NCBI RefSeq assembly: GCF_002563855.1
Contig: NZ_PDJQ01000001.1
Location: 1,054,001 to 1,118,000, forward strand
DNA: 64,000 bases
Reading direction: 5' to 3'
DNA from: Tepidiforma thermophila
GTDB taxonomy: Bacteria; Chloroflexota; Dehalococcoidia; Tepidiformales; Tepidiformaceae
The translations under genes were made by a program, and so were the position numbers. This document shows, piece by piece, positions 1 to 64,000 of this stretch. A model generated the notes under the pieces. The model ran no database searches and was not told the origin of the DNA. It saw only the letters and a program-made list of their open reading frames with translations. The first letter of the stretch is position 1; every line of letters begins with the position of its first letter.

Positions 1-461
1 TCGGGCGCATCCTCGACCTCCTCGCCGAAGAGGAGCGCCTGCTCGGTACACTCGTTACGCTCGCCCTCGAAGAGCAGCGCGCGCTCATCGCCTCCGACTA
101 CCCCCGCATCGAAGTCGTCAGCCAGCGCATGCTCGAGACGGTGCACGCGATCGAAGCCCGCGAAGCCGAGCGTGTGAATCTCGTCAGAGCCATCGCGCCG
201 GGGTGCGAAACCCTCGATGACCTCGCCGCCCTTGCCGACAACCTTGGTGTGACCGGCTTCGGCGAAACCCGCGACCGCCTCCTCGAGCGCGCCCGCGAAC
301 TCCGCGAGGCCCAGGAAGCCAACGCCCGCCTCGTGCTCGCCGCACTCCGCCTCCGCGACCGCTGGGCCGCCATCCTCGCCGGCCACCTCTCGCCAACCTA
401 CGGGCCAGCCGGCCAAACCACCCTCCAGGAAGGGAGCGGCTTCGTCTCGCGAAGCGCCTAG
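1..461 (+). CDS. flgN: FlgN-like flagellar hook-associated protein chaperone (5' end outside window)
   Basis: The frame is open from position 3 through the stop at 459-461, so the gene begins upstream of the window; about 152 codons are visible. The product is helical, with Leu/Glu-rich stretches early on (a run like LLAEEERLL, then LALEEQRALI) that match the FlgN pattern. FlgN family proteins are cytoplasmic export chaperones for FlgK and FlgL. It sits 10 bp before flgK and two genes before flgL, which supports the role. The assignment rests on context and general sequence style because FlgN proteins are poorly conserved. Confidence 0.72.
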   Translation, partial: GRILDLLAEEERLLGTLVTLALEEQRALIASDYPRIEVVSQRMLETVHAIEAREAERVNLVRAIAPGCETLDDLAALADNLGVTGFGETRDRLLERARELREAQEANARLVLAALRLRDRWAAILAGHLSPTYGPAGQTTLQEGSGFVSRSA

Positions 462-471
462 AGGTACGCCC

Positions 472-2196
472 ATGGCCCTCTCCATCGGCCTCGATACCGC
501 CGTCAAAGCCCTCCGCGCACATCAGCTCGCCGTCGACGTCGCCGCCCACAACATCGCCAACGCCCAGACCCCCGGCTTCTCCCGCCAGCGCGTCCTCCTC
601 CGCCCCATCGGCCTCGAAGGCTCCGCCTGGTCCGCCCGCGATAGCCTCCTCGGCAAGCCCGGCTTCGGCGTCGACGCCCGCGACGTCCACCGCATCCGCG
701 ACGCCTTCATGGATTACCAGGCCCGCCAGGCCCTCTCCTCCCGCGGCCAGCACTCCGCCTTCGCAACACCCCTGCGCAACGCCGAATCCGTCTTCAACGA
801 CCCCTCCGACGACGGCATCTCCGCCCTCCTCGCCCGCTTCTGGGCCGCCTGGCACGACGTCGTCAACGAACCCGAATCCTCCGCCGCACGCACCGCCCTC
901 GTCCACGCCGCCCAGACCTTCACCCTCCGCGTCCAGGCCGCCCACAACGAACTCGACCTCCAGCGCCGCAACCTCAATCAGCAGGTCGCCGCCGTCGCCG
1001 ATGAAATCAACGCCTACGCCCGCGAAATCGCCGCCCTCAACCTCCAGATCAAACAGGTCGAACTCAACGGCGACCGCGCCAACGACCTCCGCGACCGCCG
1101 CGACCTCCTCCTCGATAAGCTCTCTGAACTCGCGAGCGTCCAGTACGCCGAATCCCAAACCGGCGAGGTCTCCATCTACCTCGGCTCCCACGAACTCGTC
1201 TTCGGGGCAACCGCCCGCACTATCGTCGCCGGCCCCGACCCCGGCGACCCGACCATGACGAAGCTCACCTGGCAGAACGACGGTTTCGACGTCGTCGCCA
1301 GCGGCGGCAAACTGAAGGGCATCCTCGACGCGCGCGACCAGGCCCTCCCCGACCTCCAGCGCAAGCTCGACGCCTTCGCCGTCGGCCTCATCAACGGCGT
1401 CAACACCCTCCACCGCCAGGGCTACGGCCTCGACAACTCCACCGGCCTCGACTTCCTCCAGGGCACCGGCGCCTCAGACATCCGACTCAACCCGGTGCTC
1501 GCCGCCAACCCCCACCGCATCGCCACCGCCGCCGCCCCGAACTCCCCCGGCGATGCCGCCATCGCCCTCCAGATCGCCAGCCTCGAACTCCGCCCGAACA
1601 TGGTCGCCGGCGCCCCCGCTACCCACCTCGTCACCGGCGAAACCCTCAGCCCCGGCGTCACCCTCGTCGGCCTCCAGGTCGCCCAGGGCCTCCAGCCCGG
1701 CACCTACACCATCGTCGAAAACCCGCCCGCCTCCGGCATCCTCGAGCTCCACTACGACGGCAATCCCATCGGCACCTACAACAGCGACGACATCTCCGCA
1801 CCCGGCGGCACCATCCAGTTCACGAACGGCTCCAACGTCGTCGCGACCCTTTACGTCGCCGTCACCGGCACCTACACCGATGCCCAGCAGGTCGCCGACC
1901 TCACCGCCGCCGGCAACAGCGCCATCCGCGTCGAGGTCGCCCCCGGCGACTTCTACGGCAACCTCGTTGCCGTCCTCGGCGCCGATGTCAACCGCGCCCT
2001 CGGCATGGAACAGTCCGCCGGCCTCCTCGTCGACCATCTCGACGCAATGCGCCAGGCGGCCCACGGCGTCAACATCGACGAAGAGGTCACGAACCTCCAG
2101 GCCGCTCAGCACGCCTACAACGCCGCCGCCCGCGTCATCACCGTCATCGACGACATGCTCGATACCCTCATCAACCGCACCGGCGTCACGAGGTAG
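472..2196 (+). CDS. flgK: Flagellar hook-associated protein 1 FlgK
   Basis: This 574-residue protein would form the first hook-filament junction ring. The N-terminal D0 region (about 7-40) carries the rod/hook signature, with AAHNIANAQTPGFSRQR. The C-terminal helix (about 528-570) has the matching VNIDEEVTNLQAAQHAYNA motif used for coiled-coil packing and export. The middle (about 370-480) is a low-conservation beta-rich insertion, as is usual for FlgK. The ATG at 472 follows GAGGT about 8 nt upstream. It lies between flgN (10 bp) and flgL (5 bp), so the three are one operon. Confidence 0.95.
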   Translation: MALSIGLDTAVKALRAHQLAVDVAAHNIANAQTPGFSRQRVLLRPIGLEGSAWSARDSLLGKPGFGVDARDVHRIRDAFMDYQARQALSSRGQHSAFATPLRNAESVFNDPSDDGISALLARFWAAWHDVVNEPESSAARTALVHAAQTFTLRVQAAHNELDLQRRNLNQQVAAVADEINAYAREIAALNLQIKQVELNGDRANDLRDRRDLLLDKLSELASVQYAESQTGEVSIYLGSHELVFGATARTIVAGPDPGDPTMTKLTWQNDGFDVVASGGKLKGILDARDQALPDLQRKLDAFAVGLINGVNTLHRQGYGLDNSTGLDFLQGTGASDIRLNPVLAANPHRIATAAAPNSPGDAAIALQIASLELRPNMVAGAPATHLVTGETLSPGVTLVGLQVAQGLQPGTYTIVENPPASGILELHYDGNPIGTYNSDDISAPGGTIQFTNGSNVVATLYVAVTGTYTDAQQVADLTAAGNSAIRVEVAPGDFYGNLVAVLGADVNRALGMEQSAGLLVDHLDAMRQAAHGVNIDEEVTNLQAAQHAYNAAARVITVIDDMLDTLINRTGVTR

Positions 2197-2201
2197 CCCC
2201 C

Positions 2202-3089
2202 ATGCGACTCAGCGAACAGGCCCGCGTCCACCGCCAGGTCTCCTACCTCGCCGATGCCGCCGAGCGCATGGACCGCGTCCAGCGCCAGCTCGCCACCAAC
2301 CGCCGCATCGACCGCGCCAGCGACGACCCCTCCGGCGCCGCCCTCGCCATGCAGTACCGGAAATCCATCGCCTTCGAAGCCCAGATGCGCCGCAACCTCG
2401 AGAACGGCACCGCGTTTCTCAATGTCACCGAGGCCGCCCTCGCCGGCGCCACCGACCTCCTCCAGCGCGCCCGCGAACTCACTGTCCAGGCCGCCAACGA
2501 TACCCTCGGCGTGAACGAACGCCAGAGTCTCGCCGCCGAGGTCAACCAGCTCATCGAACAGCTCGCACAAATCGCCAATACGAGCTTCGGGGGCGTCTAC
2601 ATCTTCAGCGGCCACAAAACAACCACCCCCGCCTACGCCGTCGGCGGCGCCCCGCCCGTCGCGATCACCTGGCAGGGCGATAACGGCGAACGCCTCCGCC
2701 GGGTCTCCACCCGCGACGTCGTCCCGGTCAACATCATCGGCAACCAGGTCTTCGGCAACCTCTTCGACCGGCTCATCCAGCTCCGCGACGCCCTCCAGTC
2801 CGGCGCCCCGGGCGCACAGGTCCGCCCCTACATCGCCGACATCGACAGCGGCCTCGAGCGCGTCCTCAACGCCCGCGCCGAAGTCGGGGCCCGCCTCAAC
2901 CGCTTCGAGGCCACGACCTCCCGCTCCCTCGACACGGACACCAACCTCCAGGAACTCCGCGCCGGCGTCGAAGACGTCGACATCGCCGAGACCATCGTCC
3001 GTTTCACTGCCGCCCAGAACGCCCTCGAAGCCGCCCTCGGCGCCATCGGCCGCACGGCCAACCTTTCCCTCCTCAACTTCCTCCGCTGA
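2202..3089 (+). CDS. flgL: Flagellar hook-associated protein 3 FlgL
   Basis: This 295-residue protein is flagellin-like at both ends. The N-terminal helix contains RIDRASDDPSGAALAMQYR (about 31-49), the flagellin/FlgL hallmark. The segment NTSFGGVYIFSGHKTTTPAY (about 127-146) is typical of FlgL. The C-terminal helix ends with LEAALGAIGRTANLSLLNFL. FlgL forms the second junction ring between FlgK and the filament. It starts 5 bp after flgK. No csrA, fliW or flagellin gene follows; the operon ends here and gene style changes sharply downstream. Confidence 0.95.
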   Translation: MRLSEQARVHRQVSYLADAAERMDRVQRQLATNRRIDRASDDPSGAALAMQYRKSIAFEAQMRRNLENGTAFLNVTEAALAGATDLLQRARELTVQAANDTLGVNERQSLAAEVNQLIEQLAQIANTSFGGVYIFSGHKTTTPAYAVGGAPPVAITWQGDNGERLRRVSTRDVVPVNIIGNQVFGNLFDRLIQLRDALQSGAPGAQVRPYIADIDSGLERVLNARAEVGARLNRFEATTSRSLDTDTNLQELRAGVEDVDIAETIVRFTAAQNALEAALGAIGRTANLSLLNFLR

Positions 3090-3415
3090 TCAGCCTCTGG
3101 AGGCTCCTCCTGCCCCGCGACCCCGGCACTGTCTGGTACCACGAGTTCTCCCCGACTGGCCCGCGGGTGCATCCATCAACGATGGAATCGAGGTCTCCGT
3201 CTGCGCCAACCGGCCGAGGGCCAAGTCGGCCTATCAGTTTTCTCGATGTCTCAAATTGGAACAGCCCCAACTTGCAGGCCATTCCTATACTTGGCCGGCG
3301 CCCGGCAAGCGGAGGCATGCGTTGAGCGGCCGCCTGTTCGGGGCTGACAACGTTGGAGGGACACCCTCCCGCGGGGGGCCTCTGGCTCCCCGCGGACAAA
3401 GAAGAAGGAGGGAGC
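3090..3415. other. Intergenic region between flgL and the MBL-fold gene
   Basis: No convincing gene is seen in these 326 bases. A TATACT hexamer lies at 3286-3291 and could be a -10 element, but no good -35 box sits 16-18 nt upstream. A GC-rich stem (CCGCGGGG at 3369-3376 paired with CCCCGCGG at 3388-3395) lies just before the ribosome binding site of the next gene and may be a leader hairpin. Composition becomes less GC-extreme from here on, marking the left border of the proposed island. Confidence 0.4.
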
Positions 3416-4258
3416 ATGGGTATCAAAATCCGCGGAACGAATCTGGGATACATGAAGCTTGACAAAGAGCTTCTCGTCTTCCCGCACCCCAACTACGCGC
3501 TCAACGTCGACCGGACGTCGGGTCAAAAGCTGTGGGTAAACTGTCCAGCGCTCGCCTACATCATTGAGCATCCCGACGGTCTCATCCTCTGGGAGACCGG
3601 CATCTCCACCAAGGTTCGCGAAGAATGGCTCCCGGGCTGGCAGTGGCTGATTGATGTCTCCGAGATTACGCCGGAAGTCTGCCTCGAGGCTCGGCTGAAG
3701 CAGATGGGGCTTGCGCCGGAAGACTTCAAGTACGTCATTCAGGGCCACCTCCACTGCGATCACGCGGGCGGTCTCCGGCTCTTCGAGGACGCCGGAGCGG
3801 AAATCATCGTCCACGAAGACGAATACAAGTACGTCTTCCAGAACATCGAGAAGGCGGACCAGTTCTTCGTGCGGGAGGATTTCGCGATCCTTGCCCGCAA
3901 ACGCCCGACGCTCGTCTACGGCGACCAGGAGATCCTGGACGGGGTCAAGCTCATCAGTCTCCCCGGGCACACGGCCGGAACCATGGGGATGCTGGTGCGC
4001 CTCAACCACACCGGTTGGGTGCTCTTCACCTCCGATGCAATGTACCTCCACGAAAGCTACGGGCCACCGCCTGTCGGCTCCCCAATCGTGTGGGACCCCG
4101 GGAAGTGGGCATCGTCGGTCGAGAAGATACGCCGCATCGCCATTGAGCACGAGGCGACCATCTTCCCTGGCCACGATGAGACCGGGATAAAGCAGCACCG
4201 CGATGGGAGCTCGGTCTTCACGCCTCTGAACGTCAGGCCTGATTACGTATACGAGTAG
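3416..4258 (+). CDS. MBL-fold metallohydrolase, N-acyl homoserine lactonase-like
   Basis: The protein is 280 residues. The metal-binding motif HLHCDH is at residues 111-116, followed by later histidines and aspartate in GHTAGT, TSDAMY and FPGHDE. This is the layout of the AiiA-like lactonase branch of the metallo-beta-lactamase superfamily, which hydrolyses lactones and related esters with two zinc-site metals. I chose the ATG at 3416 because a strong AAGGAGG lies about 8 nt upstream; an upstream GTG would lack this. A hairpin at 4302-4328 ends the unit. The true substrate is unknown; a catabolic lactone is plausible given the nearby monooxygenase. Confidence 0.85.
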   Translation: MGIKIRGTNLGYMKLDKELLVFPHPNYALNVDRTSGQKLWVNCPALAYIIEHPDGLILWETGISTKVREEWLPGWQWLIDVSEITPEVCLEARLKQMGLAPEDFKYVIQGHLHCDHAGGLRLFEDAGAEIIVHEDEYKYVFQNIEKADQFFVREDFAILARKRPTLVYGDQEILDGVKLISLPGHTAGTMGMLVRLNHTGWVLFTSDAMYLHESYGPPPVGSPIVWDPGKWASSVEKIRRIAIEHEATIFPGHDETGIKQHRDGSSVFTPLNVRPDYVYE

Positions 4259-4301
4259 GCTGCATCTGCTATAGTCTGCGGTCGCAGCAGGAGGCACAGA
4301 T

Positions 4302-4328
4302 GGGGAGCGGCTGCGTGGGCCGCTCCCC
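4302..4328 (+). terminator. Hairpin terminator after the MBL-fold gene
   Basis: A perfect 10-bp stem (GGGGAGCGGC with GCCGCTCCCC) encloses a 7-nt loop and is followed by TTAAG. It lies 43 bp after the stop of the MBL gene and before the CoA-transferase operon. The T-run is short, so strength is uncertain. Confidence 0.55.
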
Positions 4329-4365
4329 TTAAGCCCTATCTGGAGCAACTCTGGGGAAGACAGCG

Positions 4366-5532
4366 ATGGCCGGGCTTCCGTTTAATGGTGTACGGGTACT
4401 TGACGCGGGCGAGTTGGTGGCCGCTGCGTATGCAACCCGGCTTCTGGCTCACCTTGGCGCCTCGGTAGTCAAATTGGAGGACCCTGGAGGCGACCCTCTG
4501 CGGGAGCGTCCGCCTTTCGTCGAGCGCGGCGGTTACCGGGCTTCGGCGTTGCAGCTCTTCCTCGACCAGTGCAAGCGGTCGGTCGTGAGAGAAGCGGATC
4601 CAGGAGGCGAGAGCACTCTCGGCTCGCTCCTGCGCGACGCAGACGTACTTGTTATAAGCGGTGACAGGCGCCGCATCCTCCAGCGAGGCTTCGACCCTGA
4701 CCAGCTGCTTGCTTCGTACCCAAGCCTCATCGTCGTAACCATCACCCCTTTTGGATGGACAGGCCCCCGGGCGGATTGGTCGGCCACAGAGCTCATCATG
4801 TCCGCAGCTGGAGGGTGGCTGGGAATCAGCCCGGGTGCCCTCGACGACCCAAACCTCCCTCCCCTCAAGGCCTTTGGCCAGCAATGCGAATTCCAGGGCG
4901 GGGTGCACGGTGCAATTGCCGCTGTCGCGGCGCTGTTTGCTCGTGAGCAACGGGGAGGCGAGGGAGAACACGTCGATGTCAGCGTCCAGGCATGCATCGC
5001 CTCCAATTTAGAGATGAATTTCATGCACTGGACGTATGCTGGCCGCGAAACATCCCGTCTCGGAACCCGCGCCATCGGTCCCTGGGGGATAATTGAACTG
5101 GCCGACGGACCGTTCTTCCTCACGTGCATCGAAGAAGACCAATGGCAGCGACTCGTTCAGTTTTTGGGTAATCCAGACTGGGCTGAGTGGGAAATGTTTG
5201 GAGACCGTCTTCTTCGTGCCCAGCATAACGATGCACTAATGCCGCTCATTGAAGCTGGATTGAACCACCTCACCTGCCAAGATGCCTTCGAACAGCTCCA
5301 GAATCATCGCATCGCCTGTACTCCTGTGAATACTATGGAGATGTTGCTAACGTCCGATCATCTCCAGGAGCGAGAGTTCTTTGTCACCGTTGAAGACGAA
5401 ATCTTCGGCGCAGCGACTTTCCCGGGCGCGCCGTTCAAGATGAGCAACACCCCATGGAAGCAGAGTACAAGAGCTCCGAGACTCGGCGAGCACTCGAGCT
5501 GGTCGTCATTCGAGCTCTGGGGCATGGACTAG
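4366..5532 (+). CDS. CaiB/BaiF family CoA-transferase
   Basis: This 388-residue protein belongs to the family III CoA-transferases, which move CoA between carboxylic acids. Family signs are the opening PFNGVRVLDAGELVAAAYATRLLAHLGASVVKLE and the GEGEHVDVSVQACIASN segment near residue 200, which contains the conserved Asp region. The C-terminal half has the usual linker and small domain ending in LGEHSSW. Codon use is more AT-tolerant than in neighbouring core genes. It is first in an apparent operon with a second CaiB gene (46-bp gap) and an AcoR-type regulator. The acid substrate cannot be told from sequence. Confidence 0.88.
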   Translation: MAGLPFNGVRVLDAGELVAAAYATRLLAHLGASVVKLEDPGGDPLRERPPFVERGGYRASALQLFLDQCKRSVVREADPGGESTLGSLLRDADVLVISGDRRRILQRGFDPDQLLASYPSLIVVTITPFGWTGPRADWSATELIMSAAGGWLGISPGALDDPNLPPLKAFGQQCEFQGGVHGAIAAVAALFAREQRGGEGEHVDVSVQACIASNLEMNFMHWTYAGRETSRLGTRAIGPWGIIELADGPFFLTCIEEDQWQRLVQFLGNPDWAEWEMFGDRLLRAQHNDALMPLIEAGLNHLTCQDAFEQLQNHRIACTPVNTMEMLLTSDHLQEREFFVTVEDEIFGAATFPGAPFKMSNTPWKQSTRAPRLGEHSSWSSFELWGMD

Positions 5533-5578
5533 GTCTATGATCTTGAAGAAACGGCGCGAATTCACGAGGTAGAGGGAT

Positions 5579-6838
5579 ATGCCAGTTTCAGAAAAAGCTC
5601 CGCTGGCTGGTGTGAGGGTCGCTGACTTTACATGGGTGTGGGCTGGACCGAGCGCAACGCTGCAGCTTGCGCATCTTGGCGCGGAAGTCATCAAAATCGA
5701 GTCAGTTGACCGGGTCGATACAACCAGGCGGCTGCCGCCTTATGCGGATAATATTGTCGGCCCTAATCGTGCCGGATACTTTAACCAGTATAGTCAAGGT
5801 AAGAAATCAGTTGTTCTTAATCTAAAGAATGAAAAAGGTCTTGAAGTTGCCCGAGATATCGTGCGCATAGCGGATGTCGTTGCGGATAATTTTGCAGCCG
5901 AAGTAATGGACCGGCTTGGCCTTGGGTATGAAGACCTTAAGAAGATTCGTCCGGACATCATCGCGATCTCGATGGCAGGCTACGGACAAACGGGCCCGAG
6001 GCGCAACTATATCGCGTACGGTCCGGTTCAGGTGCCCATGATCGGGCTCGCCGCCCTTAGCGGTTACCCCGGCCGCGGGCCGAGCGAGGTGGGACTCTCG
6101 TACGGAGACCCGAACGCGGGTATGCACGCAGCGTTTGCCGTGCTCGCCGCGCTCTGGCACCGGAGGCGCACCGGTGAGGGACAATTCATCGACCTCTCCC
6201 AGTGGGAGGCGGCAATCGGTCTGGTAGCAGAAGGGCTACTGGATTGGGTTTTCAACAAAAACCAGCCCGACCGGATGGGCAATCGTGACTTGGCCGAGGC
6301 CCCCCAGGGCGTATTTCGCTGTCTCGGCGACGACCGCTGGGTAGCCATTGCGTGCTGGTCGGACGCTCATTGGGAAGCGCTTGCCCGCGCAATGGGCCGT
6401 GAGGATCTCGTCGGTCGTGCCGACCTGCGCACTCGCGAGGGCCGCAAGGCGCATGAACTCGAGCTCGAGCAAGCAGTCGCCGATTGGACCGCAGCCCGAA
6501 CTCCAGAAGACGTCGTCACAACGCTACAGGCTGCCGGCGTTCCTGCGTATATCCCCCTCAGTAACCGCGGCGTAGCAGAGGACCCGCAACTGAACGCTCG
6601 TGGCGCCTTCACCGAGTTCGATCACCCCGAAGTAGGCCGACGCCGGCACGTCGGTGCGCCTTGGGTGTTTAGCAAGTCTGATGTCCGGGCACGTGGACGG
6701 GCGCCGTTGCTCGGGGAGCACACGGCAGAACTCCTGACGTCGGTCCTCGGCTACGACGCAAGCCGTATCCGGGAGCTCGACGAAGCAGGAGCGTTCGGCC
6801 CACCCGGGTGGCTCTCCCGCCAGCGCGAGGGAGACTGA
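5579..6838 (+). CDS. CaiB/BaiF family CoA-transferase
   Basis: This is a second family III CoA-transferase, 419 residues. It opens with PLAGVRVADFTWVWAGPSATLQLAHLGAEVIKIE, has a GYGQTGP turn near residue 138 and TGEGQFIDLSQWEAAIG near 200, and ends with LGEHTAELL before a short tail. The start is supported by GAGGTAGAGGG just upstream. It is clearly different from the preceding copy, so the two probably act on different substrates or as a heteromer rather than being a recent duplication. The segment around 5740-5960 is noticeably AT-rich for this genome. The next gene starts 4 bp after its stop. Confidence 0.9.
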   Translation: MPVSEKAPLAGVRVADFTWVWAGPSATLQLAHLGAEVIKIESVDRVDTTRRLPPYADNIVGPNRAGYFNQYSQGKKSVVLNLKNEKGLEVARDIVRIADVVADNFAAEVMDRLGLGYEDLKKIRPDIIAISMAGYGQTGPRRNYIAYGPVQVPMIGLAALSGYPGRGPSEVGLSYGDPNAGMHAAFAVLAALWHRRRTGEGQFIDLSQWEAAIGLVAEGLLDWVFNKNQPDRMGNRDLAEAPQGVFRCLGDDRWVAIACWSDAHWEALARAMGREDLVGRADLRTREGRKAHELELEQAVADWTAARTPEDVVTTLQAAGVPAYIPLSNRGVAEDPQLNARGAFTEFDHPEVGRRRHVGAPWVFSKSDVRARGRAPLLGEHTAELLTSVLGYDASRIRELDEAGAFGPPGWLSRQREGD

Positions 6839-6842
6839 CGCC

Positions 6843-8678
6843 ATGAGCGCACAGCAGGCCCCTGGTGAGTTCGTGTTCCCGCTCAAGGGAGACATCGACG
6901 TTCTGCGCGAGCTGCATCGTCTCCGTGAATGCAGGCTCCTCAAAGCATCGTCGCCACCCGCGTCGAACGAGGCCGTACCGTTTCGGAAGGTTATCGAGGA
7001 CTCCTGGAAGCGAGCGTCCGCCGCCGGCGTCGCGCCGACACTGCGAAGAGTGGATGTACAAAGAACGCCCACTGTCGACCGGAGGGTCATGGCTGCCGCA
7101 GCGCCAATCCTCCGAAAACTCGCCGACGAGGTTGCAGATAACCACGCCGCCGTCATCTTCACCGACCCGTCAGGGGCGATCCTCGAAAGCCTCGGCGACA
7201 AATCAGTGCTCCGAGCACTCGATCGGGCGGGTGCCGCACCGGGCCACCTGCTGGCCGAAGACGCTGCAGGGACAAACGGGATCGGCACCGCGCTGAGCGC
7301 TGGCTGCGGCATCCAGGTCGTCGGAGCCGAGCATTTTGTCGAAGCGTTCCAGTTGTTCTCCTGCACATGCTTCCCGGTTCGAGACCCGTTTACCGGGGAA
7401 GTGTGCGCATCGCTTGACGTCACCGTCCGGGCCATCGATCACCGGCCAGACATATACGAATACGTGCGCACGGCAGCCACGAAAATAGAAGAATCCCTTC
7501 ATGCGCTGCTTATCGCCGATCAGATGAGCCTCATTCAGCACTACCTCACCATAACAACACAAGGTGACCTAGCGGTATTCGCAACTAATGGCGAGACGCT
7601 TGTTGCAAATCGTAGAGCGATTAATCTACTCCAAGGGACGGATCGTGACGTCGTCCTCAATCGTCTTTTTGCTGAAGGAAGCCAGCCGAATGCCGGCGAA
7701 ATTGTCGAGCTTGAGACCCGTGGTGCGCTAAAACTAATCGTTCGCATTCAGCGAGTAGTTGATGAATATGGAAAACGAGGTGTCGTTGCAACCCTGGAGC
7801 CCCAATTAAAACTCGGAAAGAGCACAACAGCCACACCCGCATCCGCTACACCGCCTCTGCCAGAGCTGATCGGCCGGTCGCCGGCGTTTGTCGCTGCGGT
7901 GGCAAAGGCGCGCCGGTCCGCAAGCGAGCCGGGACTGCTTCTCATCGCGGGCGAACCGGGGACCGGGAAGGCGACCCTCGCAATCACCGTGGGCGCGCAG
8001 GCAGCGCGCACAATGACAGTCGTCGATGCAATTACTGGTATCACTCAAACGTACTCGGCTGCACCGTCCGGCCACCAAAATGGTGCATCGTCATCCCGTC
8101 TCCAGGACTCGGTCACGGTAATCCTGCACCTGGAAAACGTTCGGGAAGAGGACGTCGTATCGTGCCCGGCCGTACAAAGGGCGTTGCAGAAACAAGGCCT
8201 GGTTATCGCCACGACCAGCTCAGCCTCTCGCGTCCTGCCGTCGCTCCGCAAAGCGACATCCGCCGTGATTTGCCTCCCCCGCCTCGAGGAGCGCACGGAC
8301 GACATTCCGAGGCTGGCGCAATGGTACCTGCTTAATCGTCAGCGGCGTCTCACCATCGACCAGGATGCGCTTGCTCTCCTGCAGCGCATGAACTACGAAG
8401 AGAACGTGCGGTCACTCTTCTCGGTCCTGGAAGCCGCGGCAGAGAAGGCGCGAGGCTTCCGTGTCACACGTGACGACATTATCGCGGTGGTCGGCGGCAA
8501 AGTACCGACGCGCCGGGGAATGATGGAAGAACTTTCTGTCCGGGCCGTGCGAGACGCGCTGGCCATGACCGGCGGCAATCGCTCAGCCGCTGCACGGGTC
8601 CTTGGCATATCCCGCGCAACGCTCTATCGCTGGCTCGAGCACTTCGGGGAAGACCTCGGCGCGGCGCCCGCCCCGTAA
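6843..8678 (+). CDS. AcoR-type transcriptional regulator with degenerate AAA+ domain and Fis-type HTH
   Basis: The 611-residue protein has an N-terminal sensory GAF domain (about 75-215) with EDAAGTNGIGTAL, the hallmark of the AcoR/acetoin-regulator group. A PAS-like segment follows (about 230-320), then an AAA+ remnant (about 350-535) and a Fis-type helix-turn-helix at the C-terminus (GNRSAAARVLGISRATLYRW). The AAA+ part has GEPGTGKA instead of GKS/T. Its Walker B aspartate-glutamate is replaced by a LEN sequence, and no GAFTGA loop is visible. It therefore probably does not drive sigma-54 promoters. It is last in the operon with two CoA-transferases and probably controls this island. Confidence 0.85.
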   Translation: MSAQQAPGEFVFPLKGDIDVLRELHRLRECRLLKASSPPASNEAVPFRKVIEDSWKRASAAGVAPTLRRVDVQRTPTVDRRVMAAAAPILRKLADEVADNHAAVIFTDPSGAILESLGDKSVLRALDRAGAAPGHLLAEDAAGTNGIGTALSAGCGIQVVGAEHFVEAFQLFSCTCFPVRDPFTGEVCASLDVTVRAIDHRPDIYEYVRTAATKIEESLHALLIADQMSLIQHYLTITTQGDLAVFATNGETLVANRRAINLLQGTDRDVVLNRLFAEGSQPNAGEIVELETRGALKLIVRIQRVVDEYGKRGVVATLEPQLKLGKSTTATPASATPPLPELIGRSPAFVAAVAKARRSASEPGLLLIAGEPGTGKATLAITVGAQAARTMTVVDAITGITQTYSAAPSGHQNGASSSRLQDSVTVILHLENVREEDVVSCPAVQRALQKQGLVIATTSSASRVLPSLRKATSAVICLPRLEERTDDIPRLAQWYLLNRQRRLTIDQDALALLQRMNYEENVRSLFSVLEAAAEKARGFRVTRDDIIAVVGGKVPTRRGMMEELSVRAVRDALAMTGGNRSAAARVLGISRATLYRWLEHFGEDLGAAPAP

Positions 8679-8721
8679 GCCGCTCTTCTCCCCGGCACGC
8701 TCGCAGGACTCGGCAAAGGGA

Positions 8722-8757
8722 GGGCCTGGGCGGTGCCCCCTTTGGTCTACCAGGCCC
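8722..8757 (+). terminator. Weak hairpin after the regulator gene
   Basis: GGGCCTGG (8722-8729) can pair with CCAGGCCC (8750-8757) around a 20-nt loop, 43 bp after the regulator stop. There is no following T-run, so it may only be a 3' stabilising stem. Confidence 0.3.
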
Positions 8758-8907
8758 ACGCAGCTTCGAGCAAAGCCACGGAGAGAATGAACGTTTGGAC
8801 AGGTGTCTTCCCCGCGGCAGTGACGGTCCGGGGAACCACCACGAGAACAGCGCCTGGCAACGGACGCTGACTCCTTTCTGGGTGCCGGCAGTCGGCCGCA
8901 AAACAGA

Positions 8908-8943
8908 AGGGCGGGGCCACGATTGAGCTCGTGGCCCCGCCCT
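8908..8943. terminator. Bidirectional terminator between convergent regulator and monooxygenase genes
   Basis: A perfect 13-bp inverted repeat (AGGGCGGGGCCAC with GTGGCCCCGCCCT) surrounds a 10-nt loop. Read on the minus strand it is followed by TTCTGTTTTG, so it should end the minus-strand monooxygenase transcript, and it may also block read-through from the plus side. Confidence 0.7.
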
Positions 8944-8975
8944 CACGAGGGGAAAGGCTCTCCGTGAGAACCTGC

Positions 8976-10619
8976 CTACCGGACTGAGGCAGCCTCCGGC
9001 TGGCCAAGGATGAACCCGCTGAGGCCGCGTTCCACCTCGTCCCACAGTTTCTGCCGGTACATCGGCGCACCCGAGGGGTACTGAAGCATCTCTGGCCGCT
9101 TGCCCGGGATGTTTGCTCCCATGTACCAGGACTTCGCCTTCGGGAACAGTGTCTTGGCGGCGGCGTCCAGGATCTCTTGGTGCCACTGCTTGCTCACGTC
9201 GAGCCGCGGCTCGATGCGCGTAATGCCGCGCCGCGTGATATCGCTGATGACGTGGACGACCCAGTCGCCTTCAAGCTCGCCTGCAGTAGGCCCATTGAGG
9301 AAGGCCGCGGGCGAATGGAGACCGTACGTGTAAAAGAGGTTCGGGAACCCTGGAACCATCTTGCCGAGGTAGTCGATGTACTCCTCGTTCCAAACGTCCC
9401 TGACGGTCCGACCTTCAGAGTTAACGATGTCGACTGCGGTCATTGTGCCGGTATTGTTGTCGAATCCGATTGCGCAGATGACAACATCGAGTTCGAACTC
9501 CTCTTCTCCCGCTCGGATGCCCGTCTCCGTAAACTCATGGATCGGCTGGCTGTTCACGTCGACGAGGCGAACGTTGTCCTGGTTGTAAATCTCCCAGTAC
9601 CACTGCTCCAGGCACGGTCGCTTGACCCCGAACGGATGCGGTGGAGTGGACGGGGCAAGCAGCTCGACCAGCTCCGGTTTCTTGATTCGCTTGACCGTCT
9701 CCCGCCGCCAGAAGTCGTAATGGGCACGGTTGCAGTCTTCGTCGAAGACGAGATCGACGGGAGCGGCAAGCCAGAACCAGAACCCGCCCATCTCCCAGTT
9801 GAACCGCATGATGCGGTCCCGCTCCTCCTGGGACATATCCGCCCACGGCTTATAGATAAAGTCGTAGTCGAACCCGGCGAACGTCTGCTTCGTGCGCTCC
9901 ATCGCGCCCGGGAAGAGTGGCTTAAGCGCGTCGTACTCGCGGCGCGTATACCGTTCCTGCTTCATAGGCAGTGCGAGGTTCGGCGTACGCTGGAAGACTA
10001 CCAGCTCATCGGCAACGAGGCCGACTTCTTGGATAATCTGGACGCCACTCGCTCCCGTGCCAATCACTGCCACGCGCTTGCCCTTGAGGTCATCAACCTC
10101 CTTGTCGCGCGGCCACCTGGCGCTGTGGTACAGCTCCCCGCGGTACTTGCTCGTCCCGGAGAAAAACTTCGCCGGGTCGATTGGCGTCGTCGTCGACCCG
10201 GTGGCCATAATCAGGAACCGGCAGGTGACCGTGTCGCCGGTGCTCGTTTCCACGCGCCATTGCTGGCCGTGCTCGTCAAATGTCGCACGCGTCATCCGCT
10301 GGCCGAATGACATATGCGGCCAAAGGTTCCACCGGTCCGCCACGTACCGGAAATATCCCTGGAGCTCCTTCCAGCCGGGATACTTTTCCGTGAAGTAGTA
10401 GTTCATCCAGAGGTCTGGGTCGGTGAACTGGTAGACCCAGATGCAGGAGTCTACCCTCGCTCCCGGGTACCGGTTCTTGTCCCAGGTCCCGCCGGGCCCC
10501 TCGCCGTCGTCGATCAGCCGAACTTTGAAGTCGCGCTTCAGGAACTCATGCAGCATATACATGCCTGAGAAGCCTGCGCCGACGATGAGTGCGTCCAACT
10601 GCGGTGCCGTGGATTGCAT
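8976..10619 (-). CDS. Flavin-containing monooxygenase, Baeyer-Villiger type
   Basis: The protein is 547 residues and resembles cyclohexanone/phenylacetone monooxygenases. An FAD Rossmann motif GAGFSG is at residues 14-19. The NADPH motif GTGASG lies around residue 190. The Baeyer-Villiger fingerprint FxGxxxHxxxWP appears as YRGELYHSARWP, with Tyr in place of Phe. Family members insert oxygen next to a ketone carbonyl to give an ester or lactone. I placed the start at 10619 because GGAGGG lies 8 nt upstream; an in-frame ATG five codons earlier overlaps that site. A likely operator and promoter lie upstream. Confidence 0.92.
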   Translation of the reverse strand: MQSTAPQLDALIVGAGFSGMYMLHEFLKRDFKVRLIDDGEGPGGTWDKNRYPGARVDSCIWVYQFTDPDLWMNYYFTEKYPGWKELQGYFRYVADRWNLWPHMSFGQRMTRATFDEHGQQWRVETSTGDTVTCRFLIMATGSTTTPIDPAKFFSGTSKYRGELYHSARWPRDKEVDDLKGKRVAVIGTGASGVQIIQEVGLVADELVVFQRTPNLALPMKQERYTRREYDALKPLFPGAMERTKQTFAGFDYDFIYKPWADMSQEERDRIMRFNWEMGGFWFWLAAPVDLVFDEDCNRAHYDFWRRETVKRIKKPELVELLAPSTPPHPFGVKRPCLEQWYWEIYNQDNVRLVDVNSQPIHEFTETGIRAGEEEFELDVVICAIGFDNNTGTMTAVDIVNSEGRTVRDVWNEEYIDYLGKMVPGFPNLFYTYGLHSPAAFLNGPTAGELEGDWVVHVISDITRRGITRIEPRLDVSKQWHQEILDAAAKTLFPKAKSWYMGANIPGKRPEMLQYPSGAPMYRQKLWDEVERGLSGFILGQPEAASVR

Positions 10620-10685
10620 GATGCGTCCCTCCATTAATAGCCGATGCCGTCGCCCTTCACGTGGGTTCCGCGACGGGATGGCGGG

Positions 10686-10693
10686 AGCCTAGC
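10686..10693 (-). promoter_or_regulatory. Extended -10 element GCTAGGCT upstream of the monooxygenase
   Basis: On the minus strand TTGCTAGGCT fits the GCTANNNT motif that recurs at promoters in this window. Transcription would begin near 10679, giving a leader of about 60 nt. The -35 region is not convincing, which would fit an activator-dependent promoter. Confidence 0.45.
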
Positions 10694-10728
10694 AAAGCCG
10701 CACCGCAGAGGACCGTCTTAGTTTGTGA

Positions 10729-10750
10729 CACCTGTGAGGAAACACAGGTG
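10729..10750. promoter_or_regulatory. Inverted repeat, candidate activator binding site
   Basis: CACCTGTG and CACAGGTG form a perfect 8-bp inverted repeat with a 6-nt spacer, flanked on the left by TGTGA. It is centred about 60 bp upstream of the predicted monooxygenase start of transcription. Its dyad form and position fit a Fis-HTH regulator such as the one encoded at 6843-8678; that link is an inference. Confidence 0.45.
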
Positions 10751-11200
10751 ACCCGTGACGCGGACAGCCTGGAGGAGGGCTAGCGGGCACCGGTGGTCCC
10801 CGGAACACCGTCCGCGGACCTGAGAGACCCTGGAACTCCAGTTCGAACGCCCGGAAACAAGAAGGGCATGGCGTGACGGGCTGCCAATCGGAAAGGTCTG
10901 TGGCCGCTCACAGGATAGTAGGTTCCCGGGAGGGTCCGGAGCCTTCCTTTTTTATCCGGCGGGCTGTATCTGGCGGGTCCGGTCCCTCCCACGCGGCAGC
11001 AGACTGCGCTGATAGCGGTAGGTGTTTGATGTGTAATGCCGGGCCTGGAGAGCCTGGACAGCCTCGAAGGTCCCACTCCGGCACCGGACACTGCCCGAAA
11101 TGGCGACGCAGCCGACCGGTTCGAACGGGTCGGCTGCGCTTGCGAGAAAGCGGCCCTTCCCCGCGCAGCTGCATCGGTCGACCGGGTTACGAACGGCAGA
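10751..11200. other. Long divergent intergenic region
   Basis: Together with its flanks this is the gap between the monooxygenase (start 10619) and the hydrolase (start 11261). No credible gene was found. It contains an 11-bp perfect stem at 11107-11117/11128-11138 whose loop reads GGTTCGAACG, a T-rich run near 10949 and several short GC-rich repeats. The length and dyads suggest regulatory DNA or eroded sequence within the island. Confidence 0.35.
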
Positions 11201-11229
11201 TTGACAGCCCTCGACGCCGTTGCTAGCCT
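11201..11229 (+). promoter_or_regulatory. Promoter for the CocE/NonD hydrolase gene
   Basis: TTGACA at 11201-11206 and TAGCCT at 11224-11229 are separated by 17 nt, a near-ideal primary sigma spacing. The -10 box sits in the recurrent GCTANNNT context. It argues that translation starts downstream, at 11261, rather than at the longer open frame beginning at 11036. Confidence 0.7.
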
Positions 11230-11260
11230 CCCGTCGATTTCTGCAACCGGGAGAGCTTGC

Positions 11261-12991
11261 GTGGCCATCTTGGTAGAAAAAGACGTCGCTGTAACCATGC
11301 GAGACGGAGTCGCACTTGCGACCGACGTCTATCGCCCCGACGCAGAGGGACAGTTCCCTGTCATCTTAGTGCGAACACCCTACAACAAGAACGATCCTTT
11401 TCTCACCAACGTCGTGATGTTCGATCCGGTTCGAGCCGCTTCGGCCGGCTACGTCGTGTGCGTGCAGGACTGCCGTGGTCGCTACTCATCTGAAGGCAAA
11501 TTCCATCCGATCCATCAAGAGATCGACGACGGATACGATGCCGTCGAATGGTGTGCACGGCAGCCGTGGTCCACAGGCAAAGTAGGCATGGCCGGGGCAT
11601 CGTACGTTGGCGCCACGCAATTGCTGGCCGCAATAGCTTCGCCGCCACATTTGGTCGCTATCGCGCCGAACATTACTGCCTCCAATTATCACGAAGGTTG
11701 GTTTTACCAGGGCGGCGCATTCGAATTGGGCTTCACCACGTCATGGGTGGTCAATTTTCTCGCCATCAATACACTGCTTAAGCAACAGCCAGAACAGATT
11801 GGCGCAATCATCCAGGCAGCAGATGAACTGGATAAAGTGTTCCGCCAACTGCCCCTCAAAGAAATCGAACCGATTAAACATATCGATTACTTCCAAGAAT
11901 GGCTCGAACATGCGTCCTACGATGATTACTGGAGTCGATGCAACATTGAATCGCATTACCAGAACATTAAGGCGGCAGCGCTTAACATAGGTGGGTGGTA
12001 CGATATTTTCCTTTACGGAACTGTCCGTAACTTCCTGGGACTCCGGTCGCAAGGCGGGTCAGATGCGGCCCGCAGCAGCCGGCTCCTCGTCGGGCCATGG
12101 GCGCATATCACCAGATCCCTTCTCTGGATGGGCAACCTCGTTGGAGATGTGAATTTCGGGATTCAGGCATCGTCCCAGGCCCTGGACCTGATGGGTGTGC
12201 AACTGCGCTGGTTCGACTACTGGCTCAAGGGAACCGATAACGGGCTTGACCGAGAGGCCCCTGTACGTCTCTTTGTGACGGGACGGAACAGCTGGCTCGA
12301 AGCAACAGATTTTCCGCCTCCCGGCGCAAAAGAACTGCGATTCTTCCTGCACTCGGGAGGTGGGGCGAACGGGCGGACGGGTGATGGTCGCCTTTCACTG
12401 TCCGAACCTGGTGACGAACCGGCTGATCGCTTCGTCTACGATCCGATGAATCCGGTTCCCACTCGAGGTGGAGGACTTTGTTGCAGCGATATCTACCTGC
12501 CGGGCGGGGCATTCGATCAGCGCGACATCGAAGATCGGCCGGACGTTCTGGTCTTCACTTCGGAGCCGTTGGCAAGCGCTTTAGAGGTGATCGGGGCCGT
12601 GAAAGCCAAACTGTTCGTGGCTACGTCGGCTCCAGATACGGACTTCACCGCGAAGCTTGTCGATGTGTATCCGGATGGACGGGCAATCAATATATGTGAC
12701 GGTATCCTCCGCCTCCGATATCGGCATGGAGCTGACCGGGAGGAGCTTGCCCAGCCTGGCCACGTCTATGAGATTGAGATTGACCTCTGGTACGCGGCGC
12801 ACGTCTTTCAACCGGGTCACAGGGTCCGACTGGAGGTCTCCTCGAGCAATTTCCCCCGGTTTGATCGCAACCTGAATACGGGACGGCCGTGCGCCACTGA
12901 CCGGGAAGCGCAGGTGGCAGTGCAGCACCTATTCCACGATGCGGCACGTCCGTCAGCCCTCGTACTGACGGCCTTCCCGTTTTCCGGATGA
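11261..12991 (+). CDS. CocE/NonD family serine hydrolase
   Basis: The protein is 576 residues from the GTG at 11261. The start is chosen because the promoter at 11201-11229 lies inside the longer open frame and because homology begins at VAVTMRDGVALATDVYRP. The alpha/beta-hydrolase core carries the nucleophile Ser114 in GASYVG. The C-terminal beta-rich domain (from about residue 330) ends with EVSSSNFPRFDRN and is typical of the X-Pro dipeptidyl-peptidase/cocaine esterase family. These enzymes cleave esters or acyl-amino bonds. Alongside the monooxygenase it could hydrolyse the ester product, which is an inference. Confidence 0.87.
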   Translation: MAILVEKDVAVTMRDGVALATDVYRPDAEGQFPVILVRTPYNKNDPFLTNVVMFDPVRAASAGYVVCVQDCRGRYSSEGKFHPIHQEIDDGYDAVEWCARQPWSTGKVGMAGASYVGATQLLAAIASPPHLVAIAPNITASNYHEGWFYQGGAFELGFTTSWVVNFLAINTLLKQQPEQIGAIIQAADELDKVFRQLPLKEIEPIKHIDYFQEWLEHASYDDYWSRCNIESHYQNIKAAALNIGGWYDIFLYGTVRNFLGLRSQGGSDAARSSRLLVGPWAHITRSLLWMGNLVGDVNFGIQASSQALDLMGVQLRWFDYWLKGTDNGLDREAPVRLFVTGRNSWLEATDFPPPGAKELRFFLHSGGGANGRTGDGRLSLSEPGDEPADRFVYDPMNPVPTRGGGLCCSDIYLPGGAFDQRDIEDRPDVLVFTSEPLASALEVIGAVKAKLFVATSAPDTDFTAKLVDVYPDGRAINICDGILRLRYRHGADREELAQPGHVYEIEIDLWYAAHVFQPGHRVRLEVSSSNFPRFDRNLNTGRPCATDREAQVAVQHLFHDAARPSALVLTAFPFSG

Positions 12992-13202
12992 AGCCGCGGC
13001 GGCCCCCAGCATCGACGGTGTGTCGGCGACCACACGCCGGTAGCCGGGCAGGGCAGCCCCAGCATGGAGCCGTCGCTTTGTGACATTCCGTGTAGGGCCG
13101 GCTTGAAAGGTCGCCACCAGGCCGGCGGGAGGGGAGCCCTCCCCGAAATCGAGCGTCCACAATCAGTTCGGTCGCCCGCCGCAAAGGGCTTGCAGGGGCG
13201 AC
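12992..13202. other. Intergenic region at the right part of the island
   Basis: No gene or clear signal is visible in these 211 bases between the hydrolase and the phage-like genes. Confidence 0.3.
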
Positions 13203-13751
13203 ATGAGCGGTCGAGTGATGGCAGGACAACGCCAGAAGGCCGTCGAACTGCTCCAGTTCCATCGCGGCGGACGTGACAGGGCTCTTGTAGTGTACGACGA
13301 CGGCGACCGGACCGTACCGCCTCTGCCGCGCGGCTGCGGCCGTGTGGGGGCGGTGGCCCGGCAGGCGTGGCGGGAGCTCTGGAGCTCGCCCGTCCGGGCA
13401 GTACTCGACCGCCACGCCGACGGCGCCGCCCTGCGGGAGTACGTGCTGCTGGTCGATGAACGGGAGCGGCTGCGGACGTGCATGGCAGCGGGGGAGCGGA
13501 CGGCGCCGGTGGTCGCCCGCATGGCCCAGGCGGAGCGCCAGCTGCAGAAGCTGCGCGAGCACCTGGCGCTCACGCCGCTTTCCCGGTTCCGCCTGCAGCT
13601 GAAGGTGCTCCCCAGCGGTGAGCAGCAGCCGAGCCTCCGGGGCCGGCTGCTCGCCGACGTCGAGCGCGGGACGCCGGCCGAGCTACCGGAGCCCCCGGCC
13701 GCGGTCGAGCTCGACGACATCCTTGAGCCGTGGCGGCGGTCCGGCCGCTGA
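13203..13751 (+). CDS. Phage terminase small subunit-like protein (P27-type), likely remnant
   Basis: This is a 182-residue protein. The central part (about 55-135) has the order seen in P27-family terminase small subunits: an AWRELW helix, an acidic LVDERERLRTC helix, then VVARMAQAERQLQKLREHLALTPLSRFRLQ. Small terminase subunits recognise phage DNA for packaging. The N-terminal 50 residues are not recognisable. No terminase large subunit, portal or capsid gene follows, so this is a stray piece of a phage or integrative element. It overlaps the open frame of the following integrase. The family call is by pattern only. Confidence 0.5.
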   Translation: MSGRVMAGQRQKAVELLQFHRGGRDRALVVYDDGDRTVPPLPRGCGRVGAVARQAWRELWSSPVRAVLDRHADGAALREYVLLVDERERLRTCMAAGERTAPVVARMAQAERQLQKLREHLALTPLSRFRLQLKVLPSGEQQPSLRGRLLADVERGTPAELPEPPAAVELDDILEPWRRSGR

Positions 13752-14697
13752 GCGTGGCGAACACCGGGACTTGAGCCGCCGAGCGGCGCATGCTTGGCAG
13801 GGTCGCCGGGCTGGGGCCGCGCCGCAAACGGCCCGCACCGACCGCGACCGCATCGCCTTGCATGTGCTGCCCCACCTGGGAGACCGGCGCCTGACCGCAC
13901 TCCAGCCGCTCGAGCTCGAACGGCTATACCGGCGCCTGCTCGACGCGGGGCTGGCGCCCAGCACCGTACGCATCACCCACAAAATCGTGCACAAAGCGCT
14001 GGCCGATGCCGTCCGGCTGGGCTACCTCGCGGCCAATCCTGCTGACCGTGCCGCTCCGCCGCGGGTAGTGCAGGCAACGGCCGGCACCGTCCTGGGCCCC
14101 GAGGAGGCCCGTCGCCTGCTCGAGGCCGCCCGGGGCGACCGGCTCGAGGCCCTCGCCGTCCTCGCCCTCACCACCGGCATGCGGCAGGGAGAACTCCTCG
14201 CGCTCCGCTGGCGCGACGTCGACCTCGAGGGCGGCACCATCCGCGTCACCGGTTCCCTTGCCTGGGTTGCCGGCGAATACCGCATCCAGGAGCCGAAGAC
14301 GGCCAGCAGCCGGCGCGCGGTGGCGCTCGGCGAACTTGCTCGTTCGGCCCTCCGCGCCCACCGCCAGCGCCAGCTGGAGGAGCGGCCGCGGGCGGGGCCG
14401 GCATGGCATGACCTCGACCTTGTCTTCTGCCGCGAGGACGGCTACTACCTCAACCCCAAGGCGCCCCTGGACTGGCTCGAGAGAACGCTTGCGCGTGCGG
14501 GGCTCCGCAAGGTCCGCTTCCACGACCTCCGGCACACGGCGGCCACGCTGGCCATCGCCAGCGGCGTCGACGTCCGCACCACCGGCGCCCTGCTCGGCCA
14601 CGTCTCGGCCAAGATGACCCTCGACACCTACGGCCACGCGCTCCCCGGCGCCGCCGAGGCCGCGGCACAGGCCATCGACGCCGCCCTCCGCGGCTAA
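13618..14697 (+). CDS. Tyrosine recombinase (phage-type integrase), N-terminally truncated
   Basis: The frame is open from 13618, but recognisable integrase sequence starts only near 13800. From there a partial core-binding domain (RIALHVLPHLGDRRLTALQP) leads into an intact catalytic domain. The catalytic residues are all present: Arg in TTGMRQGELLALRW, Lys in EPKTASSRRAV, HxxR in HDLRHTAATLA, His in LLGHVSAKMT and the nucleophile Tyr in TLDTYGHAL. The arm-binding domain and most of the core-binding domain are missing, and no good start codon precedes the homologous part. It is probably a deletion remnant, though an unusual start cannot be excluded. Confidence 0.75.
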   Translation: MSSSRASGAGCSPTSSAGRRPSYRSPRPRSSSTTSLSRGGGPAAERGEHRDLSRRAAHAWQGRRAGAAPQTARTDRDRIALHVLPHLGDRRLTALQPLELERLYRRLLDAGLAPSTVRITHKIVHKALADAVRLGYLAANPADRAAPPRVVQATAGTVLGPEEARRLLEAARGDRLEALAVLALTTGMRQGELLALRWRDVDLEGGTIRVTGSLAWVAGEYRIQEPKTASSRRAVALGELARSALRAHRQRQLEERPRAGPAWHDLDLVFCREDGYYLNPKAPLDWLERTLARAGLRKVRFHDLRHTAATLAIASGVDVRTTGALLGHVSAKMTLDTYGHALPGAAEAAAQAIDAALRG

Positions 14698-14982
14698 GTC
14701 CCGACAACTCCGCCATCGGTGTCAGTTGTTTGGCAGGTTCCTCCGCGACCTTGAACGGACACCGCCGAGCGTGCGCGAACACCGGCGGCTACGACTTGTC
14801 GGGGGCGTCGGGCTTGTCGGGGCAAAAAACAGCACACCTAGATACGCGCGCGTGTCGCATCATGGTTATGCGATGTGGTGATAGGACGGGCGAATACGTA
14901 CCAGATATGTACCAATGGCCCCGAGTGTCTAAGAATTACGTTAAGCTACGAATACAGCTGTGGCCAGAACGTCAAGGAATCC
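14698..14982. other. AT-richer gap after the integrase
   Basis: This 285-base stretch holds no credible gene. It includes a repeated CTTGTCGGGG, an inverted pair CCCGACAA/TTGTCGGG (near 14700 and 14803) and an unusually AT-rich tail from about 14825 to 14980. It could contain an old attachment site; nothing definite can be assigned. Confidence 0.3.
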
Positions 14983-15789
14983 CTAGTACCCCTTGAACTG
15001 CGGCTCCCGCTTCTCCACAAACGCCCGCGGACCCTCCCGCGCGTCCTCCGTCGATTGCGCGATGAACATCGCCATCTGCGCCATGTCCAGGTGCTCGTCG
15101 AACGAAATGTTCGCCGACCGATACACCAGCTTCTTCGAAAGCTGCACCGCCACCCCCGGCCCCTTCGCAATCTGGCGCGCGTACTCCTTCACCCGCGGCA
15201 GCAGCTCCTCCGGCTCGTACACCGCCAGCACATACCCCATCTCCAGCGCTTCCTGCGCCGTGATCATCCGCCCCGTCCAGATCAAATCCAGCGCCCGCTG
15301 CACCCCAATCACCCGCGGAAGCGTGTACGCACCCCCGTCCCCCGGGATGAGCCCCATCCGCACATAGGTCATCCCCATCCGCGCCGTCGTTGCCGCAAAC
15401 CGGATATCGGCCATCGTTGCCATGTCCATCCCCGCGCCGGCCGCCGCACCGTTGATCGCCGCGATGTACGGCTTCTCCAGCTGGATGAGCGCCCGCGGAA
15501 TCGGGTGCACCCGGTCGCGCAGGCTGTGCCGCCGGTCCGCCACCGTCGCCTGCGTTCGAAGCACGCCGTGACCGCCCGCCTCCGCCGCCACATTCATCCC
15601 GCTGCAGAACCCGCGTCCGGCTCCGGTAATGATGATCGCCCCAACCCCGCGGTCCTGGTCCGCACGCCGGATCGCATCCGCCCACTCCGCCAGCATCTGG
15701 TCATCAAACGCGTTCAGCCGCTCCGGCTTGTTCAGCGTAATCGTCGCAACGCCGTCCTCGACGTCATACAGGATCGCCTCGTACTCCAT
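14983..15789 (-). CDS. Enoyl-CoA hydratase/isomerase family protein
   Basis: This is a 268-residue crotonase-fold protein. It has the oxyanion-hole segments GAGRGFCSGMN (about 67-77) and NGAAAGAGMDMATMADIRFA, followed by YVRMGLIPGDGGAYTLPRVIG. The last segment resembles the PaaG/isomerase-type subgroup, where an Asp (here in PGDGG) rather than the classic two glutamates is used. It acts on acyl-CoA thioesters in beta-oxidation or aromatic ring degradation. I use the ATG at 15789, which has GGAG 8 nt upstream; a GTG two codons earlier is too close to that site. Confidence 0.88.
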   Translation of the reverse strand: MEYEAILYDVEDGVATITLNKPERLNAFDDQMLAEWADAIRRADQDRGVGAIIITGAGRGFCSGMNVAAEAGGHGVLRTQATVADRRHSLRDRVHPIPRALIQLEKPYIAAINGAAAGAGMDMATMADIRFAATTARMGMTYVRMGLIPGDGGAYTLPRVIGVQRALDLIWTGRMITAQEALEMGYVLAVYEPEELLPRVKEYARQIAKGPGVAVQLSKKLVYRSANISFDEHLDMAQMAMFIAQSTEDAREGPRAFVEKREPQFKGY

Positions 15790-15853
15790 GGACACATCTC
15801 CGCAACGGGGTGTGGGCGCATTCTACGCGCCGCTCCGCCAGCGGTCCCGCGCC

Positions 15854-16267
15854 TCAGACCTGCCCCGCAAGGAGGACCTCGGGGTGGGTCGCCGTGCCTG
15901 GGAACTCGTTCAGGATCTCCCGGTCGAACGTGACGAGCGGTGCTCCGGTCTCCCGGGCAACCTGCACGTACGCGAGGTCATAGGCGGTGCAGGTGCTCTG
16001 GGCGAGCAGCTCCGCTACCGCGCCGTAGGAGGGACGAAACGACGCGACGGCGCGTGCCGCGAGGTTGTAGGCATCCATGAGGCTCTCGGCGCTGATCAGC
16101 CCGCGCCGCAGGTACCCCGCAGCGGCGTTCAAAAACTCCAGCCGCCAGATGGGAGCAGCCACCCAGCTGGCGTCGAGCGCACGCACGCGGACGGCGAGCT
16201 CATTTGCGGTTCGGTCTGCCACCGGGAGCAGGAGGCACGCGATAAGGGAGGCGTCGGCGACAATCAC
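15854..16267 (-). CDS. PIN-domain toxin, VapC-like
   Basis: The protein is 137 residues and begins at a GTG preceded by GAGGA. The N-terminal VADASLIACLLLP strand supplies the first PIN-domain aspartate. Later acidic residues occur in YDLAYVQVARETGAPLVTFDREIL, the second half of the metal-binding pocket. PIN toxins of toxin-antitoxin systems are RNases. The antitoxin-like gene ends only 3 bp upstream, so the pair is co-transcribed. The RNA target is not predictable. Confidence 0.85.
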   Translation of the reverse strand: MIVADASLIACLLLPVADRTANELAVRVRALDASWVAAPIWRLEFLNAAAGYLRRGLISAESLMDAYNLAARAVASFRPSYGAVAELLAQSTCTAYDLAYVQVARETGAPLVTFDREILNEFPGTATHPEVLLAGQV

Positions 16268-16270
16268 TCC

Positions 16271-16528
16271 TCACGCCCGCCCGCTGCGAATCCAGCCCGC
16301 CACTTCATCAGATGTCGGCAGCTCCTGCTCCCGGGCGCTGTCACGCCAGCGTTCACGGGCGGCGTCGATAGCGCCCGCGAGCTCGTCGGCAGGACCGGGA
16401 GGTGCCTGGCAGGCGGATTCCAGCAGCGCCAGCACCTCCTCGTTGAGGCTCCTCCGGTTTCGCCGTGCGCGTTCCTTCAGCGCTGCGTGGAGCTCTTCAG
16501 GTACGTTGCGGATGGTGACGTTCGCCAT
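16271..16528 (-). CDS. Ribbon-helix-helix antitoxin, FitA/VapB-like
   Basis: This 85-residue protein starts with MANVTIRNVPEELHAALKER, the Arc/FitA-type ribbon-helix-helix pattern. It continues with RRNRRSLNEEVLALLESA, and a C-terminal tail probably wraps the PIN toxin. It would repress its own promoter as a dimer and neutralise the toxin encoded directly downstream. A TACTGG/CATACT-like -10 lies only about 9 nt before the ATG, so the transcript leader is very short. The longer open frame upstream is not real coding. Confidence 0.85.
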   Translation of the reverse strand: MANVTIRNVPEELHAALKERARRNRRSLNEEVLALLESACQAPPGPADELAGAIDAARERWRDSAREQELPTSDEVAGWIRSGRA

Positions 16529-16568
16529 CGTGCTACCAGTATGCCATCGTTCCGCATGGGCCGTGCCC

Positions 16569-16976
16569 CTACCGCCCCGCCGCAAACGCCCGGACCGCCT
16601 CCAGCACCCGCCACATCTCCCGGTCCCGCTCCAGCGGCAGCACCGGCTCCGGCACCAGCACCCCCGTAAACGCCTCCACCACCTCCCGGTGGTCGTCGAT
16701 GACAAAATCCGGCCACACCGGGATCCCGAGCTCCCGCAGCCGGTTGTGGTGGTCAGTCAGCGGCTTCCAGAAGCAGTCCGCCACATGCTCGTGCAGCGAA
16801 TACCGCCTCACCACCTCCCAGCGCGGCCCCATACCGCTCCACAGGTACACCGTATGCCCGTCCGCCCGCAGCTCCTCGAATACCTCCCGCACGCCCGGCC
16901 GGAGCTTCACGTCCCACGTGATAATCGTGTTGTCCACGTCGAAGAACACGTTCAGCCGCCGCGCCGGTTCGCCCAC
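16569..16976 (-). CDS. HAD-superfamily hydrolase
   Basis: This is a compact 135-residue HAD protein. Motif I is FDVDNTI (Asp nucleophile and Asp acid, about 11-17). Motif II Ser is in LWSG. The motif III Lys is probably in CFWKPL, and motif IV is VIDDHREVV. There is little room for a cap domain, so it may act on large or protein substrates, or be a small phosphatase. The start is a GTG with GGGGGA 7-8 nt upstream. It is transcribed divergently from the acyl-CoA dehydrogenase. Confidence 0.75.
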   Translation of the reverse strand: MGEPARRLNVFFDVDNTIITWDVKLRPGVREVFEELRADGHTVYLWSGMGPRWEVVRRYSLHEHVADCFWKPLTDHHNRLRELGIPVWPDFVIDDHREVVEAFTGVLVPEPVLPLERDREMWRVLEAVRAFAAGR

Positions 16977-17041
16977 GCGCCTCTCCCCCGAAATCGCTTC
17001 GACTGCGCATCCTACCCGATTCGCTCACGGGCGCCAGCCGC

Positions 17042-17047
17042 TACCGT
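17042..17047 (+). promoter_or_regulatory. -10 element TACCGT upstream of the acyl-CoA dehydrogenase
   Basis: GCTACCGT matches the recurrent GCTANNNT element; TTCGCT about 16 nt upstream is a weak -35 candidate. Transcription would start near 17054, leaving a leader of about 42 nt with GAGGAGG before the ATG. Confidence 0.4.
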
Positions 17048-17095
17048 GCGGTAAGCTTGTCAAGCACGAACAGCTCCCGAGGAGGTTCGCACCCC

Positions 17096-18265
17096 ATGGA
17101 ATTCAAGTTCACCGCTGAACACGAAGCCCTCCGCAAGGAGGTGCGCGACTTCCTCGCAGAAGCCCTCCCCAACCGCGGGGTCGGCCCGGTCCGGCCCACC
17201 TCCCAGGAGAACTGGGAAGAGCAGCTCGCCTTCAACAAAAAGCTCGCGAAGAAGGGCTGGATCGCCCCCGCCTGGCCGAAGGAGTACGGCGGCCTCGGCT
17301 GGAGCCACATCAACCAGATGATCTTCAGCGAGGAGCTCTCCTACGCCGGCGCCCCCGATGGCGGCCGCGTCTTCAACGTCGGCATGATCGGCCCCACCCT
17401 CATCGTCCACGGCACCCCCGAGCAGAAGGCCGAGCACCTCCCCCGTATCACCAACGCCGAAGTCACCTGGTGCCAGGGCTACTCCGAACCCGGCGCCGGC
17501 TCCGACCTCGCCTCCCTCCAGACCCGCGCCGTCCGCGACGGTGACGACTACATCGTCAACGGCCAAAAGATCTGGACCACCGGCGCCCACCACGCCGACT
17601 GGTGCTTCCTGCTCGTCCGCACCGACCCCGACGCGCCGAAGCACAAGGGCATCTCCTTCCTCCTCGTCGACATGAAGACGCCGGGCATCACCGTCCGCCC
17701 CCTCATCAACATGGCCGGCTACCACGAATTCAACGAGGTCTTCTTCGAAGACGTCCGCGTACCGGTCCGCAACCGCGTCGGCGAGGAGAACCGCGGCTGG
17801 TACGTCGCCATGACCCTGCTCGACTTCGAGCGCTCCAACGTCGCCTCCATCGCTGCCAACCAGCGCCAGCTCGAACTCCTCATGCAGCTCTGGCGCGAAC
17901 GCCGCTCCGGCGAAGCCTACCGCGACATCCTCCGCCACCGCATCGCCGACCTTTGGGTCGCGAACGAAGTCGGCCGCATGCTCGCCTACCGCATCGCCTG
18001 GATGCAGGAGGCCGGCCGCATCCCGAACTACGAAGCCTCCGTCATCAAGGTCTTCGCCACGGAGCTCGCCCAGCGGATTACGAACTTCGGTGTCAACCTC
18101 TTCGGGCCTGCCGGCGCCCTCGAGCCCGACTCGAAGTACGCCGTCGCCAACGGCATCTTCGAAAAAGGGCACCTCGTCAACGTCGCGCCGACCATCTACA
18201 GCGGCTCGAGCGAAATCCAGCGCAACATCATCGCCCAGCGCGGCCTCGGCCTCCCGCGCGACTGA
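17096..18265 (+). CDS. Acyl-CoA dehydrogenase family protein
   Basis: The protein is 389 residues with the complete acyl-CoA dehydrogenase fold. It contains VTWCQGYSEPGAGSDLASLQTRAV (FAD/substrate segment, about 122-145) and ends with VAPTIYSGSSEIQRNIIAQRGLGLP. It oxidises acyl-CoA to enoyl-CoA and passes electrons to ETF. The Glu of the classic YEGT motif is replaced by Ser (YSGS), as in several FadE-type subfamilies that place the base elsewhere. I start at 17096, after GAGGAGG; an upstream GTG/ATG extension lacks homology. The substrate chain is unknown. Confidence 0.92.
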   Translation: MEFKFTAEHEALRKEVRDFLAEALPNRGVGPVRPTSQENWEEQLAFNKKLAKKGWIAPAWPKEYGGLGWSHINQMIFSEELSYAGAPDGGRVFNVGMIGPTLIVHGTPEQKAEHLPRITNAEVTWCQGYSEPGAGSDLASLQTRAVRDGDDYIVNGQKIWTTGAHHADWCFLLVRTDPDAPKHKGISFLLVDMKTPGITVRPLINMAGYHEFNEVFFEDVRVPVRNRVGEENRGWYVAMTLLDFERSNVASIAANQRQLELLMQLWRERRSGEAYRDILRHRIADLWVANEVGRMLAYRIAWMQEAGRIPNYEASVIKVFATELAQRITNFGVNLFGPAGALEPDSKYAVANGIFEKGHLVNVAPTIYSGSSEIQRNIIAQRGLGLPRD

Positions 18266-18290
18266 CCGGCCCGGCCCCCGTGCCCGCTGC

Positions 18291-18296
18291 TATCAT
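18291..18296 (+). promoter_or_regulatory. -10 element TATCAT giving a leaderless start
   Basis: GCTATCAT is followed by six bases and then the ATG at 18303, so the start codon would coincide with the transcription start. There is no Shine-Dalgarno sequence. The same arrangement is repeated at 18904-18909 before the second copy. Confidence 0.5.
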
Positions 18297-18302
18297 GGCG
18301 GC

Positions 18303-18878
18303 ATGAGCGCCCAGCCCGGCCCGGCGCCGGCCCTGCTCACGGCCGACGAATTCTGGCAGCTTCCTGACCCGCCCCACGGCGGCCGGCTCGAACTGGTCGA
18401 AGGGAGGGTCATCGAGCATATGCCCGTCGGAGAACGCCACGGCGCCGTCGCTGCGGAGCTCGCCCTCGCGCTCGGTTCGTTCGTCAAGCGCTATCGCCTC
18501 GGCAGGCTCGACCTCGAGACCGGCTACCGCGTCGCGCGAAACCCCGACACCGTCCTCGCCCCGGACCTCGCCTTCCGCGCTGCCGACCGCATCCAGGGCC
18601 CTCCGTCGGACCGCTACGTCGACGGCGCGCCCACCCTCGCCGTCGAAATCATGTCGCCCGAAGACCGCGAGGCCGACGTCGCCCGCAAGATCCAGCTCTA
18701 CCTTGATGCCGGCGCCAGCCGCGTCTGGATTGTCCGGCCGCGCAACCGCACCATCACCGTCCACCGGCCCGGCGGCGATGCCCACACGTACACCGAGCGC
18801 GACACCCTCACGAGCGACGACGCCGCCTTTCCCGTACCCGGCTTCGAACTCCCCCTCGCCGCCCTTTTCAGCGACTGA
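18303..18878 (+). CDS. Uma2 family protein (DUF820), copy 1
   Basis: This is a 191-residue PD-(D/E)XK-superfamily protein of the Uma2/DUF820 type. Family signs are LTADEFWQLPD at the start, GGRLELVEGRVIEHMPVG, the PDLAF strand with acidic residue, AVEIMSPEDREADVARKIQLY and GASRVWIVRP. The function of Uma2 proteins is not established; a nuclease role is inferred from the fold. It is followed directly by a second copy. The start has no ribosome binding site but a -10 element 6 nt upstream. Confidence 0.88.
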   Translation: MSAQPGPAPALLTADEFWQLPDPPHGGRLELVEGRVIEHMPVGERHGAVAAELALALGSFVKRYRLGRLDLETGYRVARNPDTVLAPDLAFRAADRIQGPPSDRYVDGAPTLAVEIMSPEDREADVARKIQLYLDAGASRVWIVRPRNRTITVHRPGGDAHTYTERDTLTSDDAAFPVPGFELPLAALFSD

Positions 18879-18903
18879 CCGGCCCGGCCCCCGTGCCCGC
18901 TGC

Positions 18904-18909
18904 TATCAT
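18904..18909 (+). promoter_or_regulatory. -10 element TATCAT giving a leaderless start, second copy
   Basis: It is identical in sequence and spacing to the element at 18291-18296, six bases before the ATG at 18916. It lies within the duplicated unit, so each Uma2 copy carries its own promoter. Confidence 0.5.
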
Positions 18910-18915
18910 GGCGGC

Positions 18916-19491
18916 ATGAGCGCCCAGCCCGGCCCGGCGCCGGACCTGCTCACGGCCGACGAATTCTGGCAGCTTCCTGACCCGCCCCACGGCGGCCGGC
19001 TCGAACTGGTCGAAGGGAGGGTCATCGAGCATATGCCCGTCGGACGCCGCCACGGCAGGGTCGCCGCCCGCATCGTCGCGGAGCTCCATGCCTTTGTCGC
19101 CCGGCATGCGCTCGGCGAGGTCCACACCGAGGTGGGGTACCGGCTCGCCCGCGCCCCCGATACCGTCGTCGCACCTGATGTCGCATTCCTGGACCGCGAC
19201 CGCCTGCGCGATGCAGCCCAGGACCGCTACGTTGACGGCGCGCCCACCCTCGCCGTCGAAATCATGTCCCCGGAAGACCGCGAGGCCGACGTCGCCCGCA
19301 AGATCCAGCTCTACCTCGATGCCGGCGCCAGCCGCGTCTGGATTGTCCGGCCGCGCAACCGCACCATCACCGTCCACCGGCCCGGCGGCGATGCCCACAC
19401 CTACACCGAACGCGACACCCTCACGAGCGAAGACGCCGCCTTTCCCGTACCCGGCTTCGAACTCCCCCTCGCCGCCCTCTTCGACGACTGA
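18916..19491 (+). CDS. Uma2 family protein (DUF820), copy 2
   Basis: Same length (191 residues) and same framework as the preceding copy. Residues about 1-43 and 107-191 are nearly identical. The middle differs widely: for example RRHGRVAARIVAELHAFVARH replaces ERHGAVAAELALALGSFVKR in short segments. The variable block spans the helical part and the strand with the active-site Asp (VAPDVAFLDRD). Both copies look intact. Divergent centres with conserved ends suggest either functional diversification or homogenisation by gene conversion. Confidence 0.88.
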   Translation: MSAQPGPAPDLLTADEFWQLPDPPHGGRLELVEGRVIEHMPVGRRHGRVAARIVAELHAFVARHALGEVHTEVGYRLARAPDTVVAPDVAFLDRDRLRDAAQDRYVDGAPTLAVEIMSPEDREADVARKIQLYLDAGASRVWIVRPRNRTITVHRPGGDAHTYTERDTLTSEDAAFPVPGFELPLAALFDD

Positions 19492-19506
19492 CCGACCCGG
19501 CCTCTC

Positions 19507-20067
19507 CTACCCGCCGTACTCCCAGCCCAGGTCCCGCTCGATCAGCATCTCCCCGGGCCGCAGCCGCTCCCCGTCCACGCACTCCCCGATGACGAGCGTG
19601 TGGTCCCCCACCTCCACGAACTGCACCGCATTGCACGCAATCCACCCCAGCGCCTGGTCCAGCACCGGGCAGCCGTTCTCATGCAGGCCGTACGGGATGT
19701 CCGCCAGCTTGTCGATCACCTGCGCCGCCATCTCCTCCGACCGTCCCCGCACCTTCTTCGCCTCCGACGGCATCACCACCTTCCGCGCAATGGTGATGCC
19801 GTCCTTCTCGTGCAGCAGATTCACCGTGAACACCCGCGTCTCCCGGATGAACCGCAGCGTACGCGCATCGTTCTCAATCGAAACCGCCAGCAGCCTCGGC
19901 TTGAACGACACCTGCATCACCCAGTCCGCAAGCATCGCATTCAGCGTCCCGTCCGCAGCGCGCGAACCGATGACGTGCACGCCGTACGAAAGCGCCAGGA
20001 GCGCCTTCTCCACGCCGGAAAGCTCCTTCGGCGAACCCGGCAGCGAGGGCAACTGGGGATGGGACAC
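19507..20067 (-). CDS. Flavin reductase-like FMN-binding protein
   Basis: The protein is 186 residues. The flavin reductase domain starts near residue 23 with LLALSYGVHVIGSRAADGTLNAMLADWVMQVSF, followed by FTVNLLHEKDG and GCPVLDQALGWIACNAV. Such proteins bind FMN and either reduce free flavin for a monooxygenase or act as flavoredoxins. I use the GTG at 20067 because GGAG lies 8 nt upstream; the much longer open frame upstream is not homologous and crosses the divergent promoter. It is divergent from the ABC importer operon. Confidence 0.83.
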   Translation of the reverse strand: MSHPQLPSLPGSPKELSGVEKALLALSYGVHVIGSRAADGTLNAMLADWVMQVSFKPRLLAVSIENDARTLRFIRETRVFTVNLLHEKDGITIARKVVMPSEAKKVRGRSEEMAAQVIDKLADIPYGLHENGCPVLDQALGWIACNAVQFVEVGDHTLVIGECVDGERLRPGEMLIERDLGWEYGG

Positions 20068-20154
20068 GGTCGCAGCTCCGCAAGTGAAGTCCCTACCATC
20101 CTGACATACCCGCCTCCATCGCGCAGTGAGCCGCCGCCCTGTCTTTTCGCACAC

Positions 20155-20182
20155 GTGACCAAAGACCAAGGCTCGGTATACT
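20155..20182 (+). promoter_or_regulatory. Promoter for the ABC importer operon
   Basis: GTGACC (20155-20160) and TATACT (20177-20182) are 16 nt apart. The leader is about 40 nt and ends with AGGAAGG before the ATG at 20231. No cobalamin riboswitch or obvious Fur box is visible in this short region. Confidence 0.5.
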
Positions 20183-20230
20183 GGTTCAAAGTTCACCGCG
20201 AAGCATCGAATCAGGAAGGTCTCAGCAGAA

Positions 20231-21247
20231 ATGAAAGCTTCACTCCGCCGCCTCCTCCTGCTTGGCGCAGCCGCAACGGTTGCCGCCTCCGCCCTCGTTG
20301 CCGCTGCCTGCGGCGGCGATGACGACGACGACGCCACGCCCGCGCCTACCGAAACCGCAGCCCAAACCGCCACCGCGGCGCCCGCCTCCCCCTCGCCGGC
20401 CGCCGCCTACCCCGTCACCGTGACCGACATGCTCGGCCGCAATGTCGAAATCAAGGCCGAACCGAAGACCATCGTCGCCGTCAGCCCCACCGCCGTCGAG
20501 CTGGTCTACGCCGCCGGGAAGACCGTCGCCGGCCGGCCCTCCACGGCGAACTACCCGCCCGAGGCCCAGTCGGCCCAGGCCGTCGGCACCGCTTACCAGC
20601 CCAACCTCGAGGCCATCCTCGCTCTCAAACCCGACCTCGTCATCGCTGACTCCGTCATCCACGCCCAGCCCGCACTCCGCCAGCCGCTCGAAGGGCTTCC
20701 CGTCCCGGTCATCTTCGCCGGCGCCAACAGCTACCAGCAGGTCCTCGATGCCCTCCGCCTCGTCGGCAAGGCCCTCAACGCCACCGCCACCACTGATAAG
20801 GTCATCGCCGATATCGAACAGTCGCTCGCCAACGCCAAGAAGGCCGTCGCCGGTAAGAACATCACTGCGATCGCCGTCCTCTCCGACCGCGACCAGACCC
20901 TCTACGCCGCCAAGAGCACCAGCTACACCGGCGACATCCTCAAAGAGCTCGGCATCAAGAACCCCGCCGATGCCCTGCCCGATGCCGGCCCATTCCCCGG
21001 CTACGCCACCATCGCGCCCGAAAAACTCGTCGAGTTCAACCCCGACTATATCTTCGCCATCACCCCGGCGCCCCCGCCGGCACCCCGCCTCGCAAACCTG
21101 ATCCCGACCATCCCGCCCTTCCGCGGCCTCAAGGCCGTCACCAATAACCACGTCATCGACTCCGACGTCGAGCTCTTCGTGCAGGCGCCCGGCCCGCGCG
21201 TCAAGCTGGCCCTCGACGCCGTCGCGAAGGCCGTCGGCGGGCAGTAA
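20231..21247 (+). CDS. ABC transporter substrate-binding lipoprotein, iron-siderophore/cobalamin type
   Basis: The protein is 338 residues. A signal peptide ends at a lipobox with Cys27 (VAAACGG), followed by an acidic and Ala/Pro/Thr-rich linker (about 28-58). The binding domain has the BtuF/FecB/TroA-like helical-backbone pattern: TVTDMLGRNVEI, KTIVAVSPTAVELVYA, NLEAILALKPDLVIADS and PEKLVEFNPDYIF. It is anchored outside the membrane and delivers ligand to the permease encoded next. Iron-siderophore, heme or cobalamin are all possible ligands. Confidence 0.88.
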   Translation: MKASLRRLLLLGAAATVAASALVAAACGGDDDDDATPAPTETAAQTATAAPASPSPAAAYPVTVTDMLGRNVEIKAEPKTIVAVSPTAVELVYAAGKTVAGRPSTANYPPEAQSAQAVGTAYQPNLEAILALKPDLVIADSVIHAQPALRQPLEGLPVPVIFAGANSYQQVLDALRLVGKALNATATTDKVIADIEQSLANAKKAVAGKNITAIAVLSDRDQTLYAAKSTSYTGDILKELGIKNPADALPDAGPFPGYATIAPEKLVEFNPDYIFAITPAPPPAPRLANLIPTIPPFRGLKAVTNNHVIDSDVELFVQAPGPRVKLALDAVAKAVGGQ

Positions 21248-21285
21248 CCCCACATCCGCTGGCGGCTCAGCCGCCGGGACGTACT

Positions 21286-22326
21286 ATGGCGAAGATGGCC
21301 GCCGAAACTGCCGCACCAGCCGCGAGCGCCCCGCCCCGGGCGCTCGCGCGCGGCAGCTGGCGGCCGCTGCTCGTCCTCCTCGTCGGCCTGGCCATCCTCG
21401 CCGCTGCCGGTTACGCCAGTCTCATGTTCGGCGCCGTCCGGCTCTCCCCCGGCGAAGTCTGGTCCGGGCTCACGTCCTCCGACGACGCCTTCGCCCGCAA
21501 CGTCGTCTGGCAGATCCGCTACCCCCGCCTCCTCGATGCCATGATCGTCGGCGCCGGCCTCGCCGTCGCCGGCGCCCTCCTCCAGGGCGTCACCCGCAAC
21601 CCCCTCGCCGACCCCACCATCCTCGGCGTTACCGCCGCCTGCGGGCTCGCCAGCGCCAGCCTCATCGTCTACGACCCCCAGTCCCCCCAGTGGGCGATCG
21701 CTGCCGCCTGCGTCGTCGGCGGACTCGTCGGCGCAGGTGTCCTCTACGTCATCGCCTGGCGCGGCGCCGTCTCCCCCCTCCGCCTCACCCTCGCCGGCGT
21801 CGCCCTCTCCGCCTTCTTCGGCGCCGCCATCGTCGGGCTCCTCGCCTCCTCCCGGACCTTCCTCCAGACCAGCCTCGGCTTCCTCGCCGGCGGCCTCTAC
21901 GGCTCCGAATGGCGCGACCTCTGGGCCGCCCTGCCCTGGTTCGCTGCCGCCATGGCCGTCGCCCTCCTCCTCGCCGGCCGCCTGAACATCCTCGCCCTCG
22001 GCGACGACGTCGCTGCCGGCCTCGGCCTCCTCACCGACCGCACCCGCCTCATGGTCCTCGCGGTCGTCGGCATGCTCACCGCCGCAGCGGTCTCGATCGC
22101 CGGCCTGGTCAGCTTCGTCGGCCTCGTCTGTCCCCATATCGCCCGCTACACCGTCGGCAGCGATAACCGCCTCGTCATCCCCTTCAGCGCCCTCTACGGC
22201 GCCATCCTCGTCGTCCTCGCCGACCTCGGAGCCCGCCTCATTATCCAGCCCGCCGAGGTCCCCATGGGCATCATCACCGCCGCAATCGGCGCCCCCTTCC
22301 TCCTCTACCTGGTCCGCTTCCGATGA
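21286..22326 (+). CDS. FecCD family ABC transporter permease
   Basis: This is a 346-residue polytopic protein with about ten membrane segments after a short cytoplasmic N-terminus. Family motifs include RYPRLLDAMIVGAGLAVAGALLQGVTRNPLADPTILGVTAACGL (about 75-118, seen in pieces) and the coupling-loop region AAAVSIAGLVSFVGLVCPHIARYTVG. It forms the dimeric channel of the importer. It starts 38 bp after the binding protein across a short GGCGGCT/AGCCGCC palindrome and overlaps the ATPase gene by 4 bp. Confidence 0.92.
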   Translation: MAKMAAETAAPAASAPPRALARGSWRPLLVLLVGLAILAAAGYASLMFGAVRLSPGEVWSGLTSSDDAFARNVVWQIRYPRLLDAMIVGAGLAVAGALLQGVTRNPLADPTILGVTAACGLASASLIVYDPQSPQWAIAAACVVGGLVGAGVLYVIAWRGAVSPLRLTLAGVALSAFFGAAIVGLLASSRTFLQTSLGFLAGGLYGSEWRDLWAALPWFAAAMAVALLLAGRLNILALGDDVAAGLGLLTDRTRLMVLAVVGMLTAAAVSIAGLVSFVGLVCPHIARYTVGSDNRLVIPFSALYGAILVVLADLGARLIIQPAEVPMGIITAAIGAPFLLYLVRFR

Positions 22327-23156
22327 ACCTCGCCGTCGAACACCTCACCCTCGCCCACGGTCACCGCGTCGTCGTCCACGATGTCTCCTTCACCGTCGAA
22401 GCCGGAGAAATGGTCGCCATCGTCGGCCCGAACGGTTCCGGCAAGAGCACCCTTCTCCGCGGCATGGCCCGTCTCCACCCGCCCCGCGCCGGCCGCGTCC
22501 TCCTCGATGGCCGCGACATCCGCGGTATGAACTCCCGTCACGTCGCCCGCGTCCTCGCCATCCTCCCCCAGGCCCCGGCCGGCGGCCTCGACCTCACCGT
22601 CCGCGAACTCGCGTTCCGCGGCCGCTACCCCCACCAGGGCCTCCTCCAGCGCGTCACCCGCCGCGATATCGACGCCGTCGAGTGGGCCCTCGAATCCACC
22701 GATGTCCTCCACCTTGCCGACCGCCCCCTTGCTGCCCTCTCCGGCGGCGAGCGCCAGCGCGCCTGGATCGCCATGGCCCTCGCCCAGGAGCCCCGCATCC
22801 TCCTGCTCGATGAGCCCACCACCTTCCTCGACGTCGCCCACCAGGTGGACGTGATGCACCTCCTCCGCCGCCTCAACGCCCGCGGCATCACCATCGTCGC
22901 CGTCCTCCACGACCTCGCCCTCGCCGGCCGCTTCACCTCCCGCGTCATCGCGCTCCGCGATGGCCGCCTCGCCTTCGATGGCCCGCCGTCGGCCGTCCTC
23001 CAGCCCGAAGCCCTTGAGCGCGTCTTCGGCGTCCCAATGCTCGTCCTGGCCGACCCCGATACCGGCCTCCCCATCCCCATCCCCCGGCCCGACCCCGCCC
23101 TTTGCCCTGCCGCGCCTACCCCTGCGCCCGCGCCAGCCCGGCCCGCAGCCGGCTGA
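22323..23156 (+). CDS. ABC transporter ATP-binding protein, FecE/BtuD type
   Basis: The protein is 277 residues. Walker A GPNGSGKST is near residues 38-46, the signature LSGGERQR near 139-146, Walker B ILLLDEPTTFLD near 159-170 and the H-loop in VLHDLALAGRF. It powers the importer. Translation is coupled to the permease through ATGA. The C-terminus ends in a Pro/Ala-rich tail that overlaps the end of the opposite-strand flippase gene by 41 bp, so the last ~20 residues may be a late extension. Confidence 0.93.
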   Translation: MNLAVEHLTLAHGHRVVVHDVSFTVEAGEMVAIVGPNGSGKSTLLRGMARLHPPRAGRVLLDGRDIRGMNSRHVARVLAILPQAPAGGLDLTVRELAFRGRYPHQGLLQRVTRRDIDAVEWALESTDVLHLADRPLAALSGGERQRAWIAMALAQEPRILLLDEPTTFLDVAHQVDVMHLLRRLNARGITIVAVLHDLALAGRFTSRVIALRDGRLAFDGPPSAVLQPEALERVFGVPMLVLADPDTGLPIPIPRPDPALCPAAPTPAPAPARPAAG

Positions 23157-24425
23157 CCAGCGCCCGGTAGTCCTCCAGCTCCGCCCGCCCGAACCGGAAG
23201 ATCCCCGCCGGTCCGATCCGCTCCTGCCGCATGAAGACCGTCAGCCCCCCGAGAATCGCCAGGCTGTACGCCAGCGCGCTCGCCAGCGCTGCGCCATCGA
23301 CCCCCATCCGCGGCACCAGCGTGAACGCGAAGGCCATGTCGAGCGCAAGCCCCGCCCCGGCAACCACCGCCGACACCCACGGCATCCCCCGCTGGTACGT
23401 GTAGAAGCCCGAAAACGACTGCGCCAGCCCGTACAGCAGCACCCCCGGAAGGATGAACCGCAGCGCCGACCCCATGCCGTCGTACTTCGGGAACACCACC
23501 GCCTCAATCGCCCACGACGCCGCGAACAGCCCCGCGCAGATTACCCCGAGCAGCACCACCGTGTGCCGCATCACCCGCGCCGTCAGCGCTGCCGCCTCCG
23601 GCCGCGAGAGCGACCCCACCCGCGCGTACGTCGCCAGCGCCAGCGAACCGCTCACCTGCCACACCGACTCGGCGAGATAGACCGCCAGCGAGTAGACCGC
23701 CACTCCCTCTTCGCCCTCGAAGTGCCGCACCACGAACAGATCGGCCCGGTAGTTCAGGTACGAAATCCCGCTTGCGACGCCTGCAAGCAGCGAAAACCGC
23801 CCGATGGCGGCCAGCATCGCCCCTTCCAGCCGCGCTGCCCGCGCACCTGCCCCCCCGCCTGAGGCAAGCAGCAGCGCTACCGCCGCCCACCAGCCTGCCG
23901 CGTACGCCCAAAGCGCCGCGCCCGGCGTCCGCTGGCCCAGGACGAAGAACGTCGCTGCAATCCCCGCCAGCGCGAACAGCGGCGGGCACACCAGCGCCAG
24001 GTTGTACCGGACGAACGCCTCCCGCCCGAGGAACACCCCGGCCACCACACCGTTCACCACGACCGCTGCGCACGCCGCCCCCACCGCCAGCGCCTCCTGC
24101 CGCGCCTCCCCCGCGAACCACCAGCCCGCCAGCAGCCCCCCGGCGACCGCAGCCGCCCCCAGGCCGCCCCCAGCACCCCGCCGTTCGCGAGCGCAACCCC
24201 CGGCGGCCGGCGCCGGTTCGCCACCTGGTACGCCGTTGCCGCCGTCAGGCCGCCCGTCGCCGCGTTCACAATCCCCACGAACGTCAGGCCCAGCACGAAC
24301 CGCCCGTAGTCGCCCTTCTCCAGCTCGTACGAACACAGCCCCACCAGGCCGAGCGCGACGACCAGGTTCAGCCCCCGGAAGAACAGGGCAACAATGCCCC
24401 CGAACGCGATCGACATCGCCCCCAT
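23116..24425 (-). pseudogene. Polysaccharide/lipid flippase (MOP superfamily) disrupted by an 11-bp tandem duplication
   Basis: The N-terminal half (from MGAMSIAFGGIVALFFRG, start 24425 or 24416) and the C-terminal half (through 23116) are in different frames. Both encode Wzx-like membrane segments, such as TFVGIVNAATGGLTAATAYQ before and SGISYLNYRADLFVVRHFEG after the break. The frames meet at two adjacent copies of an 11-bp sequence at 24152-24173. Removing one copy restores a single frame of about 430 codons reading VLGAAAVAGGLLAGWW. It may be a true mutation, a reversible switch or an assembly artefact. Intact proteins of this family export lipid-linked sugars. Confidence 0.75.
24152..24173. 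repeat. Perfect 11-bp tandem repeat inside the flippase gene
   Basis: GCCGCCCCCAG occurs twice without a spacer (24152-24162 and 24163-24173). Because 11 is not a multiple of three, the number of copies sets the reading frame: one copy gives an intact flippase, two copies (as here) break it. Confidence 0.9.
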
Positions 24426-24529
24426 GGTAGGGCCGCCCGCCCAACCGGCGAACCGCCGCTCCCCGGCAAAGCGAAACGGCGCCCGCATCACTGCGGGCGC
24501 CGTGGTGGCGGCGTCGCTGCGCCGGCCTG

Positions 24530-26116
24530 CTAGTTGCTGAAGGCGTTGTACAGGCCGTCGTTATCGCCCAGGTTCAGGTCGTTCGTCGCGTTCGCGATGA
24601 CCACGATCGGCCGGTCCGACGTAATCGTCATCCCGCCCCAGAAGCAGCTCGGCGGCGAGGCCCCAAGCCCCGTATCGGTATTCGCGTTCTGGTAGAAGAT
24701 GAACGACCCCGTGATCGTCTTCGTCGTCGTGTACGTGCCCGGGGCATTGCAGCCCGGCGCCGTGTTCGACGTGTCGTTGATCGCCGTGATGGTCACGTTC
24801 GCCGTGCCGCCGTCGGCCACGCTCACGCTCACCCACGTGTTGTAGCCGCTGAAGCTCCCAGTCTGGTACGCCCGCCGGAAGATCAGCGGCAGCTTCGCCG
24901 TCGTGGTCGCCTTGTTCACCGGGATGCCGTTCACGGCCGTGTAGAGGTCCTCGTCCACGAAGCTGCCCGGCGCCGTCATCTTCGAGCGGAACAGCACCGC
25001 CGCAATCGGCTGGCTCGAGGTGATCGTCGCGGCCCCCACGAACCCCTCCGGGATGCCGCCGGCCGCCTCGTACACGCTGTGGCTGGCCGTGCCGTTCGCC
25101 GGGATGTTCAGGTTCACCGTGTACGTCCCGGTGTTGCCCGTGTAGGTGATCGTCGCCGTCGCTGCCGTCGGATTCGGGTTCGAGAGCAGGTACTGCGTGT
25201 AGAACCCGTCCAGCTTGATCGCCAGCGGCATCGAAATCTGCGTCCCCAGGTCGCTTGCGCTCGCCGGCTCTACGATGAACCCGTCATACGAGGCAAGCTT
25301 CCGCGGCCCGCCGCTCAGGTATGCGTCAACCGCCACTGTGATCGTCGAGCTCGACGTCTCGAGCGTCGCCGCCATCAGCGAGTTCGATGTCGACGCCGGC
25401 ATCGGAATCGCTCCGTCCACGCTGTTCGGCGCAAAGGCAATCTGGCCGCCCACCGGGATCCGGTAGCCGCCGCCCGAGCACGCCAGCCCGCCCGAACCTG
25501 CGTCCACGACCGGCGGCCGGCCCGCGCCCGGGAAGACGTACGTAATGGTCACGCACGCCTCCGTCGTGCCGGTGTTCGCCACCGCAAACCGGGTGTTGTA
25601 CAGGCCGTTCAGCGCGTTCGCCACGTACGGCAGCGTCACCTTCGTCCCGCCCGTCGCATACGCGTTGTGAATCGAGTACGACTTGGCGAAGTTCACGTTC
25701 GATTCAATGTCCCGCACCAGCAGCGCATTGATCGGCTGGTCGCTCGAAATGACCCCAACGCCACGGAAGCCCGGCGTCAGACCGGTGTTGAGCGCCTGCG
25801 CGAACACCCGCGTCGCTCCCGGCGGCACATTGCTGTACGCCACCGTCGCCGACGGGATCAGCACGCCCGCCGGCGTGTAGATGTCCATCACGATCGTCGC
25901 CGGCGCCGTACCGTTGTTCTGCGCGATCGTGCTGGTGTTCTCCTTGCTGTTCGGCAGCAGCGCCGGCAGCACCGCCACGTGGTCGAACCCGCGGCCCCGG
26001 ACGGCCTCCAGCTCCCGGCCCGGCATGCTTCCGGCCGAAGCCGAGACCGCCGGGATCATCGTCAGCGCCCCGAGCGCCAGCCCGAGCGCAATGCGTCGAA
26101 TCAATCTACGCTCCAT
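24530..26116 (-). CDS. Secreted repetitive surface protein of unknown function
   Basis: The protein is 528 residues from the ATG at 26116, which follows GAGGAG; an earlier in-frame ATG overlaps that site. It has a Sec signal peptide (about 1-29, ending ASAGS). The mature part is rich in Thr, Ala, Asn and Gly and shows about four diverged repeats of roughly 120 residues. Each repeat closes with a pattern like GFRGVGVISSDQPINALLVR, GFVGAATITSSQPIAAVLFR or GGMTITSDRPIVVIANATND. This suggests a string of beta-sandwich domains on the cell surface. I do not recognise the family. It is next to the broken flippase gene. Confidence 0.7.
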   Translation of the reverse strand: MERRLIRRIALGLALGALTMIPAVSASAGSMPGRELEAVRGRGFDHVAVLPALLPNSKENTSTIAQNNGTAPATIVMDIYTPAGVLIPSATVAYSNVPPGATRVFAQALNTGLTPGFRGVGVISSDQPINALLVRDIESNVNFAKSYSIHNAYATGGTKVTLPYVANALNGLYNTRFAVANTGTTEACVTITYVFPGAGRPPVVDAGSGGLACSGGGYRIPVGGQIAFAPNSVDGAIPMPASTSNSLMAATLETSSSTITVAVDAYLSGGPRKLASYDGFIVEPASASDLGTQISMPLAIKLDGFYTQYLLSNPNPTAATATITYTGNTGTYTVNLNIPANGTASHSVYEAAGGIPEGFVGAATITSSQPIAAVLFRSKMTAPGSFVDEDLYTAVNGIPVNKATTTAKLPLIFRRAYQTGSFSGYNTWVSVSVADGGTANVTITAINDTSNTAPGCNAPGTYTTTKTITGSFIFYQNANTDTGLGASPPSCFWGGMTITSDRPIVVIANATNDLNLGDNDGLYNAFSN

Positions 26117-26139
26117 AGTGCATCTCCTCATCTCCCGGC

Positions 26140-26169
26140 AGTGTAGGAATCGCGCAGAAATAGGGTCAA
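26140..26169 (-). promoter_or_regulatory. Promoter for the secreted surface protein
   Basis: On the minus strand TTGACC and TACACT are separated by 18 nt, giving a start near 26133 and a short leader containing GAGGAG before the ATG at 26116. It is one of the strongest promoter matches in the window. Confidence 0.65.
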
Positions 26170-26240
26170 CGAATTCTGTCGCCCTTCTCCCCGGGGTCGT
26201 GTAAACGGTCTGTAACTTTTGCCGGCCCGTTCCCGGCGCC

Positions 26241-26369
26241 CTACCCCCACTGGTTCAGCGCCTGGAACACGAGCACGATAGCCGCAGCCCCGCCGACCAT
26301 CAGCAGCACCAGCCTCGTCCCGTTCACGGCCCACAGTGTCGCACGAAACGCCGCCGCGTGGGAACGCAT
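26241..26369 (-). CDS. 42-residue single-pass membrane peptide (hypothetical)
   Basis: A short frame begins at the ATG at 26369 and ends at TAG 26241-26243. The product starts with a basic segment (MRSHAAAFRATLWAVNGTR), continues with one hydrophobic helix (LVLLMVGGAAAIVLVFQAL) and ends NQWG. The positive-inside pattern fits an insertion with the N-terminus in the cytoplasm. The upstream AGGCAGG is a fair ribosome binding site. It lies in an otherwise unexplained gap upstream of the surface protein gene, downstream of which its own transcript would run. Function is unknown. Confidence 0.45.
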   Translation of the reverse strand: MRSHAAAFRATLWAVNGTRLVLLMVGGAAAIVLVFQALNQWG

Positions 26370-26535
26370 TCAGTAACCTGCCTGAACAGTTCTTCCGCAG
26401 CCACGCCCCGTCGGCCGGGCAGCCTGCTGTACCTCCTTCCGCCCGCCAGCGTCCAGCGCCCCGGGCGTCGGAGAGTCTGCACCGGCGCCGCGTCACCTCC
26501 TGACGTCTCCGCAGTCGAACCTCGCGCCGCGCCCG

Positions 26536-27522
26536 TCAGCGGCTGTTGCCCATCCCCTGCAGCTTCCGCCAGTGATGCTCCGCCCGGATCCGCCGGATCG
26601 TCCCCGACCGAGACCGCATCACCAGCGACTCGCTTACCGCGCCCCGCGGCGTAAACTCCACACCGGCCAGCAGTTCACCGCCCGTCACGCCCGTTGCCGC
26701 AAAAAAAACGTCGTCGCTCTGCACCAGGTCGTCGATCGTCAGTACCCGCTCCAGGTCGAGGCCAAGCTCCGCGGCCATCCGCCGGTCGTTCTCGTCGCGC
26801 GCCCAGAGCCGCCCCTGGAAGTCCCCCTCCAGGCACTTCAGCGCCGCTGCGGCTATCACCCCCTCGGGCGACCCGCCGATCCCCAGCATCACATCCACGC
26901 CCGAGCCCGCGATGCCCGCCGAAATCGCCGCCGGCGCATCGCCGTCGGTGATGAACTTGATCCGCGCGCCCGCCGCCCGCACCTGGTCCGCAATCTCCGT
27001 GTTCCGGTCCCGGTCGAGGATGATCACCGTCAGCTCCTCCACCGGCATCCCCTTCGCCTTCGCCACCTGCTCCAGGTTCCACTTCACCGGCGCCGAAAGG
27101 TCGATGCACCCCTTCGCCTCCGGCCCAACCGCAATCTTCTCCATGTAGAACATGTCCTTCGGGCTGTAGAGCGTCCCCCGCGGCGCACACGCAATCACGC
27201 TCACCGCCCCCGGCCGGCCCATCGCCGTCAGCCGCGTCCCTTCCAGCGGGTCAACCGCAACGTCCATCTGCGGGCCCTTGCCGTTCCCGACCCGCTCCCC
27301 GTTGTAGAGCATCGGCGCCTGGTCCTTCTCCCCCTCGCCGATCACGATCACGCCGTCCATCGCTACCGTGTCCAGCATCAGCCGCATCGCATCCACCGCC
27401 GCCTTGTCAGCGCCGTTCTTGTCGCCGCGGCCCATCCACCGCGCCGCCGCCAGCGCCGCCGCCTCCGTTACGCGCACCATCTCCATCCCAATGTTGCGGT
27501 CCGGGATCTGTTCAGCCCTCAT
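26536..27522 (-). CDS. glpX: Class II fructose-1,6-bisphosphatase GlpX
   Basis: The protein is 328 residues. It contains the GlpX metal and substrate motifs [20 protein letters not shown] (about 58-77), [11 protein letters not shown] (about 91-101), [17 protein letters not shown] and [14 protein letters not shown]. It hydrolyses fructose-1,6-bisphosphate in gluconeogenesis or the Calvin-type cycle and may also accept sedoheptulose-1,7-bisphosphate. GGGGGTG precedes the ATG. The start overlaps the stop of the HD-domain gene by 4 bp, so the two are translationally coupled. Confidence 0.95.
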
Positions 27523-28076
27523 GGATTCACCCCCAGCAAGTGTGCTACCGGTTTCAGCGCGTCCGTCACAAACCGGATGTGCTCGTCAAGGTCCACCCCG
27601 AGGTCCCGGGCCCCGTTGACCAGGTCCTCCCGCCGCACGCCCCGCGCAAACGCCTTGTCCTTCATCTTCTTTCGAACCGTCGCCGGTTCCACCGACGACA
27701 GCGACCGGTCCGGCTTCACCAGCGCGCACGCGATCACAAACCCGCTCAGCTCATCGCACGCATAAATGGCCCGGTCCATCGTCGAACGGTACTCCAGCCC
27801 CAGGAATGGCGCGTGGCAGAGAATCGCATAGCGGATATCCTCCGGCACGCCCCTCGCCGCCAGCAGCTTCGAACCCTCCATCGGGTGCAGCTCCTCCGTC
27901 GGGTGGATCTCCCAGTCGAAATCGTGCAGCAACCCGACGATCCCCCACTTCTCCTCGTCCTCGTGCAGCAGCCGGGCGTAGGCCTGCATCACCGCTTCAA
28001 CCGCGATCCCGTGCTTCCGCGTCCGCTCCTCCTGCGTGTAGTCGAGCAAAATCTGCCAGGCGTCTTCCCGGTGCAT
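27519..28076 (-). CDS. HD-domain protein
   Basis: The protein is 185 residues with a small HD metal-dependent phosphohydrolase domain. The first histidine is in [13 protein letters not shown] and the HD pair in [12 protein letters not shown] (about 45-56). Later candidate ligands are in [10 protein letters not shown] and [10 protein letters not shown] with [10 protein letters not shown]. This layout is common in small HDIG-type proteins often found beside nucleotide or tRNA genes. The substrate is unknown. It overlaps glpX by 4 bp and would be transcribed first. Confidence 0.85.
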
Positions 28077-28154
28077 GCGCGCCTCCCGGGGTGAACTTCG
28101 CGGGAATTATCGCCATCTCATCGCCAACGAACCAAACATGACGTCCGCCCGCAG

Positions 28155-28526
28155 CTATCGCTGGCGCCCATGGCGTCCCCCGCGCGCCAGCTCAACAGCC
28201 ATCAGCAGCAGGCCGCCAACCTCGTCCCGGTCGAAGTCCGTATCCAGCCACGCGCCGACCCACCCCCGGCGGCCAACGTACGGCGGCCGGAAATACCGGT
28301 CCGGCCGGGCCGCGACCAGCGCCGCCTGCACCCCGGGCGGCGCCGCAATCCACACCGCCACCCGGTCATCGTGGTGGCGGTCGGCGAACATGGCGACCTG
28401 CCGGCCCCCGCGCACGAACCACGCCGCCTCGCCATGGCTCAGCCGCTCCTCGACATCCTCGAACCCTGCCAGCACGGCGCGAATGCCCGCCAGCCCCTCC
28501 TCCGCCGCACGGTCCCTGTCAGTCAC
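28155..28526 (-). CDS. MmcQ/YjbR family DNA-binding-like protein
   Basis: The protein is 123 residues from the GTG at 28526. The pattern EERLSHGEAAWFVRGGRQVAMF, then a short acidic-basic turn, AVWIAAPPG, RYFRPPYVGRRGWVGAWLD and a C-terminal helix, is that of the MmcQ/YjbR (DUF419) fold. Its biochemical role is not settled. The start overlaps the stop of the upstream dehydratase gene by 8 bp, so it is the last gene of a three-gene coupled operon. Confidence 0.82.
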   Translation of the reverse strand: MTDRDRAAEEGLAGIRAVLAGFEDVEERLSHGEAAWFVRGGRQVAMFADRHHDDRVAVWIAAPPGVQAALVAARPDRYFRPPYVGRRGWVGAWLDTDFDRDEVGGLLLMAVELARGGRHGRQR

Positions 28527-28947
28527 TGGCGCCCGCCAGCTCCACCACCGCAAACCCCCGCACGCTCGGCAGGCCCTCTTCGTTGATGATCGCCAGCTCG
28601 AGGTCGGCCCGCGTCGCACCATCCTCCGCGTACACCTGCGCCACCCGCCCCACGATGGTGATCGGCCGCCCGACCAGGTCCGGCCTCCGGTGCGCCGCCC
28701 GCACCTGCCGGACCCAGCCGCGGCCCCCCAGCCACTCCTCCACCGCCCGGTAGAGCAGCCCCACCTTCAGCGGCCCCGGCACGATCGTCCCCGGCATCCC
28801 CTGCGCCCGCGCCGCCGACTCGTCATAAAAGAACGGCGGAAACGCCCACTGCAGCGCGCAGTACCGGATCACCTGCCCCAGCTCCGGCCGGAGCTCGAAC
28901 GGGCCCAGCTCGTCGCCTTCGCGGACAGACCCCGGCGTCCCGCTCAC
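28519..28947 (-). CDS. MaoC-like acyl dehydratase subunit
   Basis: The protein is 142 residues from the GTG at 28947. It has the hot-dog fold pattern of MaoC/HadB-type hydratases: EGDELGPFELRPELGQVIRYCA at the start, then FFYDESAARAQGMPGTIVPGPLKVGLLYRAVEEW. The hydratase-motif Asp/His pair appears changed (YDESAARAQG where the active form has D and H), so it may be inactive alone or paired. It overlaps the preceding dehydratase gene by 4 bp (GTGA), suggesting a two-subunit enzyme acting on 3-hydroxyacyl-CoA or -ACP. Confidence 0.78.
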   Translation of the reverse strand: MSGTPGSVREGDELGPFELRPELGQVIRYCALQWAFPPFFYDESAARAQGMPGTIVPGPLKVGLLYRAVEEWLGGRGWVRQVRAAHRRPDLVGRPITIVGRVAQVYAEDGATRADLELAIINEEGLPSVRGFAVVELAGASD

Positions 28948-29408
28948 TCCTCGCCCCCTGCGCCCGATTCCGCCGCCGAATACTGCGTCATCGTCCGCCC
29001 GCTCCGCGCCACGAGCCGCCCCTCGGCATCGAAAAACGCCGTCTCCGAGAGCACGTCGATGCTGTAGCCGAACCTCCCGCCGAACCGCTCCCGCACATCC
29101 GTCACCCGGTGCACCATCTCCAGCCACTCGCCCATCCGCAGCGGCCGCTCGAACGCCCACTCGTTCGCAATCAGGAGCGAGTTCGGCAGCAGCTCCGGGA
29201 AGGGCGGCGCCTCCGACTCCGATTCCAGCCCGGTAATCACGTACCCCGGCACCGGCTCGCCTTCGGCCGGCACCCGCGCCGGCGCGCCGCCGACGTACAC
29301 CTCGTACGCCCGCCGGTACGCCCGCGGCGTCACCTGCACCCGCCCGAGCCGCGTCTCGCGGCCTACCAGTGCGCGCACCTCATCCGTCAGCAGCGAAGCC
29401 TCCGGCAT
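28944..29408 (-). CDS. MaoC-like dehydratase, N-terminal-domain type subunit
   Basis: The protein is 154 residues and resembles the FAS1-like N-terminal dehydratase half: LVGRETRLGRVQVTPRAYRRAYEVYVG, then PFPELLPNSLLIANEWAFERPLRMGEWLEMVHRVTDV and MTQYSA near the end. In related bacteria such proteins pair with a second hot-dog subunit, here the next gene. It is the first gene in the operon that ends with the YjbR-like gene. Specific substrate unknown. Confidence 0.78.
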   Translation of the reverse strand: MPEASLLTDEVRALVGRETRLGRVQVTPRAYRRAYEVYVGGAPARVPAEGEPVPGYVITGLESESEAPPFPELLPNSLLIANEWAFERPLRMGEWLEMVHRVTDVRERFGGRFGYSIDVLSETAFFDAEGRLVARSGRTMTQYSAAESGAGGEE

Positions 29409-29461
29409 GGCCGAAAGCCTGCACGCGCCGCCCCGCAGCCGTCAACCGCGGCTGCCTCTGC

Positions 29462-29467
29462 TACGCT
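29462..29467 (+). promoter_or_regulatory. -10 element TACGCT upstream of the cysteine desulfurase
   Basis: GCTACGCT matches the recurrent motif and ends 11 nt before the ATG, so the transcript would have a leader of only about 5 nt and no room for a Shine-Dalgarno sequence. Confidence 0.4.
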
Positions 29468-29478
29468 GAACCCGGCAG

Positions 29479-30657
29479 ATGATCTACCTCGACCATGCCG
29501 CCACCAGCCCCCTCCGGCCCGCCGCGCGCGAGGCGATGGCGCCATTCCTCGATGTCCGCTTCGGCAACCCCAGCGGCCTCTACGCCATCGGCCGCGACGC
29601 CCAGGAAGCGCTCGACGAAGCCCGCGCCGCCGTGGCCGCCTGCCTCGGCGCCCGCCCCTCCGAAATCATCTTCACCAGCGGCGCCACCGAGAGCATCAAT
29701 ACCGCCCTCTTCGGCATCAGCTACGCCCTCCGCCGCGCCGGCGCCGGGAACCACGTCATCACCAGCGCCATCGAACACCACGCCGGCATCCACGCCGCCG
29801 CCTTCCTCGAAGAGCTCGGCTTCGACGTCACCACCGTCGGCTGCGACGCCTCCGGCAGCGTCTCCCTCGCCGAGATCGACCGCGCCATCCGGCCCGGCAC
29901 CATCCTCGTTAACGTCATGCTCGCCAATAACGAGGTCGGCACCATCCAGCCGATCCCTGAGCTCGCCGCGCTCCTCCGCGAACGGACCGCGCCCGGCGGC
30001 CATCGCATCGTCCTCCACACCGACGCCGTCCAGGCGCCCGCCTGGCTCCCCATCGACGTCGAAGCGCTCGGCGTCGATGCCCTCAGCCTCTCCGCCCACA
30101 AGTTCGGCGGTCCCAAGGGCACCGGCATCCTCTACCTTCGCCGCGCCACCCCCTTCCATCCCCTCCTCCTTGGCGGCGGCCAGGAGATGCACAAGCGAGC
30201 CGGCACCGAAAACGTCGCCGGCATCGTCGGCACCTCCGCCGCCCTCCAGGCTGCCGCTGCCGGCACCGCCGGGCGCTCCGCCCGCGTCCTCGAGCTCCGC
30301 AACCGCCTCCGCGACGGCATCCTCGCCGCCATCCCCGACGTCCAGGTCAACGGCTGCCAGGTCAACTGCCTCCCGAACATCCTCAACGTCGCCTTCGGCG
30401 GCCTCGAAAGCGACGCCCTCGTCGCAGCCCTCGATGAACGCGGCGTCGCCGTCAGCTCCGGCAGCGCCTGCAGCAGCTCCACCTGGGAGCCCTCCCACGT
30501 CCTCATGGCGATGGGCGTCCCCATCCGCCGCGCCGTCGGCAGCATCCGCTTCTCCCTCGGCGAAACCACGACACCGGCCGAGATCGACGCCGTCCTCCAG
30601 CTCCTCCCCGGCGCCGTCGAAGCCGCCCGCCGCCAGTTCGCTCGCGCGCGCACCTGA
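29479..30657 (+). CDS. Cysteine desulfurase, NifS/IscS family
   Basis: The protein is 392 residues. The PLP lysine is Lys208 in SAHKFGGPKG. The catalytic cysteine is Cys331 in SSGSACSSST, on the short-loop (group I) pattern. The N-terminus MIYLDHAATSPLRPAAREAM and TSGATESINTALFG are standard. It removes sulfur from cysteine for Fe-S clusters or tRNA thiolation. No IscU or MnmA gene is adjacent here. The start appears almost leaderless. The gene directly downstream has its own promoter that uses the tail of this gene. Confidence 0.93.
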   Translation: MIYLDHAATSPLRPAAREAMAPFLDVRFGNPSGLYAIGRDAQEALDEARAAVAACLGARPSEIIFTSGATESINTALFGISYALRRAGAGNHVITSAIEHHAGIHAAAFLEELGFDVTTVGCDASGSVSLAEIDRAIRPGTILVNVMLANNEVGTIQPIPELAALLRERTAPGGHRIVLHTDAVQAPAWLPIDVEALGVDALSLSAHKFGGPKGTGILYLRRATPFHPLLLGGGQEMHKRAGTENVAGIVGTSAALQAAAAGTAGRSARVLELRNRLRDGILAAIPDVQVNGCQVNCLPNILNVAFGGLESDALVAALDERGVAVSSGSACSSSTWEPSHVLMAMGVPIRRAVGSIRFSLGETTTPAEIDAVLQLLPGAVEAARRQFARART

Positions 30658-30682
30658 CCCTTGGCAGGCCCGCCCCTACACT
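30654..30682 (+). promoter_or_regulatory. Promoter of the membrane protein gene, overlapping the desulfurase stop
   Basis: CTGACC (30654-30659) contains the TGA stop of the cysteine desulfurase, and TACACT (30677-30682) lies 17 nt further on. The GTG start follows 7 nt after the -10, implying a leaderless transcript. Confidence 0.5.
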
Positions 30683-30689
30683 CGAACTG

Positions 30690-31523
30690 GTGAACGTCGA
30701 GGCCCTGCCCTACACCCTGCTCATCATCCTCGCCGAACTCACCATCGGCAGCCTCTGGGTCACCCTCGCCAGCGACCTCCGCGGCGGCGTCACCCGCGGG
30801 TTCGTCCTCACCATGGCGCTCTGCATCGCCATCGCCGGCATCCTCGCCCTCTGGACCGCAAGCTCCCTCTCCCTCGGCCCCGACGTCGACGGCTACAGCA
30901 TCGACCCCGACCCCTTCCCCCGCTTCCGCCAGGCGCTCCTTCTTGTCACCGTCGCCAGCGGCATCTACATGTTCGCCGTCTTCATGGGCTGGGACCCCGT
31001 CGGCCGCATCGCCGGCATCCTCGGGTCCCTCGCCGGGCTCGCCGCCATCGTCCTCCTCTCTATCATGTTCGCCCCGCCCACCTGGGGCTACCCCGCCATC
31101 TTCCTCGGCCTCTTCGCCGGCACCCTCGCCCTCGGCGCCGTCTCCGTCGCCATGACCTGGGGCCACTGGTACCTCACCGAGGGCGCCCTTCCCGCCTGGC
31201 CCCTGCGTGACCTCTGCCTCATCCTCCTCGGCGCCCATGCGCTCCAGGCCGTCGTCCTCGCCGTCAACCTCGCCGTGCCCGTCCGCGAAGTCCCGCTGCC
31301 CGCCAACCCCGTCGATGTCGGCCTGTTCGCCAACCCGGTCCTCTACCTCCGCATCGGCGTCGGTCTCGTTTTCCCCATCATCCTCGCCTACCTCGCCTAC
31401 CGGACCACCCGCATCCGCGCCATGCAGAGCGCCACCGGCCTTCTCTACATCGCCATGGGCGCCGTCTTCGTCGGCGAAGTCCTCGCCAAAGGGCTCATGT
31501 TCCTCACCGGCCGCCCCACCTGA
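30690..31523 (+). CDS. Polytopic membrane protein, possibly DmsC/NrfD-like
   Basis: The protein is 277 residues with about eight hydrophobic segments, starting with LLIILAELTIGSLWVTLASD and ending with LLYIAMGAVFVGEVLAKGLMFLTG. The overall length, helix count and last helices with Gly-Glu resemble quinol-interacting membrane anchor subunits such as DmsC, but similarity is weak and no partner molybdoenzyme or Fe-S subunit is nearby. The GTG start has no ribosome binding site and lies 7 nt after a -10 box. It ends just before the minisatellite. Confidence 0.6.
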   Translation: MNVEALPYTLLIILAELTIGSLWVTLASDLRGGVTRGFVLTMALCIAIAGILALWTASSLSLGPDVDGYSIDPDPFPRFRQALLLVTVASGIYMFAVFMGWDPVGRIAGILGSLAGLAAIVLLSIMFAPPTWGYPAIFLGLFAGTLALGAVSVAMTWGHWYLTEGALPAWPLRDLCLILLGAHALQAVVLAVNLAVPVREVPLPANPVDVGLFANPVLYLRIGVGLVFPIILAYLAYRTTRIRAMQSATGLLYIAMGAVFVGEVLAKGLMFLTGRPT

Positions 31524-31565
31524 CCCCGCTCCCCGCTCCCCGCTCCAAACTCCCAGCTCCAAGCT

Positions 31566-31905
31566 CCCAGCTCCTCCCTCGGGGCGGCGGAGCGGCCGTG
31601 CGGGGCTCCCTCCTCCCTCCTCCCTCGGGGCGGCGGAGCGGGTGCAGGCGGGGCTCCCTTCTCCCTCCTCCCTGGGCAGCGGAGCAGGTGCAGGCGGGGC
31701 TCCCTCCTCCCTCCTCCCTCGGGGCGGCGGAGCGGGTGCAGGCGGGGCTCCCTTCTCCCTCCTCCCTGGGCAGCGGAGCAGGTGCAGGCGGGGCTCCCTC
31801 CTCCCTCCTCCTTGGGGCAGCGGAGCGGGTGCGGGCGGGGCTCCCTCCTCCCTCCTCCCTCGGGGCGGCGGAGCGGGTGCAGGCGGGGCTCCCTCCTCCC
31901 CATCC
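31566..31905. repeat. 48-bp minisatellite (tandem repeat) between two genes
   Basis: Six full units start at 31605, 31653, 31699, 31747, 31793 and 31840, with lengths 48, 46, 48, 46, 47 and 48 bp, plus partial units at each end. Each unit reads GCTCCCTCCTCCCTCC followed by a G-rich half with GGGGCGGCGGAGCGGG and ends GCAGGCGGG. Long and short forms alternate at first, as if a ~94-bp dimer had been duplicated. It lies in the 448-bp gap between a membrane protein and an esterase gene and does not code for either. Confidence 0.95.
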
Positions 31906-31971
31906 CCTTGCCCCCCTCCCCCGCCTCCCCGTAGAGTCCGCCAGACAGCTCTCCCGAGGAGGACCCAGCCC

Positions 31972-32907
31972 ATGGACCCCCAGGTCGAAGCCCTGCTCCA
32001 GATGATGGCCGCCCAGGCCCAGGCCGCAGGCGTCCCGCCCCTGTGGGAACTCGACCCCGCAACCGCCCGCGCCAACGCCGAGCTCTCCTTCCAGGCCTTC
32101 AACCAGCCCCTGCCGGCGTCCGTCACCATTACCGACCGCACCATCCCCGGCCCCGCCGGCGAAATCCCTGCCAAAATTTTCACTCCCGCCGGCCAGGGTC
32201 CCTTCCCCCTCGTCGTCTACTTCCACGGCGGCGGCTGGGTCATCGGTTCACCCGCGACCCATACCAAACTCTGCGCCGAACTCGCCGAAGGTGCCGGCGC
32301 CGTCGTCGTCAGCGTCCATTACCGCCTCGCCCCGGAGCATACCCCGCCCGCCCAGCTCGATGACTGCGTCGCCGCCGTCCGCTGGGCCGTCGACCACGCC
32401 GCCGAGCTGAACGCCGACGGCTCACGCTTCGCCCTCGCCGGCGACAGCGCCGGCGGCAACCTCGCCGCCTGCGCTGCCCTCCGCCTCCGCGACGAAGGCG
32501 GTCCGCAGGCCCGCCTCCAGCTCCTCCTCTACGCCGCCCTCACCGGCAACAACGACCTCCCCTCCGTCATCGAAAACGCCGAGGGCAAAATCCTCACCCG
32601 CCAGATGATGGACTGGTTCTATCGCCACTACCTCTCCGGCGGCGCCGACCCGAACGACCCGTACATCTTCCCCATCCACGGCGACCTCCGCGGCCTTCCG
32701 CCTGCCCACCTCATCGTCGGCACCCTCGACCCCCTGCTCGATGACTCGAAGCTCTACGCCGAGGCCCTCCAGAAAGCCGGCGTCCCGGCGAAGCTCAGCA
32801 TCTACCAGGACCAGCCCCACATCTTTCTGCAGCTCACCGCCATGCTCGACGGCGCGAAGAAGGGCATGGCCGAGGCCTGCGAAGCCCTCCGCACCGCCCT
32901 TGCCTGA
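31972..32907 (+). CDS. Alpha/beta hydrolase, hormone-sensitive-lipase family
   Basis: The protein is 311 residues. The oxyanion motif HGGGW begins at His85, the nucleophile is Ser159 in GDSAGG, and the acid and histidine are in VGTLDPLLDD and DQPHIFLQL near the C-terminus. HSL-type esterases cleave short and medium acyl esters, often from intermediates or xenobiotics. CGAGGAGGA precedes the ATG. The gene follows the minisatellite and is convergent with the MFS gene, from which it is separated by 9 bp. Confidence 0.92.
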   Translation: MDPQVEALLQMMAAQAQAAGVPPLWELDPATARANAELSFQAFNQPLPASVTITDRTIPGPAGEIPAKIFTPAGQGPFPLVVYFHGGGWVIGSPATHTKLCAELAEGAGAVVVSVHYRLAPEHTPPAQLDDCVAAVRWAVDHAAELNADGSRFALAGDSAGGNLAACAALRLRDEGGPQARLQLLLYAALTGNNDLPSVIENAEGKILTRQMMDWFYRHYLSGGADPNDPYIFPIHGDLRGLPPAHLIVGTLDPLLDDSKLYAEALQKAGVPAKLSIYQDQPHIFLQLTAMLDGAKKGMAEACEALRTALA

Positions 32908-32916
32908 GCCGCTCCC

Positions 32917-34158
32917 TCAACCGCCTGCAGCCGGCACGGTCACCGTGCCGGCTGTTGTCGTCTGTCGATACACCCGCCGCCACGCCAGGTACAGCGGCGG
33001 CAAGAGCACCGCGAACAGCGCCGCCGTGAACGCAAACGCCGCCCGGATGCCGATGTCGTCGGTGATGAAGCCCAGCGTCGCCTCCAGGAACCCGACCTGC
33101 ACGCTGAACGCCAGCGATACCACGCTCAGCACCGTCGCCCGCCGGTCGCTCGGCGTCTGCTCGTTGATGTACGCGTCGAGCGTCGGCCGCACCAGGCCCT
33201 GCACCACGGCAGGCACCGCGAAGAACGAAAACGCCGCCGCCGAATCCCAGAGCGCCAGGCCGGCGAAGGCCGCTACCACCCCCAGGCACGCCGCCCCCAC
33301 CACCCGGTCCCGCCCGGCCCGCGCCGCAACCCGCCACGCAACCAGCGCCGCCGCCACCCCGGCCAGCCGCACCGGCGCCTGGAAGACCCCGAACCACGCC
33401 GTCGGCACTTCATGCACAATCAAAAACGGCTGCATCAGCACCACCGGCGCAAACGTCACCATCAGCAGCCCCGTCAGCAGCAGCATCGTCGTCCGCACCG
33501 GCGGGTGCGACCACGCGTACGCGAATCCGCTCCGCAGCTGCTCCGCGTACGACCGCCGCACATGCGCCACCCGCGGCTCCACCATCAGCAGCGCCGCCCC
33601 CATCGCGACAAGCGGCGTCACCGCGCTCACCTGCACCGTGAACGTCATCCCCCAGGTTGCGGCCGCGAACCCGCCGAGAACGATTCCCCCGAGCCCGCCC
33701 GTCATCGTCAGCGCGAACCCCCGCCCCGCAATCCGCGAGAACTGCTCCTCCCGCCCGGCCGCCTTCAGCGAATCGAACACGATCGCCTGGTCAGCCCCGC
33801 TCCGGCACGCCTGCGCCACCGCCCAGAGCATGTAGTCCGCGAACAGCATCCAGTAATTGGTCGTCAGCCCGAACCCCAGGATCGTCAGTGCGTAAACCCC
33901 CGCACCCAGCGCCAGCACCCGGCTGTGCCCTATCCGGTCCGCCAGCGCGCCGAACGGCGCCTCCAGCGCCGCCACCGCGAACCAGAACGGCAGGTCCATC
34001 AGCAGGATGTACTTCAGCTCCAGCCCGCGCTCGACCACCAGGTACTTGATCCAGATGCCGAACCACAGCCCGAAGTCGTTGAAAAAGACGAACGCGTAGT
34101 AGAGCCGCGTATTACGTCCGGCAATACGATCCGGTGACATTGCCGCCCATCTTCCCAT
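32917..34158 (-). CDS. MFS transporter
   Basis: The protein is 413 residues with about twelve membrane segments. A motif A-like loop ALADRIGHSRVLALG follows helix 2, and the mid-loop is short. The start could be 34158 or the internal ATG at 34140; neither has a strong ribosome binding site. Substrate is unknown; the family mostly exports drugs or metabolites. The last codons lie inside a strong hairpin (32928-32954). Confidence 0.82.
   Translation of the reverse strand: MGRWAAMSPDRIAGRNTRLYYAFVFFNDFGLWFGIWIKYLVVERGLELKYILLMDLPFWFAVAALEAPFGALADRIGHSRVLALGAGVYALTILGFGLTTNYWMLFADYMLWAVAQACRSGADQAIVFDSLKAAGREEQFSRIAGRGFALTMTGGLGGIVLGGFAAATWGMTFTVQVSAVTPLVAMGAALLMVEPRVAHVRRSYAEQLRSGFAYAWSHPPVRTTMLLLTGLLMVTFAPVVLMQPFLIVHEVPTAWFGVFQAPVRLAGVAAALVAWRVAARAGRDRVVGAACLGVVAAFAGLALWDSAAAFSFFAVPAVVQGLVRPTLDAYINEQTPSDRRATVLSVVSLAFSVQVGFLEATLGFITDDIGIRAAFAFTAALFAVLLPPLYLAWRRVYRQTTTAGTVTVPAAGG
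32928..32954. terminator. Bidirectional terminator between esterase and MFS genes
   Basis: A 12-bp stem (CAGCCGGCACGG with CCGTGCCGGCTG) has a 3-nt loop and is followed by TTGT on the plus strand. It starts 21 bp after the esterase stop and lies within the last codons of the convergent MFS gene. Confidence 0.65.
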
Positions 34159-34254
34159 ACCCCGCCGCTACATCCCCGCATGCGCACAGCGCACCGGGAG
34201 GCCGCAGGCCCCGCCCGCGGCCCCCGGTCAGCCTCCCTTCCGTCCGCCCGGGCG

Positions 34255-34845
34255 CTACGGAATCTGCTGCAGGATCGCGAAGATGCCCGCGCCGATGATC
34301 GTCGTGTCGCTCGAGAACGCGATGATGCTCAGCACCAGCGTGAACACCGCCATCCCGGCCAGGTTCGCCATCACCACCTGCGTCGAATCCGCATTCGTCA
34401 CCGACTGTGCCGCATAAATGCTCATCACGAACAGCAGCACAATCGACCCCAGCGCGAACACCGGGTACAGCACCGGGATGAACATCAGCACGCTCAGCGC
34501 CAGCGGCCACGCCGCATACCCCATCGTCCGGAACAGCGATTGCACATCCCCCGACGCCTTGTACACCTGCGCCAGCATCACATACACCACCAGCACCCAG
34601 ACCGCATACAGCGCCGCCATGAAGATGCCGCCCAGGATGAACGTGTTCAGCCACGGATCCTCGGGGCCGAAATCGAAGTTGAACTCCCAGAACAGCGTCG
34701 CCCCCAGCCCGGCCAGCAGCGATGCAACCGCCGCAACCACCAGCGCCGGGATCAGCTCGTTCGCATCGTCGCGGACCTCGTCGAAGACGCTGGTGTCGAA
34801 CCGCACCAGCCGCATCACGTGATTGACAATGACGTTCGGGTCCAT
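34255..34845 (-). CDS. YIP1-family membrane protein
   Basis: The protein is 196 residues. After a soluble N-terminus (MDPNVIVNHVMRLVRFDTSVFDEVRDD) five hydrophobic segments follow, as in bacterial YIP1 domain proteins. AGGAGG lies just before the ATG. The function of bacterial YIP1 proteins is unknown. A GCTATAGT promoter element and a leader stem lie upstream. Confidence 0.78.
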   Translation of the reverse strand: MDPNVIVNHVMRLVRFDTSVFDEVRDDANELIPALVVAAVASLLAGLGATLFWEFNFDFGPEDPWLNTFILGGIFMAALYAVWVLVVYVMLAQVYKASGDVQSLFRTMGYAAWPLALSVLMFIPVLYPVFALGSIVLLFVMSIYAAQSVTNADSTQVVMANLAGMAVFTLVLSIIAFSSDTTIIGAGIFAILQQIP

Positions 34846-34910
34846 GCTGCCTCCTGCATGCCTTCCGTATCACTGGCGGCAATCCACTGGTCTCCCGCCA
34901 GTTGCGCGGC

Positions 34911-34918
34911 ACTATAGC
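34911..34918 (-). promoter_or_regulatory. Extended -10 element GCTATAGT upstream of the YIP1 gene
   Basis: On the minus strand GTGCTATAGTGC matches the recurrent motif. The leader of about 60 nt contains an 8-bp stem (ACTGGCGG with CCGCCAGT, between about 34871 and 34902) that could affect translation. Confidence 0.45.
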
Positions 34919-34947
34919 ACGCAGATGCCAACACGCGAATGAAATGA

Positions 34948-35709
34948 TCAGCAATCTGCTCCAATGACGCCTGCGCGGCGCACCGGCCCCCCGATCGGCC
35001 GCCGCTCGGGCACCCCCGCCCGCCGCGGATACCGCGCAGGGCACGCCGCGCGCTTCCGGAACAGTGCCACGCGCACCGTCTCGCTCACCTCCGGCCGCAT
35101 CGGCAGGATCGCATCCAGCTCGCATCCAAGCTCCGCCACCGCCGCTTCCGCAGCCGCGAGCTCCTCCTCCAGCCGGCTTCCCTTCGGCAACGCAATCACC
35201 CCGCCCACCGCGGCCAGCGGCGCAGCATACTCCAGCACCACCCGCAGCTCTGCCACCGCCCGCGCCGTCACCAGCCCGCAGGCCTCGCGCAGCGGGCCCC
35301 GCCCTGCCTCCTCCGCCCGCAGCGCGTGCACCGTCACGTTCGTGCACCCCAGCTCCCTCGCTGCCGCCTCCAGGAACCGCGCCCGCTTCTGCAGCGGCTC
35401 CACCAGGTGCACCTCCCACCCGGGCCGCGCGCACGCCACCACCAGGCCCGGCCAGCCCCCGCCCGTACCGATGTCGGCATACCGGAAGCCGGGCTCGCCG
35501 CCGACCGCCCCCTCCGCAATCCGCAGCAGCTCCAGCGATTCCCCGTACTGCCGCCGCACCGCCTCCACCGCCTCCACCGCTGTCAGCCGGCCAGCCTGCT
35601 CCCCCGCCTCAACCAGGCTCCAGTGCCGCCGAAGCCGGTCGATGGTCCCCTCGGCCGCCTCCGCCGCGAACAACCTCGCCAGGTCATCCCAATCCGCCAG
35701 CTTCTCCAT
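34948..35709 (-). CDS. rsmG: 16S rRNA (guanine527-N7)-methyltransferase RsmG
   Basis: The protein is 253 residues, slightly longer than the usual 210-240 because of a basic C-terminal tail. The SAM-binding segment YADIGTGGGWPGLVVACARP and the VTARAVAELRVVLEYAAPL block are RsmG hallmarks. It methylates N7 of G527 in 16S rRNA using S-adenosylmethionine. The start is set at the ATG at 35709, where homology begins (MEKLADWDDLARLFA); the upstream open frame runs through the divergent GreA-like gene and is a shadow. Confidence 0.92.
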   Translation of the reverse strand: MEKLADWDDLARLFAAEAAEGTIDRLRRHWSLVEAGEQAGRLTAVEAVEAVRRQYGESLELLRIAEGAVGGEPGFRYADIGTGGGWPGLVVACARPGWEVHLVEPLQKRARFLEAAARELGCTNVTVHALRAEEAGRGPLREACGLVTARAVAELRVVLEYAAPLAAVGGVIALPKGSRLEEELAAAEAAVAELGCELDAILPMRPEVSETVRVALFRKRAACPARYPRRAGVPERRPIGGPVRRAGVIGADC

Positions 35710-35739
35710 TGCGTGAAGCACAAACCCCCGCCCGAATGG

Positions 35740-35745
35740 TACAGT
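35740..35745 (+). promoter_or_regulatory. -10 element TACAGT giving a leaderless start
   Basis: TACAGT is followed by six bases and then the ATG at 35752. There is no Shine-Dalgarno sequence. The divergent rsmG start is only 42 bp away, so both promoters share this short region. Confidence 0.5.
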
Positions 35746-35751
35746 AGTCCC

Positions 35752-36582
35752 ATGACACAAACGCCCGCAGGAGCCACGACTACTCCGGTCACCCTCCGCG
35801 AAGCCCTCCGTCAATTCACCGCTTCCCTCAAACCCGCCGAACGCGAATACGCCGCCTACGTCGAAAAGTTCTGCAACGACGTCGGCCTCGACCGAATCGC
35901 CGCCGACCTTACCCCCGCCATCGTCGAGCAGTACGGCGAACGCAACCTCCGGCCCACCGACCCCAACGGCCAGCGCCGCCTCGACGCCCTTAAGGCCTGG
36001 TTCAGGTTCCTCAAAACGAAAGGCTACACCGAACGCAACCTCGGCACCGGCCTCCGCCTGCCGAAATCCAACGGCCCCCGCACCACCAGCGCCAGCCCCC
36101 GCGTCGTCGAAACCCCCATCGAAATGACCGCTGAGGGCATCGAAGCCCTCAAGCGCGAACTCGCCGACCTCGAGCGCCGCATCCCCGACCTCATCCGGGC
36201 CGTCGAAACCGCCCGCTCCGACGGCGACCTCCGCGAGAACGCCCCCTACCACGCCGCCCGTGAAGCCCTCGCCCTCGCCGAGAACCGCCGGCGCCAGCTT
36301 GAAGAATCCCTCAAGCGTGCCGTCGTCGCCGACCGCTCCGAACTCGACCACGACGTCGCCGCCATCGGCTCCGGCGTCACCGTCACCTTCCTCGAGCGCA
36401 ACATCCAGGTCACCTACCAGCTCGTCGGCCCGCGCGAAGCCAACCCCGCGGAAAAGAAAATCAGCGTCGAATCCCCTGTAGGCCGCGTCCTCCTCGGCCG
36501 CCGCGTCGGCGAAGAGGTCGAAGTTGAAGCCCCGCAGGGCACCATGCGCTACCGCATCGACGCCATCATCCACAACCCCTGA
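35752..36582 (+). CDS. GreA/GreB-type elongation factor with an N-terminal recombinase-like SAM domain
   Basis: The protein is 276 residues in two parts. Residues about 14-112 look like the core-binding (SAM-like) N-terminal domain of XerC/XerD recombinases: LREALRQFTASLKPAEREYAAYV, then DLTPAIVEQYGERN, then LDALKAWFRFLKTKGYTERN. Residues about 122-276 form a complete GreA: MTAEGIEALKRELADLERR coiled coil with SDGDLRENAPYHAAREA (acidic tip loop), then a C-terminal FKBP-like part with SVESPVGRVLLGRRVGEEV. GreA rescues backtracked RNA polymerase. Standard GreA is about 158 residues, so the extra domain is unusual. The recombinase catalytic domain is absent. Confidence 0.85.
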   Translation: MTQTPAGATTTPVTLREALRQFTASLKPAEREYAAYVEKFCNDVGLDRIAADLTPAIVEQYGERNLRPTDPNGQRRLDALKAWFRFLKTKGYTERNLGTGLRLPKSNGPRTTSASPRVVETPIEMTAEGIEALKRELADLERRIPDLIRAVETARSDGDLRENAPYHAAREALALAENRRRQLEESLKRAVVADRSELDHDVAAIGSGVTVTFLERNIQVTYQLVGPREANPAEKKISVESPVGRVLLGRRVGEEVEVEAPQGTMRYRIDAIIHNP

Positions 36583-36612
36583 CCTCCCGGCATCGGAACC
36601 GGGTCCCGCAGC

Positions 36613-36625
36613 CCCGCTTCGCGGG
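36613..36625 (+). terminator. Small hairpin after the GreA-like gene
   Basis: CCCGC and GCGGG pair around TTC and are followed by ATTTC. A slightly longer alternative stem (TCCCGC with GCGGGA) overlaps it. Weak terminator candidate about 30 bp after the stop. Confidence 0.35.
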
Positions 36626-36713
36626 ATTTCTGCGCCCGAACCCCGGGTTTTCCCCAATCCGGAAACCGCACACGGTGACGAATACTCCTCCCACCACAAC
36701 CGGGAGGCCAATC

Positions 36714-36992
36714 ATGCTCGTCACCGGCGACCTCAAATGCCTGCACTGCGGCCACATCACCGCCCGCTGGGTCGGCCCCAAGGGTGCGCCGCTCACCTTC
36801 GCCGGGCTCCGGCCCCTCCCGCCCGGCACCGACCCCGCCGCACCCGTCCGCTGCGGCCGCTGCCAGGGCCCCGTCTACCTCGATGATGCAACGCCGGTGG
36901 CCAGCTCCTACCGCCTTCGCCGCATCCAGCGCCTCCGCCAGCAGCTCGCCGCCTTCGATGCGCCGCGGCGCAAGCGAGGCCGCGCCGCCTGA
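36714..36992 (+). CDS. Zinc-ribbon protein
   Basis: The protein is 92 residues. Two Cys pairs, CLHCGH (about 9-14) and CGRCQG (about 48-53), would bind one zinc. The C-terminal third is highly basic (YRLRRIQRLRQQLAAF then PRRKRGRAA), which suggests nucleic acid or ribosome binding. I use the ATG at 36714, which follows GGGAGG; a GTG 39 bp upstream has no such site. It is convergent with a second, smaller zinc-ribbon gene 13 bp away. Confidence 0.72.
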   Translation: MLVTGDLKCLHCGHITARWVGPKGAPLTFAGLRPLPPGTDPAAPVRCGRCQGPVYLDDATPVASSYRLRRIQRLRQQLAAFDAPRRKRGRAA

Positions 36993-37005
36993 CCAGTCCG
37001 GCCCG

Positions 37006-37125
37006 TCAGCAGCAGTCGTCCTTGTACCCGCACCGCCGGCACACGGCCAGCCGCGAACCCTTGATGTTCGCCATCGCCGACCCGCACCGCGGGCACACCT
37101 GCACCGGGATGCTCCCCTGGCTCAC
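37006..37125 (-). CDS. 39-residue zinc-ribbon microprotein
   Basis: A short frame runs from a GTG at 37125 to a TGA at 37006-37008. The product contains two CxxCG knuckles, VCPRCGSAM and VCRRCGYKD, 18 residues apart, and ends in CC. This is a classic one-zinc ribbon in the smallest possible size. GGTGAGAT lies about 9-16 nt upstream as a possible ribosome binding site. The perfectly spaced Cys pairs make chance unlikely. It faces the 92-residue zinc-ribbon gene. Role unknown; ribosome- or polymerase-associated ribbons of this type are common. Confidence 0.7.
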   Translation of the reverse strand: MSQGSIPVQVCPRCGSAMANIKGSRLAVCRRCGYKDDCC

Positions 37126-37491
37126 CCCGCCATCTCACCACAACCACCCGGTACATGCCAGCTCTTCGGCATACCCGCTTGAACGTTTGAACAATTCCCC
37201 GCACCCTTTCACCAGTCGACACACACCGTCGACGGGTCGCGCACCCCGCCTCCCGCACCGCGAGGCCCCGCCGTGAACGGGGCCTCGCACCGTTTCCCGG
37301 GATACACCCCCTCCAGGTACGGGCGAACGACCGTCCTGTGGACGCCATTCGCCCGCCACCATAGCCGCCGTCGATGGCACCATCGAACCTGTCGACCGAT
37401 GCAGCTCCCGCACACCACAGCGGCCGGCCCTCGGGCACACTGAAATCGACAGGCCCGCGGCACAGCCCGCGGGAAGGAGGATAACGACACC
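37126..37491. other. Intergenic region with a strong orphan hairpin
   Basis: Apart from the hairpin at 37260-37288, this 366-base gap shows paired GTCGAC sites and GC-poor patches near 37180 that may belong to the promoter of the 39-residue gene. No protein gene is credible. The ribosome binding site GGAAGGAGG for the cupredoxin gene is at its right end. Confidence 0.35.
37260..37288. terminator. Strong hairpin without an assigned upstream gene
   Basis: GCGAGGCCCCG and CGGGGCCTCGC form a perfect 11-bp stem with a 7-nt loop, followed on the plus strand by ACCGTTT. No protein gene ends just before it on either strand, so it could close a small untranslated transcript or insulate the cupredoxin gene. 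Confidence 0.5.
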
Positions 37492-37878
37492 ATGCACCGC
37501 TTGACCCGCCTCGCGCTCCTCGCCGCCCTGGCCCTGGCCGCAGCCGCGGCCCTCGCCGCGTGTGGCGGCAGCAGCAGCTCCTCCAGCGCCGGCGTCGCCG
37601 ACGGCTCCGACAGCCGCATCCCCGCCGGCGCCCCGTTCATCGACCAGGACAAACTCCAGTTCATCCCCAAAGAACTCAGCGTCAAGGTCGGCGAAACCGT
37701 CTACTTCAAGAACAGTGAAACCGCCCTCCACACCGTCAACATCGACGGCAAGAATGTCTCCGGCAACATGAAGAAGAACGACGTCTTCACCTGGGTCTTC
37801 CAGCAGCCCGGCTCCTACAAAATCACCTGCGACTACCACCCGCAGATGAAGGCCACGATCACCGTCACGGAAAGCTAG
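37492..37878 (+). CDS. Cupredoxin-domain lipoprotein
   Basis: The protein is 128 residues. A signal peptide ends at a lipobox Cys (LAACGG, about 24) followed by a Ser-rich linker. The plastocyanin-like domain has the type I copper ligands His in TALHTVNI and Cys-His-Met in CDYHPQMK. It would be a membrane-anchored electron carrier outside the cell. AAGGAGG precedes the ATG. Its stop codon shares the palindrome CTAG with the stop of the opposite LCP gene. Confidence 0.88.
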   Translation: MHRLTRLALLAALALAAAAALAACGGSSSSSSAGVADGSDSRIPAGAPFIDQDKLQFIPKELSVKVGETVYFKNSETALHTVNIDGKNVSGNMKKNDVFTWVFQQPGSYKITCDYHPQMKATITVTES

Positions 37879-39215
37879 TTCCCGGCCTTCGGCGTCTTCA
37901 GCGCCGTCCCATCCCCCAGCTGAATCACCAGGTCGAACCCCGGCGGCTCCGTGCCGTCGGGGTTTCGCATGCGCAGGTCCAACAGCCCCGTCAGCTTCCC
38001 CGCCGTGTACGGCTTCCCCGTCACATCAACAATCCCGGGCTGCCCCGACCCGTCACCAGCGATCACCGTCACCCACGCCGGCGCAATGCCGTACGCCTCC
38101 AGGTGCGCAAGCGCGGCCTTCCCCGCGGCCTCGCCGCCCGGCGGCGTCACCACCGCCACCTTCGGCGCCTCGTCCCGCGCCTGCGGGTCTGCCAGGAACT
38201 CGTCGATAATCGCGTACATCTGCTCCCGGTTCGGCAGCAGGATCAGCTGCCCGTCCTCCGCAACCCCGCCGTACATCGCCTTCCCGAGCGAGAACGTCTC
38301 GATGCGCGAGAGGTCGATCCCCCGCGCCATCAGCGCATACCCCGGGATCAGCCCGTTGTCGATATCGGTCTTGAACGCGTCACGGTAGGCGCTCCACAGC
38401 TCCGGGATCCGTGCGACATACCCCAGGCTCACCGCCTTCTCCGCCACTGCCCGGATGACCAGCTGCTGCCGCTCGATCCGCTTCAGGTCGCCGTCCACCC
38501 GCACCCGCGAATACCCCAGCGCCTGCTTGCCGTCCATGTGCTGGCGGCCGGCCTGCACCGTATTGTTCGGGAACACCTCCAGCACGTCCGTCCCGAAGTC
38601 CGAAATTGTCTCCGGGACATCGATGTCGATGCCCCCCAGCGCATCGATCAGCCGCACAAACCCCTCCCAGTCGATCACCACGTAGTGCCGGATCGTGATG
38701 TTCAGGTTGTGCTGCACCGCCGCCACCGCCGCGCCCGCCCCGCCTCCCGGGTACTTGTAAAACTGCCCGTACGAGTACGCCGCGTTGATCTTGTTCTCCG
38801 CCCACACCCCGGGCGTATTCCCGTACGGGATCTCTGCCCAGAAGTCCCGCGGAATCGCCAGCAGCTGCAGCCGCCCCGCGTGCGTGTCGATGCTCGCGAT
38901 GAACATCGTGTCGCTCCGGTAGCTCCCGTCCTCCGGCTGCCCCGGCCGCTTATCAATCCCCAGCACCAGGATGTTCAGCCGCGCCTCCGGGGTCCACGGC
39001 TTCGGCCCCGGCTCCGAAACCCCCGGCAGCGACACATTCACCCCAATGTCCGTCCCCGGCACGTACGCCGGCACCGCCGGCACCGCCACCTCGTTCGCCG
39101 GGAACAGGTACTGATCGACCCGTCCAAGCACGACCAGTGCGACGTAGACCGCGGCAAGGAAGCCGACCACAATCCCTGCAGCGGCGGCCCGCCGCCGCGT
39201 CACTCCGGTGCTCAC
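37875..39215 (-). CDS. LytR-CpsA-Psr (LCP) family protein with LytR C-terminal domain
   Basis: The protein is 446 residues. One N-terminal membrane helix (AAAAGIVVGFLAAVYVALVVLG) is followed by the LCP domain (about 78-250) with LNILVLGIDKRPG, YRSDTMFIASIDTHAGRLQLLAIPRD and YVVIDWEGFVRLIDALGGIDIDVP. The C-terminal ~90 residues form the LytR_C domain. LCP enzymes transfer polyprenyl-linked glycans to the cell wall or proteins. The deoxysugar genes at 50-52.7 kb could supply part of such a glycan. The stop codon sits on the shared CTAG with the cupredoxin gene. Confidence 0.93.
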   Translation of the reverse strand: MSTGVTRRRAAAAGIVVGFLAAVYVALVVLGRVDQYLFPANEVAVPAVPAYVPGTDIGVNVSLPGVSEPGPKPWTPEARLNILVLGIDKRPGQPEDGSYRSDTMFIASIDTHAGRLQLLAIPRDFWAEIPYGNTPGVWAENKINAAYSYGQFYKYPGGGAGAAVAAVQHNLNITIRHYVVIDWEGFVRLIDALGGIDIDVPETISDFGTDVLEVFPNNTVQAGRQHMDGKQALGYSRVRVDGDLKRIERQQLVIRAVAEKAVSLGYVARIPELWSAYRDAFKTDIDNGLIPGYALMARGIDLSRIETFSLGKAMYGGVAEDGQLILLPNREQMYAIIDEFLADPQARDEAPKVAVVTPPGGEAAGKAALAHLEAYGIAPAWVTVIAGDGSGQPGIVDVTGKPYTAGKLTGLLDLRMRNPDGTEPPGFDLVIQLGDGTALKTPKAGN

Positions 39216-39296
39216 TACCCCGCCAGCCTCCAGGGAGGTTGCCCCTCACCTTCTCCGCCGTCTCCCGCTCAGTCAAGCTCAGGGGGTAAAGCCCTC

Positions 39297-40448
39297 ATGT
39301 CCCTCCTCATCCGTAATGCAGTTGTCGCCAGCCCATCCGGCCCCCACCGCGCCGATATCCTCGTCCAGGGGCCCCGCATCGTCGCCGTCGGCCGCGACCT
39401 CGAAGCGCCCGGCGCCGAAATCCTCGACGGCGAAGGGCTGACCGCCGGCCCCGGCTTCATCGATGTCCACGTCCACGGCGGCGGCGGCCACTCCTTCTTC
39501 TCCGACGACCCCGCCGAAGTCGCCGCCTACGCCGCCTGGGCGCCCTCCCGCGGCGTCACCGCGTTCCTCGTCTCTACCGTCGGCCCCGATGCCGCAGCCA
39601 CCGCCGCCCGCCTGGCTGCCCTGCGTCCCGCCATCCAGCCTGTCCCCGGTTGCGCCGAGCCGCTCGGCTTCCACCTCGAAGGCCCCTTCCTCAACCCCGT
39701 CCGCCGCGGCGCCTTCCCGGCCGACTACCTCCGGGAGCCCGCCATCGCCGAGTACGAGGCCTTCCATGAGGCCGCCGAAGGCCTGATCCGCCAGGTCACC
39801 GTCGCCCCCGAGCTGCCCGGCGCCCTGCCCCTCATCCACACCGTCGCCCGCCTCGGCGCCGTACCCGCCCTCGGCCATACCGACGCCACCGTCCCTGAAT
39901 GCCGCCAGGGCTTCGAGGCTGGCATCGCCCACGTCACCCACCTTTTCAACGCCATGCGCCCCATCCACCAGCGCGAAGGCGGCCCCGTCGTCGCCGCCCT
40001 CGACAACCCCGACATCACCTGCGAACTCATCTGCGACGGCGCCCACGTCGAGCCCGCCGTCCTCCGGATCGCCTACCGCCTCCTCGGCCCCCTCCGGGCC
40101 GTCATCGTCACCGATAACCTCCACCTCGCCGGTGCAGAACCCGGCCGCGCAGCATTCGCCGGCGAATCCGTCACCGTCTCCGGAGCCGCTGCCCGCAAGG
40201 CCGATGGCACCCTCGTCGGCAGCGTCGCCACCTTCGACGTCCACGTCCGCAACGCCGTTGAGTACTTCGGTCTCGACCTGCCAACCGCCTTCCGCCTCGC
40301 CAGCACCAACCCCGCCCGCGTCGCCGGCGCCGCCGACCGCAAGGGCCAGCTCGAACCCGGCTTTGATGCCGACATCGTCCTGCTCGACCGCGACCTCCGC
40401 GTCGCCGCCACCATCTGCCGCGGCGTCATCGCCTACCGCCGCGCCTGA
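39297..40448 (+). CDS. nagA: N-acetylglucosamine-6-phosphate deacetylase
   Basis: The protein is 383 residues from the ATG at 39297 (AGGGGGTAAA upstream). It contains the amidohydrolase metal site GPGFIDVHVHGGGGHSF (about 54-70), GFHLEGPFLNPVRRGAF, LGHTDAT and VTHLFNAMRPIHQREGG, and VIVTDNLHLAG with the catalytic Asp. It converts GlcNAc-6-phosphate to glucosamine-6-phosphate in amino-sugar recycling. No nagB is seen nearby. The long open frame upstream of the ATG is a shadow of the LCP gene. Confidence 0.93.
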   Translation: MSLLIRNAVVASPSGPHRADILVQGPRIVAVGRDLEAPGAEILDGEGLTAGPGFIDVHVHGGGGHSFFSDDPAEVAAYAAWAPSRGVTAFLVSTVGPDAAATAARLAALRPAIQPVPGCAEPLGFHLEGPFLNPVRRGAFPADYLREPAIAEYEAFHEAAEGLIRQVTVAPELPGALPLIHTVARLGAVPALGHTDATVPECRQGFEAGIAHVTHLFNAMRPIHQREGGPVVAALDNPDITCELICDGAHVEPAVLRIAYRLLGPLRAVIVTDNLHLAGAEPGRAAFAGESVTVSGAAARKADGTLVGSVATFDVHVRNAVEYFGLDLPTAFRLASTNPARVAGAADRKGQLEPGFDADIVLLDRDLRVAATICRGVIAYRRA

Positions 40449-41377
40449 GCCCCCGCCCGCAGGAACGGCAGCGTCGCCCGCAGGAACGCGTCGGGCCGCT
40501 CCTCCGCCAGCAGGTGCCCCGCCCGGTCGATGACCACCGCCTCGCCGGCCCCCGGCAGTGCCGCCGCCAGCTCCTCCGCCCGCCGTGGCGGCACCACCAC
40601 ATCTGCCTCCCCCGTCACCACCAGCGCCGGGGCCCGCACGGTCCCCAGGTCCACATCCGGCTCCTCAGCATGCTCACGGGCCATCTCCGCCACGGCGCGC
40701 ACCGTCCCCGGGATGAGCAGCGGGTCGATGTACCCGCGCACCACCTCCGGCGTCACAAACGCCGGGTCGGCCACCATCTGCCGCAGCCCCCGGCGCCCGG
40801 CCGCGTACATCACCGTCGGCGAAATCGCCGCCAGCCGGATAGCCCCGAACATCAGCCCCCTCGCCCGCCGCCGGCGGCCGATATCCAGGTTCGCCCCCGC
40901 GCTCACCGACCCGACCAGCACGAGCCGCTCCGCCCGCCCCGGCGCCCGCGCCGCCAGCCGCTGCACCACCGCCCCGCCCATCGAGTGTCCCGCAAACGCC
41001 GCCCGCTCGATGCCCAGCAGGTCGAGCAGCGCCAGCAGCCGGTCCACGTGCCGCTCATGCCCGTAGCCGATCCCCGGCCGCCGGTCGCTCAGCCCGAAAC
41101 CCGGCAGGTCCACCGCAATCACCCGGAACTCCTTCGCCAGTTCCGGCACCACCGCCCGCCAGCTGAACGTGCTCCCCGCAAACCCGTGCACCAGCACCAG
41201 CGCCGGCCCGGCGCCCTCGTCGAGGTAGTGGAGCCGTGCCCCCGCCACCTCCCGCACCAGCCCGGCAGGCTGCGGCGGGCGCCACCGCCGGCGGTCGGCC
41301 GCGGCCAGCCCCGCAGCCGCCCCCGCGCCGGCCGCACCCAGGAGCGCCGCCACCCCCGCGGCACGCCTCACCGCCAT
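40433..41377 (-). CDS. Alpha/beta hydrolase
   Basis: The protein is 314 residues from the ATG at 41377. A short hydrophobic Ala/Gly segment (about 5-25) suggests membrane anchoring or a signal. The core has LVLVHGFAGSTFSW (oxyanion loop), nucleophile Ser in AGHSMGG, Asp in VTGEADVVVPP and His in DRAGHLLAEERPD. Substrate unknown. The start overlaps the upstream solute-binding-like gene by 10 bp (coupled), and the end overlaps nagA tail-to-tail by 16 bp. Confidence 0.88.
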   Translation of the reverse strand: MAVRRAAGVAALLGAAGAGAAAGLAAADRRRWRPPQPAGLVREVAGARLHYLDEGAGPALVLVHGFAGSTFSWRAVVPELAKEFRVIAVDLPGFGLSDRRPGIGYGHERHVDRLLALLDLLGIERAAFAGHSMGGAVVQRLAARAPGRAERLVLVGSVSAGANLDIGRRRRARGLMFGAIRLAAISPTVMYAAGRRGLRQMVADPAFVTPEVVRGYIDPLLIPGTVRAVAEMAREHAEEPDVDLGTVRAPALVVTGEADVVVPPRRAEELAAALPGAGEAVVIDRAGHLLAEERPDAFLRATLPFLRAGAQARR

Positions 41378-42105
41378 GCCGCCGCCTCCGCCAGCAGCTC
41401 CCGCAGCGCACGGATGCTCCGCGGCATCCGCGGCCCATACCACCAGAGCAGCTTGCCATCCACCAGCCGCGCCGGCGCCACCCCGGCAAACTCGACGCAG
41501 TGCTCCTCCCGGAAGTGGTACGGCTCATCCGGCAGCAGCACCAGCTCCGGCCGCAGCTCCCGGACCTCCTCCAGCGTCACCTCCGGGTACCGCTCACGCT
41601 CCCGCTGCACGTTCACCGCACCGCACGCCTCCAGCAGCGAGCTCCCGTATGTCCCGCCCCCGAGCCCCAGCAGCGGCCGCCGCCAGATCGGCACGAACAC
41701 CCGCGGCCCTTCGCCGGGCCTGGCCTCCTCCAGCGCAGCCTCTACCTCCGCTGCGAGCGCGTCCGCCCCGGCCGTGTTGCCCACCTCCGCGCCGATCGCC
41801 CGGATCGCCGCCAGCGCCTCCCCGACCGAGTCGATCACCGTCACCAGCACCCGCAGCCCCGCGTCCTCCAGCGCTGCCACATCCTCCCGTCGGTTCTCCT
41901 CCCGGTTCGCAATCACCAGGTCCGGCTGCAGCGCTGCAATCGCCGCAACGTCGGGGTCCTTCGTCCCCCCGAACGCCGGCACCGCCGAAGCCATCTCCGG
42001 CGGCTCCGTGCAGAACTTCGTCCGCCCTGCCAGCGTTTCCGGCGCAAGCTCCCAGACGAGCTCCGTCAAACTCGGCACCAGGCTCACAACCCGCATAGCC
42101 GTCAT
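41368..42105 (-). CDS. Cobalamin/iron-type substrate-binding-like protein without signal peptide
   Basis: The protein is 245 residues with the BtuF-like helical-backbone fold: RVVSLVPSLTELVWELAPE, RTKFCTEPPE, DVAAIAALQPDLVIANREENRREDV and ELRPELVLLPDEPYHF. It lacks any signal peptide or lipobox, so it stays in the cytoplasm, as seen for some stand-alone BtuF-like proteins. Its role may be ligand binding rather than transport. It is coupled to the downstream hydrolase. GAAGGG precedes the ATG. Confidence 0.8.
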   Translation of the reverse strand: MTAMRVVSLVPSLTELVWELAPETLAGRTKFCTEPPEMASAVPAFGGTKDPDVAAIAALQPDLVIANREENRREDVAALEDAGLRVLVTVIDSVGEALAAIRAIGAEVGNTAGADALAAEVEAALEEARPGEGPRVFVPIWRRPLLGLGGGTYGSSLLEACGAVNVQRERERYPEVTLEEVRELRPELVLLPDEPYHFREEHCVEFAGVAPARLVDGKLLWWYGPRMPRSIRALRELLAEAAAWR

Positions 42106-42180
42106 TATCGCCCTTCTGCACCCCCGCGAGACGAAGCCCGCTCACCGGACGGCACCGCGCCTGCGCAGACGCCCTCCCGG

Positions 42181-43296
42181 TCAGTTCGACGGCGGCGAAC
42201 CGAGCGTCACCTCCGCGCTCTGCCGCTTCCCGTCCCGGTAGTACTCCACCTTCACCTTCTGACCGGCCTGGTTCTTGATGAGCGCAACCGCCAGGTCCGC
42301 CTCGTTATCCACCTCCACGGCGCCCACCTTCACAATCACATCGTTCGCCTGGAGCCCGGCCTGCGCCACCGGGCCGCCGGGCACCACGTTCCGCACCACA
42401 ATCCCGCCCTCGCCCTCCGGGACCCCGAGCTGCCGAGCAACCGCCGGCCGCAGCGCCTCGAACCCCTGGATCCCGAGGAAACCGCGGTTCACCCGGCCCT
42501 GCTCTTTCAGCTGCTCCACAAGCGCCTTCACGATGTCCGAGCCGACCGCAAACCCGATGCCCGGCGCCCGCTCACCCGTCGTCGGGTCCGGCGCAATCGC
42601 CGTATTCACGCCCACCACCTTCCCCGTCAGGTCGAGCAGTGGCCCCCCGCTGTTCCCGTGGTTGATCGCCGCATCCGTCTGCACCGACCCGAAGATCGCC
42701 GCGCTCGTCCCCTCATTAATCGCCCGGTTCTTCTGGCTGATGATCCCCTTCGTCACGCTGAACGCGCCGCCCTCGCCGCCCTGCAGATCCAGCGCATACC
42801 CCATCGCCACCACATCCTGCCCCACTGCCACCTCTTTCAGGTTCGCGAACTCCAGCGCCTTCAGCCCCGTCGCCTCAATTTTCAGGAGCGCGATGTCCGC
42901 CCGCGTGTCCACGCCCACCACACGCGCCTGGTACTGCGAACCATCGCTCAGGGTCACCGTAATCGCGCTCGCTACCCGTCCTGCCGTCCCGCTCACCACG
43001 TGCGCGTTCGTCACGATGTACCCGTCGCTCGCCACGATGAACCCGGAGCCCACACCGGTGTTCGTCTGAATCCGCACGATCGCCGGCTCGGCGAACTGCA
43101 CCAGCTCCGCAACGGTCATCTGCCCCGCCGGCAGCGACGTCGGCTGCGACCGGGCCACGGTCGGCGTGGCCGTCGCCGGAGCCCCCGTAATCCCCCCATT
43201 CGCCGCCGGCCCGCCGTGGTCATTCTCCGAGCAGGCCGCGCCGCCGGCCAGCACCAGCGTCGCAAGCCCCGCCGCCAGCACCATCCTCAGGTTCAT
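42181..43296 (-). CDS. HtrA/DegP-type serine protease lipoprotein
   Basis: The protein is 371 residues from the ATG at 43296. The signal peptide ends near GGAAC (Cys about 22), so it is probably a lipoprotein. The trypsin-like domain has His in VTNAHVVSG, Asp in TRADIALLKIE and Ser in NHGNSGGPLLD. A PDZ domain follows (about 270-365) with GGIVVRNVVPGGPVAQAGLQANDVIVKVG. It degrades or refolds damaged extracytoplasmic proteins. It is divergent from the sigma factor gene, which may control it. Confidence 0.93.
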   Translation of the reverse strand: MNLRMVLAAGLATLVLAGGAACSENDHGGPAANGGITGAPATATPTVARSQPTSLPAGQMTVAELVQFAEPAIVRIQTNTGVGSGFIVASDGYIVTNAHVVSGTAGRVASAITVTLSDGSQYQARVVGVDTRADIALLKIEATGLKALEFANLKEVAVGQDVVAMGYALDLQGGEGGAFSVTKGIISQKNRAINEGTSAAIFGSVQTDAAINHGNSGGPLLDLTGKVVGVNTAIAPDPTTGERAPGIGFAVGSDIVKALVEQLKEQGRVNRGFLGIQGFEALRPAVARQLGVPEGEGGIVVRNVVPGGPVAQAGLQANDVIVKVGAVEVDNEADLAVALIKNQAGQKVKVEYYRDGKRQSAEVTLGSPPSN

Positions 43297-43447
43297 CTCT
43301 CGCACCCCTCACATTCTCCCCCCAGTCTCACAGCTGGCCGCCGTGCAGAAGGTAAAGGCAAAAGGCGCCTTCACACCACCGGTGAAGCCGTTCGCGCCCA
43401 TCACGCCGCGGTGTATTATCCCCCTGCAGAAAGGAACACCCCGCGCG

Positions 43448-44107
43448 ATGGATGGCAATCCGACACCCGCCGGTATACGTAACATCGATCGAACGGTCGA
43501 ATTCGCGCGCCCTGCCGATGCCGCGCTCGCCGACCGCACCGATTGGCCGGACGAAACCCTCATGCTCGCCATCCTCGAACGCGACCAGCACGCCTTCGCC
43601 GTCCTCTACGACCGCTACGTCGACCTCGTCTACTCCGCCGCCTACCGCATCCTCGGCGACCCCGGCCTCGCCGAAGACACCACCCAGGACGTCTTCGTCC
43701 GCCTCTGGCGCCGCCCCGAAACCTTCATCGCCGAGCGCGGCCGCTTCATCAGCTGGCTCATGAGCGTCACCCGCAACCGCGCCCTCGACGAAGTCCGCGC
43801 CCGGGGCCGCCGCTGGAAGCGCGAGGGCAGCCCCCTCGGCGACCCGGCCGAATCCGCCGAGCCCGTCTTCAACGTCGCCGACCTCGACCCAGGCACTACC
43901 GCCGAGCTGAACGAAGCCCGCGCCGCCGTTCGCCGCGCCCTCAACGAGCTCCCGCCAGACCAGCGCCGCGCGCTCGAACTCGCCTACTTCGGCGGCCTCA
44001 CCCAGCAGCAGATCGCCGCCGTCCTCCACGAGCCGCTCGGTACCATCAAAACCCGCATCCGCCTCGGCATGCAGAAACTCCGCCGCTGCCTTGAACGCTC
44101 CCGGTAG
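43448..44107 (+). CDS. ECF-type RNA polymerase sigma factor (SigK-like)
   Basis: The protein is 219 residues from the ATG at 43448. Region 2 is FAVLYDRYVDLVYSAAYRILGDPGLAEDTTQDVFVRLWR (about 50-88, seen in segments). Region 4 is LNELPPDQRRALELAYFGGLTQQQIAAVL with the HTH ending GTIKTRIRLGMQKLR. The anti-sigma gene starts 13 bp after its stop, which fits the SigK/RskA arrangement. A TATTAT element at 43414-43419 is a -10 candidate. It probably responds to cell envelope conditions. Confidence 0.93.
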   Translation: MDGNPTPAGIRNIDRTVEFARPADAALADRTDWPDETLMLAILERDQHAFAVLYDRYVDLVYSAAYRILGDPGLAEDTTQDVFVRLWRRPETFIAERGRFISWLMSVTRNRALDEVRARGRRWKREGSPLGDPAESAEPVFNVADLDPGTTAELNEARAAVRRALNELPPDQRRALELAYFGGLTQQQIAAVLHEPLGTIKTRIRLGMQKLRRCLERSR

Positions 44108-44120
44108 CCCGCACCCTCCC

Positions 44121-44981
44121 ATGGACGCCCCGCACATCACCCAGGAACAGGCCGACGAGTACGCCATCGGTGCGCTCGAACCCGAACTCGCGCGCGCCAT
44201 CGCCATCCATCTCGCCGAATGCACCGGCTGCCGCGAGATGGTCCGCGAAGCCGAGCGCATCGCCGCCCTCCTCGCCGCCAGCCAGCCGCTCCGCCGGGCC
44301 TCGCCCCGCCTCCGCAATCGAGTCTTCACCGCTGCCGGCATCCGCAAACCCGGCCCCGCCTGGCGCGCCCTCACCATCGGCCGCGCCGCCGCAGGGCTGG
44401 CCGCCATCATCATCGCCGTCGGCGCGTTCTCCGGCATGCTCGGGCTCCGCACCCAGGTCAATGCCCTCCGCTCCCAGAACGCCGACCTCCAGCGCCAGAT
44501 CGACGAAGCCCTCTCCCAGAAGGTCGCCCTCGCAGCTCTCACCCAGAAGCTCGAAGACCAGGAAGCCGTCGCTGCCGAACTTCGCGAAACGCTCAAGTCC
44601 GACTCCGAGCTCTTCATCGCCCTGATCTCGCCCAACAGCCAGGTCGCCGCTGTCGTCTCCGTCTCCCCTGAGCGCGGCTCCATCGGCCGCCTCGTCTGGG
44701 ACGAAGACCAAAAGCGCGTCTGGTTCGTCGCCAGCCAGCTCCGCCAGCTGCCGCCCGGCGAAACCTACCAGCTCTGGGTCAACTCTGGCGGCCGCTACTA
44801 CTCCCTCGGCACCTTCGCCCCCGATGAGGCCGGCTTCGCCCGCTACGAAACTCGCGTCCCCGAAGGCATCACCAGCTACGACACCGCCGTCGTCACCATC
44901 GAACGCGCCGGCGGCTCACCCGTCCGCGAAGGCCCGACCGTCTTCTTCGTGACCGACCTCTCCCGCCTCACCCGCAACTGA
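44121..44981 (+). CDS. Anti-sigma factor, RskA-like
   Basis: The protein is 286 residues from the ATG at 44121. The N-terminal cytoplasmic zinc-binding anti-sigma motif is HLAECTGCRE (Hx3Cx2C). One membrane helix (AAAGLAAIIIAVGAFSGMLGL) is followed by a coiled coil (VNALRSQNADLQRQIDEAL) and the RskA C-terminal domain with QLPPGETYQLWVNSGG. It holds the sigma factor until a signal triggers release. A TTG 30 bp upstream is an alternative start that would overlap the sigma gene. Confidence 0.9.
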   Translation: MDAPHITQEQADEYAIGALEPELARAIAIHLAECTGCREMVREAERIAALLAASQPLRRASPRLRNRVFTAAGIRKPGPAWRALTIGRAAAGLAAIIIAVGAFSGMLGLRTQVNALRSQNADLQRQIDEALSQKVALAALTQKLEDQEAVAAELRETLKSDSELFIALISPNSQVAAVVSVSPERGSIGRLVWDEDQKRVWFVASQLRQLPPGETYQLWVNSGGRYYSLGTFAPDEAGFARYETRVPEGITSYDTAVVTIERAGGSPVREGPTVFFVTDLSRLTRN

Positions 44982-44988
44982 CCCGCCC

Positions 44989-45258
44989 TCAGCCCGGGCC
45001 CGGCGCGAACGGAGGCCGGCGCCGCTCCGCGTGCTTCCGCTCCTGCACGTACTGGTGCGCCAGCCGGAACTGGATCACCGCCAGCACCGCCTCCCGCGTC
45101 AGCTGCGGAAAGGTCCCGAGAATCGTCGCAATCTCCTCGCCCCGGTCCACCGCATCCAGCACCTCCTGGACCGCAATCCGCGTCCCGCGGACCACCGGCC
45201 GGCCGCCCAGCACGGCAGCATCCACCTCGATGTACTCCCGCCAGTCCAGCTTGCTCAT
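44989..45258 (-). CDS. DUF433 domain protein, antitoxin-like
   Basis: The protein is 89 residues. The DUF433 pattern is VLGGRPVVRGTRIAVQEVLDAVDRGEEIATILGTFPQLT, containing a small winged-helix-like fold. DUF433 proteins usually act as antitoxins beside a PIN-like toxin, but no toxin gene is adjacent here. Its start overlaps the upstream gene by 4 bp (ATGA). It ends 7 bp from the convergent anti-sigma gene. Confidence 0.85.
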   Translation of the reverse strand: MSKLDWREYIEVDAAVLGGRPVVRGTRIAVQEVLDAVDRGEEIATILGTFPQLTREAVLAVIQFRLAHQYVQERKHAERRRPPFAPGPG

Positions 45259-45611
45259 CCCGCAGCCTCCCGAATCAGCAGCAGCAGGGTGACGATGCCC
45301 AGCACCGCCAGCCCGAATCCTGCAGCCTTCAGCGTGGCCCGCTGGTTCGCGTCGAGCAAGTCCCCGCCCTCCCCCGCCTCGAGGTTCGGCCCCTCCCCCA
45401 CCTCCTCCAGCAGCGCCCGCGCCGGCTCGATGGCCTCTGCCGGCACGCGGATCAGCCACGTGCCGCCCAGCGGAAATGCCGCAGCCCGGTACGGCGTCGC
45501 CGAACCCTCAACCAGCGCCGGGATGCCCGCCGCCCGCAGCTGGCCCGCCGTCAGCTCCGCATCAACCTCCGTCGCACCCCGCCACACCACCTCCCACCGG
45601 TCCGCCGGCAT
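45255..45611 (-). CDS. DUF2007-type putative signal-transducing membrane protein
   Basis: The protein is 118 residues from the ATG at 45611. The N-terminal ~70 residues show the DUF2007 pattern: WRGATEVDAELTAGQLRAAGIPALVEGSA, then TWLIRVPAEAIEPARALLEEV. One C-terminal membrane helix follows (AGFGLAVLGIVTLLLLI). The DUF2007 fold resembles a ferredoxin-like regulatory domain. It starts 10 bp after dapA and overlaps the DUF433 gene by 4 bp, so all three form an operon. Confidence 0.78.
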   Translation of the reverse strand: MPADRWEVVWRGATEVDAELTAGQLRAAGIPALVEGSATPYRAAAFPLGGTWLIRVPAEAIEPARALLEEVGEGPNLEAGEGGDLLDANQRATLKAAGFGLAVLGIVTLLLLIREAAG

Positions 45612-45621
45612 GGCGCGCCCG

Positions 45622-46512
45622 TCAGGCCGGCACCGGCACATCCAGCCGGTGCCGCCGCAGCTCCGCCATCACCTTCGCCCCCACCGCCTCGTCCGGCTCA
45701 ACCACCGGCAGCCGCGGCGCCCCAATGGCGAAGCCCAGCTGACGCAGCACGTACCGGATGGTGCTCGGGCTCCCGTTCAGGAAGCAGGCGTCCGTCACCC
45801 GGCAGAGCGCCATGTGGATCGCCGCAGCCTCCGGGAGCCGCCCCGCCAGCACCGCCTCCAGCATCGCCTTCTGCTGCCGCGCCACGATGTGCGCCGTCAC
45901 GCTGATCGCGCCCCACGCCCCCATGCACCACAGGTGGAAGTTGTCGTTGTCGTTCCCGCTCCAGATTTTGAAGCCCGGCGCAGCCTCCATCACTGCCGCC
46001 GTGTGACGCAGGTCGCCGTTCGCCTCCTTATTCCCCACCACGTTCGGCAGCTCGGCGCACCGCAGGATGGTCTCCACCGTCATCCCAACCCCGACGCGAC
46101 CCGGCACGTTGTACAGGATCACCGGCAGGCTCGTGCTCTCCGCAATCGCCCGGAAGTGCTGGTAGATCCCCTCCTGCGACGGCTTCAGGTAGTACGGCAC
46201 CACCGCGAGGATCGCATCGGCTCCCGCCCGCTCGGCCAGCTTCGCAAGGCGAATCGAGTGCCGCGTGTCGTTCGTCCCGGCCCCCGCCACCACCGTCGCC
46301 CCGCCCAGCTCCTGCTTCACCTCCGACCAGAGTGCGTACTTCTCGTCGTCGCTCAGCAGCGGCGCCTCGCCCGTCGTCCCGGTCACCACCACGCCGTCGT
46401 TCCCATTCTCGACAAGCATCCGCGCGAGCTTCCGCGCCATCGGCAGGTTCACCGCACCGTCGTCCGTGTAGGGCGTCACCATCGCCGTCAGCAAACGTCC
46501 CAGTTCAGCCAT
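45622..46512 (-). CDS. dapA: 4-hydroxy-tetrahydrodipicolinate synthase
   Basis: The protein is 296 residues and has the DapA signatures GNDGVVVTGTTGEAPLLSD (about 37-55), AGAGTNDTRHSI, YYLKPSQEG, LPVILYNVPGRVGVGM and the Schiff-base Lys in VVGNKEANGDL. It condenses pyruvate with aspartate semialdehyde in lysine and diaminopimelate synthesis. No other dap gene is adjacent, so another pyruvate aldolase of the family is possible. It is followed by two small unrelated genes in the same operon. Confidence 0.9.
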   Translation of the reverse strand: MAELGRLLTAMVTPYTDDGAVNLPMARKLARMLVENGNDGVVVTGTTGEAPLLSDDEKYALWSEVKQELGGATVVAGAGTNDTRHSIRLAKLAERAGADAILAVVPYYLKPSQEGIYQHFRAIAESTSLPVILYNVPGRVGVGMTVETILRCAELPNVVGNKEANGDLRHTAAVMEAAPGFKIWSGNDNDNFHLWCMGAWGAISVTAHIVARQQKAMLEAVLAGRLPEAAAIHMALCRVTDACFLNGSPSTIRYVLRQLGFAIGAPRLPVVEPDEAVGAKVMAELRRHRLDVPVPA

Positions 46513-46671
46513 CGCACCATCTCCGCAGGGGGTCCACCCATTCTACCCGGCGGCCGCAAGCCGGCCCTGCCCCCGGCCATTCCCCGCATTTCACGGTGAA
46601 TTTACCGCCCGGCGGTCGAACGGCAACCTTCCCCGGCCGAATCTGCAGATGCGCCCCTACGGAGGTTCCTT

Positions 46672-47883
46672 ATGGCACGCATCACCGCACCGTTCCGGGC
46701 CGGCTGGCGGGTCGCCGTCCTCGCTGCCGCCCTCGTCGTCGCCGCCCTCGGGCTCTCCTTCGCCGCGGCCGGCTCCAGCACCGCGACCCTCGCCCCCGGC
46801 GAATCCCTCACTGTCCGCTGCGAAGGCGGCACCCGCCTCACCGTCTCCCGCGTCAACACCCGGGAGGTCCGCCTCAACTGCAAAGGGCAGGCCGCCACCC
46901 CGACCCCCACCCGGAGCGCCACCGCGACGCCCACCCGGACTCCGACGCGTACCCCTACGCCGACGCCCACCCGCTCCGCCACCCCGCCCCCGTCCTCCGG
47001 CGCCGTCGGCCGCTGCGGCGAACCCATGGACCGCTGGCACCCGCCCGTCGTCACCGGCCCCGATGGCAAACCCTGCTACACCGGCCATGAGCACGGCGAC
47101 GAGCCGCCCGCCTGGATCGCCGCCGCCGGCTACACCGTCTCCTTCTCCGGCCCATTCAACACCTCCCCCGCCGAAAACGCCGAAAAACACGCCGCCATGA
47201 AGGGCTTCAGCACCCGCCTCAACGGCGTCGATATCTACTTCCGCGTCCACGCCGCCTCCAACCCGCTCGACCGCATGGCCCGCTACCACTCCTACCAGGT
47301 CTGGGCCCGCGACCCCTCCGGAAACGTCTCCTTCTGGCAGGGCTGGTACAACTCCGGTGACCCCCGCCCCGCATCCGAAGGCGGCTCCCGCGTCCCGCGC
47401 CGCATCATCGCCCTCCCCGAGGAAGACCAGCGCCCCATCGTCGCCGTCTGCGATGCCACCTCTATCGCCCAGGGCATCGGCTGCGAACAGTGGTACTCCG
47501 CCCCCGGTGAGCCCGACTGGTCCTGGGACTTCGGCTGGACCATCTGCGGCGCCACCACCCTCTACACCCCCGGCGAGAACGCGACCGCCTACGACATCTC
47601 CACCTGGATTCCCACCGGCGAAACCGGCAACACCCGCCGCCTCGAAGCCGCCTGGTACGCCTTCCGCAACCCCATCCGAGGCGCCTTCGTCGCAACCCAG
47701 TTCGGCGAAATCGTCTCCGGCCACAACGACCCACGGTGCTCCGGCACCACCACCCGCTACGGCGTCACCTACCGGAACGTCTGCCTCGACCAGTACATCG
47801 CGCCCACCATGCCCACCGTCGCCTTCCCCGGCAACGCCGACCAGAAAACCTACCCCGACCCCGGCGTCACCATCCCCAACTGA
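46672..47883 (+). CDS. Secreted protein with Thr-Pro linker, unknown function
   Basis: The protein is 403 residues. A signal peptide (about 1-35) is followed by a short beta module with two Cys (TVRCEGGTRLTV, VRLNCKGQ), a TPTxTPT linker (about 77-106) and a ~290-residue C-terminal domain. That domain begins CGEPMDRWHPPVV, includes GHEHGDEPPAWIAAAGY and is rich in Trp, Tyr and His, with five or more Cys (CDAT, GCEQW, ICGATT, RCSG, VCLDQ). The composition suggests an extracellular ligand- or metal-binding module. I do not recognise the family. GGAGG precedes the ATG. Confidence 0.72.
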   Translation: MARITAPFRAGWRVAVLAAALVVAALGLSFAAAGSSTATLAPGESLTVRCEGGTRLTVSRVNTREVRLNCKGQAATPTPTRSATATPTRTPTRTPTPTPTRSATPPPSSGAVGRCGEPMDRWHPPVVTGPDGKPCYTGHEHGDEPPAWIAAAGYTVSFSGPFNTSPAENAEKHAAMKGFSTRLNGVDIYFRVHAASNPLDRMARYHSYQVWARDPSGNVSFWQGWYNSGDPRPASEGGSRVPRRIIALPEEDQRPIVAVCDATSIAQGIGCEQWYSAPGEPDWSWDFGWTICGATTLYTPGENATAYDISTWIPTGETGNTRRLEAAWYAFRNPIRGAFVATQFGEIVSGHNDPRCSGTTTRYGVTYRNVCLDQYIAPTMPTVAFPGNADQKTYPDPGVTIPN

Positions 47884-47907
47884 GCCCGCGTCCCCCGGCG
47901 CACGGCA

Positions 47908-47933
47908 AGGCCCCGGCAATTCTGCCGGGGCCT
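47908..47933. terminator. Bidirectional terminator between two secreted-protein genes
   Basis: AGGCCCCGGCA and TGCCGGGGCCT form a perfect 11-bp stem with a 4-nt loop, 25 bp after the plus-strand stop and 43 bp after the minus-strand stop of the convergent gene. Confidence 0.65.
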
Positions 47934-47975
47934 CGCTGCGCCCGCCCGGGCGCTCCAGGGGGAACCTGCTGCGCG

Positions 47976-48812
47976 CTACTGCGTCGGCTGGCTCGAGCCC
48001 GAGGGCGCGGTCATCCCGCCCCAGTGGCGGCCGCGCCCGAAGCCCTTCCCGAACTTCTTGAGCGGCCCGCCCTCGTTCACGAACTTCGTGATCATCTCAG
48101 CGGTCTTCGTCTTCAGCTGGTCCGCCTGCTCCTGCGTCAGCCGCCCGTTCGCGACTGCCTCGTCAATCCTTGCATTCGCCTCGGCTACGAGCGCGTCGAT
48201 CACCGCCTGCGTCTTGTCCCCGGCGATCTCGGCGATCGTCTTCCCCTCGGCCAGCTGGCTCCGGAGCGTCTCGACGTCCGTCCCGAGCACGCCGGCGATC
48301 GTCTCGAGGCTCGCCCCGCCCCGCGGAATGCCGAACCCCTTCCCCTTCCCCGGGAGGTGGTCGCCGGGCTTCGAGTTCAGCAGCTCGTCGATCTTCGCGC
48401 CCGCGTCAGCCAGCCGCTGGTCGGCCTGCTCCTGCGTCAGCCGCCCGTTGGCCACGGCCTGGTCGAGCTTCGACTTCAGCGCATCCAGCGCCTTCTGCTT
48501 CGCCTCTGCGGCGGTCACGTCGCCGTACTGGTCGAGGATCTGCCCCCAGGTCAGCCCGGCGGCCTTGCCGTCGGCAATCTCCTGCGGCGTCAGCCCGACG
48601 CCCTTCAGCAGGTGGCCAATCGCCAGCCCCAGCCCGAGCCCGCGCTCGCAGCCCTCCAGCGCACCGCTGCCGCCGTCCTGCGTCGATGGCGCCGGCGTCG
48701 GCGTCCCGCCCTCCTGCGCAAAGGCGGCGCTCCCGAAGCCGATCACCCCGACCGCGATCACGCTGGCGACACCGACCGATACCAGCCGGCTGTCCCGAAT
48801 CGAAAACTTCAT
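47976..48812 (-). CDS. Secreted helical repeat protein, unknown function
   Basis: The protein is 278 residues with a signal peptide (about 1-32, ending AFAQEGG). The mature part is helical and contains two copies of a ~90-residue unit. Each has an AG-type heptad (LTPQEIADGKAAGLTWGQIL; VETLRSQLAEGKTIAEIAG) followed by AVANGRLTQEQADQ. This is the style of secreted DUF2680/YckD-like proteins. The C-terminus is rich in Gly, Lys and Phe (KKFGKGFGRGRHWGG). A strong AAGGAG precedes the ATG. Function unknown. Confidence 0.72.
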   Translation of the reverse strand: MKFSIRDSRLVSVGVASVIAVGVIGFGSAAFAQEGGTPTPAPSTQDGGSGALEGCERGLGLGLAIGHLLKGVGLTPQEIADGKAAGLTWGQILDQYGDVTAAEAKQKALDALKSKLDQAVANGRLTQEQADQRLADAGAKIDELLNSKPGDHLPGKGKGFGIPRGGASLETIAGVLGTDVETLRSQLAEGKTIAEIAGDKTQAVIDALVAEANARIDEAVANGRLTQEQADQLKTKTAEMITKFVNEGGPLKKFGKGFGRGRHWGGMTAPSGSSQPTQ

Positions 48813-48934
48813 CTCGTCTGCTCCTTATCCAGAGAGGATTGCGGCGGTTCGTCCGCCGCTCACCTGTACCATGGCGCCAGCCTCCCCGGGGGTGACGGGG
48901 TGTCGCGCTCGCGGTGAGGAGACCTTTACCCGGC

Positions 48935-49564
48935 CTATCGGTGGCGCTCCACCCACCGCCCCCGGAAGACCAGCAGGACACCTTCCCGGACCTCTACCTC
49001 CGCCCGCTCCCCCACCAGTTCGTTGTGCACGCCCCGCGGGCTGAACGGCAGGTCGGCATCCTCCAGCTCCCAGCGCAGGCCCCGCGTCGTCACCCCACGG
49101 CAGCCGCCCGGCGCAATCAGCGACACCACGGTCCCCGGCTCGCCCCGCACCTCCGTCCGGCCGCGTACGAGCCACACCTCGAACAGGTCGTCGTGCAGCA
49201 CCACCTCGTGGTCCCGGAACACCACCAGCACCGAAAGGTTGGCCAGCGCATGGTCTGCCCGCCCCCCGCCGGCCGCCGCCACATCCACCCGCTCCGCCCC
49301 CCGCTTCAGGGCGAACCGCACCGCCTTCTCCAGGTCCGTCGTCATCGGGTCCGGGTCCCGAACGAACCGCTCCCGCGGCACCGGCGCCTCCGGAAACTGG
49401 TCCATGGTGTCCAGGTCGCCCACCACCGCGTCCGGCGTGATGCCCGCATCGAGCGCGACCAGCGCCCCGCCGTCCGCTGCCACCACCAGGTCCGCCGCCG
49501 CCGCGAGCTCCTGCAGCAGCCCCGCCGAAGGCGGCTCCCCGTGGGCAATCACCAGCGCCCGCAT
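48935..49564 (-). CDS. thiN: Thiamine pyrophosphokinase
   Basis: The protein is 209 residues. It carries the TPK catalytic-domain motifs VVAADGGALVALDAGITPDAVVGDLDTM (about 26-53, in segments), DPDPMTTDLEKAVRFAL and GGGRADHALANLSVL; the B1-binding C-terminal half follows with VSLIAPGGCRGVTTRGLRWEL. It makes thiamine diphosphate from thiamine and ATP. I use the ATG at 49564; a TTG 27 bp upstream is an alternative because the ATG-proximal GGAGG is too close. Confidence 0.88.
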   Translation of the reverse strand: MRALVIAHGEPPSAGLLQELAAAADLVVAADGGALVALDAGITPDAVVGDLDTMDQFPEAPVPRERFVRDPDPMTTDLEKAVRFALKRGAERVDVAAAGGGRADHALANLSVLVVFRDHEVVLHDDLFEVWLVRGRTEVRGEPGTVVSLIAPGGCRGVTTRGLRWELEDADLPFSPRGVHNELVGERAEVEVREGVLLVFRGRWVERHR

Positions 49565-49610
49565 GCCTCCATTCAACCCGCCGGCGGGCAACCGCGCGAG
49601 CCCCGCATGG

Positions 49611-49640
49611 TTGTACCCGCAACCGACCCGCTGCTACCGT
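49611..49640 (+). promoter_or_regulatory. Promoter upstream of the PPOX gene
   Basis: TTGTAC (49611-49616) and TACCGT (49635-49640, in the GCTANNNT context) are 18 nt apart. The leader contains AAGGAG before the ATG at 49682. Confidence 0.5.
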
Positions 49641-49681
49641 CGAACCGGTAACGTCCACATCGTCTGTAAGGAGCCCCGCAC

Positions 49682-50080
49682 ATGCCTGCATCCATCCCCG
49701 CGTCTCACCGCGACCTCTTCGAAAAACCGAACTTCGGCCACCTCGCCACCCTCATGCCCGACGGCTCGCCCCAGGTCACCCCGGTCTGGGTCGATATCGA
49801 CGGTGACACCATCCTCGTCAACACCGCCGAGGGCCGCGTCAAAGCCCGGAACCTCGCCCGCGACGGCCGTGTCGCGATCTCCGTCGCCGACCAGCAGAAT
49901 CCCTACCGCTACATCCAGGTCCGCGGCCGCGTTATTGCCCGCACCCACGACGGCGCCGACGCCCACATCGATAAGCTCGCGAAGAAATACCTCGGCCAGG
50001 ACCGCTACCCCTTCCGCCAGCCCGGCGAACAGCGCGTCATCTTCCGCATCCAGCCTGAGAACGTCCAGGTCAGCGGCTGA
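49682..50080 (+). CDS. PPOX-class flavin/F420-dependent protein
   Basis: The protein is 132 residues with the split-barrel pyridoxamine-phosphate-oxidase-like fold: PNFGHLATLMPDGSPQVTPVWVDIDGDTILVNTAEGRVKARNLARDGRVAISV (seen in segments, about 16-70) and QVRGRVIAR. The size and pattern match the F420-dependent oxidoreductase branch, but cofactor choice between FMN and F420 cannot be decided. AAGGAG lies 7 nt upstream of the ATG. Confidence 0.82.
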   Translation: MPASIPASHRDLFEKPNFGHLATLMPDGSPQVTPVWVDIDGDTILVNTAEGRVKARNLARDGRVAISVADQQNPYRYIQVRGRVIARTHDGADAHIDKLAKKYLGQDRYPFRQPGEQRVIFRIQPENVQVSG

Positions 50081-50117
50081 CGCAGCCGCCCCGCTGGCTC
50101 CCGGTGCCCGCGCCCGC

Positions 50118-50123
50118 TAGCAT
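50118..50123 (+). promoter_or_regulatory. -10 element TAGCAT upstream of rfbD
   Basis: GCTAGCAT matches the recurrent motif and ends 8 nt before the ATG at 50132, so the leader would be only 1-3 nt. Confidence 0.45.
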
Positions 50124-50131
50124 CGGGAGCC

Positions 50132-50989
50132 ATGCGCATCCTCCTCCTCGGCGCCAACGGCCAGCTCGGCTCCGATATCGTCCGCTGCTGGCGCGGCCAG
50201 CCCGGCATCGACCTCCTCCCCGCCACCCGCGCCGACGCCGACGTTACCGACCTCGCCGCAGTCCGCGCCCTGGTCGAACAGGCCCGCCCGGCCCTCGTCA
50301 TCAACACCACCGCCTTCCACAACCTCCCCCGCTGCGAGCAGGACCCGGCCACGGCCATGACCGTCAACGTCGTCGGCGGCTGGAACGTTGCGACTGCCGC
50401 CCGCGAAGCCGGCGCCGCCGTCGTCCAGTTCTCCACCGACTACGTCTTCGACGGCGAGAAGCGCACTCCCTACCTCGAATCCGATGCCCGCCGCGCCCTC
50501 AACATCTACGGCGCCGCCAAAATCGCCACCGAAGACGCCGTCCGCATCGCCAACCCCGACCACCTCGTCGTCCGCGTCTCCGGCCTCTACGGGCTCGCCG
50601 GCTCCGCCGGCAAAGGCGGCAACTTCGTCGAAACCATGCTCCGCCTCGCCCGCGAAGGCCAGCCCATCCGCGTCGTCGCCGACCAGATCACTGCGCCCAC
50701 CAACACCGCCGAGATCGCCGAGGCCCTCCTCCCGCTCCTGCGCGATGGGCTCCGCGGCACCGTCCACCTCGCCGCCGACGGCGAAACCAGCTGGTACGAC
50801 TTCGCCCGCGCCATCTTCGAACTCCGCGGCATCGCGCCCGACTGCCAGCCGACCACCACCGCCGAATTCGGCGGTCCCGTCCGCCGGCCGCTCTACAGCG
50901 TCCTCGGCTCCGAACGGGTCCCCCGCCTGCGCCACTGGCGCCTCGGCCTCGAACGCTACCTCCGCGAAAAGCACGGCGGCCTGTCCTGA
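50132..50989 (+). CDS. rfbD: dTDP-4-dehydrorhamnose reductase
   Basis: The protein is 285 residues with an SDR-type N-terminus (LLLGANGQLGSDIVR) and the RfbD pattern DVTDLAAVRALVEQARPALVINTTAFHNL. STDYVFDGEKRTPYLE and YGAAKIATEDAV contain the catalytic Ser/Thr and YxxxK. It reduces dTDP-4-keto-rhamnose to dTDP-rhamnose or a related deoxysugar. rfbC lies two genes downstream; no rfbA or rfbB is in the window. The start is nearly leaderless. Confidence 0.9.
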   Translation: MRILLLGANGQLGSDIVRCWRGQPGIDLLPATRADADVTDLAAVRALVEQARPALVINTTAFHNLPRCEQDPATAMTVNVVGGWNVATAAREAGAAVVQFSTDYVFDGEKRTPYLESDARRALNIYGAAKIATEDAVRIANPDHLVVRVSGLYGLAGSAGKGGNFVETMLRLAREGQPIRVVADQITAPTNTAEIAEALLPLLRDGLRGTVHLAADGETSWYDFARAIFELRGIAPDCQPTTTAEFGGPVRRPLYSVLGSERVPRLRHWRLGLERYLREKHGGLS

Positions 50990-51051
50990 ATTCGCCACCT
51001 TCCGTACCATCCACCACCATGCGGGCCACGCATGGCCCGGTCGGAGGCCCC

Positions 51052-52092
<1,041 letters not shown>

Positions 52093-52096
52093 GCCC

Positions 52097-52666
52097 GTGG
52101 ACATCCACGTCTCCACAACGCCGCTCGAAGGCGTTCTGGTCATCGATACCGACTACTTCCGCGATGAGCGCGGCTTCTTCATCGAGGTCTACCACGAGCA
52201 GCGCTTCCGCGAGCACGGCCTCCCCACGAACTTCGTCCAGGATAACCACTCCCGCTCCGGCAAAGCCGTCCTCCGCGGCTTCCACTACCAGGACATGACC
52301 GCCCCCATGGGCAAACTCGTCCGCTGCACCGCCGGCGCCATCCTCGATGTCGCCGTCGACCTCCGCGTCGGCTCCCCGACGTTCGGCAAATACTTCGCCA
52401 TCGAACTGACCGCCGAGAACATGCGCCAGCTTTGGGTGCCCGAGGGCTTCGGCCACGCCTTCCAGGTCCTCACCGATGCCGCAGAGGTCCAGTACAAGTG
52501 CACCGGCCTCTACAGCCCTCCCTCCGAAGGCACCGTCGCCTGGAACGACCCCGACATCGGCGTCGACTGGCCCATCAAGAACCCCGTCCTCTCCCAGCGC
52601 GACCAGAACGGCATGAGCCTCCGCCAGTACCTCGAAAAGCCCGCCTTCCACTACCGCTCCGCCTGA
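52097..52666 (+). CDS. rfbC: dTDP-4-dehydrorhamnose 3,5-epimerase
   Basis: The protein is 189 residues from a GTG with GAGGAGGAG upstream. The cupin fold carries FFIEVYHEQRFREHGL, FVQDNHSRSGKAVLRGFHYQD (catalytic His region), AGAILDVAVDLRVGSPTFGKY and LWVPEGFGHAFQVL. Tyr/His ring-contact residues fit RfbC. It interconverts the C3 and C5 positions of dTDP-4-keto-6-deoxyglucose. Last gene of the rfbD-epimerase-rfbC operon. Confidence 0.92.
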   Translation: MDIHVSTTPLEGVLVIDTDYFRDERGFFIEVYHEQRFREHGLPTNFVQDNHSRSGKAVLRGFHYQDMTAPMGKLVRCTAGAILDVAVDLRVGSPTFGKYFAIELTAENMRQLWVPEGFGHAFQVLTDAAEVQYKCTGLYSPPSEGTVAWNDPDIGVDWPIKNPVLSQRDQNGMSLRQYLEKPAFHYRSA

Positions 52667-52709
52667 GTCGCGCGCTCACGGCTTGACCCGGCCCAGCTGA
52701 CGCCGGCGG

Positions 52710-52715
52710 TATCTT
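52710..52715 (+). promoter_or_regulatory. -10 element TATCTT giving a leaderless start
   Basis: TATCTT is followed by six bases and the ATG at 52722, with no Shine-Dalgarno sequence. A TTGACC upstream is too far (21 nt) to be an ideal -35. Confidence 0.45.
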
Positions 52716-52721
52716 TCCCCC

Positions 52722-54107
52722 ATGTCCCGCGCGCTTCGCCTCCTCCCCTTCCTCCTGCTCCTCGCCGCTATCGCTGCCTGCTCCGGCGAGAGCGCCCCGC
52801 CCGCCGATACCCCGGCCGCAGCGTCGCCCGCAGCGAAGGCCGAACCATCCCCCGCGCCGCCGTCGCCTGCACCCTCCCCCTCCCCGGCCGCCGGCTACCG
52901 CCCCCTCGGCACCAGCGCCGGCGTCGCCACCACCATCGCCGACCCCCGCTTCGACCCCGTCCCCGGCGCCCGCGCCAGCTACGGCATCCTCGGCCGCGCC
53001 GCCTACCGCATCGAAGTCCCCGAGAACTGGAACGGCGAACTCGTCCTCTTCGCCCACGGCTTCGCCGGCTTCGGCACCGAGGTCGCCGTCCAGAACCCGC
53101 CGCGCGCACTCCGCGAATTCCTCATCGCCAGCGGATTCGCCTGGGCGGCCAGCAGCTACAGCGAAAACGGCTACGTCCCCGGCATCGGCGCCGACGATAC
53201 CCTCGCCCTCAAACGCCACTTCGAAGCCGAGTTCGGCCGCCCGGACCGCACCTACCTCGTCGGCGCCTCCATGGGCGGCAACGTCGTCGCCCTCGCCCTC
53301 GAACACCACGCCGGCGAATACGATGGCGCCCTCGCCCTCTGCGGCGCCCTCGGCGGCATCGAACAGATCGACTACTTCGTCTCCTGGGTCGCCCTCGCCG
53401 AATACCTCTCCGGCCTCACCTTCCCAATCGGCGAACCCGGCGCCGACCTCACCTCCATCTTCCTCACCCGGCTGCCCGCCCGCCTCGGCACGCCCCAGGC
53501 GCCCACCCAGGCCGGCCGCCAGTTCGCCTCCGCCATCAAGTACCTCACCGGCGGCCCCCGCCCATTCTTCGCCGAGGGGTTCGCCGAGCAGTACCTCGTC
53601 AACTTCGGCCTCGCCATGGTCGACCCCGGGCGCCGGCTCCTCGTCACCCGCGCCGCTACCAACCAGGACCACGTCTACGCCATCGACCCCGGCCTCGGCA
53701 TCACCGCCGACCAGCTGAATGCCGGCGTCCGCCGCTTCGCCCCCGACCCCGCCGCCCGCAACGCCGACGCCCACCCCGACGCCGTCCCGACCACCGGGCG
53801 CATCACCGCGCCGCTCCTCACCCTCCACAACACCGGCGACCTTTTCGTCCCCATCTCCCTCGAGCAGTCCTACCTCCAGAAGGTCCGCGCCGCCGGCCGG
53901 CAGGACCTCCTCGTCCAGCGCGCCATCCGTGCCGGCGGCCATTGCCAGTTCTCGCAGCAGGAGCTCACCACCGCCTTCTCCGACCTCGTCCGCTGGGTCC
54001 GCGAGGGCGTCCGCCCCGCCGGCGACGACCTTTCCGGCGACCTCACCGATATCGGCCGCCAGTTCACCAGTCCGCTCCGCCCCGGCGACCCCGGCGGGGT
54101 CAACTGA
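52722..54107 (+). CDS. Secreted alpha/beta hydrolase lipoprotein
   Basis: The protein is 461 residues. The lipobox Cys is residue 20 (AAIAACSGE), followed by an Ala/Pro-rich linker. The hydrolase domain has an oxyanion-type loop LVLFAHGFAGFG, nucleophile Ser183 in GASMGGNV, a large lid region (about 215-300) and a C-terminal His in RAGGHCQFS. An Asp is likely in LLTLHNTGDLFVPIS. It would act on extracellular esters. The start appears leaderless. It overlaps the opposite methyltransferase gene by 8 bp. Confidence 0.8.
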   Translation: MSRALRLLPFLLLLAAIAACSGESAPPADTPAAASPAAKAEPSPAPPSPAPSPSPAAGYRPLGTSAGVATTIADPRFDPVPGARASYGILGRAAYRIEVPENWNGELVLFAHGFAGFGTEVAVQNPPRALREFLIASGFAWAASSYSENGYVPGIGADDTLALKRHFEAEFGRPDRTYLVGASMGGNVVALALEHHAGEYDGALALCGALGGIEQIDYFVSWVALAEYLSGLTFPIGEPGADLTSIFLTRLPARLGTPQAPTQAGRQFASAIKYLTGGPRPFFAEGFAEQYLVNFGLAMVDPGRRLLVTRAATNQDHVYAIDPGLGITADQLNAGVRRFAPDPAARNADAHPDAVPTTGRITAPLLTLHNTGDLFVPISLEQSYLQKVRAAGRQDLLVQRAIRAGGHCQFSQQELTTAFSDLVRWVREGVRPAGDDLSGDLTDIGRQFTSPLRPGDPGGVN

Positions 54108-54942
54108 GCGCTGCCAGCGCCTCCGCAATCGGCCCCGCCTCGCACCCGAACGCCGCCAGCCCCCGGTCCACCACGCGCCGCCGCCGGTCCACCGGCGCCA
54201 GCTCCGCCATCGCCAGCACCGATGCCCGCCACCGCTCCCGCGCCGGCCGCCCCGCCCCCGCCAGCCACGCCCGCTCCCACGCCGCGAAAAACCGGTCGAG
54301 CACGCCGCCCGGCTCCGCGTGGTGGATCAGCTCCTTCGGCAGGTACGGCTGAAACGCCCGCGGCCCCTCGCTGAAGAACCGCAGCCGCTGCCCGAACACC
54401 AGCCGAACCCTCCGCAAAGGCGGCTCCAGCCACCGACCCGGCGGGACCGGCTGCGCCGCCGTCCGCTCCCACATCCACCAGCACGCCAGCCGCCCGAACG
54501 GGTCGCTCGTCCCCTCAATGAGCAGCGCCCCCGGCGCCATTCGCAGTGCCAGCGTCTCCAGCGCCGCCCGGACCTCCCCCTCGTCGTACTGCCGCAGCAC
54601 GTTGAATGCCCGCACCAGCCCGGCCAGCTCCCCCTCGGCCAGCGGCAGGTTGAACCCCCCGCGCACGAACCGGAGCCCCTCCCGCGCGAACGCCTGCGCC
54701 CGCTCCGCCCGTTCCCCGTCGATCTCCACCCCAACCACCTCCGCCCGCGGGTTCACCCGCCGCAGCCGCTCGAACAGCTCCACCGTCGTCACCGGCACAT
54801 CGCCGAACCCGAGGTCAACGGCCGGCCCCCGCAGCGCCCGCAGCCGCTCCCCCTCCGCCACCAGCAGGTAGGTATCCGCCAGCCGCAGCCGGTTCGGCGC
54901 CGTCTTCCCCCGCGTCACCTGCCCCGCCGGTTTCGTGCCCAT
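54100..54942 (-). CDS. Class I SAM-dependent methyltransferase-like protein
   Basis: The protein is 280 residues from the ATG at 54942. The SAM-binding strand is VDLGFGDVPVTTVELFERLR and the next acidic loop is VGVEIDGERAERAQAFA; AGLVRAFNVLRQYDEGEVRAAL may be motif post I. GFGD replaces the usual GxGxG, so binding may be atypical. The C-terminal 120 residues are Arg-rich and not recognised. It lies between a secreted hydrolase (overlap) and a divergent monooxygenase. Substrate unknown. Confidence 0.68.
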   Translation of the reverse strand: MGTKPAGQVTRGKTAPNRLRLADTYLLVAEGERLRALRGPAVDLGFGDVPVTTVELFERLRRVNPRAEVVGVEIDGERAERAQAFAREGLRFVRGGFNLPLAEGELAGLVRAFNVLRQYDEGEVRAALETLALRMAPGALLIEGTSDPFGRLACWWMWERTAAQPVPPGRWLEPPLRRVRLVFGQRLRFFSEGPRAFQPYLPKELIHHAEPGGVLDRFFAAWERAWLAGAGRPARERWRASVLAMAELAPVDRRRRVVDRGLAAFGCEAGPIAEALAALS

Positions 54943-55038
54943 CGCCGAAATCCTCGCAAACCTCCCGGCCTGCCGCACCCGTGGACACGCTCCTCACCCG
55001 GTGCCAGAATCCTCGCACCCCTCACAGGAGGCCGCACC

Positions 55039-56673
55039 GTGACCTCGAACGCCCCGCAGTCCTTCGACAGCATCATCGTCGGCGCCGGATTTGCCGGCCT
55101 CTACCAGCTCATCCGCCTCCGTCGCGCCGGCTTCTCCGCCCGCGTCATCGAGGCCGGCGACAACGTCGGCGGCACCTGGTACTGGAACCGCTACCCCGGC
55201 GCCCGCTGCGACATCGAATCGCTCCAGTACCAGTACGCCTTCGACCCCGGACTCGCCAAAGAATGGCGCTGGACCGAGCGCTACGCCACCCAGCCCGAAA
55301 TCCTCCGCTACATCGAATTCGTCGCCGACCGCTACGACCTCCGCCGCGATATCCAGTTCTCCACCCGAGTCACCGCCGCCCACTACGACGAAGCCGCCGC
55401 CCGCTGGACCGTCCACACCGACCGCGGCGACCTCTACTCCTGCCGCTACCTCGTCATGGCCACCGGCTGCCTCTCCGTGCCGAAGACGCCCGAAGTGCCC
55501 GGCATCGAAACCTTCGAAGGCGAGTCCTACCATACCGGCGCCTGGCCCCACGAAGGCGTCGACTTCACCGGCAAGCGCGTCGCCGTCATCGGCACCGGCT
55601 CATCAGCCATCCAGTCCATCCCCATCATCGCCCGCCAGGCCGCCCACCTCACCGTCTTCCAGCGGACGCCCAACTTCTCCGTACCCGCCCACAACTACTT
55701 CCTCGATGAAGAGCAGTGGCGCGCCGCCGCCGAGCGGATCGCCGAGCTCCGCGCCGAAGCCCGAACCACGTCCGCCGGCATCACCGGCCTCCCGCTCAAC
55801 GATGTCTCCGCCCTCGCCGTCAGCGAAGAAGAGCGCCGCCGCGAATACGAACGCCGCTGGGCCATGGGCGGCTTCGCCATCGGCGGCGCCTTCAACGACA
55901 TCGCCATCAACCCCGACGCCAACGAAACTGCCGCCGAGTTCGTCCGCCAGAAAATCCGCGAAATCGTCCAGGACCCCGAAACCGCCGAGGCCCTCTGCCC
56001 GCGCGACTACCCCTTCGGCACCAAGCGCCTCTGCGTCGATATCGCCTACTACGAAACCTTCAACCGCCCCAACGTCAAACTCGTCTCCATCCGCGACAAC
56101 CCCATCGCTGCCATCACCCCGAAGGGCGTCCGCCTCGAAAACGGCGACGAATACGAGTTCGACGCCATCGTCTACGCCACCGGCTTCGACGCCATGACCG
56201 GCGCCCTCCTCCGCATCGACATCCGCGGCCGCGACGGCCTCACCCTCCGCGAAAAGTGGGAGCACGGCCCCCGCACCTACCTCGGCATCCAGGTCGCCGG
56301 CTTCCCCAACATGTTCACCATCACCGGCCCCGGCAGCCCCTCCGTCCTCAGCAACATGATCGTCTCCATCGAACAGCACGTCGATTGGGTCACCGACTGC
56401 CTCGAGTACCTCCGCGAGCGCGACCTCGCCACCATCGAAGCCTCCCCCGCGGCCGAAGACGCCTGGGTCAACCACGTCAACGAGGTCGCGAACCTCACCC
56501 TCTACCCCCGCGCCAACTCCTGGTACATCGGCGCCAACGTCCCCGGCAAGCCGCGCGTCTTCATGCCGTACGTCGGCGGCGTCGGGGCCTACGCCCAGAA
56601 GTGCGCCGAGGTCGCCGCCAACGGCTACGAAGGGTTCATCCTCCAGCCCGAGCCCGCTGCCCTCTCTCGCTGA
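55039..56673 (+). CDS. Flavin-containing monooxygenase, Baeyer-Villiger type (second copy)
   Basis: The protein is 544 residues from a GTG with AGGAGG upstream. FAD motif GAGFAG (about 15-20), NADPH motif GTGSSA, and the fingerprint FEGESYHTGAWP (FxGxxxHxxxWP) place it with cyclohexanone-type monooxygenases. It differs from the copy at 8976 and keeps the standard high-GC codon style of the core genome. Related enzymes convert ketones to esters or lactones using NADPH and O2. A thiolase and other acyl-CoA genes lie nearby. Confidence 0.93.
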   Translation: MTSNAPQSFDSIIVGAGFAGLYQLIRLRRAGFSARVIEAGDNVGGTWYWNRYPGARCDIESLQYQYAFDPGLAKEWRWTERYATQPEILRYIEFVADRYDLRRDIQFSTRVTAAHYDEAAARWTVHTDRGDLYSCRYLVMATGCLSVPKTPEVPGIETFEGESYHTGAWPHEGVDFTGKRVAVIGTGSSAIQSIPIIARQAAHLTVFQRTPNFSVPAHNYFLDEEQWRAAAERIAELRAEARTTSAGITGLPLNDVSALAVSEEERRREYERRWAMGGFAIGGAFNDIAINPDANETAAEFVRQKIREIVQDPETAEALCPRDYPFGTKRLCVDIAYYETFNRPNVKLVSIRDNPIAAITPKGVRLENGDEYEFDAIVYATGFDAMTGALLRIDIRGRDGLTLREKWEHGPRTYLGIQVAGFPNMFTITGPGSPSVLSNMIVSIEQHVDWVTDCLEYLRERDLATIEASPAAEDAWVNHVNEVANLTLYPRANSWYIGANVPGKPRVFMPYVGGVGAYAQKCAEVAANGYEGFILQPEPAALSR

Positions 56674-56700
56674 GCCGCCGCATCTCCTCGTACCGAAACA

Positions 56701-56733
56701 GGCGGGGCGCCCCGGATCCCGGAGCGCCCCGCC
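56701..56733. terminator. Bidirectional terminator between monooxygenase and thiolase genes
   Basis: GGCGGGGCGC and GCGCCCCGCC form a 10-bp stem with an inner CCGG/CCGG extension. It lies 27 bp after the monooxygenase stop and before the convergent thiolase stop. Confidence 0.6.
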
Positions 56734-56757
56734 ATCATCGCGTCATCGCCAGCTGGC

Positions 56758-57942
56758 TCAGTCCAGCCGCTCGATCACCGTCGCCGTGCCGATGCCGCCG
56801 CCGACGCACATCGTGATCAGCCCGTAGCGGCCGCCCGTCCGCTCCAGCTCATTGATCAGCGTCGCGAACAGCCGGGCCCCGGTGCACCCGGTCGGATGGC
56901 CGAGCGCGATCGCACCGCCGTTCACGTTCACCTTCGACATGTCCGGGTTCAGCTCCCGCTTCCACGCCAGCACGACGCTCGCGAACGCCTCATTGATCTC
57001 GAACAGGTCGATGTCCCGCATCGTCAGCCCCGCCCGCTGCAGCGCCAGCGGCGTCGCGGAAATCGGCCCCGTCAGCATCAGCTCCGGGTCCGAACCCACC
57101 ACCGCCTGCGAAACGATCCGCGCCCGCGGCTTCCACCCCATCTCCTTCGCCTTCTCCGGGTGCGTCAGCAGCACAGCCGCCGAGCCGTCCGTGATCTGGC
57201 TGGAGTTCCCGGCGTGGTGGATACCGTCCTCCTTGAAGCTCGGCTTCAGCTGCGCCAGCACCTCCACCGTCGTGCCGGGCCGGATCCCCTCATCGAAGTC
57301 GATGATGGCGTCTTCCCACTCCTCGGTGCCGTCCTCCTTCTTGATCTTCTTCTTCCCCGGCACCGGGATCATCTCGTTCTTGAAGCGGCCTTCCGCCTGC
57401 GCCCGGGCCGCCTTCGCCTGGCTCTCGGCCGCGAACTCGTCCGCCTCCTCGCGGGTAATGCCCCACTTTTCCGCGATCCGCTCCGCCGCGATGCCCTGGC
57501 TGCTCAGGTCATACTGCTCCCGCATCGCATCCGTGAACGGGAAGCCCAGCCCCTGCCCGATGTTCGCCCCCAGCGGAATCTGCGACATCCATTCCGTCCC
57601 GCCGGCCACCACCACATCGTGCACGCCCGAGGCGATCTGGTTCGCCGCGAAGTGCACCGCCTGCTGGCTCGAGCTGCACTGCCGGTCCAGCGTCACGCCC
57701 GGGATCGTGTACGGCCACCGCGCCGTCAGTACGATGTTCCGCGCCAGGTTGGTCGACTGCGCCCCAACCTCCGAGACGCACCCATAGATCACGTCATCCA
57801 CGATCTCCGGGTCCATGTTGTTCCGCTTCGCCAGCGCCTGGAGCAGCAGCGCCGAGGTCTCAACCGGGTGGTTCTTGCTCAGCACGCCGCCGCGCCGGCC
57901 AAGCGGAGTCCGCACTGCATCGACAATCACAACTTCACGCAT
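56758..57942 (-). CDS. Acetyl-CoA acetyltransferase (thiolase)
   Basis: The protein is 394 residues. The acyl-carrying Cys is in LDRQCSSSQQAVHFAA (about 90), the His in ALGHPTGCTGARLFATL and the second Cys in TMCVGGGIGTA. The overall size fits degradative or biosynthetic thiolases. It splits 3-ketoacyl-CoA in beta-oxidation or condenses acetyl-CoA. A palindrome and promoter directly upstream suggest regulation by a dimeric repressor. Confidence 0.95.
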   Translation of the reverse strand: MREVVIVDAVRTPLGRRGGVLSKNHPVETSALLLQALAKRNNMDPEIVDDVIYGCVSEVGAQSTNLARNIVLTARWPYTIPGVTLDRQCSSSQQAVHFAANQIASGVHDVVVAGGTEWMSQIPLGANIGQGLGFPFTDAMREQYDLSSQGIAAERIAEKWGITREEADEFAAESQAKAARAQAEGRFKNEMIPVPGKKKIKKEDGTEEWEDAIIDFDEGIRPGTTVEVLAQLKPSFKEDGIHHAGNSSQITDGSAAVLLTHPEKAKEMGWKPRARIVSQAVVGSDPELMLTGPISATPLALQRAGLTMRDIDLFEINEAFASVVLAWKRELNPDMSKVNVNGGAIALGHPTGCTGARLFATLINELERTGGRYGLITMCVGGGIGTATVIERLD

Positions 57943-57953
57943 TGAGGGGTCCT

Positions 57954-57967
57954 TTCGTTCGAACGAA
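57954..57967. promoter_or_regulatory. Perfect 14-bp palindrome at the thiolase promoter
   Basis: TTCGTTCGAACGAA reads the same on both strands. It lies between the -10 box and the ribosome binding site of the thiolase gene, about +5 to +18 of the expected transcript. This is a typical repressor site, and the length and form fit TetR-type regulators. The regulator is not encoded next to it. Confidence 0.55.
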
Positions 57968-57978
57968 CTGTCCCCTGC

Positions 57979-57984
57979 AGTGTA
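57979..57984 (-). promoter_or_regulatory. -10 element of the thiolase gene
   Basis: TACACT on the minus strand predicts a start near 57972. The -35 region is weak. The palindrome at 57954-57967 follows immediately, so a bound protein would block the polymerase. Confidence 0.4.
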
Positions 57985-58005
57985 CGGCCGCCTCCCGCGC
58001 CCGTG

Positions 58006-58965
58006 CTACCTCACACCCGGCTCCCCCGGCGGCGCGGCAAACCGGATCGCCCCGGGCACGACCTCAATCCGCGCCGGCAGGTAGCCCCCGAGCTCCCCGT
58101 CCAGGTCGAGCCGCGTCGGTGCCGGCGACGAAAGCTCCACCACCTTCGCCGGGTGCCGGTCAACCCCCTCCATCTCCAGGTGCGTGCCGCCGGCCCGCTG
58201 CCCCGCAACCGCCCGCAAAACCTCCCCCCGTCCAAGGTCCCCCCAGCGGATCACGTCGAACAGCCCATCGTCCGGCGCCGCGCCCGGCGCTGCCACCAGG
58301 TCGCCGCCCCAGAGCTCCATGTTGTGCACGCTCACCGTGTTGTACCGCCCGTCGTACTCCTGCCCGTCGATCCGCAGCGTGAAGCTACGCCCCATCGGCC
58401 CCAGCATCTTCACCAGCGTCATCATCACGTACGGCGCCGTATCCCCCAGTCGCTTCAGCCAGCGCGGCGTCGACTGCGAAATCTCCGGCACCCACCCGGC
58501 CGACGCCTCCAGCAGGAAGTAGCGCACCTGCTCCCTCCCATCCTCGCCGATGGCAGTCACCTTCCCGAGGTCGACCCGGCGTTCCGCCCCCTCCGCGATC
58601 GCCCGCAGCGCCCGCGCCCCCCGCCCGATGCCCAGGCACTTCGCGATGTCCTTCCCCGTGCCCATGCCGATGGTCCCCACCTTCACCCGTTCGGCCGCGC
58701 CCTCCGCCATGACCCCGTTCACCACCTCGTTCACCGTCCCGTCGCCGCCGCACGCCACCAGGAACGTCCGCCCGGCCGCGACGGCCTCCCGCGCAAGGTC
58801 GATCCCCTCGCCCGGGCGCGTCGTGAAGGCGCAGTCGGCCTCCAGCCCTGCCCGCTCAATCGCATCGATCAGCGTCCCCACCCGGCTTCTGGTCCGGCCC
58901 CCGCCGGAGGCCGGGTCAACGATGAAGTACGGTCGATCGGTCGGCGGACGGTCAGTCGTCTCCAT
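58006..58965 (-). CDS. Diacylglycerol kinase-like lipid kinase
   Basis: The protein is 319 residues. The nucleotide motif GGDGTVNEVVNGVM is near residue 73, preceded by FLVACGGDGT and followed by VKVGTIGMGTGKDIAKCLG. The C-terminal beta-domain contains LEASAGWVPEIS and VHNMELWGGDLVAAPGAAPDDG. DgkA/YegS-type enzymes phosphorylate diacylglycerol, sphingosine or related lipids. It is 63 bp upstream of the thiolase gene on the same strand. Confidence 0.88.
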   Translation of the reverse strand: METTDRPPTDRPYFIVDPASGGGRTRSRVGTLIDAIERAGLEADCAFTTRPGEGIDLAREAVAAGRTFLVACGGDGTVNEVVNGVMAEGAAERVKVGTIGMGTGKDIAKCLGIGRGARALRAIAEGAERRVDLGKVTAIGEDGREQVRYFLLEASAGWVPEISQSTPRWLKRLGDTAPYVMMTLVKMLGPMGRSFTLRIDGQEYDGRYNTVSVHNMELWGGDLVAAPGAAPDDGLFDVIRWGDLGRGEVLRAVAGQRAGGTHLEMEGVDRHPAKVVELSSPAPTRLDLDGELGGYLPARIEVVPGAIRFAAPPGEPGVR

Positions 58966-59004
58966 GCCCCGATCCTCCTATGCTCACCCCGCAGGGGCAA
59001 AGCC

Positions 59005-59880
59005 GTGGAGCACATCGAATCCTTTCGCGCCATGGACACCGGCATCGACCTCATCGTCATCGGCGGCGAGCGCCCCATGCTCCCCTTCCTCGAAGCCCGC
59101 CTCCTCTTCGACCAGCAGGAGGAGCGCTTCTCCCGCTTCCGTCCATCCTCCCTCGTCTCCCGCCTCAACCGCGGCGAAACCGTCGCCGACCCCTGGCTCG
59201 ACGCCATCCTCCCGCTCGCCGTCGCCGCATGGGAGGCAACGGACGGCCTCTTCAACCCGCTCGTCCTCCCCGCACTCGCCGCCGCCGGCTACGACCGCAC
59301 CTTCAGCGCCGTCGCGGGCGGCGCACCGGTGCCCCTCCCGGCCCCCGGCCCGCCCGCGGCCATTGAACGCACGGCCAGCGGCTGGCGCCTCCGCGAAGGC
59401 CAGCTCGACCTCGGCGGCATCGTTAAAGGCTGGACCGCCGACCTTGCCGCCGAGCACCTCGCCGCTGCCGCCGCGGCGCCGGCCATGGTCAACGCCGGCG
59501 GCGATATCCGCTGCATCGGCGAGGACGTCCCCGGCCGCGGCGGCTGGGAACTCGCCGTCGAGGGCCCCTCCGGCGAAACCGCCTGGTCCGGCATCGTCGC
59601 CGGCGCCCTCGCCACCTCTACCACCCTCCGCCGCCGCTGGACCACCGCCGACGGCCGCACCGCGCACCACCTCATCGACCCCCGCACCGGGCTTCCCGCA
59701 GCCTCGCCCTTCGTCCAGGTCTCCGTCATCGCCCCGACCTGCCGCGAGGCCGAGACCTGGGCCAAGGCCGTGCTGGTCGGCGGGCACGAGGGTCTCGACC
59801 TCGCCGCCAGCCGCGGCATCGCCGCCCTCGCCCTCGCCGCCGACGGCACACCCGCTTCGACCCCGGCCTGGCCTTCGTAA
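59005..59880 (+). CDS. apbE: FAD:protein FMN transferase (ApbE family)
   Basis: The protein is 291 residues from a GTG at 59005 with AGGGGC upstream. ApbE signs are the opening ESFRAMDTGIDLIVIGG, the mid segment LDLGGIVKGWTADLAAEHL, the metal-binding MVNAGGDIRCIGED and HHLIDPRTGLPAASPFVQVSVIAP. It attaches FMN to threonines of target proteins. No signal peptide is visible, so it may act inside the cell or be exported unusually. It is shorter than exported ApbE (about 330-350). No Nqr/Rnf target is nearby. Confidence 0.88.
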   Translation: MEHIESFRAMDTGIDLIVIGGERPMLPFLEARLLFDQQEERFSRFRPSSLVSRLNRGETVADPWLDAILPLAVAAWEATDGLFNPLVLPALAAAGYDRTFSAVAGGAPVPLPAPGPPAAIERTASGWRLREGQLDLGGIVKGWTADLAAEHLAAAAAAPAMVNAGGDIRCIGEDVPGRGGWELAVEGPSGETAWSGIVAGALATSTTLRRRWTTADGRTAHHLIDPRTGLPAASPFVQVSVIAPTCREAETWAKAVLVGGHEGLDLAASRGIAALALAADGTPASTPAWPS

Positions 59881-59958
59881 AAATCTCACAGGAGCGTGAC
59901 TCCTCTCCCGCTCCTTCCCCGATGTCCTCCGTGAATCCACCAAACGGAGGTCAACACC

Positions 59959-60258
59959 ATGAAGCCCCTCAAGTCCCTCTTCACCGTCGTCGCCGCCGCA
60001 GGTATCGCCGTCGCCACCGTCGGCGCCGCGGCCAGCGCCCAGTCCCTGCCTTCGGTCGGCACGTCCCCCGCATCGGCAACCGTCGCCGACCAGTCCGGCG
60101 ACACCAGCTGGCGCCCGTGCGCCGTCCCCGTTCCGACTCACCTGCGGCAGTGCGCCGTGCCGCGCACCCCGCGCCCCTGCGTCGTCCCCGTGCCCACCCA
60201 TCCCCGCGCCTGCAGCGTGCCTGTCTCCCCGACCCCGCGCCCCAGCGTGACCCCGTAG
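59959..60258 (+). CDS. Small secreted Cys/Pro-repeat protein
   Basis: The protein is 99 residues. A signal peptide (about 1-27, ending ASAQS) is cleaved to leave about 70 residues with two tandem repeats. Repeat 1 begins CAVPVPTHLRQC (coding bases 60118-60177) and repeat 2 begins CVVPVPTHPRAC (60178-60243); both close with a TPRP tail. Each repeat has two Cys exactly 11 residues apart and one His, in an extended Pro-rich chain. A strong GGAGG precedes the ATG. I do not recognise a family; metal binding or disulfide cross-linking are possible. Confidence 0.68.
   Translation: MKPLKSLFTVVAAAGIAVATVGAAASAQSLPSVGTSPASATVADQSGDTSWRPCAVPVPTHLRQCAVPRTPRPCVVPVPTHPRACSVPVSPTPRPSVTP
60118..60243 (+). 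repeat. Two coding repeats in the secreted small protein
   Basis: Units of 60 and 66 bp encode 20 and 22 residues with the shared frame CxVPVPTHxRxC...TPRP. The second unit is longer by two codons (VS inserted before TPRP). Confidence 0.75.
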
Positions 60259-60293
60259 CGGCGCCCCCCGCCCGGGGGCAGCCCGTTTCGCCG

Positions 60294-60330
60294 CCGGCAG
60301 CCGCGCGGAGCAGCATCCGCCGGCTGCCGG
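60294..60330. terminator. Bidirectional terminator between the small secreted gene and plsX
   Basis: CCGGCAGCCG pairs with CGGCTGCCGG, extended inward by GCGGA/TCCGC with one bulged C, and followed by TCTCGTTCTT on the plus strand. It lies between convergent stops. Confidence 0.65.
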
Positions 60331-60342
60331 TCTCGTTCTTGC

Positions 60343-61398
60343 TCAGTCCTCCCCGCTGGTGTCCCCCGCCGCCGCCTCGCCCCCCGGTTGCCCCCGCGCC
60401 GGCACCTCCTTCCCCACCGCCCGCATTGTCTCCAGCACCCCGTTCTGCACCGCGTCCCGTGCCGCCTTCAGCGCGTTGTAAATCGCCCGCGCATTCGAAC
60501 GCCCGTGCCCGATCACCACAATCCCGTCTACCCCAATCAGCTGCGCCCCGCCGTATTCCGCATAATCCAGCCGCCGCTTCACCTTCCGCAGCTCCGACAT
60601 CAGGATCAGCCCCGCCGCCTTGTTCCACGGCGTCAGCTCCACCGCCTTCCGCAGCTCCGTGAACAGCAGCTCCGCAATCCCTTCCGCCGTCTTCAGCACC
60701 ACGTTCCCCGTGAAGCCGTCCATCACCACCACGTCGGCCAGCCCCCGCGGCAGGTCCTTCCCCTCCACATTCCCGATGAAGTTCAGCCGGCTGCCGCGCA
60801 GCAGCTGATGCACCTCCAGCGTCAGCTGGTTCCCCTTCGTCTCCTCCTCCCCAATGGAGAGCAGCGCCACCCGCGGCCGCTGCAGCCCGAACATCCGCTC
60901 CATGTACGCGGAGCCCATGTGCGCGAACTGCACCAGGTGGATCGGCCGGCAGTCCGCGTTCGCCCCCACGTCGAGCAGCATCGTCAGCCTCCCCTCCGCC
61001 GCCGGGAAGATCGTCGCCAGCGCCGGCCGCCCGATGCCCTTCACCCGGCCGAGCGTCAGCAGCGCCGCCGCCATCGTCGCCCCCGTGTTCCCGGCCGTCA
61101 CGAACGCGTCTGCTTCGCCACGCTTCACCATTTGCAGCCCGACGTTGATCGAGCTCAGGGGCTTCGCGCGCACTGCCTCCGTCGCATGCTCGTCCATCTC
61201 GATGACGTCCGGCGCCTCCACCACCCGCACATCCCGGATGGTTCCCGTGCCCCGCAGCTCCGGCTCAACCGCGTCCTTCCGCCCAACGAGGATGATCTCC
61301 GCCCCCAGCACGCCCGCCGCCATCAGCGCACCCGCGACCGGCTCCCCCGGCGCGTTGTCGCCCCCCATCGCATCCAGCACAATCCGCGGCCTCGTCAT
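60343..61398 (-). CDS. plsX: Phosphate acyltransferase PlsX
   Basis: The protein is 351 residues from the ATG at 61398. It has RIVLDAMGGDNAPGEPVAGAL at the start, AFVTAGNTGATMAAALLTLGR (about 95-115), LLDVGANADCRP and VDGIVVIGHGRSNARAIYNAL. PlsX makes acyl-phosphate from acyl-ACP for phospholipid synthesis. It overlaps the upstream methyltransferase by 4 bp (ATGA). The usual plsX neighbours fabD, fabG, acpP and rpmF are absent here. Confidence 0.95.
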   Translation of the reverse strand: MTRPRIVLDAMGGDNAPGEPVAGALMAAGVLGAEIILVGRKDAVEPELRGTGTIRDVRVVEAPDVIEMDEHATEAVRAKPLSSINVGLQMVKRGEADAFVTAGNTGATMAAALLTLGRVKGIGRPALATIFPAAEGRLTMLLDVGANADCRPIHLVQFAHMGSAYMERMFGLQRPRVALLSIGEEETKGNQLTLEVHQLLRGSRLNFIGNVEGKDLPRGLADVVVMDGFTGNVVLKTAEGIAELLFTELRKAVELTPWNKAAGLILMSELRKVKRRLDYAEYGGAQLIGVDGIVVIGHGRSNARAIYNALKAARDAVQNGVLETMRAVGKEVPARGQPGGEAAAGDTSGED

Positions 61399-62171
61399 GC
61401 CGGCCTCCTCCGCGCTATCACCAGCATTCGTTCGCTCCCGCCCGTCAGCGGCGAAAGGTCGTAATCGCCGAACAGGTCGGCAAGGTCCAGCCCTGCCGCC
61501 TCCAGCAGGTACTCCATCTCCCACCGTCCCACGTACCGAAGCCGGTGCACCGACGTCCGGCGCCGCACCGTCCCGTCGTCGTCCACCGTCTCGTACGCAA
61601 CCCGCAGCGTCCGCACCTGCACCGCCAGGTCGTCCTCGTGCACGTGCCAGCATTCGAACCTGATACCGTCCTCCGTCTCCCCCGCAAACGCCAGCACCGG
61701 CTGCCCGTTCGTCGAAGGGTCCAACCACGCCCCCGGGCCCGGCACGTCGATCGCCAGCACGCCGTCGAAGCTCAGCGCCTCGGCCAGCGCGCTCAGCGTC
61801 CACCGCTGCTCGTCCCCATCCCTGCAGTAGAGGAACACATCGAGCGGCAGCACAATCAGCCCGTACCGCCCCGGCTCCAGCGCGAGGTCCAGCACCCGGC
61901 CTTCAATGAACCGCACGTCCAGCCCCCGCTCCTCCGCCTTCCGCCGCGCCCGCGCCAGCATCGCCGGCGACGGGTCGATGCCGGTCACCTCGTGCCCATG
62001 GGCGGCCAGCTCCACCGCGATCCGACCAGTCCCGCACCCAACCTCCAGCACCGGCCGGTCGGTCCGCCCCGCGTACGCCAGCCAGAGGTCGATGTCGTCG
62101 CGGAAGCCCTCGTGGATCGCGTCGTAGAAGGCCGCATCTGCGCCGTAGGGGTCGTGCTGCACCCTCCGCAT
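61395..62171 (-). CDS. Class I SAM-dependent methyltransferase
   Basis: The protein is 258 residues. Motif I is VLEVGCGTGRIAVELAAHG (about 39-57), followed by VTGIDPSPAMLARARRKA and the post-I region YGLIVLPLDVFLYC. The C-terminal part ends with RWEMEYLLEAAGLDLADLFGDYD, typical of class I small-molecule methyltransferases. It is coupled to plsX. The substrate is unknown. Confidence 0.88.
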   Translation of the reverse strand: MRRVQHDPYGADAAFYDAIHEGFRDDIDLWLAYAGRTDRPVLEVGCGTGRIAVELAAHGHEVTGIDPSPAMLARARRKAEERGLDVRFIEGRVLDLALEPGRYGLIVLPLDVFLYCRDGDEQRWTLSALAEALSFDGVLAIDVPGPGAWLDPSTNGQPVLAFAGETEDGIRFECWHVHEDDLAVQVRTLRVAYETVDDDGTVRRRTSVHRLRYVGRWEMEYLLEAAGLDLADLFGDYDLSPLTGGSERMLVIARRRPA

Positions 62172-62200
62172 TCTCCCCGCAGGTCCGTTCCCTGTCGAAC

Positions 62201-62998
62201 CTACCGCCCGCCCCGCTCCTGCGCGAGCAGCCGCGCCAGCACGAGGTAGTCCGGGTCGCTGTGCGTCACGTGGACAGGCACCATCGCCTCAGTCAGGGCC
62301 GCACACGTGCTCTTCGTCACCGCCAGCGCGACCGGGTCCTTCGCCAGCAGCTGCCGCGCCAGCTCCCGCGCCGCCGTCACTGCGCCCCCATCCGGCACCA
62401 CCCGGTTCACGAACCCCCACGCCGCAGCCTGCTCCGCGGTGAACCGGTCGCACGTCATCACCAGTTCCCGCGTCCGCGCCGGGCCCAGCTCCCGCATCAG
62501 CCGCGGCAGCGCGTTCCACGTCAGCGGAATCTCGAGGTCCACCTCCGGGATCGAAAACCACGCCGAAACCGCCGCAATCCGCAGGTCGAGGCACGCCAGC
62601 AGCACCACAGCTCCGCCGATCGCCAGCCCGTTCACCGCACCGATCGTCACCTGCGGCAGCCCTTCGAGCGCCGCCGCCGTACGGTTCCCCTGCATCGCAC
62701 GCAGCCGCTCCCGCAGCGGCGACCGCTCCGCCCCCAGCGCTGCCAGCGGCGGCCGGTTCGGGTCCGACGTGCTCCCTCCGAGGTCGGCACCCGCTGAAAA
62801 CGCCCGCCCTGCGCCGGTCACGATCACCACCCGCGTCTCCGCATCGTCGGCCAGCTCCCGGCAGGCCTCCTGCAGCTCCCGGTGCATCCGCCCGCTGATC
62901 GCGTTCAGCTTCTCCGGCCGGTTCAGCGTGATGGTCGCCAGCCCCGGCAGCTCTCCGTCCCGCTCCAGTGTGATGGTCTCGAACCCCTCCGCACCCAT
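62201..62998 (-). CDS. Enoyl-CoA hydratase/isomerase family protein
   Basis: The protein is 265 residues from the ATG at 62998. Segments typical of the crotonase fold are ITLNRPEKLNAISGRM, VIVTGAGRAFSAGADLGG (oxyanion hole) and GAVNGLAIGGAVVLLACLDLRIAA. The classic glutamates are not present at the usual places (GGAVVL; IPEVDLEIPLTW keeps one Glu), so it may be an isomerase or another crotonase. The start overlaps the upstream SDR stop by one base (TGATG). Confidence 0.86.
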   Translation of the reverse strand: MGAEGFETITLERDGELPGLATITLNRPEKLNAISGRMHRELQEACRELADDAETRVVIVTGAGRAFSAGADLGGSTSDPNRPPLAALGAERSPLRERLRAMQGNRTAAALEGLPQVTIGAVNGLAIGGAVVLLACLDLRIAAVSAWFSIPEVDLEIPLTWNALPRLMRELGPARTRELVMTCDRFTAEQAAAWGFVNRVVPDGGAVTAARELARQLLAKDPVALAVTKSTCAALTEAMVPVHVTHSDPDYLVLARLLAQERGGR

Positions 62999-63753
62999 CA
63001 GTACGGCCGCACCTCGCGCGCGTAATCCCGCCCCCCGCGCACCGTCACCCGCATAATCGCCCCTGCCCGCGAGTCGTCCTCGATCAGTTCGATCACCCCC
63101 GCCGCCACGTCCTCCGGCTGGAGGATGCCGCCCACCAGCTTCGCCACCTCCTCCACCCGCGCATCCCCGGCCCGGCGCACCAGCGGCGTATCCGTGAACG
63201 TCGGGCAGATGGCGTTCACCCGGATCCGGTCCTGCTCCGCGAGGTACGCCAGCGACCGCGTGAAGTTCACCACCCCCGCCTTCGACGCCGCATACACCGG
63301 CGAATCCGGCATCGGCAGCAGCCCGCCCATCGACGCCGTATTGATGATCACGCCGCCCCGCCCGCTTCGCCGCATCTCCCGCACCGCGATCCGCGTGCCG
63401 TCGATGACCGCAATCAGGTTGATTTCGATGATCCGCTGCCACGGCCCCGGGTCATCAGCAAACAGGTCTTCCCCGGCGATTCCCGCGTTGTTGAACACGA
63501 TGTCCAGCGCGCCCCAGTGCTCGTAGGCGCACGCCATCGCTCCCGCAAGGTCCTCGGTCAGGGTCACGTCGCACCGCCGGGCAATCGCCATGCCCCCCGC
63601 CTTCGCTGCAAGGTCCGCGGTCTCCCGCGCCCCTGCCTCGTCGATGTCCGCCACAATCACCCTCGCGCCCCGCCGGGCCAGCTCCAGCACCGTCGCCCGC
63701 CCGATGCCGGACCCGCCGCCCGTCACGACCGCAACCTTCCCGTCAATCTCCAT
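62998..63753 (-). CDS. Short-chain dehydrogenase/reductase
   Basis: The protein is 251 residues from the ATG at 63753 with AGGAGGG upstream. It has the cofactor motif VVTGGGSGIGRATVLEL, VFNNAGIAGED, catalytic Ser in NTASMGGLLP and YAASK (YxxxK), and the usual C-terminal RVNAICPTFTDTP. NAD(P) preference is not certain; the ADIDE turn favours NAD. It precedes the crotonase gene with a coupled TGATG, so both probably act on the same acyl-CoA or alcohol pathway. Confidence 0.92.
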   Translation of the reverse strand: MEIDGKVAVVTGGGSGIGRATVLELARRGARVIVADIDEAGARETADLAAKAGGMAIARRCDVTLTEDLAGAMACAYEHWGALDIVFNNAGIAGEDLFADDPGPWQRIIEINLIAVIDGTRIAVREMRRSGRGGVIINTASMGGLLPMPDSPVYAASKAGVVNFTRSLAYLAEQDRIRVNAICPTFTDTPLVRRAGDARVEEVAKLVGGILQPEDVAAGVIELIEDDSRAGAIMRVTVRGGRDYAREVRPY

Positions 63754-63857
63754 GCATCCCTCCTGCCGGTCTCCGCCGGCGCACGCCACGGCATTGTAGG
63801 CCACCCGTTCGCCTGCGCGACATCGACACTCCCCGCGCCCTGCCCGAGAATCCTCCC

Positions 63858-64000
63858 GTGCCCATCTACGCTGTCGGCGACAAGGTCCCGCGCATCCACC
63901 CCACCGCCTTCATCGCCCCGACCGCCACCGTCGTCGGCGATGTCACCATCCACGCCGGCGCCTCCATCTGGTACGGCGCCGTCGTCCGCGGCGATACCTC
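63858..64000 (+). CDS. Gamma-carbonic anhydrase-like (left-handed beta-helix) protein, 3' end outside window
   Basis: A GTG opens a frame that runs off the window end. The visible ~47 residues read as hexapeptide repeats: HPTAFIAPTATVVGDVTI then HAGASIWYGAVVRGD. This matches the N-terminus of gamma-type carbonic anhydrase/YrdA family proteins. Metal ligands would lie further on, so activity cannot be judged. A GAGAAT hexamer lies six bases before the GTG, so the start may be leaderless. Confidence 0.85.
   Translation, partial: MPIYAVGDKVPRIHPTAFIAPTATVVGDVTIHAGASIWYGAVVRGDT

Follow-up and report, generated by a model that had tools for sequence, protein, structure and literature searches.

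We found that one reading frame in the genome of Tepidiforma thermophila joins a core-binding domain of the type found in Xer recombinases, through a basic linker, to a complete transcript-cleavage factor GreA, and that this fusion is lineage-defining for the Dehalococcoidia, i.e. it is the standard GreA of the class. The gene lies on the forward strand at 35752-36582 of the window, which is the whole stretch of 64,000 nucleotides that was analysed; it starts with an ATG at 35752, encodes 276 amino acids, and its stop codon ends at 36582. The best explanation, held here with middling confidence, is that the protein is the working cleavage factor of the Dehalococcoidia and that the Xer-derived domain grips DNA, tethering GreA to stalled complexes. 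The first-pass annotation of this DNA had read a domain fusion at the same position; the fusion is real and the domain identities given there stand, the site targeting that it proposed is unsupported, and the annotation missed both the class-wide use of the fusion and the paralogs with a dead tip.

Domain architecture of the fused protein

We collected 93 orthologs, which were reduced to 66 non-redundant sequences and aligned as whole proteins (alignment A1) and as N-terminal parts (alignment A2). Orthologs across the order and the class are single open frames, and their presence across the order, class and phylum of Tepidiforma rules out an assembly artefact or a fusion confined to a single genome.

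The C-terminal part is a full GreA, as had been read from the sequence, with Pfam and NCBIfam matches above their cut-offs over residues 123-274. Specifically, Pfam GreA_GreB_N (PF03449) matched residues 124-192 (E 4e-20, 72 bits, cut-off 24.5) and GreA_GreB (PF01272) residues 199-272 (E 1.4e-24, 86 bits, cut-off 26.9), while NCBIfam greA TIGR01462 matched residues 125-272 with 147 bits (cut-off 139) and NF001263 scored 150 bits (cut-off 145). The coiled coil comprises residues 123-199 (36118-36348, forward strand) with helices at 127-155 and 164-189, and is followed by the globular, FKBP-like C-terminal domain at residues 199-274 (36346-36573, forward strand), the part of GreA that docks on RNA polymerase. 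Cleavage by E. coli GreA depends on D41 and E44; its coiled coil reaches the active site, while the globular domain sits on the beta-prime rim helices and does not enter the secondary channel (PMC7527559). The equivalents of these two residues lie in the catalytic tip D159-L-R-E162 (36226-36237, forward strand), within the letters D157-G-D159-L-R-E162-N of the window protein. D159 and E162 are invariant columns in alignment A1 (66 orthologs), and both equivalents were kept in 100/100 distinct fused sequences, including all 83 distinct fused sequences from Dehalococcoidia. Thus, the window protein has both Gre domains and the catalytic D and E of GreA (TIGR01462, PF03449, PF01272); it differs from GreA in an N-terminal recombinase-type domain of ~100 residues, a basic linker and a gene that is predicted to be leaderless. 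Long N-terminal additions to GreA are also found in the NCBIfam models PRK06330 and PRK14720 (model lengths 718 and 906, respectively); however, these additions are much longer, their match to the window protein is confined to the GreA part, and the NCBIfam scan of the window protein revealed no kinship between them and the recombinase domain.

The added domain spans residues 14-100 (35791-36051, forward strand), and its assignment to the SAM-like fold of Xer-type core-binding domains draws on profiles, the predicted model and structure matches. In single-sequence scans, no Pfam model matched the N-terminal part of the window protein, the NCBIfam matches to XerC and XerD were sub-threshold (E 0.02-0.14), and just 10 of the 66 members reached PF02899 at an E value of up to 1. 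By hmmsearch of the PDB with the A2 profile (66 sequences), a phage integrase N-terminal domain (3nrw, E 1.2e-6) was the sole significant chain, and hhalign of the added-domain profile against Xer proteins of the same class gave a probability of 97% and an E value of 1e-10. Chance resemblance to Xer is ruled out by the controls, in which the reversed profile reached an E value of 0.08 and ten shuffled profiles E values of 0.06-0.8. Moreover, when 20 relatives and the window's genome were searched with A2, the fusions ranked first and weaker matches fell at Xer-type recombinase loci, which were located independently with PF02899.

The AlphaFold model of the added domain consists of four confident helices (residues 15-25, 28-44, 55-65 and 73-90) with a mean pLDDT of 86 and a core above 90. 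The annotation had allowed for the N-terminal part failing to match the recombinase fold; instead, the best structural group was tyrosine-recombinase core-binding domains, with 3nrw (Z 12.2, 95 aligned, rmsd 2.3), XerD 1a0p (Z 10.7, 83 aligned, rmsd 2.3), lambda Int 2oxo (Z 10.1, 86 aligned, rmsd 2.3), XerA (Z 9.1) and MrpR (8a0a; Z 8.1), on a scale on which values below about 13 can be common among helical bundles. Foldseek alone gave no match under E 0.001 for the predicted domain. The recombinase kinship of the domain is therefore firm because of the sequence-profile result and not because of the structural Z scores alone.

As the annotation had noted, the catalytic part of a recombinase is absent: neither Pfam nor NCBIfam matched a catalytic domain (R-K-H-R-H/W-Y) in the window protein, in which GreA follows after residue 122, and recombinase activity of the fusion is excluded because this domain is missing. 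In total, the added domain shares the four-helix fold, the profile match and basic residues of the last helix with tyrosine-recombinase core-binding domains (XerC/XerD, lambda Int, 3nrw; PF02899, PF13495) but differs from them in having no catalytic partner, in being invisible to Pfam in the window protein and in being joined to GreA. This genome has five tyrosine recombinase genes, one of which lies elsewhere in the window, where positions 14092-14640 encode the catalytic domain of a tyrosine integrase (PF00589, 92.7 bits).

The two parts are connected by a flexible basic linker at residues 101-122 (36052-36117, forward strand), recognized from a drop in pLDDT and from charge counts. The full-length model had a pLDDT of 92.9 and a pTM of 0.63, with pLDDT values of 63-78 in the blocks covering residues 101-120; this pTM together with the local drop is the expectation for two rigid parts joined by a flexible linker.

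Start codon, distribution and unfused paralogs

The extended -10-like element TGG-TACAGT (35737-35745, forward strand) lies 6 nt before the ATG and is a predicted leaderless promoter. In 29 of 31 orthologs from the order, exactly 6 nt separate the end of a TANNNT box from the start codon, and 30 of 31 have the box at a distance of 5-9 nt, compared to a background of 2.9% at random ATGs of the same loci. This spacing, the pattern of leaderless transcripts, fixes the start of the fused gene at 35752. Within Tepidiforma, dN/dS was 0.11-0.44 for the N-terminal domain and 0.05-0.16 for the GreA half; judged by these ratios, purifying selection acts on the N-terminal domain, which is the faster-evolving of the two halves. 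The annotation had also considered that the ATG might be wrong and that only the GreA half is made; the TANNNT box, selection and conservation rule this out. The box at 35737-35751 raises the point that leaderless mRNAs may be common in Tepidiforma.

A survey of Dehalococcoidia gave a match in 288 of 294 genomes, most of them covering both parts in one frame. In a sample of 400 genomes of the phylum searched with profile A1, where fused status was counted by the span of the match, GreA was fused in 57/60 Dehalococcoidia and in 33/340 other Chloroflexota (15 families), and the remainder of the phylum had ordinary GreA. Between families, the added domain is 20-40% identical. In Dehalococcoides-like genomes (family f12, 99-100% complete), the fusion was the sole GreA in the 294-genome survey; one complete f12 genome had a second match in the 400-genome sample. 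Several candidates for a wider spread were rejected. Plasmid matches in Sinorhizobium and Tritonibacter that seemingly reached the N-terminal region are ordinary GreA in which the domain is absent; the one match labelled Proteobacteria (L050) is on a contig as long as that of a genome placed in Chloroflexota (G420); and horizontal spread by phages was discarded since a scan of viral_contigs contained no relative of the fusion. Literature searches gave no description of a fusion of an Xer-type domain to GreA, and the combination, which the annotation had likewise not recognized as a known system, is apparently undescribed in the literature searched.

Many Dehalococcoidia have, beside the fused form, an unfused GreA of about 155 residues, which answers the annotation's question as to whether a normal-length GreA is also present. 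In the window's genome, this paralog is encoded at contig positions 1959939-1960403 on the reverse strand and has a degenerate tip, which reads GSSQADAEY as opposed to GDLRENAPY in the fused form. In the main survey, none of the 43 distinct unfused Dehalococcoidia sequences kept D41, and 3/43 have D at position 44. By contrast, 16 of 19 unfused GreA from other Chloroflexota keep D and E. There are two exceptions in the class. One is a Dehalococcoidales MAG (L052:6001-6456), in which an unfused GreA on a long branch has an intact tip; either the added domain was lost there or the contig is a contaminant. The other is the unfused paralog of AH-958-type genomes, whose tip is D..D. Judged from tip residues, the fused form is almost everywhere the sole GreA with intact catalytic residues in the Dehalococcoidia. 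Since the fused proteins keep the acids while the unfused paralogs lose D41, transcript cleavage in the class is predicted to be the work of the fused protein, and the unfused paralog is probably a non-cleaving secondary-channel factor. The paralog resembles Gfh1-type non-cleaving Gre homologs in being devoid of the cleavage acids at the tip and may work similarly; it differs from them in that it groups with unfused Chloroflexota GreA in a tree.

In this tree, which was built from the GreA halves, the unfused Dehalococcoidia paralogs form one group (94/91) among the unfused Chloroflexota GreA, and the fused Dehalococcoidia proteins together with most fused rows from outside the class form the other side (100/98). 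Four fused rows (families f99, f122 and f133) fall between the two sides. If the root is on the unfused side, one fusion event accounts for all fused proteins; the tree is unrooted, and two separate fusion events are the alternative reading.

The divergent neighbour of the fused gene is rsmG (GidB), which encodes a 16S rRNA methyltransferase (34948-35709, reverse strand; Pfam GidB E 2.7e-29). This gene adjoins the fused gene in the window, in a second locus (L040) and, outside the class, in a third (L053), which suggests old vertical inheritance. Elsewhere, the neighbours are a cupredoxin gene or, in Dehalococcoides, genes for an oxidoreductase and an M50 protease. The fused greA of Dehalococcoides- and Dehalogenimonas-like genomes is followed within ~30 bases by the gene for an M50 protease with CBS domains (L118:1280-3246; L119:1187-3141), and the two genes are likely co-transcribed.

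Candidate roles of the added domain

Basic residues are strongly kept at positions of the added domain and the linker. In the last helix, R76 is basic in 91% and K81 in 100% of the fusions, compared to 90% and 66% in Xer, while the Xer-invariant arginine beside R76 is basic in 40% of the fusions. In the linker, R102 is basic in 100% and K105 in 92% of the fusions; the position of P104 is likewise almost always basic, and residues 96-119 have a mean net charge of +4.8 in the 66 orthologs. The conserved basic positions of the added domain would fit contact with the DNA backbone. The N-terminal core has an average net charge near +0.7 as opposed to +1.6 in Xer core-binding domains; with a core charge no higher than that of Xer and its faster evolution, specific DNA contacts are not evident from these comparisons, and DNA binding by a core-binding domain that lacks its catalytic partner may be weak. 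The N-terminal domain of XerH places its four-helix bundle in the major groove of DNA (PMC5241119). The conversion of a recombinase fold into a DNA-binding regulator has a precedent in MrpR (8a0a), the master repressor of the SPbeta prophage (PMC10516654). MrpR is similar to the fusion in being a non-recombinase regulator that reuses the core-binding fold; it differs in that a degenerate catalytic domain is still present and that its function is repression rather than transcript cleavage. Because of the conserved basic residues, the XerH bundle and the MrpR precedent, we favour DNA tethering with moderate confidence, with protein docking as its main rival.

In stationary phase, GreA of D. mccartyi CBDB1 (cbdbA743) carries strong acetylation at K17 (PMC7918482, Table 1), and this residue would be within the added domain if cbdbA743 is the fused form. 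The Dehalococcoides orthologs read have no lysine at position 17, and we therefore set this modification aside as evidence.

In the docking alternative, which is possible but somewhat doubtful, the added domain has lost DNA binding and is a protein-binding module for a lineage-specific surface of RNA polymerase or for another factor. The near-neutral charge of the core and the rapid divergence of the domain are consistent with this, but the basic residues at Xer-equivalent and linker positions would be needless for docking. A shortened variant in AH-958 single-cell genomes (L055, 6001-6360 region; L056) also bears on this question: it has the added domain and the coiled coil with an intact tip and a clean stop, and a C-terminal GreA domain is absent from the sequence before the next reading frame. 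If the variant is real, the normal GreA docking domain may have given way to the added domain, as if the N-terminal domain took over its function. However, this case is one lineage of single-cell genomes, and it needs care because one of the two genomes also has an N-terminally incomplete GreA with an intact tip (L237).

Site-specific recruitment of GreA, for instance to dif, to Xer complexes or to a set of chromosomal sites, is improbable. It would accord with the kinship of the added domain to the domain by which Xer recombinases recognize DNA, and the annotation had suggested recruitment to particular sites where polymerase meets replication, repair or Xer complexes; however, the neighbours of the fused gene (rsmG, cupredoxin, M50 protease and oxidoreductase) included no association with xer, dif or ftsK in the neighbourhoods examined, and the free divergence of the domain between families is unlike recognition of one conserved site. 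It is also very unlikely that the added domain is passive or autoinhibitory, or that the GreA half alone is made from an internal start. Such readings would accord with an ATG, GTG or TTG between residues 101 and 124 in 44/66 orthologs and with the unfused relative L052, whose tip is intact; however, an ATG is found there in just 7/66, the box precedes the fused start by 6 nt in 29/31 orthologs, and the domain is under purifying selection and kept across many families of the class.

A proposed tethered cleavage factor in Dehalococcoidia

The proposed tethering through the added domain is part of the following scheme. An ancestral greA duplicate would have gained an Xer-type core-binding domain at its N terminus. 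In the resulting protein, the coiled coil would enter a backtracked RNA polymerase through its secondary channel, and D159 and E162 would activate cleavage of the extruded RNA. At the same time, the added domain, on its basic flexible linker of ~20 residues, would grip the duplex DNA beside the polymerase, mostly through backbone contacts; measured from the N terminus of the coiled coil, the linker should in principle be long enough to reach this DNA. This grip would keep GreA on complexes that are stalled or engaged with DNA. The unfused original would have lost its catalytic acids and would either be kept as a non-cleaving secondary-channel factor or, as in Dehalococcoides, be lost. Tentatively, and with less assurance than for tethering itself, we propose that the class rescues transcription by means of a DNA-tethered GreA with which the old, non-cleaving GreA competes, and that the grip domain replaced the docking domain in one lineage.

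Gre factors are usually viewed as two-domain proteins that reach a stalled polymerase through the secondary channel alone. The fusion suggests an unrecognised way of attaching a rescue factor to DNA, and it clearly exemplifies the recruitment of a recombinase domain into the core machinery of transcription. It also raises the question of whether a DNA-held cleavage factor alters the speed or the place of the rescue of backtracked polymerases. Altogether, it appears that a whole class, some members of which respire organohalides and are used in bioremediation, depends on a GreA of three domains with a recombinase-derived module, while its usual GreA is without the catalytic residues.
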